From Pseudomonadota bacterium (lineage in GTDB: Bacteria > Pseudomonadota > Alphaproteobacteria > SP197): a DNA stretch of 62,637 nt. Of the stretch, positions 1 to 62,637 are shown one piece after another. Both the position numbers and the translations under genes were made by a program. Each line of letters begins with the position of its first letter. The stretch's first letter is position 1. The DNA lies in the NCBI GenBank assembly GCA_039028155.1, contig JBCCIS010000031.1:1-62637 (forward strand), given 5' to 3'. The notes beneath the pieces were generated by a model, which did no database searches, was not told where the DNA came from, and worked only from the letters and a program-made list of their open reading frames with translations.

Positions 1-1517
1 CAGCCCTTGCCGCTGTCGCTGTTGAAGACGTCGATCAGGCCCGTGTAGTTCCAGTTGTTGATGACGTTATAGGGGCCGTCGTGGATCTCGACCTCGATGG
101 TGTAGCCGCCGTTGTTGATCAGGAAGATGATCGGCTTCATGCCATAGCGGATCATGGTTGAGACTTCCTGCGCGGTCAGCTGGAACGAGCCGTCGCCGAT
201 GCAGGCCACCAGGCGCTTTTCGGGGTTTGAGATGGCGTAGCCGAGCGTCGCGCCCACCGACCAGCCGATCGAACCATACTGCATCTGGATCTCGAACCGG
301 GCACCGCCGGGCAGCGGCACGTCCATGCCGTTGAACCAGGAATCGCCGGTCTCGACCAACAATGTGCTGTCACTGGTGATGAGGTCGCGCACGCGATCGA
401 ACAGGAAACGCACGGTAAGGCCGCTGTCGGACGCATCGCCGGCGCGCGGTTTCGGCGCATCGGCGATGCGGCGATAGTTGACGAGGGCGCTGTCGTTTTT
501 GTTCAGCTTCGGCGTCAGCGCCTCCAGGAACTCCGCCATGGCGACCCGGCTGTAGACCATGTTGGGAAAGCGAACGCACATCGGGTCGACCCGGATGACG
601 TGATCCATGTTGAGCGCGGCGCGGTGGCCGGTCGTCGTGTAGTCGGTGAAGACCGGCCCGATGGCCAGGCAGACATCTGCGGACTCGACGATCTCGCTGC
701 ATCCGGGGTCGCTCACGGGCCCCCAATAGATGCCCATGTAGCCGTCGTGATCCTCCTCGATCATGGATTTGGCATTGGGCATGCTGGCCGCGGGATAACA
801 CGCGGCGTCCAGGAGCTTGCGCGTCGCCTCGATGGCGCCCGACGGACGCATCTTGACACCGGCGAGCAGGACCGGCTTTTCGGCGTCGTTCAGCAAACGT
901 GCCGCATGCTCGACCGCGGCCTCCAGCGCGGCCGGATCGCTCGGGATGTGTGGTGAGAACGTGCGTTGCGGCGGTTCCGACGTGAAGGCGCCGGCAATGT
1001 TGCATGCAATCTCGATATAGACGGGCTTGCGCAGCTTCAGCGCAGTCTCGATGGCCCGGTCGATCTGAATTGGCGCGTGCATGGGGTCGGTCACGATGAC
1101 GCTCTCGACCGTGACGCGCGAGAAAATCTCGCGCTGGTACTTGTAGTCGAGCTCGCCCAACGAGTGATGCAGGTACTCGTACTCGGCTTCTGAGTTGGTG
1201 TTGGGGCCGCCAGAGATCGCGATCAGCGGCATGTCTTCGGCATAGGCGCCGGCGACCGCGTTGACCGCGCTCAGTCCGCCGACACTGAACGTCACGACCA
1301 GGGCAGAAGGGCCGTTGCGCTCGCGCGCATAGCCATCAGCGGCGTAACCAGCGTTCAGCTCGTTGCAGCAGCCGATCATCTCGAGGCCGTCGACCTTCAA
1401 CAGCTCATCCAGCAGGATCAGGTTGTAGTCGCCGGGAACCGCGAAGTAGTGCTCGATACCGATGTCGCGCAGGCGTTGGCCGAGATAGTGACCAATCGTG
1501 GTGTGACATTCCGCCAT
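1..1517 (-). CDS. pdc: Pyruvate decarboxylase (3' end cut by window edge)
   Basis: Thiamine-diphosphate enzyme that decarboxylates pyruvate to acetaldehyde without oxidation, feeding ethanol fermentation; cytoplasmic. About 505 codons are visible, against 560-570 residues for the whole family member. The N-terminus carries [11 protein letters not shown] and [15 protein letters not shown] (TPP-activating Glu), then YLHHSLGE (paired active-site His). Near the left edge lie [12 protein letters not shown] with INN about 26 residues on (the GDG...NN TPP/Mg motif) and [13 protein letters not shown] with the catalytic Glu. All active-site residues I know from Zymomonas PDC are present, and the wording is much closer to PDC than to acetolactate synthase. 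Start ATG is preceded by AAGGGGG at good spacing. It lies 135 bp downstream of merR on the same strand. Indolepyruvate or phenylpyruvate decarboxylase is the main alternative. Confidence 0.9.
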
Positions 1518-1652
1518 GCTGTCCCCCTTAGTCGTGTGGTCCAGATCTGTCGCGCCTCGACCCGACAACGACCCTAACGTGACCGTGCGTACGGCACCAC
1601 CCCTTCGGTTGTGGTCCAGGATCCATCGAAGCGTGGTTGCTGGGGTGTTCGG

Positions 1653-2174
1653 TCAGCCGCTTGAATGCGTGCGGATTGCCAGGGCCTCGTCTTCGCCGAT
1701 GCCGAGCCACAACAGGAACGCGTGATGAGCAGCGGGTGCGTCGTGCTCGAACTGTCGATGCCAGCGCTCCATGTCGTCATCGTTCAGACCACTCGACCGC
1801 AGGATTGCAATCCACTTTTCCTTGTCGATAACGCTGTCTGCGGCAGCCGAGCCCTCACTGCGAAGCATGCCGAGGAGCACGCGTTGTTGAATCCTTAGCC
1901 CGGCAATCTCCTTGTCGAGCTCGATCAAACGGTGATGCAGAATCTGCTGGTCATCGTCGTCGTCCGTGCTGAGCAGGTCCTTTATGTCATCAACGCCGAG
2001 ACCCAGATCGCGGTAGGCGCGAATGGTTTTCAGCCGTTCGATATCGTTGCGATCGTAGAGACGATAGCCGACGGGAGAGCGCGCTGTCGGCTGCAATAAA
2101 CCTGCGCGGTCATAGTAAAGCAAGGTGGATCGGGATAAGCCGAACTGCCGTGCCAATTGTCCAACCGTTATCAT
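1653..2174 (-). CDS. MerR-family transcriptional regulator
   Basis: 173-residue one-component regulator. Residues 1-70 form the MerR winged helix (ITVGQLARQFGLSRSTLLYYDRAGLL, then VGYRLYDRNDIERL), followed by a dimerisation coiled coil with an unusual run of five Asp near residue 75. The C-terminal part (about 115-173) is a short effector-type domain with no cysteine at all, so this is not a thiol-metal sensor of the MerR/CueR type. It lies 14 bp downstream of the LLM oxidoreductase gene and is probably co-transcribed from the 19-bp-spacer promoter at 3201-3231, which it likely controls. The Shine-Dalgarno sequence is weak, consistent with translational coupling. Ligand unknown. Confidence 0.85.
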   Translation of the reverse strand: MITVGQLARQFGLSRSTLLYYDRAGLLQPTARSPVGYRLYDRNDIERLKTIRAYRDLGLGVDDIKDLLSTDDDDDQQILHHRLIELDKEIAGLRIQQRVLLGMLRSEGSAAADSVIDKEKWIAILRSSGLNDDDMERWHRQFEHDAPAAHHAFLLWLGIGEDEALAIRTHSSG

Positions 2175-2188
2175 GGGTTCGTGCGGCC

Positions 2189-3163
2189 CTAGCCCGCCAT
2201 GCTTAGCTGATCATGCTGCTCACCGTGTTTGGGTGCAAGCAAGCGTAGTGTTTCGTGGGCCATGTCCGCGTTTAGATCGCCAAAACGGGTCACAAATGCC
2301 ACATGCCTTACTCCGAACGCGGCCAAGTCCTCGATAGTGGCTTGCGCCTTGGTCGGTGTACCGAAACAGCCGGTTGAACCTGCCCGCATAGCATCGAATG
2401 CCTCTTGGGCCTGCCGGCCATCTCCTGACATTACGGTCAGCAGTTGTTGGAGCGCAGCGACGGATTGGCGGCACACGGCTTCATCGTTCGTGCCGACCTG
2501 TGCGAACTGCACGACGACGACATCGGCGGTGTCCTGGTGATAGCCGGCATTGCTCAGGCCCTCCTGATGCGCGGCAATAAGACGCGCAAGGGCATCAAGC
2601 GATCGCGCCCCAGGCGTCAGCAAGGTCAGAACACCATCTCCATTGTGTCCGGCGTCGCGCGCGTTCGTCTCATTCATCGTGGCGACGTAGAACGGTGGCA
2701 GAGGTTGTTGGCGGGGCGAAACGTTGAGCGACGCATTGGCCCACAGCCCGCGGAGCGTCGATAGATTCTGTCTATATGCATCCCAGCGGCTGTCGAAGTC
2801 GATGCCAAGGCCCTCGATCTCATCACGTTGAGACCCGGCTCCAACGCCCATGTTGAGTCGTCCCTCCGCTATGATGTCGACCATGGCGTAGTCTTCGGCT
2901 GCGAAGACCGCCTGGCGATACGGCAAGATTGCCACCGAGGGGCCAACTCGCAGACGCTTCGTTCTCGCCGCGATGGCCGACAGCAAGACGGCAGGATTGG
3001 GCACCGTACCCAATGTGCCGTAGTGGTGTTCGGCAAGCCACAGGCTGTCGTATCCCAGTGAATCCGCGCGCTCGGCGTGATCCAGGACAAATCCATAGAG
3101 CTCGCTGACGGGATCGTTCGACCGTTCGGCATGGTCGAGCAACAAGAACACCGATCGTTTCAT
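2189..3163 (-). CDS. LLM-class flavin-dependent oxidoreductase
   Basis: Luciferase-like monooxygenase of 324 residues, expected to use reduced flavin and oxygen on an unknown substrate in the cytoplasm. The TIM-barrel signature is visible: an N-terminal strand with the lid region, SLWLAEHHYG, NPAVLLSAIAARTKRLRVG, then INMGVGAGSQRDEIEGLG-type sequence. Start was set at ATG 3163 because AGGAGG lies 9 bases upstream; the frame stays open a further 34 codons but those run through the promoter. First gene of a probable LLM-merR operon. The family is broad (alkanal, nitrilotriacetate and sulfonate monooxygenases, and F420 enzymes), so the substrate cannot be named. Confidence 0.85.
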   Translation of the reverse strand: MKRSVFLLLDHAERSNDPVSELYGFVLDHAERADSLGYDSLWLAEHHYGTLGTVPNPAVLLSAIAARTKRLRVGPSVAILPYRQAVFAAEDYAMVDIIAEGRLNMGVGAGSQRDEIEGLGIDFDSRWDAYRQNLSTLRGLWANASLNVSPRQQPLPPFYVATMNETNARDAGHNGDGVLTLLTPGARSLDALARLIAAHQEGLSNAGYHQDTADVVVVQFAQVGTNDEAVCRQSVAALQQLLTVMSGDGRQAQEAFDAMRAGSTGCFGTPTKAQATIEDLAAFGVRHVAFVTRFGDLNADMAHETLRLLAPKHGEQHDQLSMAG

Positions 3164-3200
3164 GTCTCGCCTCCTGATGTGGATTCGACTCGAGAGGCGA

Positions 3201-3231
3201 TGCCTAAGGTGTGCACCAGTAGACAGGTCAA
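3201..3231 (-). promoter_or_regulatory. MerR-type promoter (19-bp spacer) for LLM-merR
   Basis: Read on the minus strand, TTGACC (3231-3226) and TAGGCA (3206-3201) are separated by exactly 19 bases. That elongated spacer is the hallmark of promoters activated by MerR-family proteins through DNA untwisting. Predicted transcription starts near 3194, leaving about 30 nt of leader with AGGAGG before the LLM start. The spacer holds only weak dyad symmetry (TGT...ACA). The next gene but one encodes a MerR regulator, so autoregulation is a natural inference. Confidence 0.6.
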
Positions 3232-3248
3232 GCGTATGAAGACAACCC

Positions 3249-4169
3249 TCAGGGCTGTGCGTCAAAGAACGCCCAGATGGCGACGTTGCCGTCGATTTCG
3301 CGGCTGGAGCGTCCGGTGATCAGGTTGATCAGCCGAGCGCCCGTGCCGGGCCAGGTATGGCCGCCGCCGTTGATCAGGATGTGGCGTAGCGGCGCCTTAC
3401 AGCCGGTGTAGTCGACAATGTCGACCGTGGTGCCGTCCAGGGGCCGCTCGTTGATATGGGCGCTCAAGACGCGCCCGGTGCATCGGTTGCGCGCCGCCCA
3501 GTCAGCCAGGCTATCGGGCACCGACCAGGCGGTACCCCGTGCGTTTCCGCCGGGCAGTCCGATCGGGCCACCGTCGTAAGGCACCAAGCTGTCGTTGCTG
3601 CCATGGATGAACAGCACCGGCGCTGGTTCACCGCCTGGACACTCCTGGCCGGCCGCGATGTTGGCGGCAACCACCGCAAAGCCTATGAACCGTTCAGGTG
3701 CCTCGCAGGCCAGGCGCAGCGTCATCATGCCGCCGTTCGAGATGCCGCCGACACCGATGCGGTGTGCGTCGACCAACCCGTCGGCGATAAGCCGGTCCAG
3801 GATGGCGGTGATGAACCCGACATCGTCATGTCGCGCTGCCGCCTGCTCGGCGAGCCAGGGATCGTCGCGGCCATCGTTCCAATGGCCGTCGACACCGTCG
3901 GGATAGATCACGACAAAGCCGTTTTCGTCGGCCAGTTCGTTGAAGTCGGTGTGACGGCGCAACTGCCGGCCCGACCCGCCGCCGCCATGGAGCAGGACGA
4001 CCGCCGGCGCGGGCGTGGCGATGCCGTCCGGCACGTAGACGTCAAAGGCGCGTTCAGTGCCGCCGTGTTCAAGCGTGTCGGCCCGAGCAAGCCCCGCCGA
4101 CATGAGGGCGAGAGCCAGCGCCAACGCCGCCGGCAGCCAAGTGGAGGAATGCGCGGCCATGTTGTTCAA
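3249..4169 (-). CDS. Secreted PHB-depolymerase/feruloyl-esterase-like hydrolase
   Basis: 306-residue exported alpha/beta hydrolase of the LpqC/esterase-PHB family. A signal peptide is evident (WLPAALALALALMSAGLARA, cleaved near residue 30). The oxyanion region VVLLHGGGGSG is followed by the nucleophile elbow GGISNGGM, an acid region GSNDSLVPYDGG and the catalytic His in NGGGHTWPG. The family cleaves short polyester or feruloyl ester bonds outside the cytoplasm. An internal Met four codons in (MAAHSS) is an equally good start. It ends 18 bp before the LLM promoter and sits 36 bp after the gamma-glutamyltransferase gene on the same strand. True substrate not determinable. Confidence 0.85.
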   Translation of the reverse strand: MNNMAAHSSTWLPAALALALALMSAGLARADTLEHGGTERAFDVYVPDGIATPAPAVVLLHGGGGSGRQLRRHTDFNELADENGFVVIYPDGVDGHWNDGRDDPWLAEQAAARHDDVGFITAILDRLIADGLVDAHRIGVGGISNGGMMTLRLACEAPERFIGFAVVAANIAAGQECPGGEPAPVLFIHGSNDSLVPYDGGPIGLPGGNARGTAWSVPDSLADWAARNRCTGRVLSAHINERPLDGTTVDIVDYTGCKAPLRHILINGGGHTWPGTGARLINLITGRSSREIDGNVAIWAFFDAQP

Positions 4170-4205
4170 CGGCGGCCTACGCCGTTTCCTACGCGCGCGC
4201 GGCAG

Positions 4206-6011
4206 TTATCTGCCGATCGCGTAACACTGTTGGCGTCGCGGGCTGGCCCCGGCGCGCAGCGTCTTGCCGCGCTTCGATGCCATGGTGATCGAGTTGTAGT
4301 GGCCCCACTTGCCAAAAATCTCCAGCTTGTGGCCGCGCCGGTCGAGCTCCGCCATCGTCGCGCACGGCAGGTCGCTCTCGACCGCCAGGTGACCGGGCAA
4401 CCATTCACGCGGATAGAACGAGCTCGGCAGATGGTCGGTGTAGAACGATGGGGCGTCGCAGGCCTCTTGCAGGTTCATGCCATGGTGCACATGGCGCAGG
4501 AAGGCGTGCAGCGCCCACTGGTCCTGCTGGTCGCCGCCGGGCGTGCCGAACACCAGATAGGGTTCGTCCATGTGCAGGGCAAGCGTCGGCGTCAGCGTCG
4601 TGCGCGGGCGCTTGCCGGGCGCCAGCCCGTTGGGATGGTCATCGTCGAGCCAGAACATCTGGCCGCGCACGGAGACTGGGAAACCGATACCCGGCACCAC
4701 CGGCGAGCCGGATAACCAACCGCCGCTCGGCGTTCCGGAGATCATGTTGCCCCAGCGGTCGATGATGTCGAAATGACAGGTGTCGCCGTGGTTCTCGGCA
4801 ATGAACTCGGCCCAGTTCGGGTTCTTACTGTCACCTTCTTCACCCTCCATCGTCATCTGGCTGTGTGCGACATTGGTTGAGCCGTGCGCCCTCAGCCGTA
4901 CCTCGCCGCCATAGCCATCGATCAGACCCGGCGGCAGATCCAGGCGTGCATCGTCACCGACCAGCTTGCGCCGCTGGGCGTTGTAGTCATCGGAGAGGAG
5001 CTCGGCGAGCGGCACGTCGACGAACTTCGGATCGCCATAGAATGCTTCGCGGTCGGCGATGGCGAGTTTGGCGCACTCCTGGACCGTATGAATGAACTCG
5101 GGTCCGGAGGGATCCATGGCCTGAAGGTCATAGTCTTTCAGCAGCGCCAGTTGCTGCAGAAAGATCGGGCTCTGCGCCCAGGGTCCGGCCTTGCAGACCG
5201 TGTAGTCGCCGTAGTCGTACGTGATCGGCTCTTCGACCTCGGCGCGCCAAGACGCCAGATCATCGCCGGTCATGTAGCCGCTGTGGCTCTCGCCGGAGGT
5301 ATCCATCACCGGTTCGCGCATAAAGCTGTCGATCGCTTCGGCAACGAAACCCTCGTACCAGGCGCGCCGCGCCGCTTCGACCTGGGCTTCGCGGTCGCTG
5401 CCGGCGGCTTCCGCCTCCTCGACGATGCGGGCATAGGTGTCGCCCTGTGCGGGCAGGTGATAGAGGCCGCCGGCCTCGGGCGCTTCACCGTCGATCAGGT
5501 AAACTTCGGCGGAACTCGGCCAGTGCTCCTTCATGAAACCGCTGGACCGGGCGATAACGCTGGCGACGTTGGGTTTCATCAGGAAACCGTCGCGCGCGGC
5601 GGTTATCGCCGGCTCCAGCACGTCGCGCACGGTCAGCGATCCGTAGTCGTGCAGCAGGCGCATCCAGGCGCCGAAGCTGCCGGGTACGACCGTTGGCAAG
5701 TGGCCGACCCCGGGCATGACGTCGAGGCCCATATCGCGCAGCGCGCCGCTGGTGATCGCCTGGGGCGCCACACCCTGACCGCAGATCACCTCGACCTTCT
5801 GCTTTGCGGCGCTCCACAGGATGAGTGGGCAGTCGCCGCCCGGCCCGTTCTGTTCGGGCTCGACAATGTGAAGCACACAGCCGACGGCGACGGCCGCATC
5901 GAACGCGTTGCCGCCCTTCTCCAGCATCGCCATGCCCGCCGCGCTCGCCTGCCAGTGCGTCGAGGTAACAACGCCGAAGGTGCCGACGATTTCCGGACGT
6001 GACATGACCAT
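4206..6011 (-). CDS. Gamma-glutamyltransferase family protein
   Basis: 601-residue N-terminal-nucleophile hydrolase of the gamma-glutamyltransferase/acylase family, which self-cleaves before a Thr and transfers or hydrolyses gamma-glutamyl groups of glutathione and related amides. The N-terminal part has GVVTSTHWQASAAGMAMLEKG and EPEQNGPGGDCPLI. The predicted processing site is GDT-C with Thr about residue 411, followed by IIDRWGNMISGTPS and the conserved KRPRTTLTPTLAL. Start is ATG 6011, because AAGGGAGG sits 8 bases upstream, in the region a longer start nine codons further out would cover. No signal peptide is visible, unlike periplasmic GGT, so this may be a cytoplasmic GGT-like acylase. 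Divergent from the methyltransferase at 6091. Confidence 0.85.
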   Translation of the reverse strand: MVMSRPEIVGTFGVVTSTHWQASAAGMAMLEKGGNAFDAAVAVGCVLHIVEPEQNGPGGDCPLILWSAAKQKVEVICGQGVAPQAITSGALRDMGLDVMPGVGHLPTVVPGSFGAWMRLLHDYGSLTVRDVLEPAITAARDGFLMKPNVASVIARSSGFMKEHWPSSAEVYLIDGEAPEAGGLYHLPAQGDTYARIVEEAEAAGSDREAQVEAARRAWYEGFVAEAIDSFMREPVMDTSGESHSGYMTGDDLASWRAEVEEPITYDYGDYTVCKAGPWAQSPIFLQQLALLKDYDLQAMDPSGPEFIHTVQECAKLAIADREAFYGDPKFVDVPLAELLSDDYNAQRRKLVGDDARLDLPPGLIDGYGGEVRLRAHGSTNVAHSQMTMEGEEGDSKNPNWAEFIAENHGDTCHFDIIDRWGNMISGTPSGGWLSGSPVVPGIGFPVSVRGQMFWLDDDHPNGLAPGKRPRTTLTPTLALHMDEPYLVFGTPGGDQQDQWALHAFLRHVHHGMNLQEACDAPSFYTDHLPSSFYPREWLPGHLAVESDLPCATMAELDRRGHKLEIFGKWGHYNSITMASKRGKTLRAGASPRRQQCYAIGR

Positions 6012-6090
6012 GGTATGAGCCTCCCTTAAGTCGGTCATAGCTTAGCGTGTCTCGGGACGGAGTCATGCGCGGTGTCGGGGGTGGATAGGG

Positions 6091-6879
6091 ATGTCGGTTC
6101 AAAGTCAGTACAGCGATCGCGTGATCGCCGGCATGCAGATGGTTTACGGCAAAGGTTTTCTGTCGCCAGGTGCCGCGCCAGAGGTGACGGAGATCCTGGA
6201 AGGTATCGACATCACCGGCCTTGATGTTCTGGATCTTGGCTGCGGTATCGGCGGCGCGGCATTAATGCTGGCCGGTGAGTTTGGCGCCAAGCACGTAACC
6301 GGCGTCGACATCGAAGCCGACTCAGTTAAACGCGCCACAGCCGCGGCCGAGGAGGCCGGCCTGGGCGGGCGCGTGCGTTTCGTGCATACGGCGCCAGGTC
6401 CGCTGCCGGTGCCCGACGGTGCCGTCGACATCGTTTTCACCAAGGACGTGATCTGCCACGTCGCCGACAAGCCGGCCTTGTTCGCCGACGTCTTCCGCGT
6501 GCTGAAACCCGGCGGCCGCTTCTTATGCGCCGACTTCCTGGATGGCGAAGCCGATGGTGAAGCCGCCGTGCTGTTCGTGGCCTGGGTGGACATGTTGAAG
6601 ACGTTCGGCTTGAGCTTTCACTATGAGGGCCGGCCCGCCTATGAAGCGGCGCTTGCCGATGCCGGTTTCGTTGACGTTGCCATCAGGGATCACACCGCCA
6701 ACTCGGCCGGCGTGGCGCGGCGCGAACATGCCTTTGCGACCAGCGATGACGGCCGCCACGTGCGCGAGGTTCTGGGCGAGGACTATTTCGACGTGCGGAT
6801 CAGGTTAAGTTCTTTGCGTGCCGAAGCGCTGGAAGCTCGTGGCGTGCTGCACCTGCATATCGACGCGCGGCGCCCATAG
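6091..6879 (+). CDS. Class I SAM-dependent methyltransferase
   Basis: 262-residue cytoplasmic methyltransferase. Motif I is clear (VLDLGCGIGGAALMLA near residues 45-60), followed by VTGVDIE (motif II acidic residue), a D/A-rich stretch and VFTKDVICHV with RVLKPGGRFLCADF (motifs IV-VI). The opening (YSDRVIAGMQMVYGKGFLSPGG-like) and general layout resemble phosphoethanolamine/sarcosine-type N-methyltransferases, but the acceptor cannot be assigned. Its start is 79 bp from the divergently read gamma-glutamyltransferase gene; the ribosome site is modest (GGATAGGG adjoining the ATG). It converges on mlaC 35 bp downstream. Confidence 0.8.
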   Translation: MSVQSQYSDRVIAGMQMVYGKGFLSPGAAPEVTEILEGIDITGLDVLDLGCGIGGAALMLAGEFGAKHVTGVDIEADSVKRATAAAEEAGLGGRVRFVHTAPGPLPVPDGAVDIVFTKDVICHVADKPALFADVFRVLKPGGRFLCADFLDGEADGEAAVLFVAWVDMLKTFGLSFHYEGRPAYEAALADAGFVDVAIRDHTANSAGVARREHAFATSDDGRHVREVLGEDYFDVRIRLSSLRAEALEARGVLHLHIDARRP

Positions 6880-6914
6880 AGACGCCCAAGGCAATGCGTC
6901 CGACGGGGTGGATC

Positions 6915-7532
6915 TTAGCTTTGGGCTTGCGCTTCGATTTCGGCGGTCTGTTCCTTTAGGCCGTCGATCAGGCCATCAAGACCGCTGCGCTGAATGACCG
7001 AGCGGAACTCGTCCTGCTGGGTCTTCAGCATCGACACGTTCTGCACCATGACATCGATGACGTCCAGATCGTCGCTTGCTTCCTGACGAACGCGGAAGTC
7101 GACGTTGAAGGTATCGTTGCCATAGGAAATCAGCGTCTGGACGATGCTGTCCTTGCTGCCAGCCGGCCGGCCGCGCAGGACCTGGAGGTTGTAACCGGTA
7201 AACGTGTCGAAACGTGACTCATAGGTCACAACGATGTAGTCGCTGAACGCCTTGGTATAGGCCTCGAGCTGGTCGGGTGTCGCCTGCTGCAGAAACGGAC
7301 CCAGTGCCAGTTTGCCAATCAGGTTCAGATTGAAGGAGCCGTTCAACCAATCACGGAAAGCATCGCGGCGCGCATCGCCCGGCGCCATGCCGAGGATGTC
7401 CAACAGCTTGTTGCCGCGTTCCTCGATGAACGCTTCGGCGTCCTCGACCTGATCGGCGAGCGCCACGGACGGCGCGGCGGTCAGGGCGACCAGGGCAAGT
7501 CCCGACCTGAGAATGTGTCGGCGTTCAATCAC
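6915..7532 (-). CDS. mlaC: MlaC-family phospholipid-binding periplasmic protein
   Basis: 205-residue member of the MlaC/Ttg2D family, which shuttles phospholipids between the outer-membrane MlaA-porin complex and the inner-membrane MlaFEDB transporter. An N-terminal export signal with RRHILRSG and a hydrophobic stretch ends at ALA; the mature part contains the family layout (FNLNLIGKLALGPFLQQATPDQ, YESRF near the middle, then VDFRVRQ). Its ATG overlaps the mlaA stop by 4 bp, giving translational coupling. MlaF, E and D are not in this window. HpnM, the hopanoid-cluster paralogue, is the alternative, but no hopanoid genes are nearby. Confidence 0.85.
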   Translation of the reverse strand: MIERRHILRSGLALVALTAAPSVALADQVEDAEAFIEERGNKLLDILGMAPGDARRDAFRDWLNGSFNLNLIGKLALGPFLQQATPDQLEAYTKAFSDYIVVTYESRFDTFTGYNLQVLRGRPAGSKDSIVQTLISYGNDTFNVDFRVRQEASDDLDVIDVMVQNVSMLKTQQDEFRSVIQRSGLDGLIDGLKEQTAEIEAQAQS

Positions 7533-8401
7533 TGTGATTCCGCAGAGTCGCTATCGTCAGTGGTATCGAAATCGTCGACGCCCGACAGTTCGTAATCCAG
7601 CGTCGATGCATCCAGATCGCCATTGTTGATCTGTTGCTGGCGAATCTGACGGTAGAGAGAGCGCAGTGTCGCGTAGAAGTCAACCGAGGTGCGTTTCAAA
7701 TTCTCGTATTCGACGCGCTGATCGGCGCGGAACTGAACCGCGGTGACACCCGTGGTCACGTAATTGAACGTCGGCGAGAAGATATAGGTCGTCGGGTCGG
7801 TCGCGATGTCGACGCCCAATCCGACGGTATCGCGCACATCCGATGGACCGATCAGCGGCAGAACCAGATAGGGCCCCGGTTCGGCACCCCAGACAGCCAG
7901 CGTCTGGCCAAAGTCCTCGCGGCGCGGCTCCTCGTCGAAGTTGCCGGGTATATCGAAGATGCCGCCGAGGCCGGCAGTCGTGTTGATGAAGAACGAGACC
8001 GAGGCATCGACCGTGTTTTCACCATCACCTTGAAGTGCGCTGTTCAGGATGGTGACCGGCATGCTGAGGTTCTGTAGGAAGTTCCTGACGCCGTTGCGGT
8101 AGGGTTCCGGGATACCCTCGACATACATCGTCGAAATCGGCGTCAGAACCAGTTCGTCGATCGCCAGGTTGACGTCGAAGATGTACCGGTTCAGCGGCTC
8201 CAGCGGATCGTTGGTTTCTTCGAATGCCTGGCGCGCGACCGGGTCTTCCGGCGGCGTCGCGCAAGCTGCCATTCCCAAGACGAGCGTGATGGCGCAACCG
8301 AATGGGATCGCAAGTCGTAGTAGTCGTGCCGAGAAACCTGAAAAGCCCAAGACAACTGCCCTGACAACCACGGACGCACTTCTTATGGACCCACGCTTCA
8401 C
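7529..8401 (-). CDS. mlaA: MlaA (VacJ) outer-membrane lipoprotein
   Basis: 290 residues from GTG 8401. A long basic N-terminus leads into a hydrophobic stretch and a lipobox-like LGMAAC (Cys about residue 48), then the MlaA core: NDPLEPLNRYIFDVNLAID, SMPVTILNSALQGD, FINTTAGLGGIFDIP and GPYLVLPLIGPS. MlaA removes mislocalised phospholipid from the outer leaflet of the outer membrane. The C-terminal tail is very acidic (FDTTDDSDSAES). There is no nearer ATG upstream of the hydrophobic signal, so the GTG is the best start, though the exact first codon is uncertain. First gene of an mlaA-mlaC pair. Confidence 0.88.
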   Translation of the reverse strand: MKRGSIRSASVVVRAVVLGFSGFSARLLRLAIPFGCAITLVLGMAACATPPEDPVARQAFEETNDPLEPLNRYIFDVNLAIDELVLTPISTMYVEGIPEPYRNGVRNFLQNLSMPVTILNSALQGDGENTVDASVSFFINTTAGLGGIFDIPGNFDEEPRREDFGQTLAVWGAEPGPYLVLPLIGPSDVRDTVGLGVDIATDPTTYIFSPTFNYVTTGVTAVQFRADQRVEYENLKRTSVDFYATLRSLYRQIRQQQINNGDLDASTLDYELSGVDDFDTTDDSDSAESQ

Positions 8402-8483
8402 GGCGCCCCAAACGCCACGCGACCCCTCGCCGCCAGCAGAAATCTACTGGCAGACGAGTGGTCGGATAGCATGGCCCGGCGCA

Positions 8484-8497
8484 TCAAGTCCACTTGA
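8484..8497. promoter_or_regulatory. Short inverted repeat upstream of mlaA
   Basis: TCAAGT-CC-ACTTGA is a 6+6 inverted repeat in the 188-bp gap between mlaA and the MFS gene, 83 bp upstream of the mlaA start. Position and symmetry fit an operator, but no matching regulator is adjacent. The rest of the gap shows an AT-rich patch near 8560 and no confident promoter. Confidence 0.25.
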
Positions 8498-8589
8498 ACC
8501 ACCTGTGACCGTGTTGTAACGGCCACCGGTGTTGCCAATATGCACCAGCCCGTTCAGCCATTAAAAATCAAGGGTTTGATAGAGTGTTC

Positions 8590-9864
8590 TTATGATGTTC
8601 CCGGTTCCTTAGCCGGCTGCCGGGCGGGGGCGGCGCGCGGATCGATCTCGGCTGTAGCCAGGGATTCGACGGCGCCGGGCACATAAGCGCCCTGGTCCTT
8701 GACCGGCAGCGGCGCGCGCCGTTTCTTGCGGTAAATGACCAGCCCGCTTAGGCACAGCAGGACAATTCCAACGTAGAGCCAAAGGCCCCAAGGGCCGAGC
8801 AGATCCATCACCCAGGACGCGATGTTCGGTCCGGCGATGGCGCCCATCGAATAGACGATCAACAGGCCGCTGCTGGCGGCGACGAACTGGTCGCGGTCGA
8901 CATAGTCGTTGGTCTGGGCGACGGAGAGGCCATAGATCGGGCCGGAAACGCCGCCGTAGATGAAGATTAAGACGATTAACGCAGAGAACGAGTGGGCGCC
9001 AAAGGCGATGATCAGACCTGCCGCGATGACGGCGGAGATTGTCAGGGTCATTAGTGCCGTGCGCCGGTCGAAGCGGTCGGACAGCCAGCCCATGGGCAAC
9101 TGCATCACCAGACCGCCGGCGATCAGTGCGCTGAAGATGAAGGAAACCTCCGCCGGATCCAGGTCGATCAGATCGCCGTAGACGGCGCCCAGGCCGTGAA
9201 CCGAGCTGTTGGCGAGGCCGGCGGCGAAACAGCCGAACACGCCGAGCGGCGAAATCGCGACCAGTTCCTTCAGCGATAACCGGCTTTCCTTGGCGATCTT
9301 GGGGTTGCCTTCGCGGGTCAACGCGATCGGTAAGAGACAGAGGTTGAACAGGATCGCCGTCACGGCGAACAGGCCGTAGGCCATCGGGTCGCCCAGATTG
9401 ATCAACAGCGGCCCGACGGCGAACGCGCCTGATGTCGCGACCAGGTAGGATGCGAAGATGCGGCCGCGCGTCTCGTTGGTCGCCCGGTCGTTGAACCAGC
9501 TCTCCAGCACCATGAAGAGACCAGCCATGCAGTAGCCGATGATGAACCGGAAGACGAACCAGGTGGGGACCGAGAAGATCAACCCCATCAACAAGATAGC
9601 GCAGGCTGCGACGGCCGCGAACACGGTGAAGGCGCGGATGTGGCCGACCCGGATGATGATCCCGGTCGCGGTCATGGAACCCACCAACAGGCCGAGAAAG
9701 TGGCCGGACGTGATAAGGCCGACCAGACCGGTCGAAAGCTCGTGGGCGAGCCGGATGCCCACCAGCGTGAAAAGCGCGCCGTTCGCAATGTTCAGAATGG
9801 CCGTCGCCAGGATCAGCGCCGCAAGCGCGATGAGGACCTTGCGGATCGACGGCGTGTCGTTCAT
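8590..9864 (-). CDS. MFS transporter, 12 TM (YcaD-like)
   Basis: 424-residue inner-membrane carrier with two six-helix halves: the first carries [13 protein letters not shown] and the second [14 protein letters not shown], the classic loop motif A between helices 8 and 9. A basic, soluble C-terminal tail begins at YRKKRR. Its ATG overlaps the stop codon of the 5-oxoprolinase-type gene by 4 bp, so the two are translationally coupled and probably share a substrate or product, possibly 5-oxoproline, a hydantoin or a related amide. Closest in feel to the YcaD/UMF2-type branch; direction of transport unknown. Confidence 0.85.
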
Positions 9865-12800
9865 GGCGCTCCGTAGCCGCCACCGCCCGGTGTCTCGATT
9901 ACCAGGGCGTCGCCTGGTTCAAGCTCCGCCTGATCGGCGCCCTCAAGCGGCTCAACCGTGCCGTCGGCCCGCTCGACCCGGTTGATGCCGGTCGACGCGT
10001 CTGTGCCACCGGCAAAGCCAAACGGCGCGATGCGGCGATGGTTGGACAGGATGGCGGCCGTCATCGCCTCGCGGAAAATCAGCCGCCGCCTGGCGCCGTT
10101 GCCGCCCCTGCGCGCGCCCGCGCCGCCGCTGCCGTGACGGATACCGAAGTCGTCCAGCAGGACGGGAAATCGCCACTCCAGCACTTCCGGATCGGTCAGC
10201 CGTGAGTTCGTCATGTGGGTGTGGACGGCATCGGTGCCGTCGAAGTCGGGTCCTGCGCCCGAACCGCCGCAGATCGTCTCGTAGTACTGATAGCGCGCGT
10301 TGCCGAAGGTCAGGTTGTTCATGGTGCCTTGCGAGCCGGCCATGGCGCCCAGCGCGCCATAGATCGTGTCGACGATGCACTGCGACGTCTCGACATTGCC
10401 GGCGACGACGGCCGCCGGATACTCGGGTGACAGCATGGAGCGCGGTGGGATCACGATCTCGACCGGCTTCAGGCAGCCGGCGTTGAGCGGGATATCGTCG
10501 TCCACCAGACTGCGGAACACGTAAAGCACCGCTGCCATGGCGACCGCGCTGGGCGCGTTGAAGTTGCTGGTCAACTGGGGTGAGGTGCCGGCAAAGTCGA
10601 TCCGTGCGCTTCGGGCCTGGCTGTCGATGGTAATTGTCACCTCGATGGCGCTGCCGTTGTCGAGGTCGTAGCGGAAGTGCCCGTCTTTGAGGACATCGAT
10701 GACGCGCCTGACGCATTCTTCCGCGTTGTCCTGCACGTGGCCCATATAGGCTTGGACCACCGGCAGCGAAAACTGAGCGACCATGCGGTGCAGCTCCTGC
10801 ACACCCTTCTCGCACGACGCGATCTGGGCCTTCAGATCGGCAATGTTCTGATCGGCGTTGCGGGTCGGGTAGGGGCCGGAGGCCAGCAGTCGCCGGATCT
10901 CGTCTTCCAGAAAGCGTCCCTCTGCGACGATCTCGACATCGTCGAACAGAATGCCCTCTTCCTCGACTGTCTGGCTGTCGGGCGGCATGGAGCCCGGCGT
11001 TAGACCGCCGATATCGGCGTGATGGCCGCGCGAGGCGACGAAGAACAAGACGGTCGTGCCGTCGTCATCGAACACCGGCGTCACGATGGTGACATCGGGC
11101 AGGTGGGTGCCGCCGTTGTAGGGCGCGTTGTGGGCAAAGACATCGCCGGGTTTCATCGAGCCACGGCGTAACCGATTGATCGTGCGCACGGTTTCGCCCA
11201 TGGAGCCCAGATGCACCGGCATGTGCGGCGCGTTGGCGATCAGCTCGCCGTCGCCGTCGAAGATCGCGCAGGAGAAGTCCAGCCGCTCCTTCATGTTGAC
11301 GGAAAACGCGGTGTTCTCCAGCGTTCGGCCCATCTGTTCGGCGATCGACATGAAGAGGTTGTTGAAGACCTCCAGCATGATCGGATCGGCCTCGGTGCCG
11401 ATCGCGTGCTGGACCGGCCGCGCCTCCGTCCGGTTGATGACCAGGTGATCGTGGTCCGTTACCTCGAGCGTCCAGCCGGGCTCGACCACGGTCGTGCTGT
11501 TGGCCTCCGCGACGATGGCGGGACCCGCGATGCGATGGCCGGGCCTCAGATCGTCGCGCCGGTAGACCGGCGTGTCGTGGGCGGCGCCCGCCGTGAACAT
11601 CGATGTGCGCAGCGCGGCGTCCGGCTGGTCACTCGCGGCGCCTGGCGTGGTCGCCTCGTGGACATCCGAGCCCTGGCCAATCGTTTCGACGGCGAGCGAT
11701 TCGACGATCAGCGGTTTGTCGGGCGCCGCAAAGCCGTAACGCTGGCGATGCGCGGTCTCGAAGCCTTCCTTGATCGCCGCCAGATCGCCGTAGGCGATTT
11801 CGAGCGTGCTGTCGGTGCCGTGGTAGCGGACCTCCAAGGTCGCGGCGACGTCGATGTCGGCGGGTGCGACACCCTGGCTTTCCAGTTCGTCTCGCCCCTG
11901 TTGCTCCAACTCGCCGATGGTTTCGGCCAGTTGCGGCATCAAGGCTTCGTCCAGACTGTCGTTGACGGGCGCCTGATGGATGACGCGCAGTTCGGCCAGA
12001 CCCATGCCGTAGGCCGACAATACGCCGGCGAAGGGGTGCAGGAAGACCCGCGTCATGCCGAGTGCGTCGGCGACCAGGCAGGCGTGTTGGCCCGCCGCGC
12101 CGCCAAAACAGCAGAGCGCGTAATCGGAAATCGCGTAACCACGCTGCACGGAGATTTCCTTGATCGCGCGGGCCATGTTCTCGACCGCGATCATCAGGAA
12201 ACCGTCGGCGACCTCTTGCGGCGTCTTGGTGTCCGACGAGGCCGCATTGATCTCGGCCGTCAGGTTTTCGAAGGCACGCGTGACCGCATCGGCGTCAAGC
12301 GGCTGATCGGCGTCTGGTCCAAACACATGCGGGAAGAGGTCAGGCAGGATCTTACCGGTCATGACGTTGGCGTCGGTGATCGCGAGCGGGCCACCGCGCC
12401 GGTAACAGGCCGGGCCGGGGTCGGCACCGGCCGATTGGGGCCCCACGCGCAACCGTTGTCCGTCGAAATGCAGGATCGAGCCGCCACCTGCGGCGACCGT
12501 TTTGATCATCATCATCGGCGCGCGCATGCGCACGCCGGCGATCTCGGTGTCGCTGGTACGCTCGAAGACGCCGTTGTAGTGGGAGACATCGGTCGATGTA
12601 CCGCCCATGTCGAAACCGATAATGCGCTCGAAACCTGCCATCTCGCTGGTCCGAACCGCGCCGACCACGCCGCCTGCGGGCCCGGACAGGATCGCGTCCT
12701 TGCCCTGGAAACGGAAGGCGTCAACCAGGCCGCCATTAGACTGCATGAAGAGCAGGCGTGTATCGCCCAGCTCCGACGAGACCGTGTCGATGTAGCGCCG

Positions 12801-13472
12801 CAGAATGGGCGAGAGATAAGCATCGACCACGGTCGTGTCGCCGCGGCTGACAAGTTTCATCAGCGGCGTCGTGGCATGCGACGTCGAGATCTGTGTGAAG
12901 CCGATCTCTTGCGCGATCTCCGCCACTCTTCTCTCGTGAGCCGCATGCCTGTAACCGTGCATCAGGACAATGGCGATGGCGCGAATGCCGTCGTCATAGG
13001 CCTGCTGCAGGCCGGCGCGCGCGGCGTCCTCGTCCAGCGATTTGACGGTATCGCCCTGGGCGTCGACACGCTCGTCGATCTCGACCACCTGCTCGTAGAG
13101 CAGATCCGGCAGAATGATGTGGCGCGCGAAAATGTCGGGCCGGTTCTGATAGGCGATGCGCAAGGCATCGTGGAAGCCACGGGTGATGGCGAGCAGTGTC
13201 CGGTCGCCCTTTCGCTCGAGCAGCGCGTTGGTCGCGACGGTCGTACCCATCTTGACCGCGTCGATGGCGTCGGTCGGGATCGCGTCGGCGGCGTCAACGC
13301 CCAGGATGTCGCGGATGCCCTGCAGGGCCGCGTCGGCATAACGCTCCGGGTTCTCCGACAGCAGTTTGTGGGTGATCAGGTCGCCGTCTGGGCGCCGGGC
13401 GACAACGTCGGTGAACGTGCCGCCCCGGTCGATCCAGAATTGCCAGCGACCGGCTTCAGGGGCAACGCTCAT
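9861..13472 (-). CDS. Fused hydantoinase A/B (5-oxoprolinase, ATP-hydrolysing)
   Basis: 1203-residue single-chain enzyme with an HyuA domain (about 1-690) and an HyuB domain (about 696-1203), the layout of OPLAH-type 5-oxoprolinases that open 5-oxo-L-proline to glutamate using ATP. HyuA signs are [11 protein letters not shown] near the start and [11 protein letters not shown] near residue 285, both of the ASKHA ATPase type. HyuB signs are [16 protein letters not shown] and [18 protein letters not shown]. Start was set at ATG 13472, preceded by GGGAG; an upstream in-frame extension of 41 codons runs through repeat DNA and looks noncoding. N-methylhydantoinase or acetophenone carboxylase relatives are possible. 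Coupled to the MFS gene downstream. Confidence 0.87.
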
Positions 13473-13505
13473 GGGGCTCCCGCTACGGCGTGGTTGTGGC
13501 GATCC

Positions 13506-13576
13506 TAGAGCAGATCGCGCGCAGTTTGAAACAGTCCCGCATGGGGTCTTTTGGTGTGGGAACTGCTCGCGCAGTC
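13506..13576. repeat. Palindromic intergenic element beginning TAGAGCAGATC
   Basis: Imperfect inverted repeats fill this stretch just upstream of the 5-oxoprolinase gene: AGTCCCGCA pairs with TGTGGGAACT (one bulged A) around GGGGTCTTTTGG, and CAG/GCGCGCAG-type arms flank it. It opens with TAGAGCAGATC, the same 11 bases that open the hairpin at 55699. Low coding likelihood on either strand. Confidence 0.45.
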
Positions 13577-13633
13577 CGGCACCAGCCTGCTCCACTTACT
13601 CCGGCGCATAACGCCGAGAGGCATTTTCGCCGA

Positions 13634-13680
13634 GGCCATCCATGGCAGTATCCACGGGGTGGCCGGGAGGGGGAGCGGGT
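13634..13680 (+). repeat. Dispersed repeat, copy 1 (degraded left arm)
   Basis: A 47-base segment matches the reverse complement of 60683-60729 with four mismatches. The conserved core includes CATGGCAG and GGGTGGCCGGGAGGGGGAG. At 60683 the element is a near-perfect hairpin; here only the right arm is intact and the left arm has decayed. It lies in the 236-bp gap between the lipoprotein hydrolase and 5-oxoprolinase genes. Confidence 0.65.
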
Positions 13681-13708
13681 CGGTGATGCCAACGGCGCGA
13701 CACATGCC

Positions 13709-14755
13709 CTAAGACCCGCGTCGCGGCGGGTCGGGCCGGGTTGTGAGAAAACGCGGTGTCGCCGGCGGTTCCGGCGGCGCGATGAAGAATGTCGCGGCCA
13801 GGACTTCCGCGTCGGAGGGCAGGGGCGCCTCAGGTGCCGCGATCCAGGCGGCGATATCGTCGATGACGACGCGGGCCTCCAGGTCACGCAGCAGCATGTG
13901 ATAGCCATCCTCGTAGACCGCGACCCGGCTTCCCGGTGGCAGGCCCGCCACGAACATGCCAACGGGGTCGGCCGGCACGATCTGGTCGTTGGCGCCATAG
14001 ACCACCAGGGTCGGCAGGACGATACCGCCGGGCCGCGCTAGCGCCGCGTCCATCAGGTTGACCAGACCATAGACGGCGTCGATCCGGGTTTCCTTGATGA
14101 CCAGCGGATCGGCCGAGAACGCGCGCAGCATCTCGATGTTGTCGGACGGCCAGATCTCCAAGTTCGAGCCACGCAGCGTCATCGACGGCGCCAGATGCGC
14201 GCCGAGCCATAGCCCGACGCGGTAGCTGACCGGCATGGTACTGCGCGCCCAGACCGCCGGCGCCACCAGGATCAGGCCGTCGACCGTGGGCGCCGGATTG
14301 TGGCCGGCGGCCAGTGTCGCCACCGCGCCGCCCATGCTCTCGCCCAACAGATAGACGGGGATGCCGGGATAGCGCTGCTGCAGCAGTCGGAGCGCGGCGA
14401 GCGCGTCTTCGACCATCGCCGCCTCGCCGTGCCAGATGCCGGGCTCGCTGTCGCGGCCAAAACCGCGCTGGTCATAGGCGAAGGTGGCGATGCCGTGCGC
14501 CGCCCATGCCTCGCCCGGTGCGGCGAACGCGTTGGCGTAATCGTTAAAACCGTGCAGCGCCAGGACCACCGCGGAGGGCTCGCCCGCCGGCAGCCAGGCC
14601 TGAAACGCGCGCTGGCTCCCATCCGCCATCACCAGCGCGTCGCTGGCGATTGCCGGTTCGACGATTTTGGGACCCGTTGGCGCCACCGTGGGGGCACACG
14701 CGGCAACAACGGCCATCAGCGCGCCGCAGATGAGAACAAAACGCAGGGGCGACAT
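13709..14755 (-). CDS. Lysophospholipase-like alpha/beta-hydrolase lipoprotein
   Basis: 348-residue hydrolase of the monoacylglycerol-lipase/PldB group, anchored as a lipoprotein: the N-terminus is a short signal with lipobox VVAAC (Cys about residue 20). The catalytic layout is visible as LALHGFNDY (oxyanion), FAYDQRGFG, nucleophile elbow GESMGG near residue 140, acid in YGANDQIVP and His in EDGYHMLLRD. It ends in a Pro-rich tail. The ATG follows GGAG at good spacing. It is read divergently from the ABC-2 permease. Likely substrate is a lysophospholipid or monoglyceride; not certain. Confidence 0.85.
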   Translation of the reverse strand: MSPLRFVLICGALMAVVAACAPTVAPTGPKIVEPAIASDALVMADGSQRAFQAWLPAGEPSAVVLALHGFNDYANAFAAPGEAWAAHGIATFAYDQRGFGRDSEPGIWHGEAAMVEDALAALRLLQQRYPGIPVYLLGESMGGAVATLAAGHNPAPTVDGLILVAPAVWARSTMPVSYRVGLWLGAHLAPSMTLRGSNLEIWPSDNIEMLRAFSADPLVIKETRIDAVYGLVNLMDAALARPGGIVLPTLVVYGANDQIVPADPVGMFVAGLPPGSRVAVYEDGYHMLLRDLEARVVIDDIAAWIAAPEAPLPSDAEVLAATFFIAPPEPPATPRFLTTRPDPPRRGS

Positions 14756-14848
14756 GGTGCTCCGGTTGCCGGTCTTCAGCCGTTGGCGCTATGGTGCGAC
14801 CGCCGGCAGGGCTTGCGCAAGCGCGCAGGCGGCCGCGGGAACATCGCG

Positions 14849-15643
14849 ATGCATCAGGCAGACCACCAAGCTGCCCAGACCATAAACGGCCTAGGGCTTC
14901 TTACGCTTTACCTGCGTGAGGTCCGACGCTTCATGAAAGTGCCGGGCCAGACGCTTCTGGCGCCGGTGGTCACCAGCATGCTGTTTCTGGCCGTCTTCTC
15001 GCTGGCGCTGGGTCGCGCTGTCGATCTAATGGAGGGCGTGCCCTTCCTGATGTTCCTGGCGCCGGGTCTCGCCATGATGGCGATCCTGCAGAACGCCTTC
15101 GCCAATACCTCGTCGTCGCTGATCATCGCCAAGGTCCAGGGCAACATCATCGATACGCTGATGCCGCCGCTCTCAGCCTTCGAGCTTCTGGTTGGTTTCG
15201 GCCTGGGCGCCGTCACGCGCGGCCTTGTCGTCGGTCTGGTGACCCTGGTCGCCATGCAGTTCTTCGTCAACGTCGTGCCGGTACATCTGTGGGCCGTGCT
15301 GTTCTATGGCGTCGCCGGCTCCATGATGATGGGCCTGATCGGCCTTCTGGTCGGCATCTGGGCGGAGAAGTTCGATCAGATCGCCGCGCTGACCAACTTC
15401 GTCGTGACGCCACTGACGTTCCTCTCGGGCACCTTCTATTCGATCGACCGGCTGCCGGACGTGTTACGCGGCATCGCCGCGGTAAACCCGTTCTTCTACG
15501 CCATCGACGGTTTCCGCTACGGCTTCATCGACCGCGCCGACGCCCCGCTTCTGACCGGTGCCCTGGTCCTGATCAGCACCAATCTGGTGCTGGCGCTGCT
15601 CTGTTACCGCCTGTTGGCGACCGGCTGGCGGCTGAAGTCCTGA
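14849..15643 (+). CDS. ABC-2 type transporter permease
   Basis: 264-residue integral membrane protein with six predicted helices in the ABC-2 (NodJ/YadH-like) pattern: an N-terminal amphipathic stretch (LYLREVRRFMKVPGQT), the conserved FLAPGLAMMAILQNAFANTS, and a C-terminal VVTPLTFLSGTFYSIDRLP followed by NPFFYAIDGFRYGF. ABC-2 permeases need a separate ATPase subunit, normally encoded just upstream; here the upstream neighbour is the divergent lipase-like gene and the downstream one is argD, so the ATPase must be elsewhere. The frame is open far upstream but that part is antisense to the lipase gene; ATG 14849 is the best start. Substrate unknown. Confidence 0.82.
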   Translation: MHQADHQAAQTINGLGLLTLYLREVRRFMKVPGQTLLAPVVTSMLFLAVFSLALGRAVDLMEGVPFLMFLAPGLAMMAILQNAFANTSSSLIIAKVQGNIIDTLMPPLSAFELLVGFGLGAVTRGLVVGLVTLVAMQFFVNVVPVHLWAVLFYGVAGSMMMGLIGLLVGIWAEKFDQIAALTNFVVTPLTFLSGTFYSIDRLPDVLRGIAAVNPFFYAIDGFRYGFIDRADAPLLTGALVLISTNLVLALLCYRLLATGWRLKS

Positions 15644-15674
15644 CGGGTGCCGCTGAAAGGGCCGTCTCCGTCGA

Positions 15675-15703
15675 TTGACAGGCCCCGGCGGGCGCGATAC
15701 TAG
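15675..15703 (+). promoter_or_regulatory. Candidate sigma-70 promoter for the arg operon
   Basis: A perfect TTGACA (15675-15680) is followed after 17 bases by TACTAG (15698-15703); GATACT just before it is an alternative -10. It directly precedes the hairpin at 15711 and the argD start at 15777, so the transcript would begin almost at the hairpin. Confidence 0.55.
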
Positions 15704-15710
15704 CCAAGGC

Positions 15711-15746
15711 CCCGGCGTCGGAATTGCGCCGGGTTTTGTCATTTTT
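15711..15746 (+). terminator. Hairpin plus T-run in the argD leader
   Basis: CCCGGCG (15711-15717) and CGCCGGG (15727-15733) form a 7-bp GC stem with a 9-nt loop, followed by TTTTGTCATTTTT. This has the form of a Rho-independent terminator, either ending the upstream permease transcript or acting in the argD leader. Confidence 0.55.
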
Positions 15747-15776
15747 CGATAGCTGAGCGATGAAGGAGAGGCTGCG

Positions 15777-16949
15777 GTGACCGCATCCGTGATGCCGACA
15801 TACGCCCGCGCCGACCTGGTTTTCGAGCGGGGCGAAGGACCCTATCTCTTTACCGCCGATGGCGAGCGCTATCTCGATTTCGGCTGCGGCATTGCCGTGA
15901 CCAGCTTGGGTCACGCCCATCCGCATCTGGTCGAGGCGCTGAAGGGGCAGGCCGAGCGCCTGTGGCACACGTCGAACCTCTACCGAATTGAGGGCCAGGA
16001 ACGCCTGGCCCAGCGCCTGGTCGCCGACAGTTTCGCGGACACCGTTTTCTTCGGCAATTCCGGCGCCGAGGCGATCGAGTGCGCGCTGAAGACCGCGCGC
16101 CGCTATCACTTCGCCAATGGGCATCCAGAGAAATTCCGCACCATCACGTTCACCGGCGCTTTCCACGGCCGCACGCTCGCTACCATCGCGGCCGGCGGCC
16201 AGGCCAAGCACCTGGAAGGTTTCGGCCCGGCGGCCGACGGTTTCGATCAGGTACCGCTGCATGATTCGAACGCGCTGCGCGCCGCCATCACGGGCGAGAC
16301 CGCCGCCATCATGATTGAACCTGTCTTGGGCGAGGGCGGCATCTATCCGGTCGATCCGGCGTTCCTGAAGGCGATCCGCGCGGCGGCCGACGAGTTCGGC
16401 CTGCTCGTCATCTATGACGAGATCCAGTGTGGCATGGGGCGCACCGGCAAGCTGTTCGCCTATGAATGGTCGGGCGTAACGCCCGATATCATGGCGGTCG
16501 CCAAGGCGCTGGGCGGCGGCATGCCGATCGGCGCCTGTCTGGCGACCGAGAAGGCCGCATCAGGCATGGTGCCGGGTACCCACGGCTCGACCTTCGGCGG
16601 CAATCCGCTGGCGACGGCGGTCGGCAACGCGGTGCTGGACGTGATGGAGGAGCCGGGCTTCATGGCCGGCGTCGAACAGCGCGCCAAGACTCTGCGCAAA
16701 CGCATCGAGCAGACCATCGCCACGCATCCGGACGTCCTGGAGGAGGTCCGCGGCCTCGGCATGATGCTGGGCATCAAGGCGGTGGTGCCGGCGGGCGACC
16801 TTGTCGCTGCCATGCGCGACCGTCACGTGCTGGTGGTGCCGGCGGGCGACAATGTCATGCGCTTCCTGCCGCCTCTGGTGATCGACGACAGTCATATCGA
16901 CGAGGCGATCACGGCGCTGGAGGACGCGTGCGTCGCGCTTGAGCCATGA
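15777..16949 (+). CDS. argD: Acetylornithine aminotransferase
   Basis: 390-residue PLP class III aminotransferase converting N-acetylglutamate semialdehyde to N-acetylornithine in arginine synthesis; often also succinyl-DAP aminotransferase. Visible marks are [45 protein letters not shown] (PLP phosphate region), [24 protein letters not shown], and the Schiff-base Lys in [14 protein letters not shown] (about K243). GTG start at 15777 is chosen because AAGGAGAG lies 6 bases upstream. It overlaps argF by 4 bp (ATGA). First gene of argD-argF-hslO-lipoprotein. Confidence 0.95.
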
Positions 16950-17866
16950 GCGCGACCAAGCATTTCCTGGATCTGGATGCTCTGGACGCGCCGACGCTGC
17001 GCGCCATCATGGATGACGCGCATGCGCTGAAAGCCGCGTGGAAACGCGGCGACCGCGAACCGATCCTGAAGCACAGAGTCTTGGCGACCATCTTCGAAAA
17101 GCCGTCGACGCGCACCCGTGTGTCGTTCGATCTGGGCATGCGCCAGCTGGGTGGCGAGACGATCAACCTGTCGCCGGCCGATATGCAGCTCGGGCGCGGC
17201 GAGACGGTCGGCGATACCGCCGGCGTGCTGTCACGCTATGTCGACGCCATCATGATCAGGACTGTCAGCCATCAGCGAATGCTAGACTTGGCGGACGCCG
17301 GCACGGTGCCTGTGATCAACGGTCTGACCGACCGGACCCATCCCTGTCAGCTGATGGCCGACATCCAGACGGTTGAGGAACATCGCGGCCCGATCGCCGG
17401 CAAGACGATCGCCTGGGCTGGTGACGGCAACAACATGGCGTGCTCGTGGATCCATGCGGCCGTGCGTTTCAACTTCCGGCTCAACATCGCGTGTCCGGAG
17501 CGCTATCGCCCGGAGCAAGAGGTTCTGGAATGGGCGGAACAGCATCAGGGCGACGTGCATATCGTCGACACGGTCGAGGAGGCCGTGACAGCCGCTGATT
17601 GTGTGGTCACCGACACCTGGAAGTCGATGAGCGACGAGCGCGCGGAGTCCGAGGCGATCGAGACCAATCTGCTGGAACCCTATCGAATTGACGGGCGAAC
17701 CATGGCAATGGCCGACAAGGATGCCATATTCCTGCACTGCATGCCGGTTTATCGAGGCAATGAGGTCACCAGCGAGGTTGCGGACGGGCCGCAGTCGGTG
17801 ATCTTTGATGAGGCCGAAAACCGCCTGCACGCGCAGAAGGCCATCTTGAAATGGTGTTTGACCTGA
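16946..17866 (+). CDS. argF: Ornithine carbamoyltransferase
   Basis: 306 residues; forms citrulline from ornithine and carbamoyl phosphate. The carbamoyl-phosphate motif [11 protein letters not shown], then [21 protein letters not shown] and [11 protein letters not shown] are intact. The ornithine/Cys motif reads [11 protein letters not shown] where most family members have HCLPA-R, a conservative change that keeps the reactive Cys and Arg. It is coupled to argD by a 4-bp overlap and overlaps hslO by 16 bp. Acetyl- or succinyl-ornithine carbamoyltransferase is unlikely, given the DMQLGRGE and normal loop wording. Confidence 0.95.
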
Positions 17867-18807
17867 ACACACCCGCCGACGATCTGATCCAGCCGTTTCA
17901 GATCGTCAATCTGGGACTAAGCGGTCGCCTGGTTCGCCTGGGCGAGTCGGTGAACCGTGTCTTGTGCCAGCACGCCTATCCCGAGCCGGTCTCGGTCATG
18001 CTGGGCGAATTGATGGCGTTGGCCGCGGCGCTCGGCAGCGGTCTCAAGTTCGACGGACGCATGACGGCGGAGACCCGGGGTGACGGTCCGATTCGGCTGC
18101 TGGCCGTGGACTTCATGAGCGACGGGCGCATGCGTGGCTATGCGAGCTTTGACCGCGAGCGTATCGCCGAGGTCGAGTCGGCGGGCCTGGAGTCGAACAA
18201 CTCGGTGCCCCATCTGCTGGGTTCCGGCGTGCTGGTGCTGACGGTCGATCAGGGTGCCGACATGGAGCTCTATCAGGGCATCGTCAGCCTGGACGGCGCC
18301 ACGCTTGCCGACAGCGCCCACCTCTATTTCCAGCAGTCGGATCAGGTGGATTCCGCGATCAAGCTGGCGGTCGCGCGGCACGATGAAGGCTGGCGGGCAG
18401 GCGCGCTCACCATGCAGCGCCTTGCTGAGCTCGGCCCTGGCGACATTCCGATCACGTCGGCCGACCGCGAGGACGACTGGAGGAAGGCCGTCGTGCTGCT
18501 GTCGACGGCGACCGGCGAGGAGCTGACCGACCCGGGGCTTGACGCCAACACGTTGCTCTATCGCCTGTTTCACGAAGACGGTGTCAGGGTCTATGACCGC
18601 CGCGCCGTGCGTTTCGGTTGCACCTGCTCCGATGACCGCGCCATGGCGGTGCTGCAGTCCATGCCGTCAAGCGAGCTTGAAGAACTGGTCGATGATGGCG
18701 TCATCGACGTCACCTGCCAATTCTGCAACCGCAGTCAGAAGTTTACCTTGGCCGATGTCGAAGCGGCCGCCTCGCAGCGCGTAGAACAACAACGGGATGG
18801 CTTATGA
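17851..18807 (+). CDS. hslO: Hsp33 redox-regulated chaperone
   Basis: 318-residue cytoplasmic holdase activated by oxidation and unfolding. The C-terminal zinc switch is intact: C257-x-C259 (FGCTCSDD) and C289-x-x-C292 (VTCQFCNRSQKF). The N-terminal substrate domain runs through DGPIRLLAVDFMSDGRMRGYA. It begins inside the last codons of argF (16-bp overlap) and overlaps the next gene by 4 bp. Following argF is a typical alphaproteobacterial arrangement. Confidence 0.93.
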   Translation: MVFDLNTPADDLIQPFQIVNLGLSGRLVRLGESVNRVLCQHAYPEPVSVMLGELMALAAALGSGLKFDGRMTAETRGDGPIRLLAVDFMSDGRMRGYASFDRERIAEVESAGLESNNSVPHLLGSGVLVLTVDQGADMELYQGIVSLDGATLADSAHLYFQQSDQVDSAIKLAVARHDEGWRAGALTMQRLAELGPGDIPITSADREDDWRKAVVLLSTATGEELTDPGLDANTLLYRLFHEDGVRVYDRRAVRFGCTCSDDRAMAVLQSMPSSELEELVDDGVIDVTCQFCNRSQKFTLADVEAAASQRVEQQRDGL

Positions 18808-19394
18808 GACGACGTGAAGTCTTGCTTATCTTGGGTAGCGGATTGGTCCTGACTGCATGCAACACCCCGGTTTCGCTACCGGTCTATCCCGACATCACGT
18901 TTCAGCATAAGTCGCCCCTGCGTCTGGATGTCAGCCGGATCGAGGTCATCGAGAGCGCGGCGACCGGCACGGTCGAACCGCCGCAGCGCGACATTCGCGC
19001 CAGTCTGCCCATCTCACCACTGGCCGCGATGTCGAACTGGGCGAGCGACCGGCTTGTCGCGGCCGGCGGTCCCGGAGTTGCGCGCGTCTCGATCATCGAG
19101 AACAAGTTTGTCGAAACGCCTTTGGATCTGACCAAGGGTGTCCAGGGCATCTTCACCACCGACCAATCGGAACGCTACGAAGGCCTGATGACGGTCAAGA
19201 TCGAGATCCTGGGCGATCCCTTGCGCTCCGGTTTTGTCCAGGCCCGGGCCGCGGCCAAGCGGACCGTGCCTGAGAACTACACGCTGAACCAGCGCGAACA
19301 GACGCTCTACGACATGGTGGCGTCGATGACCCGGGCGCTGGACGAACGCCTGGAGCAGGAAATGCGCGCCAACCTGTCGGTCTTTCTAGTTTAG
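18804..19394 (+). CDS. Conserved lipoprotein of unknown function
   Basis: 196 residues with a short basic N-terminus, hydrophobic stretch and lipobox LTAC (Cys at about residue 19), so lipid-anchored in the envelope. The mature part has no motif I recognise; it contains a predicted beta-rich section and a C-terminal amphipathic helix (LYDMVASMTRALDERLEQEMRANL, split here by my reading). Start ATG overlaps the hslO stop as ATGA, so it is the last gene of the arginine/Hsp33 operon. Its function may be envelope-related, but only its co-transcription is supported by the sequence. Confidence 0.75.
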   Translation: MRRREVLLILGSGLVLTACNTPVSLPVYPDITFQHKSPLRLDVSRIEVIESAATGTVEPPQRDIRASLPISPLAAMSNWASDRLVAAGGPGVARVSIIENKFVETPLDLTKGVQGIFTTDQSERYEGLMTVKIEILGDPLRSGFVQARAAAKRTVPENYTLNQREQTLYDMVASMTRALDERLEQEMRANLSVFLV

Positions 19395-19439
19395 ACCTCA
19401 GGTTCTGTCGCGAAGGTCTGGGCTGGCCGGCTGGGTGGG

Positions 19440-19468
19440 TTGACGCTAACGTTCGATGAGAGCGTTAG
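19440..19468. promoter_or_regulatory. TTGACG with adjoining inverted repeat
   Basis: TTGACG (19440-19445) is directly followed by the inverted repeat CTAACG-N11-CGTTAG (19446-19468). The repeat occupies the spacer and -10 zone of any promoter here, as an operator would. It lies 20 bp before the secreted two-domain protein gene. Confidence 0.35.
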
Positions 19469-19487
19469 GTAGAGCAAGGCCAAGCCC

Positions 19488-20345
19488 TTGAGAGCGCGCG
19501 TTTCAGATGCGGTGATTCTTCTCCGGCGGCCATGTCGCGGCATCCGGCCGGTGGTGCTACGGCGTATCGCAACGCTTGTCACGCTGGTGCTGTCGGTATC
19601 CGTTGCATCGGGTTTGCCGGTGTCGCCATCGCACGCCGTCTTTTCCAAACTGACGTTTGACGGCAAGCTCACCTTGAACGGTCAGCCGGCGGCCGGTCAA
19701 CCGATCATGGTGATCGCCGGGCCTGACCTGATGACAATGGCCCAATGCGGGCGCACGACGACGGACGCGGACGGTCACTACACAATGTCGGTGTCATCGG
19801 ATCACGCGTGCATCGATGATGGCAATGACGGCGGTCCGGTGACGTTCATCTTCACGTGGCACGGTCAACAGGTCGGCCGTTTCACCACGCACCACAACCC
19901 GAATGTCGGCAGTTTTGAAACCATCATCCAGAATCTCAGAATCGTTATCCCCAACAACATCTACGATCTCGATTTCCTGCCGATTGCTATTACAAGCTTC
20001 TCACCCGACGAGGATGAAGAACAGCTCGTGGCCCGGCGCTATTACGGCACGGTGACGGTCAGGGGCGCGGCACCTCAAGGCACTGTTTGGGTGACTGTCA
20101 AAATCGGGAACGTCACCTGTGGACGCGCCCGGGTACATGGCGGCAAGTTTGTGCTCGACATCACTCCCGATCCTGACTGCGCGTCAAAGCGTTCCGACAG
20201 CGGGTGGGAGCGGATTGACCTGGTGTTCCTGGTCAACGACCGTAACACATGGCGGACGACGACACACATCAAGCTCGACGAGCCGATCACACTCGGCAAG
20301 GCGAAAGCGACGCCGCCCTTTAGGGCGGACTGGCTGGATTTCTAG
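19488..20345 (+). CDS. Secreted protein with two duplicated Cys-pair beta domains
   Basis: About 285 residues from TTG 19488; the exact start is unsure because no ATG is available and a GTG lies 22 codons in. A signal peptide is likely (RRIATLVTLVLSVSVASGL...SHA). The mature protein has two similar units: C87-GR...DGHYTMSVSSDHAC108 and C211-GR...GGKFVLDITPDPDC231, each preceded by a strand of the form G-x-[LV]-T-[LV]-x-G and followed by a V-x-F/L-x-F/V strand. The pattern suggests two disulfide-closed beta-sandwich domains, in the style of extracellular CarboxypepD_reg or Ig-like modules. No catalytic motif. Function unknown. Confidence 0.7.
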   Translation: MRARVSDAVILLRRPCRGIRPVVLRRIATLVTLVLSVSVASGLPVSPSHAVFSKLTFDGKLTLNGQPAAGQPIMVIAGPDLMTMAQCGRTTTDADGHYTMSVSSDHACIDDGNDGGPVTFIFTWHGQQVGRFTTHHNPNVGSFETIIQNLRIVIPNNIYDLDFLPIAITSFSPDEDEEQLVARRYYGTVTVRGAAPQGTVWVTVKIGNVTCGRARVHGGKFVLDITPDPDCASKRSDSGWERIDLVFLVNDRNTWRTTTHIKLDEPITLGKAKATPPFRADWLDF

Positions 20346-20378
20346 TGCGATCGTTTGTTGTGGATCGGCGACGGTGCG

Positions 20379-21536
20379 TTACGGCCGGAGGCGTTCGATA
20401 AGCCGTTTGACGAAGGCGGTACCTGCCTCGACCTGGTCCAGGCTGATGAACTCGTCGGGTTGATGGGCCTGGGCGATGTCGCCGGGTCCGCACACCACTG
20501 CGGCGATGCCGTCTTCCTGGAAGATGCCGGCCTCGGTCGCGAAGCTTGCCTTGGCGACCGCGTTGCTGCCGGTCAGCGCGAGCGCCAAGCTGGTGGCCGG
20601 CGAAGCGTCATCCGGTTTCAGCGGCGGCACACTGGCGCGCTGTTCTGTCGTGATGTCGGCGGCACTTTGGTGCGCTTGCATCCGGTCGCGCTGGCTGTCC
20701 AGATACGCCATGGCGCGATCGGTAAGGTCCTGCGGGTCGTCGGTCGGCATGGCGCGGAAGTGCCAGTCGACCAGGCAGTCCTGGGCGATGATGTTGCTGG
20801 CGGTGCCACCCTCGACAATGCCAACCTGGATCGTCGTATAGGGCGGTACGAAGCCCAGGTCGGGTCGCGCGCGGCCCTGCATTTCCTCGAATAGGTCGTC
20901 CAGGAAGGTGATGAAGCGGCCGGCCGCGTGCGTCGCGCTGATACCGATATGGGTTGCGCTGGAATGGGCGGCGACGCCGCGAAACCGCGTGCGGAAACCG
21001 GCGATGCCCTTGTGGGCGTCGACCACTTCCATGCTGGTCGGCTCACCGATGATCGCCGCTTCGGGGCGCACGCCCTGGGCGCGGATGTCCTTGATCAGGC
21101 CGTGCACGCCCAGACAGCCCACTTCCTCGTCATAGGAAAAGGCGAAGTGAACAGGACGCGACAAGGGCTGCGCCAAGAAGTCAGGCACCAGCGCCAGCAC
21201 GATGGCGACGAAGCTCTTCATGTCGGAGGTGCCACGGCCATAGAGCTTTCCATCTCGTTCGACGACCTTAAACGGGTCGGTTGACCAGTCCTGGCCATCG
21301 ACAGGAACGACGTCGGTATGGCCCGACAGCACGACACCGCCATCGCCGGTCGGTCCGACGGTGGCGAACAGGTTCGCCTTGCCGCCGTCGCGGTCGTAGC
21401 TGAGCGACGACGTGATGCCATGCCGCTTCAGGTAGTCGGCGACAAACTCGATCAGCTCGAGATTGGAATGACGGCTGGTCGTGTCGAATGCGATCAGTCG
21501 GTCGATCAATTCGCGGGGTGTATAGGTCGGGGCCAT
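20379..21536 (-). CDS. argE: Acetylornithine deacetylase
   Basis: 385-residue M20-family metallohydrolase releasing ornithine from N-acetylornithine. Two-metal ligands and catalytic residues are visible: SGHTDVVPVDGQDW (His, Asp), YGRGTSDMKSF, FSYDEEVGCLG (Glu-Glu) and IIGEPTSM, with the dimerisation/lid domain in the middle and the C-terminal His in DIAQAHQPDEFIS. The closely related succinyl-DAP desuccinylase (DapE) is less likely from these signatures. It sits 7 bp downstream of trkH on the same strand, and faces the argD operon from the other side of the secreted-protein gene. Confidence 0.9.
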   Translation of the reverse strand: MAPTYTPRELIDRLIAFDTTSRHSNLELIEFVADYLKRHGITSSLSYDRDGGKANLFATVGPTGDGGVVLSGHTDVVPVDGQDWSTDPFKVVERDGKLYGRGTSDMKSFVAIVLALVPDFLAQPLSRPVHFAFSYDEEVGCLGVHGLIKDIRAQGVRPEAAIIGEPTSMEVVDAHKGIAGFRTRFRGVAAHSSATHIGISATHAAGRFITFLDDLFEEMQGRARPDLGFVPPYTTIQVGIVEGGTASNIIAQDCLVDWHFRAMPTDDPQDLTDRAMAYLDSQRDRMQAHQSAADITTEQRASVPPLKPDDASPATSLALALTGSNAVAKASFATEAGIFQEDGIAAVVCGPGDIAQAHQPDEFISLDQVEAGTAFVKRLIERLRP

Positions 21537-21543
21537 GATGATG

Positions 21544-22989
21544 TTACTCGCGCCAGAAACGGGGGGTGAGAAGGACTAGAACGGTGAAGAGTTCGAGACG
21601 GCCGAGCAGCATGCCGGCACACAATAGGAATTTCGCGCTGTCGGGCAGGCTGGCGTAGTTTCCTGCCGGACCGATGACGGGGCCCAGCCCGGGGCCAACG
21701 TTGCCCAGTGCCGCCGCTGCGCCCGAGATGCTGGTCAAGAAGTCCAGATCGTGGGCGGCAAGGCCGACCGTCAACACGAAGAATGCGGCGATATAGATGA
21801 CGAAGAACGTGGTCACCGATTGCGAGACCGTATCGGAAATCTGCACCTTGTTGAAGTGTGCGACGAACACGCCGTGGGGTTGGGTCAGCCGCTTGAGCTG
21901 CGAATAGATGTTGGCGGCAAGCACGTGCACGCGAAACATCTTGATGCCCCCGGACGTCGAGCCGGTACAGCCGCCCAGGAAAAACAGCACGAAGAAAACA
22001 GCGATGGCGAAACCGCCCCATGCGCTGAAGTCGTCGGAGGCGTATCCCGTCGTCGTTGCTATGGCGGTGACGTTGAACGCGACCTCGCGAACAACGATCC
22101 AGAACGCGTCATCACTGGTCACCAGGCGCCAGATGATCAATAGCGCCATCGCGGTGAGGGCAATGGCAAAGAACCATCGGACCTGCAGGTCACGCCACAA
22201 GGGCACGAAACGACCGCGAACCATCTGGATATAGATGACGAACGGCATCGTGCCGAGCAGCATGAAGATGATGGCGACGATTTCGATGCCGGTGCTGTCG
22301 AAGACGCCGATCGATGAATCGTGGGTCGAGAAACCCGCCGTCGACACGGTCGTCATGGCATGCATCAACGCTTCGAAAGGCCGCATGCCGGTGGCCCAGT
22401 AGGCGACGAAGCATGAGATCGTGAAGACCAGGTAGATGACGGAGATCGAGAACGAAATGCGCGCGGTGCGCGGCAGGATCTTCTCCTGGTCGGATGACTC
22501 CGTCTGAAAAAGCTGCATGCCGGCGATGCGCAGCATCGGCAGAAGTGCGACGGCCATGACGATGATACCGATACCGCCCAACCACTGGAGCAGGGCGCGC
22601 CACACGATGATACCCGGCGGTACCTCATGCAGATTGGTCACCACCGTCGCACCGGTGGTGGTCAGGCCGGCGACGGCCTCGAAGAACGAATCGCCGTAAT
22701 CGAGACCGAGCTCGGCGAAGGTGAAGGGAAGGGCGGCAAACGCGGCCAGGATGATCCAGCTCAACGTCGTCAGCAGGAATGCCTGGCGCACGGTCAGGCC
22801 CGTCGCGCCGGACCGGTTGGTCAAGAACAGGCCCATGCCGATAAAGAGCGTCAAGAAGCCGGCGCCCAGAAACACCTGCCAATCGGGGTTGTCGGCAGCC
22901 AGATCGGCCAGCGCGGGCACAAACATAGCCAGCGCCAGGGTCGTCAGGAGGATGCCGACGACCTGGAGAATGGGCCGGAAGTCGATCAC
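21544..22989 (-). CDS. trkH: TrkH-family potassium uptake protein
   Basis: 481-residue inner-membrane K+ transporter subunit. Four M1-P-M2 repeats are recognisable by their selectivity-filter loops: TTTGATV near residue 110, STAGFST, TTTGYAS and ALGNVGPGLG near the C-terminus, plus the FFLGGCTGSTSGGIK signature. TrkH works with the cytoplasmic NAD-binding TrkA, which is not in this window. argE follows after 7 bp, so the two may be co-transcribed. KtrB is the close alternative, but the length and first two helices match TrkH. Confidence 0.92.
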   Translation of the reverse strand: MIDFRPILQVVGILLTTLALAMFVPALADLAADNPDWQVFLGAGFLTLFIGMGLFLTNRSGATGLTVRQAFLLTTLSWIILAAFAALPFTFAELGLDYGDSFFEAVAGLTTTGATVVTNLHEVPPGIIVWRALLQWLGGIGIIVMAVALLPMLRIAGMQLFQTESSDQEKILPRTARISFSISVIYLVFTISCFVAYWATGMRPFEALMHAMTTVSTAGFSTHDSSIGVFDSTGIEIVAIIFMLLGTMPFVIYIQMVRGRFVPLWRDLQVRWFFAIALTAMALLIIWRLVTSDDAFWIVVREVAFNVTAIATTTGYASDDFSAWGGFAIAVFFVLFFLGGCTGSTSGGIKMFRVHVLAANIYSQLKRLTQPHGVFVAHFNKVQISDTVSQSVTTFFVIYIAAFFVLTVGLAAHDLDFLTSISGAAAALGNVGPGLGPVIGPAGNYASLPDSAKFLLCAGMLLGRLELFTVLVLLTPRFWRE

Positions 22990-23085
22990 CTTAGAGGTGT
23001 TCCCATGTTCATGATCAAGGCGGCGTCATCGTGGCGGTCACGGCCGGAACTGGCAAGGCCGCGATCGGCCGGCCCGAATGCCGGC

Positions 23086-23697
23086 CTAAGACAGCTCGGA
23101 CGTCACGGGATTGCCGATATAGGACAGGAACTCGCGCCGCGTCGCCGCCTTGGTGCGGAAATCGCCCAGCATACGGCTGGTCACCATAACGACACCCGAC
23201 TTATGCACACCGCGCGTTGTCATGCAGTGATGGGTCGCTTCGACGACAACCGCCACGCCCTTCGGCTCCAGCGTGTTGTTCAGCGTATCGGCAATCTGCG
23301 CCGTCAGCCGCTCCTGGATCTGCATGCGTTTGGCGTAGACCTCGATCAGGCGCGCGATCTTGGAAATGCCGATGACGCGGTTGCGCGGCATATAGCCGAC
23401 GTGGATGCGTCCGATGATCGGCGCCAAGTGATGTTCGCAATGGGATTCGAAACGCACATTGCGCAGCGACACCATCTCGTCATAGCCGTCGGTCTCGCCG
23501 AAGGTCCGGCCCAGAACATCGGTGGGGTTCCGACCGTAGCCGGTGAACCACTCTTCATAGGCCTTAACCACGCGCTTTGGCGTGTCGAGCAGTCCTTCGC
23601 GCGTCGGGTCGTCACCGGCCCACGCTATCAACGTTCGGACCGCCTCCTCAGCCTCTTCGCGGCTTGGGCGGGCGGGTTTTGCCTTATCGCCTGTCAC
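23086..23697 (-). CDS. folE: GTP cyclohydrolase I
   Basis: 203-residue first enzyme of folate/tetrahydropterin synthesis, making dihydroneopterin triphosphate from GTP. The zinc ligands are present in [10 protein letters not shown] and in [11 protein letters not shown], so this is the zinc-dependent FolE1 form. Other family marks are [19 protein letters not shown] and [17 protein letters not shown]. Start is GTG 23697 with AAAGGA upstream. Conserved length and uninterrupted frame. Confidence 0.95.
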
Positions 23698-23788
23698 AAC
23701 ATCATCCTTTCGCCGACACCCCGCCTGCTACGGCAAGGCGTTATCGGGCGCGGCCTTCTAGCCCACACGCCGGTGGGCGGCAAGCGGA

Positions 23789-24181
23789 TCAGTTAAGCGA
23801 TGCCGGCTGGTGCGGGCTGTCCAGGGAAAACGCTGGAATGGCGACATCAAAGGTTTCGCCGCCGGAACACTGCATTTGATGGGTGCCGACCATGATCCCC
23901 GATGGGGTGCTAAGCGGCGTGCCACTGGCGTATTCGTAGCTCTCACCGGGCTTCAGCACCGGCTGTTCGCCGACCACGCCGGGGCCGCGCACCTCCTGGG
24001 TCCGGCCCGCGCTGTCGGTGATCTTCCAGTGACGAGTCAAGAGCTGAACCGTCTCGGGCCCCTCGTTCGTGATCGACACCTGATAGGCCCAGACGAAGTG
24101 GTTCTGCAAGGGATCGGACTGATCTTCCAGATAGATCGGTTCGACCGTGATGGTGATATCGCGCGTGGTTTCTTGGTACAT
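23789..24181 (-). CDS. apaG: ApaG domain protein
   Basis: 130-residue ApaG/DUF525 protein, a single fibronectin-like beta-sandwich. Diagnostic stretches are FVWAYQVSITNEGPETVQLLTRHW, GPGVVGEQPVLKPGESYEYASGTPL and GIMVGTHQM. ApaG genes have been linked to cobalt/magnesium resistance in enterics, but the molecular role is not settled. Lies about 90 bp upstream of folE on the same strand and 66 bp from the divergent tRNA-Gly. Confidence 0.92.
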   Translation of the reverse strand: MYQETTRDITITVEPIYLEDQSDPLQNHFVWAYQVSITNEGPETVQLLTRHWKITDSAGRTQEVRGPGVVGEQPVLKPGESYEYASGTPLSTPSGIMVGTHQMQCSGGETFDVAIPAFSLDSPHQPASLN

Positions 24182-24247
24182 GGCAGCTCAACACGTCGTG
24201 GATGCCTTGATCGCCTCCTGCGACCATCGTAATTAGATCATGCGGAG

Positions 24248-24321
24248 GCGGGTGTAGTTCAATGGTAGAACGCAAGCTTCCCAAGCTCGAGACGGGGGTT
24301 CGATTCCCCTCACCCGCTCCA
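24248..24321 (+). tRNA. tRNA-Gly (anticodon CCC)
   Basis: 74 bases including an encoded 3' CCA. Acceptor GCGGGTG pairs perfectly with CACCCGC; the D arm is GTTCAATGGTAGAAC; the anticodon loop TTCCCAA gives CCC (reads GGG); the T arm is GGGG-TTCGATT-CCCC. In the anticodon stem CAAGC/GCTCG the second pair is A-C (position 28 with 42), where tRNAs of this type normally have a Watson-Crick pair. No clear terminator follows. Confidence 0.95.
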
Positions 24322-24383
24322 TGTTATGCGCTCACGCTGGTCGGTGGCATCACAAATAAACGACCGGCGTTTGACCCCTCAAT

Positions 24384-25367
24384 CTAGCTGTAGACCCCGG
24401 CCATGCGTCCGCGCTGCTGAATAAGCGCCAAGATTGTGTCGATGGCGGGGGTCTCGATCCCGGTCATGATACCCAGTTCCTGGACGACGGTGACCAGGGC
24501 GTCTATCTCCATCGGCCGGCCCATTTCCAGGTCCTGCAACATGCTGGTGCGGTGTGCGCCGACGGCGGCGCCGCCGTCGATGCGTTTTTCCACATCAATC
24601 GCAAACCGTGCACCCAGCGTTTCACCGATCGCCTGGGCTTCTAGCATCATGGCGCGGCTAACCGCCCGGGTCCCCGGGTCGGTGCAAATGATGTCGAGTG
24701 TCGCGTGGGTCAAAGCGCTGATCGGGTTGAAACACAGGTTGCCCCACAGCTTGATCCAGATCTCGTCGCGCAGCCGCGCTTTGATTGGGGACTTGAAGCC
24801 GGCATCGCGCAGGATCGTCGACAACAGCCCGATACGCTCGCTGCGTTCGCCTGACGGTTCGCCGAGTGAAAACCTGTCGCCGCTGATATGACGAATGACG
24901 CCGGGCTCGGGTACATCGCTGGCGGGATAGACCGCGCAACCGATGGCGCGTTCCGGTCCGATGCCGTCCCACAGGCGCCCGCCAGGGTCGACACTCTCCA
25001 CGCGCCGATCTCGCCACGGCCCATCGAGTTCGTAGAAGTACCACCACGGGAACCCGTTGATGGCCATGACGACGGCGGTTTCGGGCCCCAGTAGCGGCTG
25101 CATGGCGTCGACAACGGCGGGCACGGAGTGGGCCTTCAGCGTCACGATGACAAAGTCCTGGACGCCGAGTTCGGCTGGGTTGTCGGTGGCGTTGACGGTG
25201 ACGGTCTCGCGCGCGCCATCCGCTTCGATCAGGGTCAGCCCATCGGCCTGGATGGCCGCCAGATGCGGACCCCGCGCGATCAAGGAGAGTTCGACATCGG
25301 TCTTGGCCAGGCGTGCGCCCATCAGCCCGCCGATGGCGCCGGCGCCGTAGATCGCGATCCCGGTCAT
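24384..25367 (-). CDS. PanE/ApbA-family 2-dehydropantoate reductase-like protein
   Basis: 327-residue NADPH-dependent ketoacid reductase-like protein. The Rossmann motif GAGAIGGLMGARLA is at the N-terminus; the C-terminal helical domain carries EIWIKLWGNLCFNPISALTHATL, including the catalytic-type Lys and Asn/Ser region, and HRTSMLQDLEMGRPMEIDALV with the conserved Glu. The usual pantothenate role is possible, but many such paralogues serve other pathways. Its start overlaps the stop of the acyl-CoA ligase gene by 4 bp, so a joint catabolic role is at least as likely. Confidence 0.82.
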   Translation of the reverse strand: MTGIAIYGAGAIGGLMGARLAKTDVELSLIARGPHLAAIQADGLTLIEADGARETVTVNATDNPAELGVQDFVIVTLKAHSVPAVVDAMQPLLGPETAVVMAINGFPWWYFYELDGPWRDRRVESVDPGGRLWDGIGPERAIGCAVYPASDVPEPGVIRHISGDRFSLGEPSGERSERIGLLSTILRDAGFKSPIKARLRDEIWIKLWGNLCFNPISALTHATLDIICTDPGTRAVSRAMMLEAQAIGETLGARFAIDVEKRIDGGAAVGAHRTSMLQDLEMGRPMEIDALVTVVQELGIMTGIETPAIDTILALIQQRGRMAGVYS

Positions 25368-26905
25368 GCCAACCCCAGTTTGTCCGCTAGACCGATACGC
25401 TGCAGCTTACCGGTCGCGCCCTTGGGGATTTCATCCAGAAAGATCACCGTGCGCGGCACCTTGAAATCGGCGAGGCGTTTGCGCGCAAAGTCACGTATCG
25501 CTTGGGTGTCCACGTCTTCGCCATCACGCAAGACAATGGCCGCGGCAACGTCCTCGCCTAGTTTGTCATGGGGTTGCGCGAAGGTAACGACTTGTTCGAC
25601 GGCCGGGTGGTCCATCAGCACCTCATCGACCTCGCGCGGCGAGATCTTCTCGCCGCCGCGATTGATGATCTCCTTCAACCGTCCGGTCAGACGCAGGTAG
25701 CCATCGGCGTCGATCTGTCCCTGGTCGCCGGTATGAAACCAACCGCCGGAGAACGCCTCGGCGTTGGCCTTGGGGTTGTTCTCGTAGCCGCCGGTGACAT
25801 TGGGTCCGCGGATGACGACCTCGCCGATACCGCCCTGATCCAGAAGCGCGCCAGCCTCGTCCATGATTGCGACCTCAGGCCCGGCGGCACGGCCGACCGT
25901 GCCGGGCTTGCGCTGAGCCGGAGGCAACGGATTGCTCGCCATTTGATGGGCGGCTTCGGTCATGCCGTACGCTTCGATCACCGGCGCAGCGAACGTCGCT
26001 TCCAGCTCCGCCATCACTTGTGGCGGCAGCGAGGACGAGGACGAGCGGATAAGACGCAACGGGTTCGCCTTGACGATCCCCTGGTTGCGGCCCGCGCGCG
26101 ACAGGATCGCCTGATGCATGGTCGGCACGGCGGTGTACCATGTGGGCGCGACCGCTTCGAGCCACGGAAAGAACTTGAGCGCATTGAAGCCGGGCGTGCA
26201 TGAGATCGACGCACCGGCGCTCAACGTCGACAGCACAGCGGCGATAAGGCCGTGAATGTGAAACAGCGGCATGACGTTGAGGCAGCGGTCGCCGGGTGAC
26301 AGGGCCAGCGTCGCCGCGATGTGCCGGGCCGAGCTGCAGATATTGGTGTGGCTAAGCGGCACGATCTTCGGCCGCGACGTCGTGCCGGATGTGTGCAGCA
26401 CCAGTGCCGTGTCGTCCGGTTCGGCAAAACCGATCTGATCGGGCGCGGCAGCAACCGGCTCACCCGCCAGTGTGAACGAACCGGCCGGCTCCCCCGCACT
26501 GGCGTCCAGCTCGAACACGGGAATAGCTAGATCACGCGCGGCCTGGACGGCTTCGGATGTGCTGCCGCGCTCGACGACCAGCGCCTTGGCGCCCAGATCC
26601 TCCAGGTAGAACCGGAACTCGTCGCCGCGATAGGCCGGGTTCAGCGGCGCGGTCGTGGCACCGGCGGCTATGGCGACGAAGGCCACGGCCATCTCCGGCC
26701 CATTGGGTAGGACAATGGCGACCCTGTCATTGCGGCCGACTCCGAGCCGATTGAGGGTCGAAACGGTGTTCGCCGTCTGAGCGCGAAGGGCGCCATAGGT
26801 CAACCATTCGCGATCCGGCGCGCCGATCGCCGAGGCCGCTTCGTCACCGGCCGAAATCAAGCGAATCAGCGCGTTTATCGGCATTGTGTCTGCGTTTGCG
26901 TCCAT
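25364..26905 (-). CDS. Acyl-CoA synthetase, oxalate-CoA ligase-like
   Basis: 513-residue ANL-superfamily enzyme that activates a carboxylate as AMP then CoA ester. The P-loop-like LHTSGTTSRPKIVPLSH, YGMTEAAHQM, TGDQGQIDADGYLRLTGR and the C-terminal Lys in PKGATGKLQR are all intact. The wording EAYGMTEAAHQMASNPLPP with KPGTVG closely matches what I recall of Pcs60/AAE3 oxalyl-CoA synthetases, so oxalate is the leading substrate guess. No oxalyl-CoA decarboxylase or formyl-CoA transferase is visible here. Coupled by 4 bp to the PanE-like gene. Start ATG 26905 or seven codons inside. Confidence 0.82.
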   Translation of the reverse strand: MDANADTMPINALIRLISAGDEAASAIGAPDREWLTYGALRAQTANTVSTLNRLGVGRNDRVAIVLPNGPEMAVAFVAIAAGATTAPLNPAYRGDEFRFYLEDLGAKALVVERGSTSEAVQAARDLAIPVFELDASAGEPAGSFTLAGEPVAAAPDQIGFAEPDDTALVLHTSGTTSRPKIVPLSHTNICSSARHIAATLALSPGDRCLNVMPLFHIHGLIAAVLSTLSAGASISCTPGFNALKFFPWLEAVAPTWYTAVPTMHQAILSRAGRNQGIVKANPLRLIRSSSSSLPPQVMAELEATFAAPVIEAYGMTEAAHQMASNPLPPAQRKPGTVGRAAGPEVAIMDEAGALLDQGGIGEVVIRGPNVTGGYENNPKANAEAFSGGWFHTGDQGQIDADGYLRLTGRLKEIINRGGEKISPREVDEVLMDHPAVEQVVTFAQPHDKLGEDVAAAIVLRDGEDVDTQAIRDFARKRLADFKVPRTVIFLDEIPKGATGKLQRIGLADKLGLA

Positions 26906-26985
26906 GGCTCTTCGTACTATGGCGTGACGCCCGTCATTGCAAACCTTGCTTGCCGGTCGATATCGTCAACATTCTTTCGCGCAAT

Positions 26986-27002
26986 CATAAGTAGATCTTA
27001 TG
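26986..27002. promoter_or_regulatory. 17-bp palindrome in divergent intergenic region
   Basis: CATAAG-TAGAT-CTTATG is a perfect 6+5+6 inverted repeat in the 216-bp gap between the CoA ligase (start 26905) and the histidine kinase (start 27122). Downstream at about 27035-27052, GGTCAC occurs twice as a direct repeat. Both are plausible operators for one or both divergent genes. Confidence 0.4.
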
Positions 27003-27121
27003 AGAAACTTGTTCGTGCGTAGGAATGTATACTTGGTCACGTTGGGGTCACCGCAAATGGGCCCCCGGTTACGTGACTTGACCGAGCCGGTGAACGGCAG
27101 AGGAGCAGCAGCGGATACCCG

Positions 27122-30100
27122 ATGGTCGAACTGTGGTCGAACTGGCTGATACCAGGTCTGGCCGGGCTGCTTTTGGGATTGGCGGCCGGCATCGGCGCGT
27201 GGCACTTGCTGCGCCGCCAGTCCGATCATGAGAGCCTTATCTCCGATGTCACGCGTAACGCCGCCACCATGCTCTGGATGGCTGACGCGGACGGCACGAC
27301 GACCTACGGCAACAACGCGTGGCGCTGCTACCTGGGCATCGCGTCCAATGAGGACCTTGAGCAGGCGTGGATCTCCGCGCTGCACCCGGACGACAAGGCG
27401 GCCTACGGCAAGGCGTGGCGCCGCGCCATGGAAGAGCATGAGCCGCTCAGCATGGAGTACCGGTTGCGCCGTCATGACGGCGTCTACTGCTGGCTCTTCG
27501 AGAGCATTCGCCAACGCTTCGATGATAGCGGCCGGTTCAATGGGTTGGTCGGTTCCAGTTTCGACATCACGCGGCGTAAGGATGCCGAGCAAGCGCTGAG
27601 AGCAAGCGAGCAGCGCTTCCGCAATCTCTTCACCTCCGCGCCTGCCGGCATCTGGCAGGAGAATTACTCGGCGACCAAGATCTTCATCGATCAGTTGCGG
27701 GCCGACGGCGTGGTGGACTTCGACGATCATTTCGATAAACACCCCGACGATCTCGACAAGGCCATCGATCTGATCGAGGTCGTCGACGTCAATCAGGCGG
27801 TCCTTGATATCTACAAGGCCGGATCGATGGATCGGCAGGCGTTCATCGAAGAGGTCGAACGGCCAGAACGGCGCATGTTTTGGCGACGGTTCCATAAACA
27901 AGAACTGGCGCGTCTCGCCGCGGGCGACAGCCGTCCTGTGGTGGACTACGAGGACCTTGCCTTTGACGGCATGCCGCTGCGCATTCGCTCCGTTTCGTTC
28001 GTCGCCGACGAGTTCAAGTCGACCTGGGAGTGCGTCACGTCCTGTGTTCTGGATGTCACGGAAAACCACCAGGCCATGGTCGAGCGTCAGGCCAGCGAAG
28101 ACCGCTACCGTTCGCTGTTCGACGAGACGCCCGTCGGCATCCTTGAAGAGGACTATTCGCTGGTGAAGCTGGCGATCGACGCCTTGGTCGAGTCGGGTGT
28201 CCACAACATCGAAGCCTACCTTCTGGAACGGCCCGACGAGGCGAAGCGCATCAGCGGCATGGCGCGCGTCGTTGCGGTGAACCAGGCGATGCTGGACATG
28301 TTCGGCGCGCCGGACCAGGAAAGCCTGGTCGCTTACCTGGACCGTCAGAAGGCAAGCTACGAATGGGCGACGCGGTATGCCCGCGAGATTGGCCACCTGT
28401 TGAACGGTCACCATCGTTATCTGACCGAGCTGCAGGAAACCGCGTTCGACGACACCACGTTCGACATCAAGTCGGTGACACTGCTGCCCGATGCCCATGC
28501 CGGCACGTGGTCGCGGGTTATTACGACGTTCGAGGATATCACCGTGCGCAAACGCACGGAGGCGGCGTTGCAGTCGAGCCAGGCGCGCTATCGCGACCTG
28601 TTCGACCAGACCCCGATCAGCATTTGGGAAGAGGACTTCTCGCTGGTCAAATCGCGCATCGACGAACTGCGCGAGTTCGGCATCACCGATATCGGTGCCT
28701 ATCTGGACGAGCATCCGGAAGTGGTCGAGGAACTCAGCGAGCTGATCCGGGTCATCGACGTCAACCAGGTGACGGTCGATCTTTATGGCGGCGTTAACGC
28801 GACCAGTGTCGTCGAGGCGGCGCGTCAGAGCGATTGGCGCATCCGCTGGGCGCCGATCCACGCCAACATGGTGTCGGTCATGGCGCGCGGCGGCACGCGT
28901 GCCGAGATCGAGGCGTTCGACCAGACGATGGAAGGCCGAGACTTTGCCGTCAGAGCGGTCAGCGTGCTGCCGGACTCCCATGCCGGTACGTGGTCGCGAG
29001 TCATTTGCGCGATCGAAGATATCAGCCGGCTGCGCGACGCCGAAGAAGGCCGGCGCCAGAGCGAGCAACGCTTCGAGCAGCTTGTGCGCATGCTGCCGGA
29101 CCCGGTCATGCTGACCGAGCAAGAGCGTGTGACCTATGTCAACAAGGCCTTTGTCGATCTAATCGGCGTCGGCGAGACCAACGACGTGATTGGCCGGCCG
29201 ATCACCGATGTCCTGGAAGTCGCGCATCAGATCGGCGTGGACACCAACGACAGCATTCGCCGGTTCCTGGACGATGCGGCAAGCGCCGCGTCGCTTGCCC
29301 AGGCACGCTTGCTGCGCCTTGATGACCAGGACGGCGAGCCGATCGATGTCGAGGTCGCCGCATCGCGCATGCCCGAAACGCACATCGCGCGCTGGGTCGT
29401 CGTTCTGCGCGACATCACCGATCGCCTGCGTCACGAAGACGAAATGCGCACGGCACGCGATGAGGCTGAATCGGCCAACCGCGCAAAGAGTGAGTTTGTC
29501 GCCAATATGAGCCACGAGCTCAGAACGCCGCTTAACGCCATTATCGGTTTCTCCGACCTGATGATGAACGAGTTGTTTGGCAAGCTGGGCGACCCCCGTT
29601 ACGCCGACTACATGGTCGACATCCACGACAGCGGCGAGCACCTGTTGGCGGTTATCAATGACATCCTGGATCTGTCGAAGGTCGAGGCCGGTCAGATGGA
29701 ACTGTCCGAGGACATCGTCGGTATCGAGGAACTGACCTATGGCGTCGCACGCCTGATGCAGGCCCGTATCGACGAGAACGGCGTCACGCTTGATGTCGAT
29801 GTGCCCGACAACTATCCGGCCCTTCTGGTCGACGGCCGCAAGATCAAGCAGGTGCTGCTGAACCTGCTTTCGAACGCGGTCAAGTTCACCTCGCAAATGG
29901 GCACCATCGTGCTGCGCGCCGAGCTGGACCCCGATGGCGAGATCCTGCTGTCGGTGATCGATGACGGCATCGGCATGACCGAAGACGAGATAACCTTGGC
30001 GCTGGAACCGTTCCGTCAGGTCGACGGATCGCTCTCGCGGCGCCACGAGGGCACGGGCCTCGGCCTGCCGTTGAGCCGTTCCCTGGTCGAGTTGCATGGC

Positions 30101-30220
30101 GGCGAACTGAAGATTGTCAGTCGCCGCGGCGAGGGTACGGCCATCACGGTGGTGCTGCCGGCATGGCGTGCGTCGACCACCGAGCCGCTGCGCGATCGGT
30201 TGTCAGCAACGATCTCCTAG
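27122..30220 (+). CDS. Multi-PAS sensor histidine kinase
   Basis: 1032-residue kinase. Order: one TM helix (about 8-28) with no periplasmic loop, a PAS domain with MLWMADADGTTTYGNNAW (about 45-155), then three tandem PAS units of about 160 residues (160-320, 324-480, 484-640). Each unit opens R-[FY]-R-x-L-F, carries [VI]-x-x-VNQ in the middle and ends with a STW or GTW strand. A further PAS (646-770) precedes HisKA with H798 in MSHELRTP, and the HATPase (about 900-1015) shows NLLSNAVKF, DDGIGM and GTGLGLPLS. No receiver domain and no response-regulator gene is adjacent. The closest AGGAG is 16 bases from the ATG, so the start is not certain. Confidence 0.92.
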   Translation: MVELWSNWLIPGLAGLLLGLAAGIGAWHLLRRQSDHESLISDVTRNAATMLWMADADGTTTYGNNAWRCYLGIASNEDLEQAWISALHPDDKAAYGKAWRRAMEEHEPLSMEYRLRRHDGVYCWLFESIRQRFDDSGRFNGLVGSSFDITRRKDAEQALRASEQRFRNLFTSAPAGIWQENYSATKIFIDQLRADGVVDFDDHFDKHPDDLDKAIDLIEVVDVNQAVLDIYKAGSMDRQAFIEEVERPERRMFWRRFHKQELARLAAGDSRPVVDYEDLAFDGMPLRIRSVSFVADEFKSTWECVTSCVLDVTENHQAMVERQASEDRYRSLFDETPVGILEEDYSLVKLAIDALVESGVHNIEAYLLERPDEAKRISGMARVVAVNQAMLDMFGAPDQESLVAYLDRQKASYEWATRYAREIGHLLNGHHRYLTELQETAFDDTTFDIKSVTLLPDAHAGTWSRVITTFEDITVRKRTEAALQSSQARYRDLFDQTPISIWEEDFSLVKSRIDELREFGITDIGAYLDEHPEVVEELSELIRVIDVNQVTVDLYGGVNATSVVEAARQSDWRIRWAPIHANMVSVMARGGTRAEIEAFDQTMEGRDFAVRAVSVLPDSHAGTWSRVICAIEDISRLRDAEEGRRQSEQRFEQLVRMLPDPVMLTEQERVTYVNKAFVDLIGVGETNDVIGRPITDVLEVAHQIGVDTNDSIRRFLDDAASAASLAQARLLRLDDQDGEPIDVEVAASRMPETHIARWVVVLRDITDRLRHEDEMRTARDEAESANRAKSEFVANMSHELRTPLNAIIGFSDLMMNELFGKLGDPRYADYMVDIHDSGEHLLAVINDILDLSKVEAGQMELSEDIVGIEELTYGVARLMQARIDENGVTLDVDVPDNYPALLVDGRKIKQVLLNLLSNAVKFTSQMGTIVLRAELDPDGEILLSVIDDGIGMTEDEITLALEPFRQVDGSLSRRHEGTGLGLPLSRSLVELHGGELKIVSRRGEGTAITVVLPAWRASTTEPLRDRLSATIS

Positions 30221-30246
30221 GCGGTCCTGGCCAGGTCACGCGCCCT

Positions 30247-30271
30247 AAGTCTTTGACTTAAGTCATTTTTT
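30247..30271 (+). terminator. Weak terminator after the histidine kinase
   Basis: AAGTC-TTT-GACTT forms a 5-bp stem, overlapped by the palindrome GACTTAAGTC, and followed by ATTTTTT. Thermodynamically weak but well placed 26 bp after the kinase stop. Confidence 0.4.
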
Positions 30272-30280
30272 CCCTCATCC

Positions 30281-30308
30281 GCGGCCTTGACGGACTTGTC
30301 AAAGCCGC
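30281..30308 (+). promoter_or_regulatory. 11-bp-arm inverted repeat upstream of gcrA
   Basis: GCGGCCTTGAC (30281-30291) pairs with GTCAAAGCCGC (30298-30308) with one mismatch and a 6-nt loop. There is no T-run after it, so an operator or processing hairpin seems likelier than a terminator. Confidence 0.4.
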
Positions 30309-30333
30309 CCTTCCGTTTCGATCGGCGAGGGGT

Positions 30334-30363
30334 TTGACGTATGAGGCCTCAGAACCATATTGA
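30334..30363 (+). promoter_or_regulatory. Candidate gcrA promoter with spacer palindrome
   Basis: TTGACG (30334-30339) is followed 17-18 bases later by ATATTGA, and the spacer contains the perfect palindrome TGAGGCCTCA (30342-30351). A second CCTCA half-site lies just past the -10. Start of gcrA is about 115 bp downstream. No GANTC site was seen in this leader. Confidence 0.4.
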
Positions 30364-30478
30364 CCTCACGAAGGCGCGCGCCCATGGTGCGCGGCCAACC
30401 GACATACCCCCGCGGCAGCGTTGGACGCCGCCCCAAAGGGCGCGATCCCGCTAATCCGCTCGCATTCGGAGACCTCTC

Positions 30479-30901
30479 ATGGCTTGGACCGACGAACAGA
30501 TTGAAGAACTTAAACGGCTTTGGAACGAGGGTTTGAGCACCGCCGAGATCGGCCGCGCGCTCAATGTCTCCAAGAACGCCGTCGTCGGCAAGTCGCATCG
30601 CCTGGGTTTGAAGCCGCGGCCGTCACCGATTGCCGGCAAGAAGGAAGAAGCTGCCGCGCCCAAGAAGAAGGCGCCGACGCCCAAGCAGGAACCCCAGCGC
30701 GTCAACGATGTTGTCGATCTGGGCCCCAACATGTGCCGGTGGCCATTCGGCGATCCAGGCGACGCGGATTTCCACTTCTGTGGCAAGCCCTGCATGCCCG
30801 GCAAACCCTATTGCGCGGAGCATTGCGCGATCGCCTATGTCAGCAAGACGAGCTCGCGGGATCGTTCGTCGTCGAACAGCTTCGCCAACCGTCCCTCCTG
30901 A
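30479..30901 (+). CDS. gcrA: GcrA cell-cycle regulator
   Basis: 140-residue GcrA, the alphaproteobacterial sigma-70 cofactor that activates promoters, often those with CcrM-methylated GANTC sites. The N-terminal helix-turn-helix is textbook: MAWTDEQIEELKRLWNEG, then STAEIGRAL and SKNAVVGKSHRLGL. A Lys/Pro/Ala-rich linker (about 50-80) leads to the C-terminal sigma-binding domain, with MCRWPFGDPGDADFHFCG and GKPYCAEHCAIAYV. ATG follows GGAG at 8 bases. Upstream of it lie a candidate promoter and hairpin; the next gene, a DMT transporter, follows after 45 bp. Confidence 0.95.
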   Translation: MAWTDEQIEELKRLWNEGLSTAEIGRALNVSKNAVVGKSHRLGLKPRPSPIAGKKEEAAAPKKKAPTPKQEPQRVNDVVDLGPNMCRWPFGDPGDADFHFCGKPCMPGKPYCAEHCAIAYVSKTSSRDRSSSNSFANRPS

Positions 30902-30946
30902 TACACTACGTGATCTGATTTCGTTTGCGCGTGACCCGTCGGTATC

Positions 30947-31819
30947 GTGCTGACCGATAACGCGCGCGCGATCGGCTTCATGCTGATCGCCAGCGGGTTC
31001 TTCACCGTGATGGAGCTGTTGGCCAAGCAGCTCATCGCGTTCGAGGATATGAGCCCGATCCAGGTGCTGTGGGTTCGTGCGGTGATCACGGTGGCGATCC
31101 TGCCGGTCATCTTCAGAACATCGCCCGCCGCGATCGTTCGAACCCGCCACCTCGGCAAACAGGCGGCGCGCTCGCTATGCCTGGTCATCGCCGGCTTGGC
31201 GTTCTTCTTCTCCCTCTACAAGGTGCCGTTGGCCGACGCGGTGACGATCGTCTTCGTCTGGCCGATGTTCGCCACCGCGATCGCCGCCGTCCTGCTGCGC
31301 GAAGCCGTCGGCATACGGCGCTGGTCGGCCTGTGCGGTGGGATTCATCGGTGCCCTCTTGATCATCCAGCCCGGCATGGAAGGCCGTCACTGGATGTACT
31401 TCCTGCCGCTGATCGACGCCGTCATGTCGGCGATCTATGTCATCCTCACGCGCATGGTCGGGCGCGACGACAGCTGGGCAACCAGCCTGTTTTACTCCGT
31501 TGCCGCGATGGCGCTTTTGGGCGCCTTCGCCATGCCCTGGGTCTGGCAATGGCCGACCCTGGACCAGTGGCTCCTGCTGCTGGGCATCAGCGCCATCGGC
31601 ATCGCCGCCCACCTCTTCCACATCCGGGCGTTTTCCATCGGCGAGGCATCGCTCCTGGCGCCGCTATCCTACACCCACATCCTGTTCACGACCGTGGCGG
31701 CGTTCGTTGTCTTCGGCACGCTGCCGGATGAGATTGCCATGATCGGCGTCGTCTTGATTGTCGGCGCCGGGCTCTACGTTTTGCATCGCGAGCACCTGCG
31801 CCGCAAGGCAGCCGACTAG
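30947..31819 (+). CDS. DMT-superfamily (EamA) transporter
   Basis: 290-residue inner-membrane protein of two EamA repeats, ten helices. The first repeat ends around LADAVTIVFVWPMFATAIAAVLLRE (the usual end-of-EamA motif) and the second around ASLLAPLSYTHILFTTVAAFVVFG. Start GTG 30947 has only a weak ribosome site; an ATG 11 codons inside is an alternative. Such carriers export amino acids, purines or metabolites; no substrate can be named. Same strand as gcrA. Confidence 0.82.
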   Translation: MLTDNARAIGFMLIASGFFTVMELLAKQLIAFEDMSPIQVLWVRAVITVAILPVIFRTSPAAIVRTRHLGKQAARSLCLVIAGLAFFFSLYKVPLADAVTIVFVWPMFATAIAAVLLREAVGIRRWSACAVGFIGALLIIQPGMEGRHWMYFLPLIDAVMSAIYVILTRMVGRDDSWATSLFYSVAAMALLGAFAMPWVWQWPTLDQWLLLLGISAIGIAAHLFHIRAFSIGEASLLAPLSYTHILFTTVAAFVVFGTLPDEIAMIGVVLIVGAGLYVLHREHLRRKAAD

Positions 31820-31840
31820 CCTTAGTCCGGCCCGATGCTG

Positions 31841-33568
31841 CTACTCAGCAGCGTCGCGACGTGACGGTGGATGGCTGATAAGCCGGTCAAGAAGATCATA
31901 GTTGTCGCGCCTGAGCGCCGTCATCAAGCGATCGATCTCCTCACCATCCTCGCCGAGGTCGCGCAGCAGGTGGGCGGCGATATGGAGACTTCCCTCCAGC
32001 GTGTCAGGCACGGCGGCGCGGGCGCCGGCGTTCTCCAGTTTGCGCGCCTGTTCTCTGTCGCGCGTCCGGGCGATGACGTGAAGGTGTGCGAAGTGTTCCC
32101 TGACAGTCTGCATGAGTCGTTCAGCCGTGCTGAGACCGTCGAGCGCAATGACCAAAGCGCGCGCGCGCTGCGCGCCGGCGGCTCCCATGACGCTGGGGCG
32201 CGTCAGGTCGCCGAAGTAGACGGGATCGCCGCGCCGGTTGCCGAGCGCCACGTTGTTGCCGTCCATGTCGACCGCGATGAACGGGATGCCGCGTTGTTTA
32301 AGCGCCGCCGCCACGGTCTGTCCGACACGGCCGTAACCGCCGATGATGACATGGTGGTCCAGTACCGCCGCGTCCTTGCGCAACGCGCGGATGCCATCGT
32401 CGGACTGTTCCATCACCAAACGCACGCCGCGATGGGAAAGCGTGATCAAGAACGGCGTCGCCGCCATGGAAAGCACGACAGCGCCGATCAGAACGTTGGT
32501 GATTTCGAGACCAACCAGGCCTTTTGATGCGGCTAGCCCTAAGATAACAAAGGCAAATTCGCCACCCTGGGCGAGATACATGCCGGTCCGGAAGGCAACC
32601 TCCATCGACATGCCGAAGAGCCGACCCAGAATGACGATGATAACCGCCTTGATGCAGATGAGGGCGACCGTCAGCGGCAGGATCAGCGTGATGTCGGCGG
32701 CCATGCCGCGCAGGTCGACGCCCATACCGACGGTGATAAAGAAAAGGCCCAGCAGAAGGCCACGGAACGGCTGGATGTCGGCGGCAATCTGATGGCGGAA
32801 CTCTGTGCCTGACATCAAGAGGCCGGCAAGGAACGCGCCGAGCGCATAGGAAAGGCCGACCAGGTCCGTCACCACGCCGGTCACCAGGATGGCGAGCAGA
32901 GTGGCCGCGACAAAGACCTCCGGGATGCCGGTCGCTGCGACCAGCCGGAACAGGCGGCGCAGCACAAACCGGCCGACGATGAAGATCGCGACCAGGGCGA
33001 CGACCGCACCTGCCGCTGCTTCGGCGAGGCTGCCGACGATATCGCGTTCGCCGGACGCGAGGAGAGGAATCAGGACAAGAATGGGAACAACCGCAAGGTC
33101 CTGCAGCAGCAGCACTGCGACACTAGCGCGCCCGGTATGGGTCGCAACCTCGTTACGCTCACTCAGAATCTGCAAGACGAACGCGGTCGACGAAAGCGCC
33201 AGGGCCCACCCGATGATGATGGCGGCATCGGGACCGGCGCCAAACATCGTAAACAGGCCGGCGAAGACGATCGTCGAGACGATGACTTGCGCCAGGCCAA
33301 GGCCAAACACGTAACGGCGCATGACCCTGAGCCGCTCGATCGAGAGCTCCAGGCCGATCATGAACAGCAGAAAGACGATACCCAGTTCGGCGAGCCAGTG
33401 GGTCGTCTCGTCAACCCGGACGATGCCGAAGACCGACGGTCCGATCAGAACGCCGGCGCCCAGATAGCCCAAGATCGGCGATACGTTGAGGCGCGAGCAC
33501 AAGGGCGCCACAAGAACGGCCGTGCCCAGGAAGAAGATGATGTCGTCGATGTAGGGAACGTCGTTCAT
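31841..33568 (-). CDS. CPA2-family cation:proton antiporter (KefB/C-like)
   Basis: 575-residue protein with an N-terminal Na+/H+-exchanger domain of about 12-13 helices (residues 1-385; GYLGAGVLIGPSVFG, LLLQDLAVVPILVLIPLL, LAQGGEFAFVILGL) and a cytoplasmic TrkA-N/RCK domain (about 400-520) with the NAD-binding VIIGGYGRVGQTVAAAL. This matches KefB/KefC/YbaL-type potassium efflux. No KefF/KefG-type ancillary oxidoreductase is adjacent. It lies 27 bp downstream of greA on the same strand, though co-transcription is only inferred. Confidence 0.88.
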   Translation of the reverse strand: MNDVPYIDDIIFFLGTAVLVAPLCSRLNVSPILGYLGAGVLIGPSVFGIVRVDETTHWLAELGIVFLLFMIGLELSIERLRVMRRYVFGLGLAQVIVSTIVFAGLFTMFGAGPDAAIIIGWALALSSTAFVLQILSERNEVATHTGRASVAVLLLQDLAVVPILVLIPLLASGERDIVGSLAEAAAGAVVALVAIFIVGRFVLRRLFRLVAATGIPEVFVAATLLAILVTGVVTDLVGLSYALGAFLAGLLMSGTEFRHQIAADIQPFRGLLLGLFFITVGMGVDLRGMAADITLILPLTVALICIKAVIIVILGRLFGMSMEVAFRTGMYLAQGGEFAFVILGLAASKGLVGLEITNVLIGAVVLSMAATPFLITLSHRGVRLVMEQSDDGIRALRKDAAVLDHHVIIGGYGRVGQTVAAALKQRGIPFIAVDMDGNNVALGNRRGDPVYFGDLTRPSVMGAAGAQRARALVIALDGLSTAERLMQTVREHFAHLHVIARTRDREQARKLENAGARAAVPDTLEGSLHIAAHLLRDLGEDGEEIDRLMTALRRDNYDLLDRLISHPPSRRDAAE

Positions 33569-33595
33569 GGCGCCGTTCCGTTGATGGCGGCAGAG

Positions 33596-34063
33596 CTAAT
33601 AGGAGATGCCGGCGATTTCCAGCTCCCTTGCGCCTTTCGGTGTTTCGAACTCCACGTCATCACCGACTGCCTTGCCCATAAGCGCCCGCGCCAGCGGGCT
33701 TTTGATCGAAATGCGGCCCTGGTCCAGATCGGATTCGTGCTCCCCAACGATCTGGTAGGTCGATTCCTTCTCGGTCTCCAGATCGACGACCGTAACATGG
33801 GCGCCAAACGCAATTGTGTCGCCCGCCTGCGCCTTGGGATCGACCACCTGGCTGTCGCCCAGGATGGCCTCGACCTGGCGAATCCGGGCCTCGATCAGGC
33901 CCTGCTTGTCCTTCGCGGCATGATACTCCGCGTTCTCCTTCAGGTCGCCATGGCCGATCGCTTCTTCAAGGGCGCGCGCGATCGCGGGTCGCTCGTCATT
34001 CTTCAGTCGCTTCAGTTCGACTTGAAGGCGCTCGAAACCCTCTTTTGTAATCGGTGCAGTCAC
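33596..34063 (-). CDS. greA: Transcription elongation factor GreA
   Basis: 155 residues, the normal GreA length. GreA inserts its coiled coil into the RNA polymerase secondary channel and stimulates cleavage of backtracked RNA. The N-terminal coiled coil carries ITKEGFERLQVELKRLKN and HGDLKENAEYHAAKD with the two acidic tip residues, and the C-terminal FKBP-like domain contains VVGEHESDLDQGRISIKSPLARAL. Start is GTG 34063, because GGAGGGAGAGGA lies just upstream; the frame stays open for 32 more codons without homology. Confidence 0.95.
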   Translation of the reverse strand: MTAPITKEGFERLQVELKRLKNDERPAIARALEEAIGHGDLKENAEYHAAKDKQGLIEARIRQVEAILGDSQVVDPKAQAGDTIAFGAHVTVVDLETEKESTYQIVGEHESDLDQGRISIKSPLARALMGKAVGDDVEFETPKGARELEIAGISY

Positions 34064-34136
34064 GATCGTCCTCTCCCTCCAGACGCCACCGCCCTCCAAC
34101 CCACCAGCAAAACTGGCACACCTCCGGCGCTGTTTG

Positions 34137-35396
34137 TCAGCCGCGCCGGAAGACGCCAACCAGTTCTAAATGATGGGACCAGAGGAACTGGTCCACTGGC
34201 CAGATTGTGTCGAGCCGGTACCCGCCGTCAACGAGAATACGCGCATCGCGACTGAAGCTTCCGGGATGGCAGGATACGGCGACCACGCATGGCACCCGGC
34301 TGGCCGCAAGCTGTTGGGATTGCTCGCGGGCACCCTGGCGCGGCGGATCGAAGACGACGGCGTCGAACCGGTCAAGCTCGGCCGCTGATAGGGGCGCGCG
34401 GGCGAGGTCGCGGCGCTCGGCAGTTATTCGGCCGGCTAGGCCCGATCGATTCGCCGCCTGAACCATGGCATCGGCCATGGCGGTCACGCCCTCGACCGCC
34501 GTCACCCGGTGTCGCTCAGCGAGCCTAAGGCCGAATGTGCCGAGGCCCGCGTAGAGATCGGCAACATGATCGGCGCCGGCGACGCAGGCCGCCACGTGAT
34601 CGGCCAGGCGCTCCTCGCCCCACAGGGTGGGCTGCACGAATGCACCGGGCGGCAGATCCACCGTGGTCTTGCCGAACGTCAGGCAGGGGTCGCGACGGCT
34701 CAGAATCGGTGTGACGCTATTGCGCTGACGCCAGACGACACGGGCGAGGTCGCCGTCGTGGGCTGCCTCGGTTATTCGCTGAAGGCCGCCAAGACCGGGC
34801 AGGGCACCGCCATGCATGACAACGTCAACACCGGTGTCGCTCTCGGTCAGCTCAAGCTCCTGGACGCCCAGATCAAGCAGCGACGGCTTCAGCCTTTCCA
34901 TGGCCTGCATCAAACGCGGCGTCAGGACCAAGCAGCCGTCGATTGGGACCACGCGGTGGCTGTGACGGGCACGAAAGCCCAGGATAGATTGCTTCGCCTT
35001 GTGTTTGGTGCCCAAGCGCGCCCGGCGCCGCGAGGCCGGCGGTGCGACTGCCAGGTCTTCCACCACCGCATCATCCAGACCGCGCCGCCCAAGCGCCTCG
35101 GTCAGCAGGCCCTGTTTCCATCGGCGGTAGAGATTGTCACTGGTGTGCTGCACGGCGCAGCCACCACAGGTTGCCGCCTGCGGGCAGGGCGTGGGACGGC
35201 GCTCTGGCGACGGTTCGATGACCTTATCGGTTGTAGCGGCATAGCCGTCACCGCGCCGTCCGGTGACATGCGCCTCGATCAGTTCTCCGGGCAGGGCGCC
35301 ATCAACATAAACGGTCGCGCCGCGCCACGGCGCCAACCCGTCGCCACGGGCCCCCAGATTTTCGATGCGCAGTGTGGCGATGTCCGTAGCCGTCAT
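34137..35396 (-). CDS. Class I SAM-dependent 23S rRNA (uracil-5-)-methyltransferase
   Basis: 419-residue RlmC/RlmD (RumA)-type enzyme making 5-methyluridine in rRNA. An N-terminal TRAM-like beta domain is followed by iron-sulfur ligands C71, C77 and C80 (PCPQAATCGGCAVQH) with a fourth Cys in PIDGCLVL. The C-terminal methyltransferase fold has DLYAGLGTFGLRLAE (SAM site), FDPPRQGA and the nucleophilic Cys in AVSCHPGSFSRDA. The CX5CX2C spacing matches RumA. Bacterial TrmFO/TrmA-type tRNA specificity is possible but less likely. Divergent from the VanB-like reductase. Confidence 0.88.
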   Translation of the reverse strand: MTATDIATLRIENLGARGDGLAPWRGATVYVDGALPGELIEAHVTGRRGDGYAATTDKVIEPSPERRPTPCPQAATCGGCAVQHTSDNLYRRWKQGLLTEALGRRGLDDAVVEDLAVAPPASRRRARLGTKHKAKQSILGFRARHSHRVVPIDGCLVLTPRLMQAMERLKPSLLDLGVQELELTESDTGVDVVMHGGALPGLGGLQRITEAAHDGDLARVVWRQRNSVTPILSRRDPCLTFGKTTVDLPPGAFVQPTLWGEERLADHVAACVAGADHVADLYAGLGTFGLRLAERHRVTAVEGVTAMADAMVQAANRSGLAGRITAERRDLARAPLSAAELDRFDAVVFDPPRQGAREQSQQLAASRVPCVVAVSCHPGSFSRDARILVDGGYRLDTIWPVDQFLWSHHLELVGVFRRG

Positions 35397-35542
35397 AGGG
35401 TTATTGCGTGCGTGTTTCGAGATCGGGCTCGCGTTGGTCAGGCGCCATGCCTATATCACGAGCCGGGCCCGAAGCCTTCAATTCGCCCATGGCGCGGTCC
35501 CCGGACCTTGTGCTAGAGCAGGCGTGATACCAGGAGTTCTCG

Positions 35543-36505
35543 ATGAGTGGCACCACCCTGACCGTCAAGGTCAACAAGATCAATCAAGAGGCGGAGGACA
35601 TCCGTTCGTTCGAGCTGGTCGATCCGGAAGACCGTCTCTTGCCCATGTTTACGGCGGGCTCGCATGTCGATGTCGAACTGCCCAACGGCCTGATTCGCCA
35701 GTACTCGCTCTCCAACGATCCGCGCGATGTCGACCGTTATGTCATCGCCGTGCTGCGCGAGGTCGAGGGCCGTGGCGGTTCCGCCAGCATGCACGACGAT
35801 GTGAAGGAAGGCGACGCGCTGACGATCACCGCGCCGCGCAACAACTTTCCGATTCACGAAAACGCCAACCACCACATTCTGCTGGCCGGCGGCATCGGCG
35901 TGACGCCACTCCTGGCCATGGCGCGCGACCTTGCCGGGCGCGGCCTGTCCTTCGAGCTCCACTACTGCACGCGGTCGCCGGAAAAGACCGCGTTCAAGGA
36001 CGCGATCGCCAGCGACGAACTGAATGCCTCGGTCACGGTGCACCACGACGGCGGCAATCCGGCGGACGGCCTCGACATCGCCGGCATGCTCAAAGAGGTG
36101 CGCCAGGGCGCCAATGTCTATTACTGCGGTCCCACCGGCTTCATGCATGCCTGTGAGCAGGCGACCGAACACTGGCCCAAGGGCACCGTGCACCGCGAGT
36201 TCTTCAATGTCGATCCCGATGTCGAGTTCGGCGACGACGATGCCTTTAAGATCATCATCGCTTCGACCGGTCAGGAACTGGACGTGCCGGCCGATAAATC
36301 GATTGTCGACGTGCTGCGCGCCAACGGCATCGAGGTCGAGACCATGTGCGAGGAGGGCATATGCGGCACGTGTGCCACGGTCTTGCTGGAAGGCGAGGCC
36401 GACCATCGTGATTTCGTGCTCGACGACGAGGAAAAAGAGCGCGGCGAATTCATCATGGTGTGCTGCAGCCGCGCCAAGAGCCCGACGCTGAAGCTGGACC
36501 TTTAG
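35543..36505 (+). CDS. VanB-like PDR oxidoreductase (FMN, NAD, 2Fe-2S)
   Basis: 320-residue phthalate-dioxygenase-reductase type protein: FMN domain (RQYSLSN near residue 52), NADH domain (GGIGVTPLLAMAR, YYCGPTGFMHA) and C-terminal plant-type ferredoxin with CEEGICGTC and the distant fourth Cys in MVCCSR. It passes electrons from NADH to a Rieske oxygenase such as vanillate or other O- or N-demethylases. No oxygenase component is nearby, so it is an orphan reductase. ATG follows AGGAG. Ends 4 bp before the convergent SDR gene. Confidence 0.88.
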   Translation: MSGTTLTVKVNKINQEAEDIRSFELVDPEDRLLPMFTAGSHVDVELPNGLIRQYSLSNDPRDVDRYVIAVLREVEGRGGSASMHDDVKEGDALTITAPRNNFPIHENANHHILLAGGIGVTPLLAMARDLAGRGLSFELHYCTRSPEKTAFKDAIASDELNASVTVHHDGGNPADGLDIAGMLKEVRQGANVYYCGPTGFMHACEQATEHWPKGTVHREFFNVDPDVEFGDDDAFKIIIASTGQELDVPADKSIVDVLRANGIEVETMCEEGICGTCATVLLEGEADHRDFVLDDEEKERGEFIMVCCSRAKSPTLKLDL

Positions 36506-36509
36506 CGCC

Positions 36510-37271
36510 TTAGAGCGTGTAGCCGCCGTCGACGACCAGGGTTTGGCCGGTCACGTAGGGCGCGTCAGCCGCCAGGTAGAGCATGGCGCCGGCGAAGTCG
36601 GCGGGTTCGCCGATCCGCTGCAGAGGAATCTGTGCTCGCTTCTGGGCCCGTTCGTCGGGGTCCCATTCGCATTCCCAGTTTGAGTCGAGCAGGCCCGGCG
36701 CCACCGCGTTGACCCTGACCTCCGGGGCCAAACCGCGCGCCAGGGCCTTCGTCAGGTTGATCAGGCCGGCCTTGGTCGTCGCATAAGGCGTGCTGCTGCC
36801 GGCGCCGATGATACCGGCGACCGACGCCGTGTTGACGATCGCCCCGTGGCTTTCCTTAAGTGCCGGCGCTGCCGCACGGGAACAGCGAAACGGTCCCAGC
36901 AGATTGACGGTCAGCAGCTTGTCCCAGAGGACATCGTCCAACGCGTCGAGGTCGTTCGGCGGGATCGGTTGTTTGGTCGCCGGCGTGCCCGCGTTGTTGA
37001 TCAAATGATCCAAGCCACCCAGAGCAGCCACCGCACTGCTTACCATCGCCTCGCAGCCTGCGCTGTCACCGACATTGCCCGGCGCCGCCAGCACGTCGCA
37101 GCCGGCGTCCGAAAGCCGTGCAACCTGGCGGTCAAGGGCCGGGTTGCCGGGCAGATCATTAAGCGCGACCTTGGCGCCGCACTGGGCGAAGAGTTCGGCT
37201 GTCGCCAGGCCGATGCCCGATGCCGCGCCAGTGACAAGCGTGCGCTTGCCCGCCAGATCCGCCTTGATCAT
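36510..37271 (-). CDS. SDR-family NAD(P) oxidoreductase
   Basis: 253-residue classical short-chain dehydrogenase: cofactor site TGAASGIGLATAE, NNAG, catalytic Ser in NTASVAG and YATTKAG (Tyr and Lys), and the C-terminal GQTLVVDGGYTL. Its start overlaps the BKACE stop by 4 bp (ATGA), which suggests that it acts on the substrate or product of that beta-keto acid cleavage enzyme, for example making the 3-keto acid from a 3-hydroxy acid. Substrate unproven. Confidence 0.87.
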   Translation of the reverse strand: MIKADLAGKRTLVTGAASGIGLATAELFAQCGAKVALNDLPGNPALDRQVARLSDAGCDVLAAPGNVGDSAGCEAMVSSAVAALGGLDHLINNAGTPATKQPIPPNDLDALDDVLWDKLLTVNLLGPFRCSRAAAPALKESHGAIVNTASVAGIIGAGSSTPYATTKAGLINLTKALARGLAPEVRVNAVAPGLLDSNWECEWDPDERAQKRAQIPLQRIGEPADFAGAMLYLAADAPYVTGQTLVVDGGYTL

Positions 37272-38152
37272 GCGGCGTGGCCGTTCAGCTTCAGAACTTC
37301 ACGTGCCTCGTCGGGCTCGGCTGGCTTGGCGCCGAGCGCACTGACGATCGACGCCGCCTTTTCGACCAGTTGCGGGTTCGATGCGAAGACGCCGCGCTCC
37401 AGGTAAAGATTGTCTTCCAGGCCGACCCGCACGTGACCACCCAGGTTGACCGCTTCGGCGACCATCGGCATCTGGGTGCGCGAGATACCGAAGGCGGCCC
37501 AATGAGCGCCCTCCGGCAGCGCCGCCTGCATCAAGTGCATGGCTTCGGGCGTGGCCGGCGCGCCCCAGGGAATGCCCAGGCAGAGCTGGAACATGGGCGG
37601 TGCGTCGATCAGGCCCTCATCGACCAGTTGGCGGGCGAGTTGCACGTGGCCGGCGTCGAACACCTCAAGCTCCGGCTTGGCGCCGGCGCCTCGGATGCGC
37701 TCGGCCATGATGCGCAGATGCTGGGGCACGTTGACGAAGGCGCTTTCGCCGAAATTCATCGTGGCGACGTCCAGGCTGCACACCTCCGGCTTTAGCTCCT
37801 CGACGTGCTCGACGCGTTCTTCCGGCGCGCGGAAACCGCGCGGGTCGACATTCTTGGCCGGTTCCTCCGCGTCGGGCAAAAAACGGCCACCGGGGCCGGT
37901 GGTCAGGTTGATGACGACCGGACTGCCGCTGTCTCGCACCCGCTTGACGACCTCGGCGTAGAGATCCTTGCGCATGGACGGCTTGCCGGTCTCGGGATCG
38001 CGCACGTGAATGTGGCAGACCGCCGCACCCGCCTTGCACGAATCGATGACCGCCGTAGCGATCTGTTCCGGTGTGACGGGAATGTCGGGGTGCTTGCCGA
38101 CGGTATCGCCACCGCCGGTAACCGCACAGGTGATAACAACCGGTCGTGACAT
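37268..38152 (-). CDS. BKACE-family beta-keto acid cleavage enzyme (DUF849)
   Basis: 294-residue TIM-barrel enzyme that condenses a beta-keto acid with acetyl-CoA to give acetoacetate and a new CoA ester, as in 3-keto-5-aminohexanoate cleavage of lysine fermentation. The zinc-binding CHIHVRDPETGKPS and the Glu in RVGLEDNLYLERG are present. The family splits into many substrate groups, so only the general reaction can be stated; dehydrocarnitine, 3-keto-5-aminohexanoate and related acids are candidates. Start ATG 38152 follows GGGAGGA; an upstream extension is not supported. Confidence 0.88.
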   Translation of the reverse strand: MSRPVVITCAVTGGGDTVGKHPDIPVTPEQIATAVIDSCKAGAAVCHIHVRDPETGKPSMRKDLYAEVVKRVRDSGSPVVINLTTGPGGRFLPDAEEPAKNVDPRGFRAPEERVEHVEELKPEVCSLDVATMNFGESAFVNVPQHLRIMAERIRGAGAKPELEVFDAGHVQLARQLVDEGLIDAPPMFQLCLGIPWGAPATPEAMHLMQAALPEGAHWAAFGISRTQMPMVAEAVNLGGHVRVGLEDNLYLERGVFASNPQLVEKAASIVSALGAKPAEPDEAREVLKLNGHAA

Positions 38153-38253
38153 AGTTCCTCCCAGATTGGCTATAACTATCCTAGCTGTTGGATGGCTGGG
38201 TTCACCTAGAATCTGCAGGGCGAGGGGGGCTTCGTGGGTCAAGCAACGCGTCG

Positions 38254-39750
38254 ATGGCGAGAAGAGACGGTGACGTTGTGAGCCGAGCGCTGACCGCGAA
38301 CGCGCCATCGAGGCCGCCGCGAGCCAATCCGTGGCGCGGCCCGCGCCTGTTGCATGCCCAGGGCCTTGCCGAGCCGGCCATGATGATGGCGGCAGTCATC
38401 GGCATCCGGATTGTCCTGGACCTCTGGTTCGTCGCCGGCGATCTGGGCGACGGCTACAAGGATCTGTGGCGCCAGTCGCTTTCGGTATGGAGCTCAGCCT
38501 TTCGCTGGGTGCCGGCCGGCCTGGCCATGACCGCCGCTGCTTCACGCTTTCTGGGATTGAGCATGACCGACGCCGCCGTGGTGGCGGCCGTATCGCTTCT
38601 TGGGATCTGGCTGGCGCCGCTGGCCTATGGATCCGCCGCTATGGCGCCGATGGCGATCGTTGTGATCACCTGTGCTGCCGTGGCGCTGATGGCTGCACTC
38701 GCCGCAGTGTGGTGCGCGCGCGCATCGGCCCTGATGGTGTCGGTCTACGCCTTGTTGGCCGCTGTTGTCGTCGCCATCGACGCGGCCTGGCCTGAATTTC
38801 ACGCCTGGTTTGCTGACAGCTTGGGGCTGGCTGTGCGCGGCGCGTTGCTGCCGGGTCTCAATCCGCCGCAACGAGCGACCTACGGTGTTGCGCCGTTGTT
38901 TCTTCTGGCGCTCATCGCCTTGATCGCAGCAGGCCGGCGTGATCCGGCGTTCCCTCAGGATGCCGCCGTGCGGTTCTTCGGGTGGCCGGCCGGTGCCTTC
39001 GCCGCGCTGGCCGTGGCCTGGGGGTTTTTGGTGACGACGATCGACATGGGCTACGGCTTTGCCACGCTTCATCCGCCGGTGCTCTATGCGCCAGTGTTGG
39101 GGTTGCTCGCAATGTGGCTTGTCGCGACGTTCGCCGCGCTGATTGCCCAACGCCACCGCCGCCGGGCTGTCGCCGTCGGCGGCACCGATTGTTTGGCGCT
39201 TCTGGTGCTGGCCGGCCTTGTCGCCTTTCCCATCGGTGCCGGTTTCCTGGCCGCGATCGCCGTTGTCGCACTGTTGGCGCTGGTCGCGGCCTGGCCGCTC
39301 GGCGCGCCACGGCTCCAAGGATGGGCAGTGCCCGTTCTGGGCGGGCTGGCCGGCATTGCCCTCTATGGTGCTGGCGTCGCCGCGGTCCCCGGCATCGAAG
39401 ATGATCAGGTCCTGATGCGCGGCGTGGTCCTCGGCGGGATGGCCGCGGCTGGCGCGAGCGTGGCGGTCATTGGCGCCCGCCGGACCACGACGACGAAGGC
39501 GGGCCGCTGGGGCGATCAGATCTGGTTGGCCGACCTGATGACGGCGTTTGCCATCGTCTTCCTGGCCAGCGGCGTCAGAGATCCGATGGTTTGGATCGGC
39601 ACGGCGCTCGCGTGGGTAGCCTTGGTGATCGTCTCTTTCATTCCCTCGACCAGCCACGAGCCCGGCCAGCGTCTCCTCTGGCACGCGCTACCGTTCGCGT
39701 GCGCGCTGATCCTGCTATCCCTTTTGGGTCTGATGTTGAGACAGATATAG
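38254..39750 (+). CDS. Polytopic membrane protein of unknown family
   Basis: About 498 residues from ATG 38254 (a GTG eight codons in is another option; the ribosome site is weak for both). After a short basic cytoplasmic N-terminus (SRPPRANPWRGPRLLH) come about 12 hydrophobic segments, with conserved-looking charged residues only in short loops. Features include a Pro/Arg tract near residue 270 (FPQDAAVRFFGWPAG) and a His/Arg-rich loop (QRHRRRAVAV). No transporter, kinase or enzyme motif that I can name. Divergent from the BKACE gene, co-directional with the acetylpolyamine amidohydrolase 52 bp downstream. Confidence 0.6.
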   Translation: MARRDGDVVSRALTANAPSRPPRANPWRGPRLLHAQGLAEPAMMMAAVIGIRIVLDLWFVAGDLGDGYKDLWRQSLSVWSSAFRWVPAGLAMTAAASRFLGLSMTDAAVVAAVSLLGIWLAPLAYGSAAMAPMAIVVITCAAVALMAALAAVWCARASALMVSVYALLAAVVVAIDAAWPEFHAWFADSLGLAVRGALLPGLNPPQRATYGVAPLFLLALIALIAAGRRDPAFPQDAAVRFFGWPAGAFAALAVAWGFLVTTIDMGYGFATLHPPVLYAPVLGLLAMWLVATFAALIAQRHRRRAVAVGGTDCLALLVLAGLVAFPIGAGFLAAIAVVALLALVAAWPLGAPRLQGWAVPVLGGLAGIALYGAGVAAVPGIEDDQVLMRGVVLGGMAAAGASVAVIGARRTTTTKAGRWGDQIWLADLMTAFAIVFLASGVRDPMVWIGTALAWVALVIVSFIPSTSHEPGQRLLWHALPFACALILLSLLGLMLRQI

Positions 39751-39802
39751 CGGTAACGCGCACGCGCCGTTACGGTTGCGAAATTCAACTGGAAAACCGG
39801 TC

Positions 39803-40834
39803 ATGGACATTGTCTTCAGCGATCGCCACCGCGATCACGATCCCCAGAGTTTTGTCGTGCGCGGCCAGATCGCGGCCGCCCAGGAGGTGCCCGAGCGCGG
39901 TCGTATCCTGCGCGACGCGGTCGCGGCGGCGGGCTTTCCGCTTTGCGAGCCCGAAGCCCACGGCCTGGCGCCAATCACCCGGGTGCACACGCCGGAATAC
40001 GTGGACTTCCTGATGAACGGTCACGAGCGCTGGCGTGCGCTGCCCGGCGCTGGTCCTGAGATCATTGCTAACGCCTATCCCGGACGCCACATGAGCGCGC
40101 GTCCGGAGGGCGTGGTCGGCCAAGCCGGTTATCACATGGCAGACGGTGCGTGCCCCCTGGGTGCCGGTACGTGGAACGCCGCCGAGGCGGCCGCCGATGT
40201 CGCGCTGAGCGCCGCCGACCGGCTTCTTGACGGCGCGACGGTGGCGTTTGCGTTATGCCGGCCGCCGGGTCATCACGCCTACCGCGACATGGCCGGCGGT
40301 TTTTGTTTCCTGAACAACGTAGCCGTCGCTGTCGAGCACCTGCTGCCGCGCTTCGGCCGGGCCGCGATCCTGGATTTCGACGTCCACCACGGCAACGGCA
40401 CCCAGGGCATCTTCTATCAGCGCGATGATGTTTTCTTCGCGTCGATCCACGCCGATCCCATCAACTACTATCCGTGGTTTGCCGGCTATGCCGACGAACG
40501 GGGCGCGGGTGCCGGCCTGGGCTATAATCTCAATCTGCCCATGAAACCTGGGACCGGCGACGCTGCCTTCGTCGCCGGCGTCGAGAGCCTTCTCGTGGCG
40601 ATCGGCCGCTTCGATCCCAACGTGATCCTGATTTCCGCCGGTTTCGATGCCCAGGAGAACGACCCTCTGGGCGTCTTCAAGGTGACGACCGACGGTTTCC
40701 GACGCGTCGGCGAGGCGATCGGCGCCTTCGCCCGGGTCCACGAACTGCCCAGCCTGCTGGTCCAGGAGGGCGGCTATGTCTGCGCCGAACTCGGCGACAA
40801 TCTCGTCGCCTTCCTTAAGGGATTCGAGGGCTGA
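39803..40834 (+). CDS. aphA: Acetylpolyamine amidohydrolase (histone-deacetylase family)
   Basis: 343-residue zinc deacetylase of the HDAC superfamily that removes acetyl from acetylated spermidine, spermine or putrescine. Visible signatures: LCRPPGHHAY (paired active-site His), AILDFDVHHGNGTQ (zinc Asp and His), ISAGFDAQENDP (second zinc Asp) and the C-terminal VQEGGYVC. The length matches Mycoplana APAH (about 341). Start ATG 39803 rather than an upstream TTG. The sequence does not exclude other acetyl-amide substrates. It supports the polyamine theme of the pot-type importer 4-10 kb downstream. Confidence 0.9.
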   Translation: MDIVFSDRHRDHDPQSFVVRGQIAAAQEVPERGRILRDAVAAAGFPLCEPEAHGLAPITRVHTPEYVDFLMNGHERWRALPGAGPEIIANAYPGRHMSARPEGVVGQAGYHMADGACPLGAGTWNAAEAAADVALSAADRLLDGATVAFALCRPPGHHAYRDMAGGFCFLNNVAVAVEHLLPRFGRAAILDFDVHHGNGTQGIFYQRDDVFFASIHADPINYYPWFAGYADERGAGAGLGYNLNLPMKPGTGDAAFVAGVESLLVAIGRFDPNVILISAGFDAQENDPLGVFKVTTDGFRRVGEAIGAFARVHELPSLLVQEGGYVCAELGDNLVAFLKGFEG

Positions 40835-40842
40835 AACGACAA

Positions 40843-40862
40843 ACGGCAGCCTGCGCTGCCGT
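40843..40862. terminator. Hairpin between convergent aphA and rpmE
   Basis: ACGGCAG-CCTGCG-CTGCCGT is a perfect 7-bp stem with a 6-nt loop in the 54-bp gap. It lacks a T-run on either strand, so it may act as a Rho-independent-like or 3'-protecting hairpin for both genes. Confidence 0.4.
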
Positions 40863-40888
40863 CCGTGCGGAGTTTATCGCGATCCGCT

Positions 40889-41113
40889 CTAGCCCAGCTT
40901 CAGATTGCCGAACCGTTTGTTGAAGCGGGCGACCTGACCGCCGGTGTCGACCAGGCGGTGTCCGCCACCGGTCCAGGCCGGGTGGGACTTCGGATCGATG
41001 TCGAGCGTCATCGTGTCGCCTTCCTTGCCCCACGTCGACCGGGTCGTGAACTCGGTGCCGTCGGTCATGACAACCTTGATCTCGTGGTACTCAGGGTGAA
41101 TATCGCTCTTCAT
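40889..41113 (-). CDS. rpmE: Ribosomal protein bL31
   Basis: 74-residue 50S protein L31: [42 protein letters not shown] and FNKRFG are all diagnostic. It has no CxxC pairs, so it is the zinc-independent (C-minus) form. The opposite neighbour, an ABC exporter, is the usual alphaproteobacterial companion. Confidence 0.95.
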
Positions 41114-41233
41114 CGTGCCTTCTCCGGGTCAGGGCGCGCCTTATAAGCGACCCGGCGGCCCGGCGCAAGGCCCGCGCGGCGGCGGATTTTCTGGCCGCTT
41201 GTTGCCCGCCTTTGGCGTTGCTATAGGTCGCCC

Positions 41234-44075
<2,842 letters not shown>

Positions 44076-44447
44076 CAACGTCTACGTTGTGGATCCGTTG
44101 CCGACAAAGAGACATCACGACGTGGCCGCTGCGGTTCGTCGGAAGCAGTCAACCAAACGTTCTTTTGCCGCAGTATTCAGTTGTGCGTGATCATACCCAT
44201 ACAAGCAGGCGCCATGGTCGACGTCGCAGCAGGACTGCCGATGTATGGCATGTACTCGCTTGTTACGATTTCGTAGAGGCTGACATCGACAAATTACTCT
44301 GGGCTACCTCTAAATCGCCGTTCTTGTCGCCGGTCGAATGCGTCATTCTAACGCCAGGAAACTCGCCAACCTGATGGCCGCCGTCTTAGCGCTGTTGGTC
44401 TGAAGTTGGTGGGTTGAACGAAACGAGAGAGATCAGGAGACCACACC
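44076..44447. other. 372-bp gap without a confident gene
   Basis: Lower GC and no credible coding on either strand. It ends with ATCAGGAG before the GTG of the nucleotidyltransferase gene. No repeat, hairpin or RNA signature that I can see; it may hold the promoter of the next gene or a decayed gene fragment. Confidence 0.4.
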
Positions 44448-45233
44448 GTGACATCGGCCCGGCCAGTCGTCGGCCTTATTCCGGCTGCTGGACAGGCAAG
44501 CCGGATGGGTGGCTTACCGTTTAGCAAAGAGCTTTATCCGGTCGATGTGTCGGACGATCCGGACATTCAGAAACCGCGACCGGTTATCGAGTTTGTCCTC
44601 GATGACATGCGTCGAAACGGCATTGATCGTATCTTCGTCGTCGTGCGGGACGGCAAATGGGACATCCCCAGATACCTGGGCGATGGATCGCGCTTCAGTT
44701 TGTCGATTGCCTACTTGATGATGGGGCGCCCGTTCGGCGTCCCCTTCAGCCTAGACCAGGGTTACGACTATGTGCACGACCAGCTGGTCGCCCTGGGCTT
44801 TCCCGATATTCTGGTCGGCAGCCCGGATGCGTTCGGGCTTTGCCTGGCTGAGCAGGAACAGACGGGCGCCGACATTGTCGTCGGCAGTTTGCCTACCGAC
44901 TTTCCGCAAGGCGTCGACATGTTGGAGATGGCGGCGGACAACAAGGTCGCAAAATTCGTCATCAAGCCGCAGTCGACGACGCTGACACACGCTTGGCCTC
45001 TGGCCGTTTGGACGCCGGCCTTCACCTCCTTCCTGCACGAATTCTTAAGGGGCAAGAACGAACCCCCTGGTTCGGGGAAAGAGCTTCAGATTGCCGATGT
45101 TTTCAACGCGGCGATCGGGGCCGGACTGGATGTTCGCGCAGTGCCGATCTCCAATCATCCGTTTGTCGACATAGGCACGCCCGGTGGCCTGGCGCGTTTT
45201 ACCGAGCAACGGCAACGCCTGCTTTCCGCATAG
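44448..45233 (+). CDS. Nucleotidyltransferase-like sugar-phosphate NTP transferase
   Basis: 261-residue member of the NTP_transferase (GT-A-like) family related to glucose-1-phosphate thymidylyl- or uridylyltransferases. The N-terminus holds VGLIPAAGQASRMG and the Lys in FSKELYPV (nucleotide loop), then RPVIEFVLDDMRRNGIDRIFVV. The usual G-x-G-T-R-x-x-P motif is altered to AGQASRM, so substrate and nucleotide are uncertain. GTG start with ATCAGGAG upstream. It stands alone, without sugar or polysaccharide genes, and converges on the pot-type operon. Confidence 0.78.
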   Translation: MTSARPVVGLIPAAGQASRMGGLPFSKELYPVDVSDDPDIQKPRPVIEFVLDDMRRNGIDRIFVVVRDGKWDIPRYLGDGSRFSLSIAYLMMGRPFGVPFSLDQGYDYVHDQLVALGFPDILVGSPDAFGLCLAEQEQTGADIVVGSLPTDFPQGVDMLEMAADNKVAKFVIKPQSTTLTHAWPLAVWTPAFTSFLHEFLRGKNEPPGSGKELQIADVFNAAIGAGLDVRAVPISNHPFVDIGTPGGLARFTEQRQRLLSA

Positions 45234-45316
45234 GGCCATAGCTCCCGGCGGCGCACTGCCGTTGCTCAGCGCAATCGATATTGCCAGCAACCGATTAGAG
45301 TGCCCGTTGGCATAGC

Positions 45317-46141
45317 CTATCCGGCACCGGCACGGGATCGTTTGCGCAGCAGCAGCTGCGCGGCGATCAGCAATGTCAGCGAGACCACGAGGACCATGGT
45401 GCCGATGGCGTTGATTTCCGGCGTGACGCCGCGGCGGATCGACGAAAACACATAGATTGGCAGGGTGGTCTCGGATCCTGCCACGAAGAAGGCGATGATG
45501 AAGTCGTCGAAGCTGAACGTGAAGCTGAGCAGGAAACCGGCGAGGATGGCTGGGAAGATCTGTGGCAGCGTGACCTGGCGGAATGTCCGCCACGGCGTTG
45601 CGTAAAGGTCGGCCGAGGCCTCGATCAGTGAACGGTCCATACCGGCGACACGTGCCCTGACGATGACGATCACCAAGGCCATGGTGAACAGCGTGTGCGC
45701 GGCAATCAACGATACGTACCCCATGTTGAGCCGTGGCGCGGCCGATCCTTCGAATGGCCATGCCGCTTCAAGGAGCGGATTGAGGGCATCGAAGACAGTG
45801 ACAAGCGCGATCAAGGTCGCGATGCCGATGACAATGCCGGGGATCATGATCGCGACATAGATCATGCCGTCGTAAAGGACGCGCAGACGCCCCTGCACGC
45901 GTTGAAGTGCGAGCGCGGCCATGGTGCCGAACAGGCTGGCGAAGACCGCTGACGTCGATGCGACGATCAGACTGGTGATCAAGGCGTCCATGGCGAACGG
46001 ATTGTTCAGCGCCTTGCCGTACCACTGTGCCGAGAAACCCTGAAAGTCGCTGGCGTGGCGCCCGGCATTGAAGCTGAAGATCACGATGATCGCGATCGGC
46101 GCATAGAGGAACAGATAAACTGCGGTTGCGTAGAGCCTCAT
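45317..46141 (-). CDS. potC: Polyamine ABC transporter permease (PotC-type)
   Basis: 274-residue inner-membrane permease, six helices, with the EAA-type cytoplasmic loop LIEASADLYATPWRTFRQVTLPQIFPAI. The opening LFLYAPIAIIVIFSFNAGR and the SFTFSFDDFIIAFFVAGSETTLPIYVFSSIR stretch match PotC/PotI. Together with PotB-type, substrate-binding and ATPase genes upstream it makes a complete importer for putrescine, spermidine or a related cation. Confidence 0.9.
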   Translation of the reverse strand: MRLYATAVYLFLYAPIAIIVIFSFNAGRHASDFQGFSAQWYGKALNNPFAMDALITSLIVASTSAVFASLFGTMAALALQRVQGRLRVLYDGMIYVAIMIPGIVIGIATLIALVTVFDALNPLLEAAWPFEGSAAPRLNMGYVSLIAAHTLFTMALVIVIVRARVAGMDRSLIEASADLYATPWRTFRQVTLPQIFPAILAGFLLSFTFSFDDFIIAFFVAGSETTLPIYVFSSIRRGVTPEINAIGTMVLVVSLTLLIAAQLLLRKRSRAGAG

Positions 46142-46228
46142 GATCGGCGGCTAGACAGTTTTCGGTTCGAACAGCACCGCCGGCCCGCTCCCCCACCCGG
46201 TGCCGATACCGTCAGGACGGGAGATTCT

Positions 46229-47080
46229 CTAGAACAGGTTGACATCTTTTTGCTGCCCTCCGCGCCGCATCATCACGCGCATGTAGATACTGACGGTCAC
46301 CAGCATGATCAGCACCAGCGTCGCCGCGACAGCCGAGCCGAAGGCCCAGTTCCGCGACTGCAGGAAGAGGTCGACCAGCGCATTGCCGATGAAGAAGACC
46401 TTACCGCCGCCGAGCAGCGCAGGGATCAGGAACTCGCCCATCAGAAGAATAAACACGAGCATGCAGCCGGTCGCGACGCCCGGTATGGAGAGCGGCAAAG
46501 TGACTTGCCGGAAGGTGCGATAGGGTGGCGCGCCGAGATCGCTGGAGGCCTCCAGCAGCCGCTTGTCCAGCTTCTCCAAACTGACATAGATCGGAAACAC
46601 CATGAGCGGCAGGTAGCCATAGACAATACCGACCAGGACCGCGAACGGCGTGTTGATGAGCTGGATACCGTCTAGGCCGAAGAACGCGAGGACTTGGGGC
46701 AGACCGCGTCCACCAAGGATGAAGATCCAGGCGTAGGTCCGGATAAGGATACTGGTCCAGAACGGAATGATGACCAGGATCAGCAGCAGGGTCTTGTACT
46801 TGGGGTTCGCCTTGACCGCCAGGTAGTAGGCAAGCGGATAGGCGACAAGCAGCGCCGCCAGCGTGCCCAGCGGCGCCAGAATCAGCGTGTTTTTGAAGGC
46901 CGCGAAACGCGCCGGCAGGTTGGCGTACTGATCGAAGGTGAACGCGGGAACGTATCCGCCGGCGGCGGCCCGTTCACCGAAACTGAAGACGACGACGACA
47001 ACCAGCGGCAAGGCGAGCATGACCACGAACCACGCCGTGGCCGGCAAGAGCAGCAACCTGTTGATCCAACGACTCGACAT
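46229..47080 (-). CDS. potB: Polyamine ABC transporter permease (PotB-type)
   Basis: 283-residue permease with six helices and the EAA loop LLEASSDLGAPPYRTFRQVTLPLSIPGV. The N-terminus and FWTSILIRTYAWIFILG are characteristic of PotB/PotH. Pairs with PotC-type. The 87-bp space to potC contains a degenerate partial match to the GC-rich dispersed repeat (about 46183-46204). Confidence 0.9.
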   Translation of the reverse strand: MSSRWINRLLLLPATAWFVVMLALPLVVVVVFSFGERAAAGGYVPAFTFDQYANLPARFAAFKNTLILAPLGTLAALLVAYPLAYYLAVKANPKYKTLLLILVIIPFWTSILIRTYAWIFILGGRGLPQVLAFFGLDGIQLINTPFAVLVGIVYGYLPLMVFPIYVSLEKLDKRLLEASSDLGAPPYRTFRQVTLPLSIPGVATGCMLVFILLMGEFLIPALLGGGKVFFIGNALVDLFLQSRNWAFGSAVAATLVLIMLVTVSIYMRVMMRRGGQQKDVNLF

Positions 47081-47117
47081 CGCAGATCTGGTTTTGCCCG
47101 CCTTGCCGCCTGTTTGT

Positions 47118-48287
47118 CTAGGCCGACTTGAAGCGCGCCAGCAATTCCGCGCGGTTCGGATCGGTCAATGTCGCCGCCGCGCCGAACTCAAGAGCGTCAA
47201 GCAGCTCGGTCGCCGGATAAAGGATCGGGTCTTCCAGCAATGTCGGCGGCAGCAGCGCATTGGCGCGGCTGTCGGCGACGGGATAGCCGTGGGCCAGAAC
47301 CTCCTTGGCGTTGACGGCCGGGTCCAGCAGGTAGTTGATCAGGGCGTAACCGGCCGCGCGATGTTCGGCACCGCGAGGCACGGCGTAATAGTCGCTCCAG
47401 ATCTCGCCGCCTTCGGCACCCAGCACATAGATCATCTCAGGCATGTCGGTGTTGAGCTGCTTGCCGTCGCCGGTCCAGCACATGGACATCCAGGCGTCGC
47501 CGTTGCGCAGCGGCGGCTGGTAGTCGCTGGAGATGGCATAAAGGTGCGGCTTGGCTTCCAACAGCAGTTTCTCGGCGTCTGCCAGCTCTGCCGGATCGAC
47601 GGAGTTGAAGGAGTAGCCAAAGTACTTCAGCGCATTGCCGATCGTGGTCAGCTGGTAGTCATGGACCATCGTGCGGCCGGAGAAGTCAGCCATCGTCATG
47701 TCCCAGAACTGCTTCCAGGTGTCCGGCGCCTTGCCACCATTATGGCTGGTGTTGATGACGTAGCCGGTCGTGCCCCAGTTCTTCGGCACGGCGTAGACCG
47801 TGCCGTCGACGGTGCCGGCATCGGAGAAGCGTGCGTCGAACGCATCGGCCTGGTAGTTCGGGATCATGGTCAGATCGAGGGGCTCGATGAGATCCTCACC
47901 GACATAGGTCGTGATCGTGTAGTTGGTTGGCACGAAGACGTCCCAGCCACTGCCACCGGCCTGAAGCTTGGCCAGCATCTCCTCGTTCGAGCCGAACACG
48001 TTCACCTGCACATAGGCACCGGTTTGTTCGGTGAACTGCTCGAAGTTCGAGGGATCGTGATAGTTCGGCCAGGTCGCGAGAACAACGCGGTCGCCGATAT
48101 CCTCGGCTGCCCAAGACTTGCGCGGGCGCAATCCCGGAACGGCGCCCGCCATGACGGCACTCGCCATGCCGAGACCGGTTACGCCAAGGAAGTGCCGGCG
48201 CGACACCGATCCCTTCTGATAGCGGCGCAGCTCTTCCATGAACTTCTGCCGACTGATCGGCAGGTTATCTTTGTAGTCCTTTGTCAT
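47118..48287 (-). CDS. potD: Polyamine ABC transporter substrate-binding protein (PotD/F-type)
   Basis: 389-residue periplasmic binding protein. The N-terminus has a twin-arginine motif SRRHFLG followed by a hydrophobic stretch and AWA, suggesting Tat export. Mature sequence has VLATWPNYHDPSNFEQFTEQTGA and the PotD/F-type binding layout (NWGTTGYVIN, AWMSMCWTGDG, EGGEIWSDYYAVPRGAEH). The acidic and aromatic residues expected to hold polyamines are visible, but putrescine versus spermidine versus another cation cannot be told. Good ribosome site, GGGAGAG. Confidence 0.9.
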   Translation of the reverse strand: MTKDYKDNLPISRQKFMEELRRYQKGSVSRRHFLGVTGLGMASAVMAGAVPGLRPRKSWAAEDIGDRVVLATWPNYHDPSNFEQFTEQTGAYVQVNVFGSNEEMLAKLQAGGSGWDVFVPTNYTITTYVGEDLIEPLDLTMIPNYQADAFDARFSDAGTVDGTVYAVPKNWGTTGYVINTSHNGGKAPDTWKQFWDMTMADFSGRTMVHDYQLTTIGNALKYFGYSFNSVDPAELADAEKLLLEAKPHLYAISSDYQPPLRNGDAWMSMCWTGDGKQLNTDMPEMIYVLGAEGGEIWSDYYAVPRGAEHRAAGYALINYLLDPAVNAKEVLAHGYPVADSRANALLPPTLLEDPILYPATELLDALEFGAAATLTDPNRAELLARFKSA

Positions 48288-48356
48288 TTATCTCTCCCGG
48301 TCGTGAAAGGTTTGTTTGACGTGCCCATGTCTTTGGGTGCATGCGGCAGGTTTCCG

Positions 48357-49487
48357 TCAGGCGTCGCGTAGCGCCAGAGCGGACTCCTCCCGCCAACCGA
48401 TCAGCACGTCGTTTCCCGGGGCAAAGCCGCCGGTATGGGTCTCGGCGTGTTTAGGAGACCTAATCAACACCTCGCCCAGACCTTCGGCGTCCACCAGGTA
48501 CTCGGTCTGCTCGCCCAAATAGATTCGATTCCTGACCTTGGCCGGCGTTGTGATATCGCCATCAAGGTGTGCGTTCTCGGTCAGCGCGGCCATGTGGATC
48601 AGTTCCGGGCGGACCGCGAGCACGGCGCTGGTGCCCGGCTGCATTGTGTCCGACCCTTTCGGCCGGCGTCCGCCCAGGACGAGGCCTTTCGACGTTTCAA
48701 GCCTGGCGCGCCCGTTGTCTGCCGCGACGATCTTGCCGTGTAGGAAGTTTGAGCGGCCGACAAAGTCGGCGACGTAACGGTTGATTGGTTCGTCGTACAG
48801 CTCGGTCGGGCTCCCGGTTTGCACGATGCGGCCTTCCAGCATGATGCAGATGGTGTCGCTCATCGAAAGCGCCTCTTCCTGGTCGTGTGTGACCAGGATG
48901 AACGTGATGCCGACATCGCGCTGCAGGGTCTGGAGCTCGATCTGCATTTCGCGGCGCAGCTTCCTGTCGAGCGCGCCCAGCGGTTCGTCCAACAGCAGAA
49001 CGGTCGGGCGGTTGATCAAGGCACGTGCCAAGGCGACGCGCTGCTGCTGGCCGCCCGAAAGCTCCCAGATACGGCGCTTGGCATAGCCGGCCAATCGGAC
49101 GAGTTCGAGCGACTCGTCGACCCGCGCGGTGATCTCCGCGTCACCGGGGCGCGGCGTTACCTGCCGCAGGCCATAAGCGATGTTGTCGAACACGTTGAGA
49201 TGAGGGAACAGCGCGTAATGCTGGAACACCATGTTGACGGGCCGTCGATAGGCTGGGACGCCGACCATGGACGCGCCCTTTATCAGCACGTCGCCTTCCG
49301 TCGGCTGATCGAAGCCGGCAATCATGCGCAACGACGTCGTCTTGCCGCAGCCCGAGGGCCCGAGGAAACTGAAGAAGCCGCCACTGGGAATTTGCAGATC
49401 GAGTGCGTCCACCGCCACGACTTCGTCGAAACGTTTGGTGACGCCGCGAAACTCGACGTCAATCTCAGCCTGGGGTTCGCGTTCCAA
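48357..49487 (-). CDS. potA: Polyamine ABC transporter ATP-binding protein (PotA-type)
   Basis: 376-residue ATPase: Walker A GPSGCGKTT, Q-loop VFQHYALFPH, LSGGQQQRVALARAL, Walker B LLLDEPLGALDRKLR, and a C-terminal TOBE/regulatory domain with RPELIHM. Start TTG 49487 is the only plausible start; no ATG or GTG lies in the open frame upstream. First gene of potADBC, read divergently from the LuxR-family gene. Confidence 0.9.
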   Translation of the reverse strand: MEREPQAEIDVEFRGVTKRFDEVVAVDALDLQIPSGGFFSFLGPSGCGKTTSLRMIAGFDQPTEGDVLIKGASMVGVPAYRRPVNMVFQHYALFPHLNVFDNIAYGLRQVTPRPGDAEITARVDESLELVRLAGYAKRRIWELSGGQQQRVALARALINRPTVLLLDEPLGALDRKLRREMQIELQTLQRDVGITFILVTHDQEEALSMSDTICIMLEGRIVQTGSPTELYDEPINRYVADFVGRSNFLHGKIVAADNGRARLETSKGLVLGGRRPKGSDTMQPGTSAVLAVRPELIHMAALTENAHLDGDITTPAKVRNRIYLGEQTEYLVDAEGLGEVLIRSPKHAETHTGGFAPGNDVLIGWREESALALRDA

Positions 49488-49580
49488 CCTACTACCTGAA
49501 CTCCCAAAGTTGCGCTGACGGATGGGATTCCGGCGCTATATCCCCGCGAACCAAGAAATTCGCAAATTTCACCAGCGAAG

Positions 49581-49604
49581 GATATACCTACCGGGGGGTA
49601 TATC
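49581..49604. promoter_or_regulatory. Inverted-repeat operator between potA and luxR-type gene
   Basis: GATATACC-TACCGGGG-GGTATATC is a perfect 8+8 inverted repeat with an inner TACC...GGTA symmetry. It lies 94 bp from the potA start and 59 bp from the LuxR-family start in their shared 176-bp gap, the position expected for a site controlling both. Confidence 0.65.
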
Positions 49605-49663
49605 TCGATGAGTAGGCCATTTCAGGGGATAGGGGTGGAGCCAGCGGAGATCACACGGAGCGC

Positions 49664-50503
49664 GTGTTGCAGATAACTGATCACGAGTGGCACGAGGAGA
49701 TCGCCAAGGTCATTGGGTCGATCAGAACACCGGACTATCCCCATCGGCTGGTCGACGCGCTCGGGCGGCTGGTTGCCTTCGATTTCTCCGTGATGTTCGC
49801 CTATCGCGGCGACGACCGCCCGCTCGATTTGTTCGACAACTTCGGCGCCAAGCGGCGCGCCATCTTCGTGACCCTCTACCAAGAAGGTCCCTATATGCTG
49901 GATCCTTTCTTTCGGGCGGCGAAAGAGCAGGTCGAACCGGGCCTCTATCGGCTTCGCGAGCTGGCGCCCGACCGCTTCTATCAAAGCGAGTACTTCCGCT
50001 CCTACTACATCAAGACAGGCCTTGCCGAAGAGATCGGGTTTGTCGTCGCGCTGCCTGATGACGTTTGCGCGGTGATGTCGTTGATGCGGTCAAGCAACCG
50101 GCCGGTGTTCAGCGAAAAGGAGATGACGCGGCTGAGAAAGGTCGAACCTTTCGTCCGCGCGTCTGCGGAGTATCACTGGCAGGATCTGAGCGGCCGGTTT
50201 TCCGATGATGCCGTGGATCCCGAGCACGAGATCCTGGAGCGCTACATCGACTACACGTTCCGCAACTTCGGACGCTCGCTGCTCTCGCCCAGGGAACGGG
50301 AAGTCGTCGGCCTTGTGTTGCGTGGTCACTCTTCGGACTCAATCTCTAAGATCCTGGGCATCTCGCCCGGCACCGTCAAAGTCCACCGCAAGAACATCTA
50401 CGCCAAACTCGGCATTATCTCGCAATCCGAGCTCTTCTCGATCTTCTTAAGCTCACTCTCAAAGACGAAGGAGCCGACCAGGTTTCACGAAGTCCAGGGT
50501 TGA
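49664..50503 (+). CDS. LuxR-family transcriptional regulator
   Basis: 279 residues from GTG 49664, with CGGAG upstream. The C-terminal GerE-type helix-turn-helix is clear (LSPREREVVGLVLRGHSSDSISKILGI, then GTVKVHRKNIYAKLG; residues about 207-265). The N-terminal 190 residues form an uncharacterised sensor domain, without an obvious autoinducer-domain signature or receiver Asp. Divergent from the potADBC operon, with an inverted repeat between them, so it is the likely regulator of that importer. Ligand unknown. Confidence 0.87.
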   Translation: MLQITDHEWHEEIAKVIGSIRTPDYPHRLVDALGRLVAFDFSVMFAYRGDDRPLDLFDNFGAKRRAIFVTLYQEGPYMLDPFFRAAKEQVEPGLYRLRELAPDRFYQSEYFRSYYIKTGLAEEIGFVVALPDDVCAVMSLMRSSNRPVFSEKEMTRLRKVEPFVRASAEYHWQDLSGRFSDDAVDPEHEILERYIDYTFRNFGRSLLSPREREVVGLVLRGHSSDSISKILGISPGTVKVHRKNIYAKLGIISQSELFSIFLSSLSKTKEPTRFHEVQG

Positions 50504-50512
50504 CGTCGGCAG

Positions 50513-51238
50513 CTAGCGCATCACCTGACCGCCGTTCACGTCGATGGTGGCGCCGGTGATGAAGTCGGCGTCATCAGCGGCCAGGAACAGCACGCAGCGG
50601 GCGACGTCTTCAACCCGGCCGAGCCGGCCGACCAGGATGTGGTTCTCGACGAGATCATCCAGGAATTCCTGGGGCGCGACGCGGATCATGTCGGTATCGA
50701 CGTAACCGGGCGCGATGGCGTTGACCGTCACGCCCTTGGCCGCGCTCTCCTTGGCCAGCGCCTTGGTGAAACTGACCATGGCACCCTTGGCGGCGCCATA
50801 GGCAGTCTCGCCATAGTTAGGCGCGAAGGCCGACAGCGAGGCGACGTTGATGATGCGGCCGAAGCCGGCGTCGCGCATCGGCTTGATGACCTGATGGGTC
50901 ATGTTGAAGGCGGCGTTCAGATTGGTGTCGATCACCTTGCGCCAGACGTCCGGTGCCATCTTGTGCATGAACTTGTCCGGCGAGATGCCGGCGTTGTTGA
51001 CCAGGATCTCGACCGGGCCGAGATCGGCGACGACCTGTTCGACGCCTTTCTGGCAGGCGTCGTAGTCGGCGACATCCCAGGCATAGGTCGCAACGCCCGT
51101 CTCGGCGGCCAGCGAGGCCGCCGCTTCTTCGTTGCTGCGATAGTTGGCGGCGACCTTGTAGCCCGCCTGGTCTAGCGCGATGGCGATGCCGCGACCGATG
51201 CCACGCGACCCGCCTGTGACCAAGGCAACCCTTTGCAT
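50513..51238 (-). CDS. phaB: Acetoacetyl-CoA reductase-like SDR (PhaB-type)
   Basis: 241-residue SDR with TGGSRGIGRGIA, NNAGISPD, FGRIINVASLSAF (Ser), YGAAKGA (Tyr, Lys) and DVNGGQ. KFMHKMAPDVWRKVIDTNLNAAFNMTHQVIKPMRDAGFGRII is split here only for length; it reads much like PhaB of polyhydroxyalkanoate synthesis, which reduces acetoacetyl-CoA with NADPH. The FabG ketoacyl-ACP reductase is the alternative. No phaA or phaC is adjacent; the depolymerase-like gene at 3.2 kb is distant. Convergent with the LuxR-family gene. Confidence 0.75.
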   Translation of the reverse strand: MQRVALVTGGSRGIGRGIAIALDQAGYKVAANYRSNEEAAASLAAETGVATYAWDVADYDACQKGVEQVVADLGPVEILVNNAGISPDKFMHKMAPDVWRKVIDTNLNAAFNMTHQVIKPMRDAGFGRIINVASLSAFAPNYGETAYGAAKGAMVSFTKALAKESAAKGVTVNAIAPGYVDTDMIRVAPQEFLDDLVENHILVGRLGRVEDVARCVLFLAADDADFITGATIDVNGGQVMR

Positions 51239-51311
51239 GTCGAAGCACCCCGTCCGGTGTTAGTGTTAGTGCTTCTTTCTCATAGCACGTGAGCGCGACG
51301 AAAGGTGGACT

Positions 51312-52826
51312 ATGGTGCGTTGGGTTCTTGCATTTTCCGTTGCCGTGATGGTGTTCGTGGCCGGCGTTGCCGGAAACGGGGCTGCTGCTACGGCGACCAA
51401 GGTGCCCTGCTGGATTGTTGTGCCGGCTGGCGAGGCGGCGGCGTGTTACCGTGTTCGTGTCCCCGTCTACAGCGACGATGGCGCGCCGGCGCACTTCTAT
51501 CACCTGCCGGTCGCCGTCTTGAAGGCCCGCGCCAGCGAGCCGGCCGGCGACCCGGTCATCGTCATTCAAGGCGGGCCGGGTGCCTCGTTCTTCCACAGTG
51601 CTTATCCAGAGCAGGTCAGCACAGAGTATCTGTGGGGGATGACGGAGCCAGTGCGCGAAACCCGCGACGTCATCTTCTACGACCAGCGTGGCGTCGGCCT
51701 GGCCGAACCGGCATTGAACTGTTTCGAGGCGGATCAGCTGGCCGCATCGGCGGCATCGCCGCCCGGAGTCGAGGTGCCGTTCTTTGATCGCGACCGAGCG
51801 GAAATTGCCGGTTGCTACGATCGCCTGATTGCCGACGGCATCGATCTGTCGAGCTTCTCGACCCCGGCGAACGCCGATGATCTGGCCGTCATCATCGACG
51901 CGCTCGGCTATGACAAGGTTAATCTGTGGGGCATGTCCTATGGCACGCGGGTGGCGCTGGTCATGCTGCGCCGGCACGGCGATCTCATCCGCTCGGTTGT
52001 CCTGGACGGTGTCTATCCGCCCCATGTGCGCGCCGACGAACAGGCGCCGTGGGCGACCCACCGCGCCTTCACGCGCATCTTCGATGATTGCGCGCGCGAT
52101 AGCTGGTGCGCCAAGGCCTATGGCGACATCGGCGACCGGTTTGCCGACCTTTTGGAATCACTGAACGACAAACCACAGGCCATTGCGGTCGACGACCCGC
52201 GTTGGCCTATCGGTTCCGAAGCCGTCGTGGACGGCGACCTCTTGATTTTCCATATGTATGACGCCCTCTATTACGGCGATGCCATCCCCTATGTCCCGGC
52301 GCTGGTCGACGACGCGCTCAAGTACGATCTTTCCGGCCTCGGTTGGTTCTACTGGTATCCGTTCTTTGCCGACTGGTCACTTGACGAGGGGACCTTCCTG
52401 TCGGTGACATGCCGGGAGGAACGGCCGCGCATCCGCGCCGATGTCGTCGCGCGGGAGATAGCGAAGTACGGCGTTTATGCCATGGCCGGCAGCACGATCA
52501 TGACCAACGACATCTGCGACAACTGGCCGGTGCCGCCGTCGGATCCCGTGGAATGGGAACCCGTTGAATCCGACGTGCCCGCGCTCCTCATCAGTGGCGC
52601 CTATGACCCGGTGACACCGCCCGATTGGGGTGAGGACACCGCCGGTTACCTGTCAAACAGCCGCCACTTCGAGTTTCTGGGCGCTGGCCATGTGCCGAGC
52701 GCAGCCAACCGTTGCGCCAGCGATCTGGTCGCGGCATTCTTCGACGACCCCGATCCGGCGGCGCTTCCGACGCCGGACTGCCGGCTCTTCACCGAGGCCG
52801 CCGACTTCTCAAGCGTCGACTGGTAG
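51312..52826 (+). CDS. Secreted S33/TAP-like alpha/beta-hydrolase (peptidase)
   Basis: 504-residue exported hydrolase with an N-terminal signal peptide (WVLAFSVAVMVFVAGVAGNGAAA). The pattern is VIQGGPGAS (oxyanion, proline-iminopeptidase style), FYDQRGVGLAEPALNC, nucleophile elbow GMSYGTR, acid in SGAYDPVTPP and His in GAGHVPS, with a C-terminal TAP-like domain. Typical of tripeptidyl/prolyl aminopeptidases of Streptomyces and relatives that act on short peptides outside the cell. Several Cys suggest disulfides. Divergent from phaB. Confidence 0.85.
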   Translation: MVRWVLAFSVAVMVFVAGVAGNGAAATATKVPCWIVVPAGEAAACYRVRVPVYSDDGAPAHFYHLPVAVLKARASEPAGDPVIVIQGGPGASFFHSAYPEQVSTEYLWGMTEPVRETRDVIFYDQRGVGLAEPALNCFEADQLAASAASPPGVEVPFFDRDRAEIAGCYDRLIADGIDLSSFSTPANADDLAVIIDALGYDKVNLWGMSYGTRVALVMLRRHGDLIRSVVLDGVYPPHVRADEQAPWATHRAFTRIFDDCARDSWCAKAYGDIGDRFADLLESLNDKPQAIAVDDPRWPIGSEAVVDGDLLIFHMYDALYYGDAIPYVPALVDDALKYDLSGLGWFYWYPFFADWSLDEGTFLSVTCREERPRIRADVVAREIAKYGVYAMAGSTIMTNDICDNWPVPPSDPVEWEPVESDVPALLISGAYDPVTPPDWGEDTAGYLSNSRHFEFLGAGHVPSAANRCASDLVAAFFDDPDPAALPTPDCRLFTEAADFSSVDW

Positions 52827-52833
52827 GCCGGGA

Positions 52834-54285
52834 TCAACCGCCACCATTGTCGAACGGCCACTTGGGCCGCGCGATCTTGTGATAGGTGAGGGCGGTGAAG
52901 TCGGGCGCGACGACACCGGGTGCCGCGACATAGATGACGTCGGCGGCAAGCGGCGCGAAAGCCGTATAGAAGTGCTGGGTCGACTTGACGACGACGATGT
53001 CTAAGGCCGCCGGATCGATGCCGACCTGGGTAAAGAGTTCGGGGCTGTAGCCCTGGGTCCGCACGCTGGTCAAGACGACCGCGATGCCGTCGAAGTGAAT
53101 CGCGGCGCAGTCGCCCAGCGGCGATGGCGTGTCGCCCAGGTGCTGAACGGCCTGTCGCGTCAGTTTGCCGATCGTGACGTCGGCGTCGACCGGCTGCCCA
53201 GATAGCGGGCACATCTTACCGCCGAAGCGGAGCGGGAGCGTGGCGCCCTCACCGGCATCGAAACAGGTGGCGACGGCGATGGGATCCCATAGCGGACCGA
53301 CGGCCGCATTGCCGATTTTTCGCTTGCGCAACGCATCGACCAGAAACGTTGAATCGCCCGGCGCGCCGCCTCCTGCGTTGTCCGATACGTCGGCCAGCAC
53401 GACGGGTTTCTCCGCACCGCTGAGCGCGGCATCCAAGGCATCGTCGATGGCAAGCGGTCGCGGCGCCGTGTTGTCGCGCATCGCGAAGAGTTCCTCACCC
53501 AGCGCGCGGGCGAGATTGTCACCCTTCTCCGCGTCGTCGTCGGTAATGACGAGCACGCGGCTTCCCATGTCGGCGACATCGCCCCAGGGAAAGCCGTGGC
53601 CGATGGAGACGGAGAGGACGCCGTCCTTGCCTTCGAGCGCCGCGGCGCGGTCGACGTATGACCGCATGGGTTCGCGCGGCGTGTGCATGATACCGATCAT
53701 GCCGCAGTCGTGGAGCGACATGTGCGGGCGCACATCGCCGCTGGCGGTCCGTGTCAGCAGCTCGATCAGTTCTTCGGCGCGCGCGGTGCTGTCGGTGTGC
53801 GGGTATTCCTTGTAGGTGACCAGGATATCGGCCGCCGCGATCATCTGATCGGTGATATGGCAATGAAGATCGAGCTCCGCGCCGATTGCGGCGTCCGGTC
53901 CCGCCAGGGCGCGCGCCCGCGCCAGCAGGTCGCCTTCGCAATCGTCGTAACCCTCGGCAATCATCGCGCCGTGCATGCCAAAGGCGACCACGTCGACGGG
54001 CAGGGCGGCCTTCAACTGGTCGAGGATCTCATCGCGCAGGGATTCGTAGGCCGAGCGAACGGTGATGCCGGCGGGCTCGGCCATCGTGCAAAGACCCTCG
54101 ATCACGACCCAGTTGTTCTCTGTGGCGCGCCGGCGCGCGGCCCAAAGCGGCGCGCCGATGAAACTGGGCTCGTCGGGATGGGCGCCGGGTGGGAAGTACT
54201 CGCCAGCCTCAAAGCCCTGGCGAGAGGTCGGGAAGGGCGCAAAGGTGTTGGTTTCGGTGCCTAGTCCGGCCGCGAAGATACGCAA
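52834..54285 (-). CDS. M81 family metallopeptidase (MlrC-like)
   Basis: 483-residue member of the M81/MlrC group, named for the microcystin-degrading MlrC but widespread in bacteria without that pathway. N-terminal DUF1485 part with GTETNTFAPFPT, GMHGAMIAEGYDDCEGD and ELDLHCHITDQM (metal-binding residues), the central DNAGGGAPGDSTF, and the C-terminal VKSTQHFYTAFAPLA stretch are all diagnostic. It is predicted to be cytoplasmic. No other mlr gene is present, so microcystin degradation is not implied. Ends 8 bp after the convergent S33 hydrolase. Confidence 0.85.
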   Translation of the reverse strand: MRIFAAGLGTETNTFAPFPTSRQGFEAGEYFPPGAHPDEPSFIGAPLWAARRRATENNWVVIEGLCTMAEPAGITVRSAYESLRDEILDQLKAALPVDVVAFGMHGAMIAEGYDDCEGDLLARARALAGPDAAIGAELDLHCHITDQMIAAADILVTYKEYPHTDSTARAEELIELLTRTASGDVRPHMSLHDCGMIGIMHTPREPMRSYVDRAAALEGKDGVLSVSIGHGFPWGDVADMGSRVLVITDDDAEKGDNLARALGEELFAMRDNTAPRPLAIDDALDAALSGAEKPVVLADVSDNAGGGAPGDSTFLVDALRKRKIGNAAVGPLWDPIAVATCFDAGEGATLPLRFGGKMCPLSGQPVDADVTIGKLTRQAVQHLGDTPSPLGDCAAIHFDGIAVVLTSVRTQGYSPELFTQVGIDPAALDIVVVKSTQHFYTAFAPLAADVIYVAAPGVVAPDFTALTYHKIARPKWPFDNGGG

Positions 54286-54383
54286 TTTCAGGTCACTCGT
54301 TTCGGTTGATCGGCCACTAAGCGGTCAAGTGCCGACCGCCGGAACAGCGGTATCACCGGGCGCGCCGGGAGGCAATCGCGGGC

Positions 54384-54566
54384 CTATTTCCTGAGCTTTT
54401 CGACCCGCTCCTTGAGTTTGGCCCGCTTTTCGCGCAAGGCGTCGATTTTCTCCTGATTGCGCAGGGGGTCGGTGCCGGAGTCCCGTCGCGCGTGCCTGCG
54501 GTCGATCTCGTTTTGGATCATCTCGATCTCGGCTTCTATGCCGCGAATCTTCTCTTCGGCTTTCAT
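54384..54566 (-). CDS. Small coiled-coil protein
   Basis: 60 residues, almost wholly a charged heptad-like coiled coil (MKAEEKIRGIEAEIEMIQNE, then KIDALREKRAKLKERVEKLR). It has an AGGA ribosome site 9 bases before the ATG and sits at 98 bp downstream position from mlrC's start region, on the same strand. No family recognised. The codon pattern is typical of the window, and it does not look like a shadow of a larger gene. Confidence 0.55.
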   Translation of the reverse strand: MKAEEKIRGIEAEIEMIQNEIDRRHARRDSGTDPLRNQEKIDALREKRAKLKERVEKLRK

Positions 54567-54840
54567 TGACGCATTCCTGGATCACGCGATGGCAAACCCG
54601 CGCGCTGGCGGAACGCGCAGCGCCGTCTGCTTCTACGAGACATGTATGGACGCCAACGACAAAAGGCATCGGCGGTGCGCAAAGAAAACCGAATTGTCAC
54701 GGAACTGTCTTGATCTTGACATCGGTCAACGGGCCCCGGAAACGACCGGTATCCGCGCGGTCATTTTAAGGACATGATTTCGGTCGAAGCATCACCATAT
54801 CAACCGTGCCAATGCGAACGTCGTGATGTTGGGGAAGATA

Positions 54841-55701
54841 ATGGATCAGCAGGTTACCGTTGCGGATATCAACGCCGACCAGGTCGACTACTGGAGCGGT
54901 GAAACCGGTGAGAAGTGGGCCGCCGGCCAGGACGAACTGGACACCATGCTGGCGCCGTTCGGCAAAGCGGCCATCGAAGCGGTTGCGCTCCAGCCCGGCG
55001 ACCACGTCGTCGACGTCGGTTGCGGTTGCGGCGATACCTCGTTCGAGCTGGCTTCGCGCGTCGGACCCATGGGCAGCGTGTTGGCAATCGACGTGTCCGC
55101 GCCCATGCTGCAGCGTGCCGGCGAACGACTTGGCGATGCCGCGCTCGGGAATCTGCGTTTCGCCATGGCCGACGCGTCGGCCTTCGGCTTTGAGCCGGAA
55201 GCGACGGATGTCGTGTTCTCGCGTTTCGGTGTCATGTTCTTCCGCAATCCCGTCGATGCCTTCGCCAATCTGAAGGCGGCCTTACGTCCCGGCGGACGCC
55301 TCGGTTTCGTGTGCTGGCGCAGCCTTGACCAGAACATGTGGGTCAGCGTACCGCGCGATGCCGCGCTGAAGCATTTGCCGCCCCCCGAGCCGGTGAGTCC
55401 GGATGAGCCCGGGCCGTTTGCTTTCGCCGATGCGGAGAAGGTTACCGACATTCTGCGCGACGCCGGTTTCAACGGCATCGTCCTCGAGCGGTTCGACACC
55501 AAGGTGCGCAACATCGGCAGCCTGGACGACGTGACCGAGTTCGTCGCGACCATGGGGCCGGTTTCGCGGCTGCTGGACGAGGTCGAGGGCGAGGTGCGCG
55601 AGCGCGCGATCGACGAGGTCCGCGACGCGCTGGCCTCCCATCACGACGGTCAGGCGCTGCATTTGAGCGCGGCCACCTGGATCGTGACGGCGAAAGCCTA
55701 G
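54841..55701 (+). CDS. Class I SAM-dependent methyltransferase
   Basis: 286-residue methyltransferase. Motif I is VDVGCGCGDTSFELA (about residue 57), then LAIDVSAPMLQRAGERLGD and the family-typical FSRFGVMFFRNPVDAFANLKAALRPGGRLGFV stretch (shown in part). The layout is close to UbiE/Coq5-like small-molecule methyltransferases. Start ATG 54841 with GGGGAAG upstream; a longer start six codons out is less likely. A hairpin repeat overlaps its stop codon. Substrate unknown. Confidence 0.8.
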   Translation: MDQQVTVADINADQVDYWSGETGEKWAAGQDELDTMLAPFGKAAIEAVALQPGDHVVDVGCGCGDTSFELASRVGPMGSVLAIDVSAPMLQRAGERLGDAALGNLRFAMADASAFGFEPEATDVVFSRFGVMFFRNPVDAFANLKAALRPGGRLGFVCWRSLDQNMWVSVPRDAALKHLPPPEPVSPDEPGPFAFADAEKVTDILRDAGFNGIVLERFDTKVRNIGSLDDVTEFVATMGPVSRLLDEVEGEVRERAIDEVRDALASHHDGQALHLSAATWIVTAKA

Positions 55702-55762
55702 AGCAGATCCTGTCTTGAGGGGATCGCTTCGCGATTTCGTCAGGGCAGGTGAATCTGCTCTA
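55699..55762 (+). repeat. Large hairpin element after the methyltransferase
   Basis: TAGAGCAGAT (55699-55708) and ATCTGCTCTA (55753-55762) form a perfect 10-bp outer stem; inside, CCTGTCTTGA pairs with TCAGGGCAGG (two wobbles) and ATCGC-TTC-GCGAT closes the tip. The first bases are the methyltransferase stop codon. It shares TAGAGCAGATC with 13506. It may serve as a terminator for both convergent genes. Confidence 0.65.
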
Positions 55763-55783
55763 CTTAATAGACTCGGACCAGAT

Positions 55784-57232
55784 CTACTGTTCAGTCAGCT
55801 TGAACTCGATGCGGCGGTTGCGCCGCAGCGCGATTTCGTCGTCTGACGGGTCGATCGGCTGGAACTCACCGAAGCCGGCCGCGGCGAGCCGGTTTGACGG
55901 AACGCCGCGGCTTATCAGGTAACGCACGACGGCAGTCGCCCGCGCTGTCGAAAGTTCCCAGTTCGACGGATAGAGCGCCGTCGAAATCGGCACCCGGTCG
56001 GTGTGGCCGTCGACGCGCAGGATCCATTTGACGTCGTCGGGGATGTCTTGCGTCAACTCGATGATCAGGTTGGCGATCTTGTCGAGCTCGGCCTCGCCCT
56101 CCGGCGCGATCTCCGCGCTGCCGCTGTCGAACAACAGTTCGGACTGCAGCACAAAGCGGTCGCCGACGACACGGATGTCCGGCCGGTTGCCGAGCGCGTT
56201 GATCAGCTTCTCGAAGAACTCGCTGCGGTATTGCGAGAGTTCCTGAACCTTGGCGGCGAGCGCGGCATTCAGCCGCTGGCCCAGGTCGGCGATCTGCACG
56301 GCGTCCGCCTCGGCTTGGCTCTCGGCAGCGTCGAGCGCTTCGTTCAGCGCCGCGATCTGCTGGCGCAGCGCCTGGAGCTGCTGGTTCAACAAGCTGATCT
56401 GGTTGAGGCGCCGTTCGGAGATGGATTCGGCCTGCTTCAGTTCCTCCTCCGTCATGGTGACGGCGGCGGTCAGTTCAGCGAGACGGATGTCGCGCTCCTC
56501 CAGATTTCGCTGCGCCAGGATCGTCCGTTCCTCGGCCGAGACGACATCGGCCTCCAGGGCCGACGAACGGTCGCGTTCGGCGGTCAGCTCCGCGAGCAGG
56601 GCCTCGATGCGTTCGCGGCTGGCCGCGGCCTCGGCTTCGGTCTCCTCCAAGGCTTCGGCGGTCCGCGCCTGATCCTCACGCGCCTCCTCCAGCAGCAAGA
56701 CCATCTTCGCGACCTCGTCTTCCAGGCTGTCACGAGTCTCCGACAAGGCTGCGATGTCGCGCTGCAGGCTGGCGATTTCGGCGAGCTTGAGTTCCAGGGT
56801 TTCTTCGCCGACCGTGATCTCGGTCAGCGCGTCCGCCAGTTCCGCTTCGGCAAGCTCGGCGCGCTCGGTAACGCGTGACAGGCTCGCCAGAAGGCCGTCG
56901 CGTTCCAGGTAGAGCGCCGCCAGGGCGGCGTCCGACTGGTCGCGCGCGCTGTTGGCCGTCTGCAGTTCGGCCGAAAGCTGGGCGACACTCAGTCTCAGAT
57001 CCGCGTTGGACTGGCGCTCCAGCGCGAGCATGTCCGAGAGTTGGGCGATCTCTGATTCCAGGCGCGCCAGGGCTTCGTCGCGTCCGGTGATCGCGACGTT
57101 CAGGAAGAACTGGGCAAGCATGAAGGCGACGAGAACGAAGATCAGCACCATCAACAGCGCTGAGAGCGCATCGACGAAGCCGGGCCAGATATCGCTGGCC
57201 GCGGTGCCGCCACGCCGGGTTCGCATGGCCAT
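55784..57232 (-). CDS. MotB/ZorB-like OmpA-domain protein with long coiled coil
   Basis: 482-residue membrane-anchored protein. One TM helix (about 15-45) begins FVDALSALLMVLIFVLVAFM, carrying the Asp typical of MotB/ZorB ion-channel helices. A periplasmic coiled coil of about 250 residues follows (about 50-300), and then a C-terminal OmpA peptidoglycan-binding domain with LFDSGSAEIAPEGEAELDKI, VDGHTDRVPI, NWELSTARATAVVRYL and RRNRRIEF. Partner of the MotA-like gene upstream; the coiled coil is far longer than in flagellar MotB. No flagellar genes are nearby. Confidence 0.82.
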   Translation of the reverse strand: MAMRTRRGGTAASDIWPGFVDALSALLMVLIFVLVAFMLAQFFLNVAITGRDEALARLESEIAQLSDMLALERQSNADLRLSVAQLSAELQTANSARDQSDAALAALYLERDGLLASLSRVTERAELAEAELADALTEITVGEETLELKLAEIASLQRDIAALSETRDSLEDEVAKMVLLLEEAREDQARTAEALEETEAEAAASRERIEALLAELTAERDRSSALEADVVSAEERTILAQRNLEERDIRLAELTAAVTMTEEELKQAESISERRLNQISLLNQQLQALRQQIAALNEALDAAESQAEADAVQIADLGQRLNAALAAKVQELSQYRSEFFEKLINALGNRPDIRVVGDRFVLQSELLFDSGSAEIAPEGEAELDKIANLIIELTQDIPDDVKWILRVDGHTDRVPISTALYPSNWELSTARATAVVRYLISRGVPSNRLAAAGFGEFQPIDPSDDEIALRRNRRIEFKLTEQ

Positions 57233-57251
57233 CGTCTAACCGCCCAGGTCT

Positions 57252-57274
57252 CCCTCTCCCCTGAAGGGAGAGGG
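57252..57274. repeat. Intergenic palindrome CCCTCTCCC/GGGAGAGGG
   Basis: CCCTCTCCC-CTGAA-GGGAGAGGG is a perfect 9-bp stem. This style of short GC-rich palindrome is common between genes in many Proteobacteria. It lies in the 230-bp gap between the MotB-like and MotA-like genes. Confidence 0.6.
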
Positions 57275-57399
57275 CCGGCGTGAGGGGGTACGCGCCCAAG
57301 CGTGCACGATAGACAGGCATCGCCGTTTCATCCGCCGCTACCTCTCACCCGGCTCACCCAGCTTCGGCTGGGGCGCCGCGCGCCTACGCCTTCGCATCC

Positions 57400-57424
57400 C
57401 TCTCCCTCAAGGGGCGAGGGAGAG
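57400..57424. repeat. Second intergenic palindrome CTCTCCCTC/GAGGGAGAG
   Basis: CTCTCCCTC-AAGGGGC-GAGGGAGAG forms a 9-bp stem with a 7-nt loop, about 125 bp from the first and clearly related. Between them lies a third arm-like segment (ACCTCTCACCC). The two together span most of the gap. Confidence 0.6.
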
Positions 57425-57462
57425 CGTTGAGGATTTTGGCGACGACCTTGCCGCATGATGTA

Positions 57463-58605
57463 CTAACTTCTCTGCTGGTTGCCGGCGGCCGCGATGGTGC
57501 GCGCCAACAGCTTGATCTCGCTGCGAATTTCATCGGCAAGCTGGTTGCGGCTGGCGACCGTCTCTTCAAGCAGGCGGCTCATCAGGACGTCCATGTTGCG
57601 CAGATGGGCGCGGCTGGCTTCGTCGAGCGCGCCGGTCTGCTGGCTGACATTGGTTAGCCGCTCAAGCACCGGCTTCATGTCGATCTGGCCCTCGACCAGC
57701 TTCACCATCAACGCCTGTTCGCTGCGCATCTGATCGGAGAGCGTGGCCAACTGGTCGGAAAGCGCGGCGAGGTTCTGGTCGGCCGCGTGACGGCTTTCTT
57801 CGCCGCGGGTCAACGTGCGCTGCAGGCGGTCCAGACTGTCGGCAGTCTGTTCCAACAGCGCGCTGACATAGGCCGGCACCGATTGGTCGGTTTCGACCAG
57901 ACCGGCGCCCGACTGCAGGCGCGTGATGGAGCTCAGCCACTCCTCCAGCTCGTTATAGAACCGGTTCTGTGCCTGATTGGCCTGCAGGTCGAGAAAGCCC
58001 AAGACCAGCGAACCGGCGAGACCGAACAGCGAGGAACTGAAGGCCGTACCCATGCCCGAGAGCGGTGCGGCGAGGCCCTCTTTCAAATCGCCGAACAGAT
58101 CGGCGACATCGCCGCCTTCGGCGATCGAGAGGCCGCCGACCACATCGCCGACCGCACCGATGGTTTGGAGCAGACCCCAGAACGTGCCGAGCAGGCCCAG
58201 GAAGATCAGAAGCGCGATCAGATAGCGCGACAGCTCGCGCGATTCATCCAGGCGCGAGCCGATGCTGTCCAGGATCGAGCGCATGGAAAGTGTCGACAGG
58301 CTGACCCGGCTCTGGCTTTCGCCCAGCATGGTCGCCATCGGCGAGACCAGGCGCGGCGGTTGGCGTGTCGAGAGGCCGGGCCGGTTGGTGCGGTAGCCCT
58401 CGATCCACTCGACCTCCGGCGACAGCATCTGGACCTGGCGGAAGATATAGATGATGCCGAGCAGCATGACGCCCAGGATCAATCCGTTCAGCGCCGGGTT
58501 GGCCTGGAACGCGTCGAGGAATGAGCCGAGCAGCAGAAAGACGATGGCGGCGACCAGGACCAAGAAGATCGCCATGCGCAGCAGATATTGGGTGGGACGC
58601 GTCAT
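57463..58605 (-). CDS. MotA/TolQ/ExbB-family proton-channel protein (ZorA-like)
   Basis: 380-residue membrane protein with an N-terminal pair of TM helices, then a cytoplasmic stretch, then two more helices with the MotA/ExbB signature LLGTFWGLLQTIGAV and APLSGMGTAFSSSLFGLAGSLVLGFLD, and a long helical cytoplasmic tail of about 150 residues (heptad-like, RDLERLQRTLTRGEE-style). The tail is typical of ZorA more than of ExbB or TolQ. It is coupled in function to the MotB-like gene, 230 bp away across two palindromes. Substrate or partner beyond that is unknown. Confidence 0.8.
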   Translation of the reverse strand: MTRPTQYLLRMAIFLVLVAAIVFLLLGSFLDAFQANPALNGLILGVMLLGIIYIFRQVQMLSPEVEWIEGYRTNRPGLSTRQPPRLVSPMATMLGESQSRVSLSTLSMRSILDSIGSRLDESRELSRYLIALLIFLGLLGTFWGLLQTIGAVGDVVGGLSIAEGGDVADLFGDLKEGLAAPLSGMGTAFSSSLFGLAGSLVLGFLDLQANQAQNRFYNELEEWLSSITRLQSGAGLVETDQSVPAYVSALLEQTADSLDRLQRTLTRGEESRHAADQNLAALSDQLATLSDQMRSEQALMVKLVEGQIDMKPVLERLTNVSQQTGALDEASRAHLRNMDVLMSRLLEETVASRNQLADEIRSEIKLLARTIAAAGNQQRS

Positions 58606-58669
58606 TTCCGGAACGGGCGATCAGGCAAGTGTGGCTGACGGGCGAAACCGCATGGTCCGGGCCCGTGCC

Positions 58670-59725
58670 TCAACGCTCGACCAGGACGATGTCGATGCGG
58701 TCAAGCGGGCCGGATTCCGCGTTATCGCCCAGTGCCCGGACGTCGATACGGGTGCTGCGCACGCCGTTGTCGATCAGGAACTTCCGGACCTCCAGCGCGC
58801 GTGAGAGCGCGAGCCGGCGCGCCATGCTGGACGTGCCATCCTCGGCCGAGGCATAGGCGCGCAGCTGGATACGCTGGTTTTCGTCCGAGGCGAGGTCGCC
58901 GGCGAGCGCGGTCAACGCTGCCTTGTCGTTTTCGCTAAGCGCCTCCTCGCCGGGTTGGAACAGCAACTGCAGCGTCTCTTCGACGGGCTCCTCGGTCTCA
59001 CTCGGCGCGGCGGCGACCACCGTCTCCTCGACCGTCGTTTCGGGCTCCGGCACGACGACCTCGTCGGCCTGTTCGGCCTCGCTCAGCATCTCTTCGATTT
59101 CTGCGAAGGGATCGCTGTCGTCACCGCCCAGGTCGCCCGCCGCGCTGTCGGCCGTGGTGGCCGCCGCAATCAGTTCGGTCGGCTCGGCCTCCTTGACGAC
59201 TGTCTCCTCAACCACGGTTTCTTCAGCCATGGGCTCGTCGACCACGGGTTCTGCGACCTCGGGTTCTGCGACCATGGTCTCTTCGACAACCGTCTCCTCG
59301 ACGGTGGCGGCTGTCGTCTCGGCTGTCTCGGTGGCGGTGGTTCGAACGACCTCGGGCGCCAACGCGCCATCCGGGTCGGGTGAGGCTTCCGGCAACGGCG
59401 GTGTCTCGGCGCTTGCCGATGGCATGGCGAAGGTATCGCTGCCGCTCGCCGGTGCGACCAGGTTGGGAGCGTAGCCGTCTGATGGCGCGATCAACAGCAC
59501 GCTGCCCTGGTTGGCCGATACCGCGGGTTCATCCAGCGTCGGATAGGGGCTGGCCGGCGCTGGCGCCAGGCTGTCCAGCACGCCCAGATTGACCTCGACC
59601 GCGGGTTTGGTCGTTTCGCCGACGATCACCGTCTCCTGCGCCTGGGCGGCTGCCGGCAGCGCGATGGCCAGCGCCAAACCTGCTGTTTTTAGCGGTGTTC
59701 GCAATCGTTGAGGAAGAAGGGTCAT
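58670..59725 (-). CDS. OmpA-family protein with acidic VE-rich repeats
   Basis: 351 residues: signal peptide (LKTAGLALAIALPAAAQA), a central low-complexity region of Val-Glu-Thr repeats (EETVVEETVV type), and a C-terminal OmpA domain from about residue 250 (LLFQPGEEALSENDKAAL, LRAYASAEDG, ALSRALEVRKFLIDNGV, RIDIVL). Predicted periplasmic or peptidoglycan-bound. Start ATG 59725 rather than the TTG 15 codons upstream. It opens the three-gene set with the MotA-like and MotB-like genes, same strand, 64 bp before the MotA-like start. Confidence 0.75.
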   Translation of the reverse strand: MTLLPQRLRTPLKTAGLALAIALPAAAQAQETVIVGETTKPAVEVNLGVLDSLAPAPASPYPTLDEPAVSANQGSVLLIAPSDGYAPNLVAPASGSDTFAMPSASAETPPLPEASPDPDGALAPEVVRTTATETAETTAATVEETVVEETMVAEPEVAEPVVDEPMAEETVVEETVVKEAEPTELIAAATTADSAAGDLGGDDSDPFAEIEEMLSEAEQADEVVVPEPETTVEETVVAAAPSETEEPVEETLQLLFQPGEEALSENDKAALTALAGDLASDENQRIQLRAYASAEDGTSSMARRLALSRALEVRKFLIDNGVRSTRIDVRALGDNAESGPLDRIDIVLVER

Positions 59726-59851
59726 GCTCAAGGTATCGCTCGGCTGCGTGATCGCGAGTTTTGGCCGCAATTCGGGTCGCCCGCACCATAGACCATCGGC
59801 TTGCCTGCGAACAACAACGGCACGGTTACAGCCGATTGGGGCGGCATTGCG

Positions 59852-60643
59852 TCAGTGGCCGGCCAGAACCTTATGCAGAACGCCATGCAGGCGCGGGTTG
59901 GCGGCCAGAACGTCGCCGCGTTCGAGGTCCAAGTCGCTGCCGTCGATGCCGGTAATGTATCCGCCGGCTTCGCGGACCAGAACGGCGCCGGCGGCGATGT
60001 CCCAGGGGTGCAGCTTTTCCTCCCAGAATCCGTCCAGACGGCCGGCCGCGACATAGGCGAGGTCGAGCGCGGCGACGCCCAGCCGGCGGACATCCCGGGT
60101 GTGGTTGAGAACACGGGTGACCTGCTCCTGGAACCGCCCGACCGCTTCCGTGTCGTCGGCTGCCGCGCGGCCGTGGCCGACCAGGCATTCGGCCAGCTTG
60201 TCCCGGTTGGTGACCCTGAGACGCCGGTGGTTAACGTAGGCGCCCTGGCCCTTTTCGGCCCAGAACGTCTCGTCGCGCAGCGGGTCGAAGACGACGCCGG
60301 CGACCAGTTCGCCGTGCTGCTCGGCGCCGATGGAAATGCAGAAATGGGGGACGGCGTGCAGAAAGTTCAGCGTGCCGTCCAGCGGATCGACGATCCAGCG
60401 GCCTTCTTCGGCGCTGCCACTGGCGCCGCTCTCCTCCATCAAAAAGCCGAACTTCGGTCTGGCGCGCGCCAGTTCTTCCTTCAGCGTTCGTTCGGCGCGC
60501 AGATCAGCGGCGCTGACAAAATCGTTCGGCCCCTTGCGGCTGACCTGAAGATGCTCGACCTCGTTGAAGTCCCGCAACAGCGCCCGCGCCGCCTTATCGG
60601 CGGCCGCGGCCATCACGGTGATGAGAGGAGATCGGCGCGCCAT
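59852..60643 (-). CDS. suhB: Inositol monophosphatase family protein (SuhB-like)
   Basis: 263-residue Mg-dependent phosphatase. Metal and substrate motifs are present: FLMEESGA, WIVDPLDGTLNFLHAVP and HPWDIAAGAVLVREAGG, plus VGHGRAA. SuhB hydrolyses myo-inositol phosphates and also acts in rRNA transcription; a specific role here is not shown. It stands between efp and the OmpA-like gene on the same strand. Confidence 0.9.
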   Translation of the reverse strand: MARRSPLITVMAAAADKAARALLRDFNEVEHLQVSRKGPNDFVSAADLRAERTLKEELARARPKFGFLMEESGASGSAEEGRWIVDPLDGTLNFLHAVPHFCISIGAEQHGELVAGVVFDPLRDETFWAEKGQGAYVNHRRLRVTNRDKLAECLVGHGRAAADDTEAVGRFQEQVTRVLNHTRDVRRLGVAALDLAYVAAGRLDGFWEEKLHPWDIAAGAVLVREAGGYITGIDGSDLDLERGDVLAANPRLHGVLHKVLAGH

Positions 60644-60682
60644 GGGTTAGTGCGCGCTTTGCTGGCGCAGTACCGGGGCCAG

Positions 60683-60745
60683 CCCGCTCCCCCTCCCGGC
60701 CACCCCGAGGATGCTGCCATGGGTGGCCGGGAGGGGGAGTGGGCC
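60683..60745 (-). repeat. Dispersed hairpin repeat, copy 2 (intact)
   Basis: A 24-base left arm (60683-60706) pairs with the right arm (60722-60745) across a 15-base loop, with one G-T wobble. The first 47 bases match 13634-13680 in inverse orientation with four mismatches. It lies in the 125-bp gap between efp and suhB-like and could form a strong hairpin in their transcript. Confidence 0.7.
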
Positions 60746-60768
60746 GGTGATGCGCGGGAGCGGCATCA

Positions 60769-61335
60769 TCAATCCTTCGCGCGTTCGCGGTAGGTCGAGT
60801 CAACGGTGCTGACGACGATGCGGGTGCCGGCCTCGACATGGGGCGGCACCATGACGCGCAGGCCGTTCTCCAGCGTCGCGGGCTTATAGGACGAGGCGGC
60901 CGTCTGGCCCTTGACCACCGCTTCGGTCTCGGTGATCGCCAGCGTCACGGTTTCCGGCAGCTCGATACTGATCGGCTCGTCCTCATAGGACAACACGGTC
61001 ACCATCATGCCGTCCTGCAGATAGGCCGCCTGATCGCCCAGCATGTCGCCGTTGATGGTGATCTGCTCGTAGGTCTCCGTATCCATGAAGGTATAGAGAT
61101 CACCGTCGGCATAGAGATACTGATAGGGTTTGTCGTAGAGGCGCACGCGCTCGACGGATTCCGACGAGCGGAAACGCTCGTTCAACTTGGTGCCGTCGCG
61201 AATATCCTTCAGTTCGACCTGAAGGTAGGCGCCGCCCTTGCCGGGCTGGGTGTGCTGGATCTTGGTCGCGACCAGCAGGCGGCCTTTATGTTCGATCACG
61301 TTGCCTGGACGGATCGCGTTGCCGTCGATCTTCAT
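60769..61335 (-). CDS. efp: Elongation factor P
   Basis: 188-residue translation factor that rescues ribosomes stalled at polyproline. The KOW-like N-domain has [20 protein letters not shown] and the modifiable Lys in [10 protein letters not shown] (K33). The two OB-fold domains follow, with [16 protein letters not shown] and the C-terminal [11 protein letters not shown]. Start ATG 61335 with AGGT upstream. The EF-P-modifying enzymes are not in this window. It overlaps no gene; thiE-like follows upstream on the same strand. Confidence 0.95.
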
Positions 61336-61378
61336 CACTTGACCTATCGGGATGGGTTGGTTGCGGGCGCGGAAGCTA

Positions 61379-61984
61379 TCAGTGGTCCCGGTACTTGGCA
61401 ATCGCGGTGTCGAAGGCCGTCACCGCAGCGGCTGGCCCATCCGGGTGATCCCAGACGGCCTCGCTGAGCGCCAAAAAGTCTGCGCCTGCCTCTGCCATGG
61501 CCGCTGCGTCCTGAAGCGTGGCGACGCCTTCGGCGACGCTGGGCAGGACGACCATCTGGTTCCACCATCTGATAATGTCCCGCGCGTCGGAACCGGCCGG
61601 CCCGAAGCTGACGTAGTCAGACTCCAGATCGCCCGCGACCAGGGCGTCATGGCGCGACAGACCGCAGCCCGCGCCCAGGATGGTGTCCGCCGGCAGCTCG
61701 TCGCGGACGCCGTCGAGCGCTTGGGTCATGTGCACGCCGTCGGCACCGGTCGGCGCGACCAAGTGGGGCCTGTCGGTCAACAGCAACGCGACATCGTGGG
61801 CTCGGCAAACCGGCACCAGGGCGTCGGCGGTGCGTTTGATTGTGTCGTCGTCGCCGTCGCATTCCAGCCGCAAACACGCGATGTCGCCGGCGTCGAGGAC
61901 GCTGTCGAGCGAGGCGGCGAAGCCGGCCGGCTCAATCGTCGCGGGCGTGATCAGGTAGAGCCGGCAGGGCTCGGCGGCAGGCAT
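61379..61984 (-). CDS. Thiamine phosphate synthase-like protein (ThiE/TenI type)
   Basis: 201-residue TIM-barrel related to ThiE, which joins HMP-PP and HET-P to make thiamine phosphate. The substrate-binding stretch [20 protein letters not shown] and the YVSFGPAG loop (pyrophosphate site) are seen. Several ThiE residues seem altered, and it may be a TenI-like or diverged paralogue. It lies 14 bp from the aldolase gene stop, so the two look co-transcribed. Confidence 0.72.
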
Positions 61985-61998
61985 GGCTGGGGGTCAGG

Positions 61999-62637
61999 TC
62001 AGCCCTTGCCCTGATAGATCTTGATGATGCGGTCGAGCATGGCGAGCGCGTCTTCGCGTGGGCGCTGGAAGGTGTTGCGCCCGATGATCGAGCCGGTGCC
62101 GCCGCCCTTGTAGATCTCCGAGATCTCGCTGAAGACGCCGTCCAGGTCCTTGGCCGCACCGCCGGAGAACACGACCAGCCGGCGGCCGTTGAACGCCGAC
62201 TGCATGACATGCGCGATGCGCGCGTGAAGTGTCGAGATGTCGATCTTCTCGGATTCGTAGACTTTGCGCGCCTCGTCCTGTTCGATGTGGTCCGTCGGCG
62301 GCTTCACCTTGATGATGTTGGCGCCGATCTGGGCGGCGAGTTGGGCGGCGTAGGCGGTGATGTCAATCGCCGTCTCGCCCTGCTTTGAAAGATTGCCGCC
62401 CCGCGGATAGGACCACACGACGGTCGCGATGCCGTAGGATTTCGCCTCTAGCGACATCTCGCGGATTTCCTCGACCATCTCGAACTGCTGATCGGAGCCC
62501 GGATACATGGTGAAGCCGATGGCCGAGCAGCCGAGCCTGAGCGCGTCCTCGACCGAGGCGGTGACCGCCTGGTCTTTCGATGTCGCCAGGCTGTTCGAGT
62601 TGTTGGCCTTGAGGATCGTCGGGATCGCGCCGGCAAA
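61999..62637 (-). CDS. fbaB: Class I fructose-bisphosphate aldolase, DhnA/FbaB type (5' end cut by window edge)
   Basis: The visible 212 residues are the C-terminal majority of an archaeal-type class I aldolase, a Schiff-base enzyme cleaving fructose 1,6-bisphosphate. Marks include AIGFTMYPGS, IATVVWSYPRGG and the Schiff-base Lys region ANIIKVKPPTDHI, then VVFSGGAAKD and GSIIGRNTFQR (phosphate binding). The N-terminus lies beyond the window. The enzyme is metal-independent. Confidence 0.9.
   Translation of the reverse strand, partial: FAGAIPTILKANNSNSLATSKDQAVTASVEDALRLGCSAIGFTMYPGSDQQFEMVEEIREMSLEAKSYGIATVVWSYPRGGNLSKQGETAIDITAYAAQLAAQIGANIIKVKPPTDHIEQDEARKVYESEKIDISTLHARIAHVMQSAFNGRRLVVFSGGAAKDLDGVFSEISEIYKGGGTGSIIGRNTFQRPREDALAMLDRIIKIYQGKG

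Follow-up and report, generated by a model that had tools for sequence, protein, structure and literature searches.

The window, by which we mean the whole 62,637-nt stretch of DNA analysed here, carries an ABC transporter operon of the pot type and, diverging from it, a gene for a LuxR-type regulator. The operon runs on the minus strand in the order potA-D-B-C with potA leading: a potA-like gene for the transporter ATPase (48357–49487, TTG start), a potD-like gene for a solute-binding protein (47118–48287), and two permease genes, potB-like (46229–47080) and potC-like (45317–46141). PotA passes the cut-off of a polyamine family (TIGR01187, 357.9 bits vs. 355.6). The best family matches of PotD, PotB and PotC are also polyamine families, but these proteins fall far below the equivalog level (123 of 582, 212.5 of 348 and 221.7 of 326, respectively), so the substrate of the transporter is uncertain. 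The regulator gene lies on the plus strand (49664–50503) and begins with GTG. An MlrC-like M81 metallopeptidase is encoded near this gene set, at 52834–54285.

The intergenic region holds an inverted repeat at 49581–49604, assigned to neither strand. The initial annotation had described it as perfect and as lying between the divergent potA and LuxR genes, and we confirmed both the exact position and the full complementarity of the arms. It reads GATATACC-TACCGGGG-GGTATATC, with arms at 49581–49588 and 49597–49604 that are 100% complementary and 8 bp apart (GATATACC-N8-GGTATATC); over the 24-mer, 10 of 12 base pairs are complementary. The bare symmetry is little evidence, since 62 perfect inverted repeats with 8-bp arms and a spacer of 0–20 occur in the window (a mean of 33.9 in 10 mononucleotide shuffles), four of them with a spacer of exactly 8 (2.5 in shuffles); the significance of the repeat comes from the cross-genome comparison. 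The unit is more aptly described as a 7-2-7 palindrome of the NarL type at 49585–49600 than as a lux box: the inverted heptamers TACCTAC and GGGGGTA flank a CG, the geometry of the engineered NarL site TACCCCTAAAGGGGTA given in the available text of PMC4549865.

The regulator has a C-terminal GerE helix-turn-helix (HTH) domain (PF00196, 59.2 bits against a cut-off of 23.5). Its N-terminal part has no Pfam match, and no receiver-domain match was found in the protein. A structure model (mean pLDDT 87.5, pTM 0.63) found the ligand-binding domain (LBD) of P. aeruginosa VqsR as its top Foldseek match (5xhx, TM 0.84 by target length), with SdiA, RhlR and LasR ranking behind. The N-terminal domain is homologous to the VqsR LBD and VqsR-like by this measure, with a profile E of 1.7e-25 and a phmmer E of 3.5e-9 for the window protein. 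The HTH aligns with that of NarL, the two having in common the TVKVH core and the lysine that follows it, and in NarL these residues contact DNA; unlike NarL, the window regulator has no receiver-domain match and carries a VqsR-like N-terminal domain. Canonical quorum-sensing LuxR proteins are related in fold but differ in their PF03472 domain and their pocket tryptophans, the latter being invariant in AHL receptors to our knowledge, whereas the window regulator shows no match to this autoinducer-binding domain at E 0.001 and no tryptophan from residue 10 to 171. A canonical AHL-type LuxR receptor with a lux box was rejected on the missing PF03472 match.

We then compared the regions upstream of genes for relatives of the regulator, where a recurring 18-bp palindrome was seen on reading. 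A profile was built from 17 hand-picked sites from other genomes, none from the window. By this profile the repeat at 49581–49604 ranks first in the window with 18.9 bits, against 7.8 bits for the runner-up place, and is the probable best operator candidate in the window for a LuxR-type protein, as the initial annotation had proposed. The null maximum per 62.6 kb was 7.5 ± 2.9 bits, and the highest of 60 simulations reached 14.9 bits. The training sites were chosen by eye with the window's site already known, so that this test was held out but not blind and the 18.9 bits are not wholly independent of the window's site.

Relatives of the regulator were found at 31 loci in named genomes. Within one family they occur in 15 of 17 genomes (E ≤ 1e-40), in a class sample in at least 19 of 385 genomes, the own genome included (E ≤ 1e-20), and in a phylum sample in at least 37 of 398 (E ≤ 1e-25); the last two counts are lower bounds because at most six candidates were scored per genome. 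Loci were dropped if no match covered 120 residues or more at E 1e-15, or if they duplicated another locus with identical upstream DNA. The leave-one-out set comprised 67 of 68 loci (the upstream region of L011 was too short), and a locus was counted if its best score was reached by no more than 2 of the 200 null maxima. Loci were grouped by hand: L056 has an oppositely oriented potA-like gene (28–33%) upstream and was placed with the remaining loci, whereas L063 has an additional potA-like gene at a distance of 5 kb upstream and was placed with the co-directional ones.

According to the initial annotation, absence of the motif upstream of orthologous pot operons would refute the operator reading. 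In the leave-one-out analysis the site was present in 18 of 18 loci with adjacent divergent potA and LuxR genes, and in 17 of these none of the 200 null maxima was as high; 12 of the 18 had contributed training sites, each locus being scored without its own site and those of its listed near relatives. Among loci with a pot-like gene downstream and co-directional, the site was recognised in 9 of 16, and in the remaining group in 12 of 33. A further 27 loci, fetched later, were scored with the profile unchanged. Ten exceeded 14.9 bits, including six of the seven with a divergent potA (L128–L134: 28.3, 29.2, 27.7, 27.8, 11.7, 29.8 and 28.5 bits), the seventh, L132, having a moderate score without a null of its own. 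For L126 (26.8 bits) and L140 (19.1 bits), the 3.8 kb examined contains no pot-like gene. L142, also among the later loci, scored 3.1 bits where its upstream cut clipped the site; the same place, taken as L161, scored 23.9 bits. All these loci are related, and the counts are not independent events. The site also precedes family members for which the stretch examined shows no potA-D-like match, for instance L042 (12.8 kb), which indicates that it follows the regulator.

A single genome served as an absence control. G004, from the window's family, encodes PotA, PotB, PotC and PotD at 63–68% identity, which we take for orthologs without a tree, and yielded no full-length LuxR relative: there are HTH-level matches only (best E 3.3e-13, residues 195–266), and in the profile search none of the 6 candidates scored, of 18, reaches 1e-20. 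The operator was not found in 9 kb of this genome, the best score being −0.4.

Several loci count against the operator reading. Where the LuxR gene precedes pot co-directionally in Roseobacter-type loci, seven of eight have no recognised site (L048, L049, L052, L053, L054, L057 and L063; L055 is a marginal pass at 4.8 bits), and in the remaining group the leave-one-out analysis recognised none in 21 of 33. L086 has a potA 80% identical to the window's, the closest among those seen, yet its site is weak (11.0 bits in the leave-one-out analysis; 16.8 and 14.0 bits on the same contig with the fixed profile). No site was recognised in the leave-one-out analysis at L008 and L009, which are part of the remaining group and encode 36%-identical LuxR relatives in the window's own family, or by the fixed profile at the co-directional loci L123–L125. 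A second family copy in genome G022 (L150, contig C156) lies by a potA 80% identical to the window's, and its operator-like sites are weak. The palindrome-free, co-directional Ruegeria-type loci L048, L049, L052 and L063 share sequence words in their upstream regions, among them TTGCCAAGT and GGGATACTTGGG, which perhaps belong to a different operator; the two words together were not seen in the other co-directional Roseobacter-type loci.

A genome search for the motif, suggested in the initial annotation as a way to define a regulon, was run on the own draft genome (5.31 Mb in 118 contigs) and found no regulon. The site at 49581–49604 is the sole exact match. Allowing up to three mismatches adds a single place, against four for a reversed-pattern control, and a shorter consensus, selected post hoc on sequences already inspected, gives three places with up to one mismatch against 12 in the control. 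The other two of these three sit within long open frames, and a regulon of operator-like sites in this genome was rejected on both grounds. Since the search yields no excess over the control, the operator looks like a local site and not a regulon motif.

The intergenic region shows further recurring elements. On the LuxR side there is a third half-site, GGGGATAG (49625–49632, plus strand), whose TA is 37 bp away from the centre of the operator. It recurs in relatives: 15 of 23 loci, counting the window, have one further half-site with its TA at 35–38 bp, peaking at 37–38 bp, and nowhere else within 110 nt on that side. On the pot side, a half-site lies at 52–58 bp in 6 of 23 loci, one of which has another at 22, and the window has a weak possible counterpart, GGGGATATAG (49536–49545, minus-strand reading), at 52 bp. 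L086 and L132 were left out of these half-site counts, and the pattern was chosen post hoc. The third half-site may overlap the −10 element of the LuxR gene; GGGGATAG is equally similar to an operator half-site and to a −10.

Of 24 loci (L086 left out), 9 have the hexamer TANNNT on the pot side precisely 32 bp away from the centre of the operator, compared with a mean of 0.35 per offset, the hexamer having been selected after inspection. Taken as a −10, it would place the operator centre near −44 of the pot start. The window itself reads AATTTC at offset 32, which counts against the activation position, and a search of 49450–49720 found no sigma-70-like promoter. The activation position is thus borrowed from relatives. 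Nor was a terminator-like site found in 49450–49720.

Close relatives of VqsR are also present in the two genera examined that we infer to be pseudomonads, and many of their loci carry a similar palindrome. Among the family members, matches to the VqsR LBD have E 1.4e-53 for L141, 8.1e-57 for L188 and 3.9e-59 for L182. We listed 30 loci from the first genus, drawn from 84 matching genomes out of 149, and 30 from the second, drawn from 23 out of 25. The fixed profile passes 24 of the 30 listed loci in the first and 13 of the 30 listed in the second. In many of these pseudomonad-like loci, a palindrome of the TAACC-N6-GGGTA type reaches up to the start codon or stops directly in front of it. A pattern written after inspecting the sequences is found in 46 of the 60 listed loci, where shuffles expect 0.00, although the sequences are closely related. 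An oppositely oriented PotD-like gene is located upstream in 21 of the 30 listed loci of the first genus and 7 of the 30 listed of the second. In many loci of the range L152–L202, the GGGG half of the palindrome is at the ribosome-binding-site position, directly 5′ of the start codon. The VqsR site at qscR reportedly reads TCGCC-N8-GGCGA.

The comparison demonstrates that the site is conserved, that it occurs together with the LuxR gene, and how the protein domains are related. In all likelihood the palindrome serves as a local operator, the docking site for the adjoining VqsR-like LuxR/NarL-type regulator, because it recurs beside related regulators and is absent in the single pot-without-regulator relative checked. 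A dimer of the C-terminal HTH domain would grip both heptamers in the potA-LuxR intergenic region, and the bound regulator would likely control both divergent units, the pot operon and its own gene. Pot activation plus self-restraint is the favoured sign: the regulator, sitting in a class II position roughly 44 bp before the pot start, would activate pot, while binding near its own start, assisted by the third half-site, would restrain its own gene. The signal may be a small molecule, perhaps the transporter substrate, bound by the N-terminal domain; it is probably not an acyl-homoserine lactone.

It is possible, although the balance leans the other way, that the site is instead a repressor operator overlapping TATA-like promoter elements of one or both genes, from which the regulator represses both pot and itself until a ligand frees it from the site. 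This alternative concerns the sign only and is compatible with a local operator. The arms hold TATATC/TATAC, and in many pseudomonad-like relatives, and apparently in L108, the palindrome directly precedes the start codon, a layout in which activation of the own gene is unlikely; on the regulator's own gene, however, repression agrees with the preferred model, and the fixed position of the −10-like hexamer at 32 bp fits activation of pot. That some other NarL/FixJ-type response regulator in the cell binds the site appears improbable. The sequence is close to the engineered NarL 7-2-7 site (PMC4549865, available text), and the genome has three other LuxR-type matches, mostly at HTH level, but the site accompanies family members for which the stretch examined contains no pot-like gene, is missing from the one genome checked that has pot and no full-length family member, and shows no excess over control in the own genome.

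Two further readings are weaker still. Perfect repeats are common enough in the window for a functionless chance palindrome to be conceivable, but the score of 18.9 bits exceeds every simulated maximum and the site recurs at the same place in other genomes, which makes chance a very poor explanation. An inverted repeat within an intergenic region could also form a transcription terminator or RNA hairpin instead of a protein site; this too is highly improbable, as the repeat is placed between two divergent starts and not 3′ of a gene, the terminator search was negative, and the letters are conserved, not the spacing alone.

Among known systems, the probable operator finds a close parallel in the sites of NarL. 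The NarL 7-2-7 sites at napF and yeaR likewise consist of two inverted heptamers 2 bp apart, and their positions (−40 to −49 and −38 to −47, respectively, in the available text of PMC4549865) are near the −44 estimated for the pot-side operator. Family sites such as TACCCCCAAAGGGGTA (L050) are one base off the engineered NarL site quoted there. P. aeruginosa VqsR, with its homologous LBD, offers a parallel in gene neighbourhood: vqsR (PA2591) adjoins PA2592, the next locus number, which encodes a putative spermidine/putrescine-binding protein according to the text available from PMC5767178 and PMC3202535. It differs in that VqsR has been investigated for its part in quorum sensing, as a repressor of qscR (PMC4211393). 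LuxR solos adjoining polyamine transporters have already been published: subgroup E of fluorescent pseudomonads (PjeR, PolR) is flanked by polyamine transport genes (PMC8546723). These proteins can be set beside the window regulator by gene neighbourhood; the available text of that paper gives no operator and reports that promoters at PjeR and PolR are not induced by polyamines, which would count against a polyamine-type signal. In the literature searched, which left most subscription journals outside, we found no published description of the operator analysed here.

As an operator the site is of a common type, and its tie to the VqsR branch is more interesting. We tentatively propose, at somewhat less than even confidence, that VqsR belongs to an old and widespread family of one-component regulators, linked to transporters and present in alpha- and gammaproteobacteria, which would sense an amine or other molecule imported by the adjoining Pot-type transporter, activate pot and restrain themselves through an ancestral 7-2-7 operator with a phased half-site. 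If so, VqsR would have acquired its role in P. aeruginosa quorum sensing later. A little-known LuxR-type branch gains a concrete, testable candidate operator and a probable target, and the link between operator, transporter and VqsR-like domain suggests where to seek a ligand, because the branch includes VqsR, for which we know of no native ligand.

The genes next to other family members were also annotated. Of 10 neighbour genes, five had no family match at E 1e-20, and the other five were two aminotransferases, an N-carbamoylputrescine amidase, an allantoate-amidohydrolase-like enzyme and an antiporter-like protein, which is suggestive of amine or nitrogen metabolism but not decisive. In Amphritea, Marinobacterium and Dasania (L034, L042 and L045), genes for an aminotransferase, an allantoate-amidohydrolase-like enzyme or an N-carbamoylputrescine amidase adjoin the LuxR relatives. 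One Rhodospirillales MAG carries a tandem pair of family members (L033, 4008–5633).
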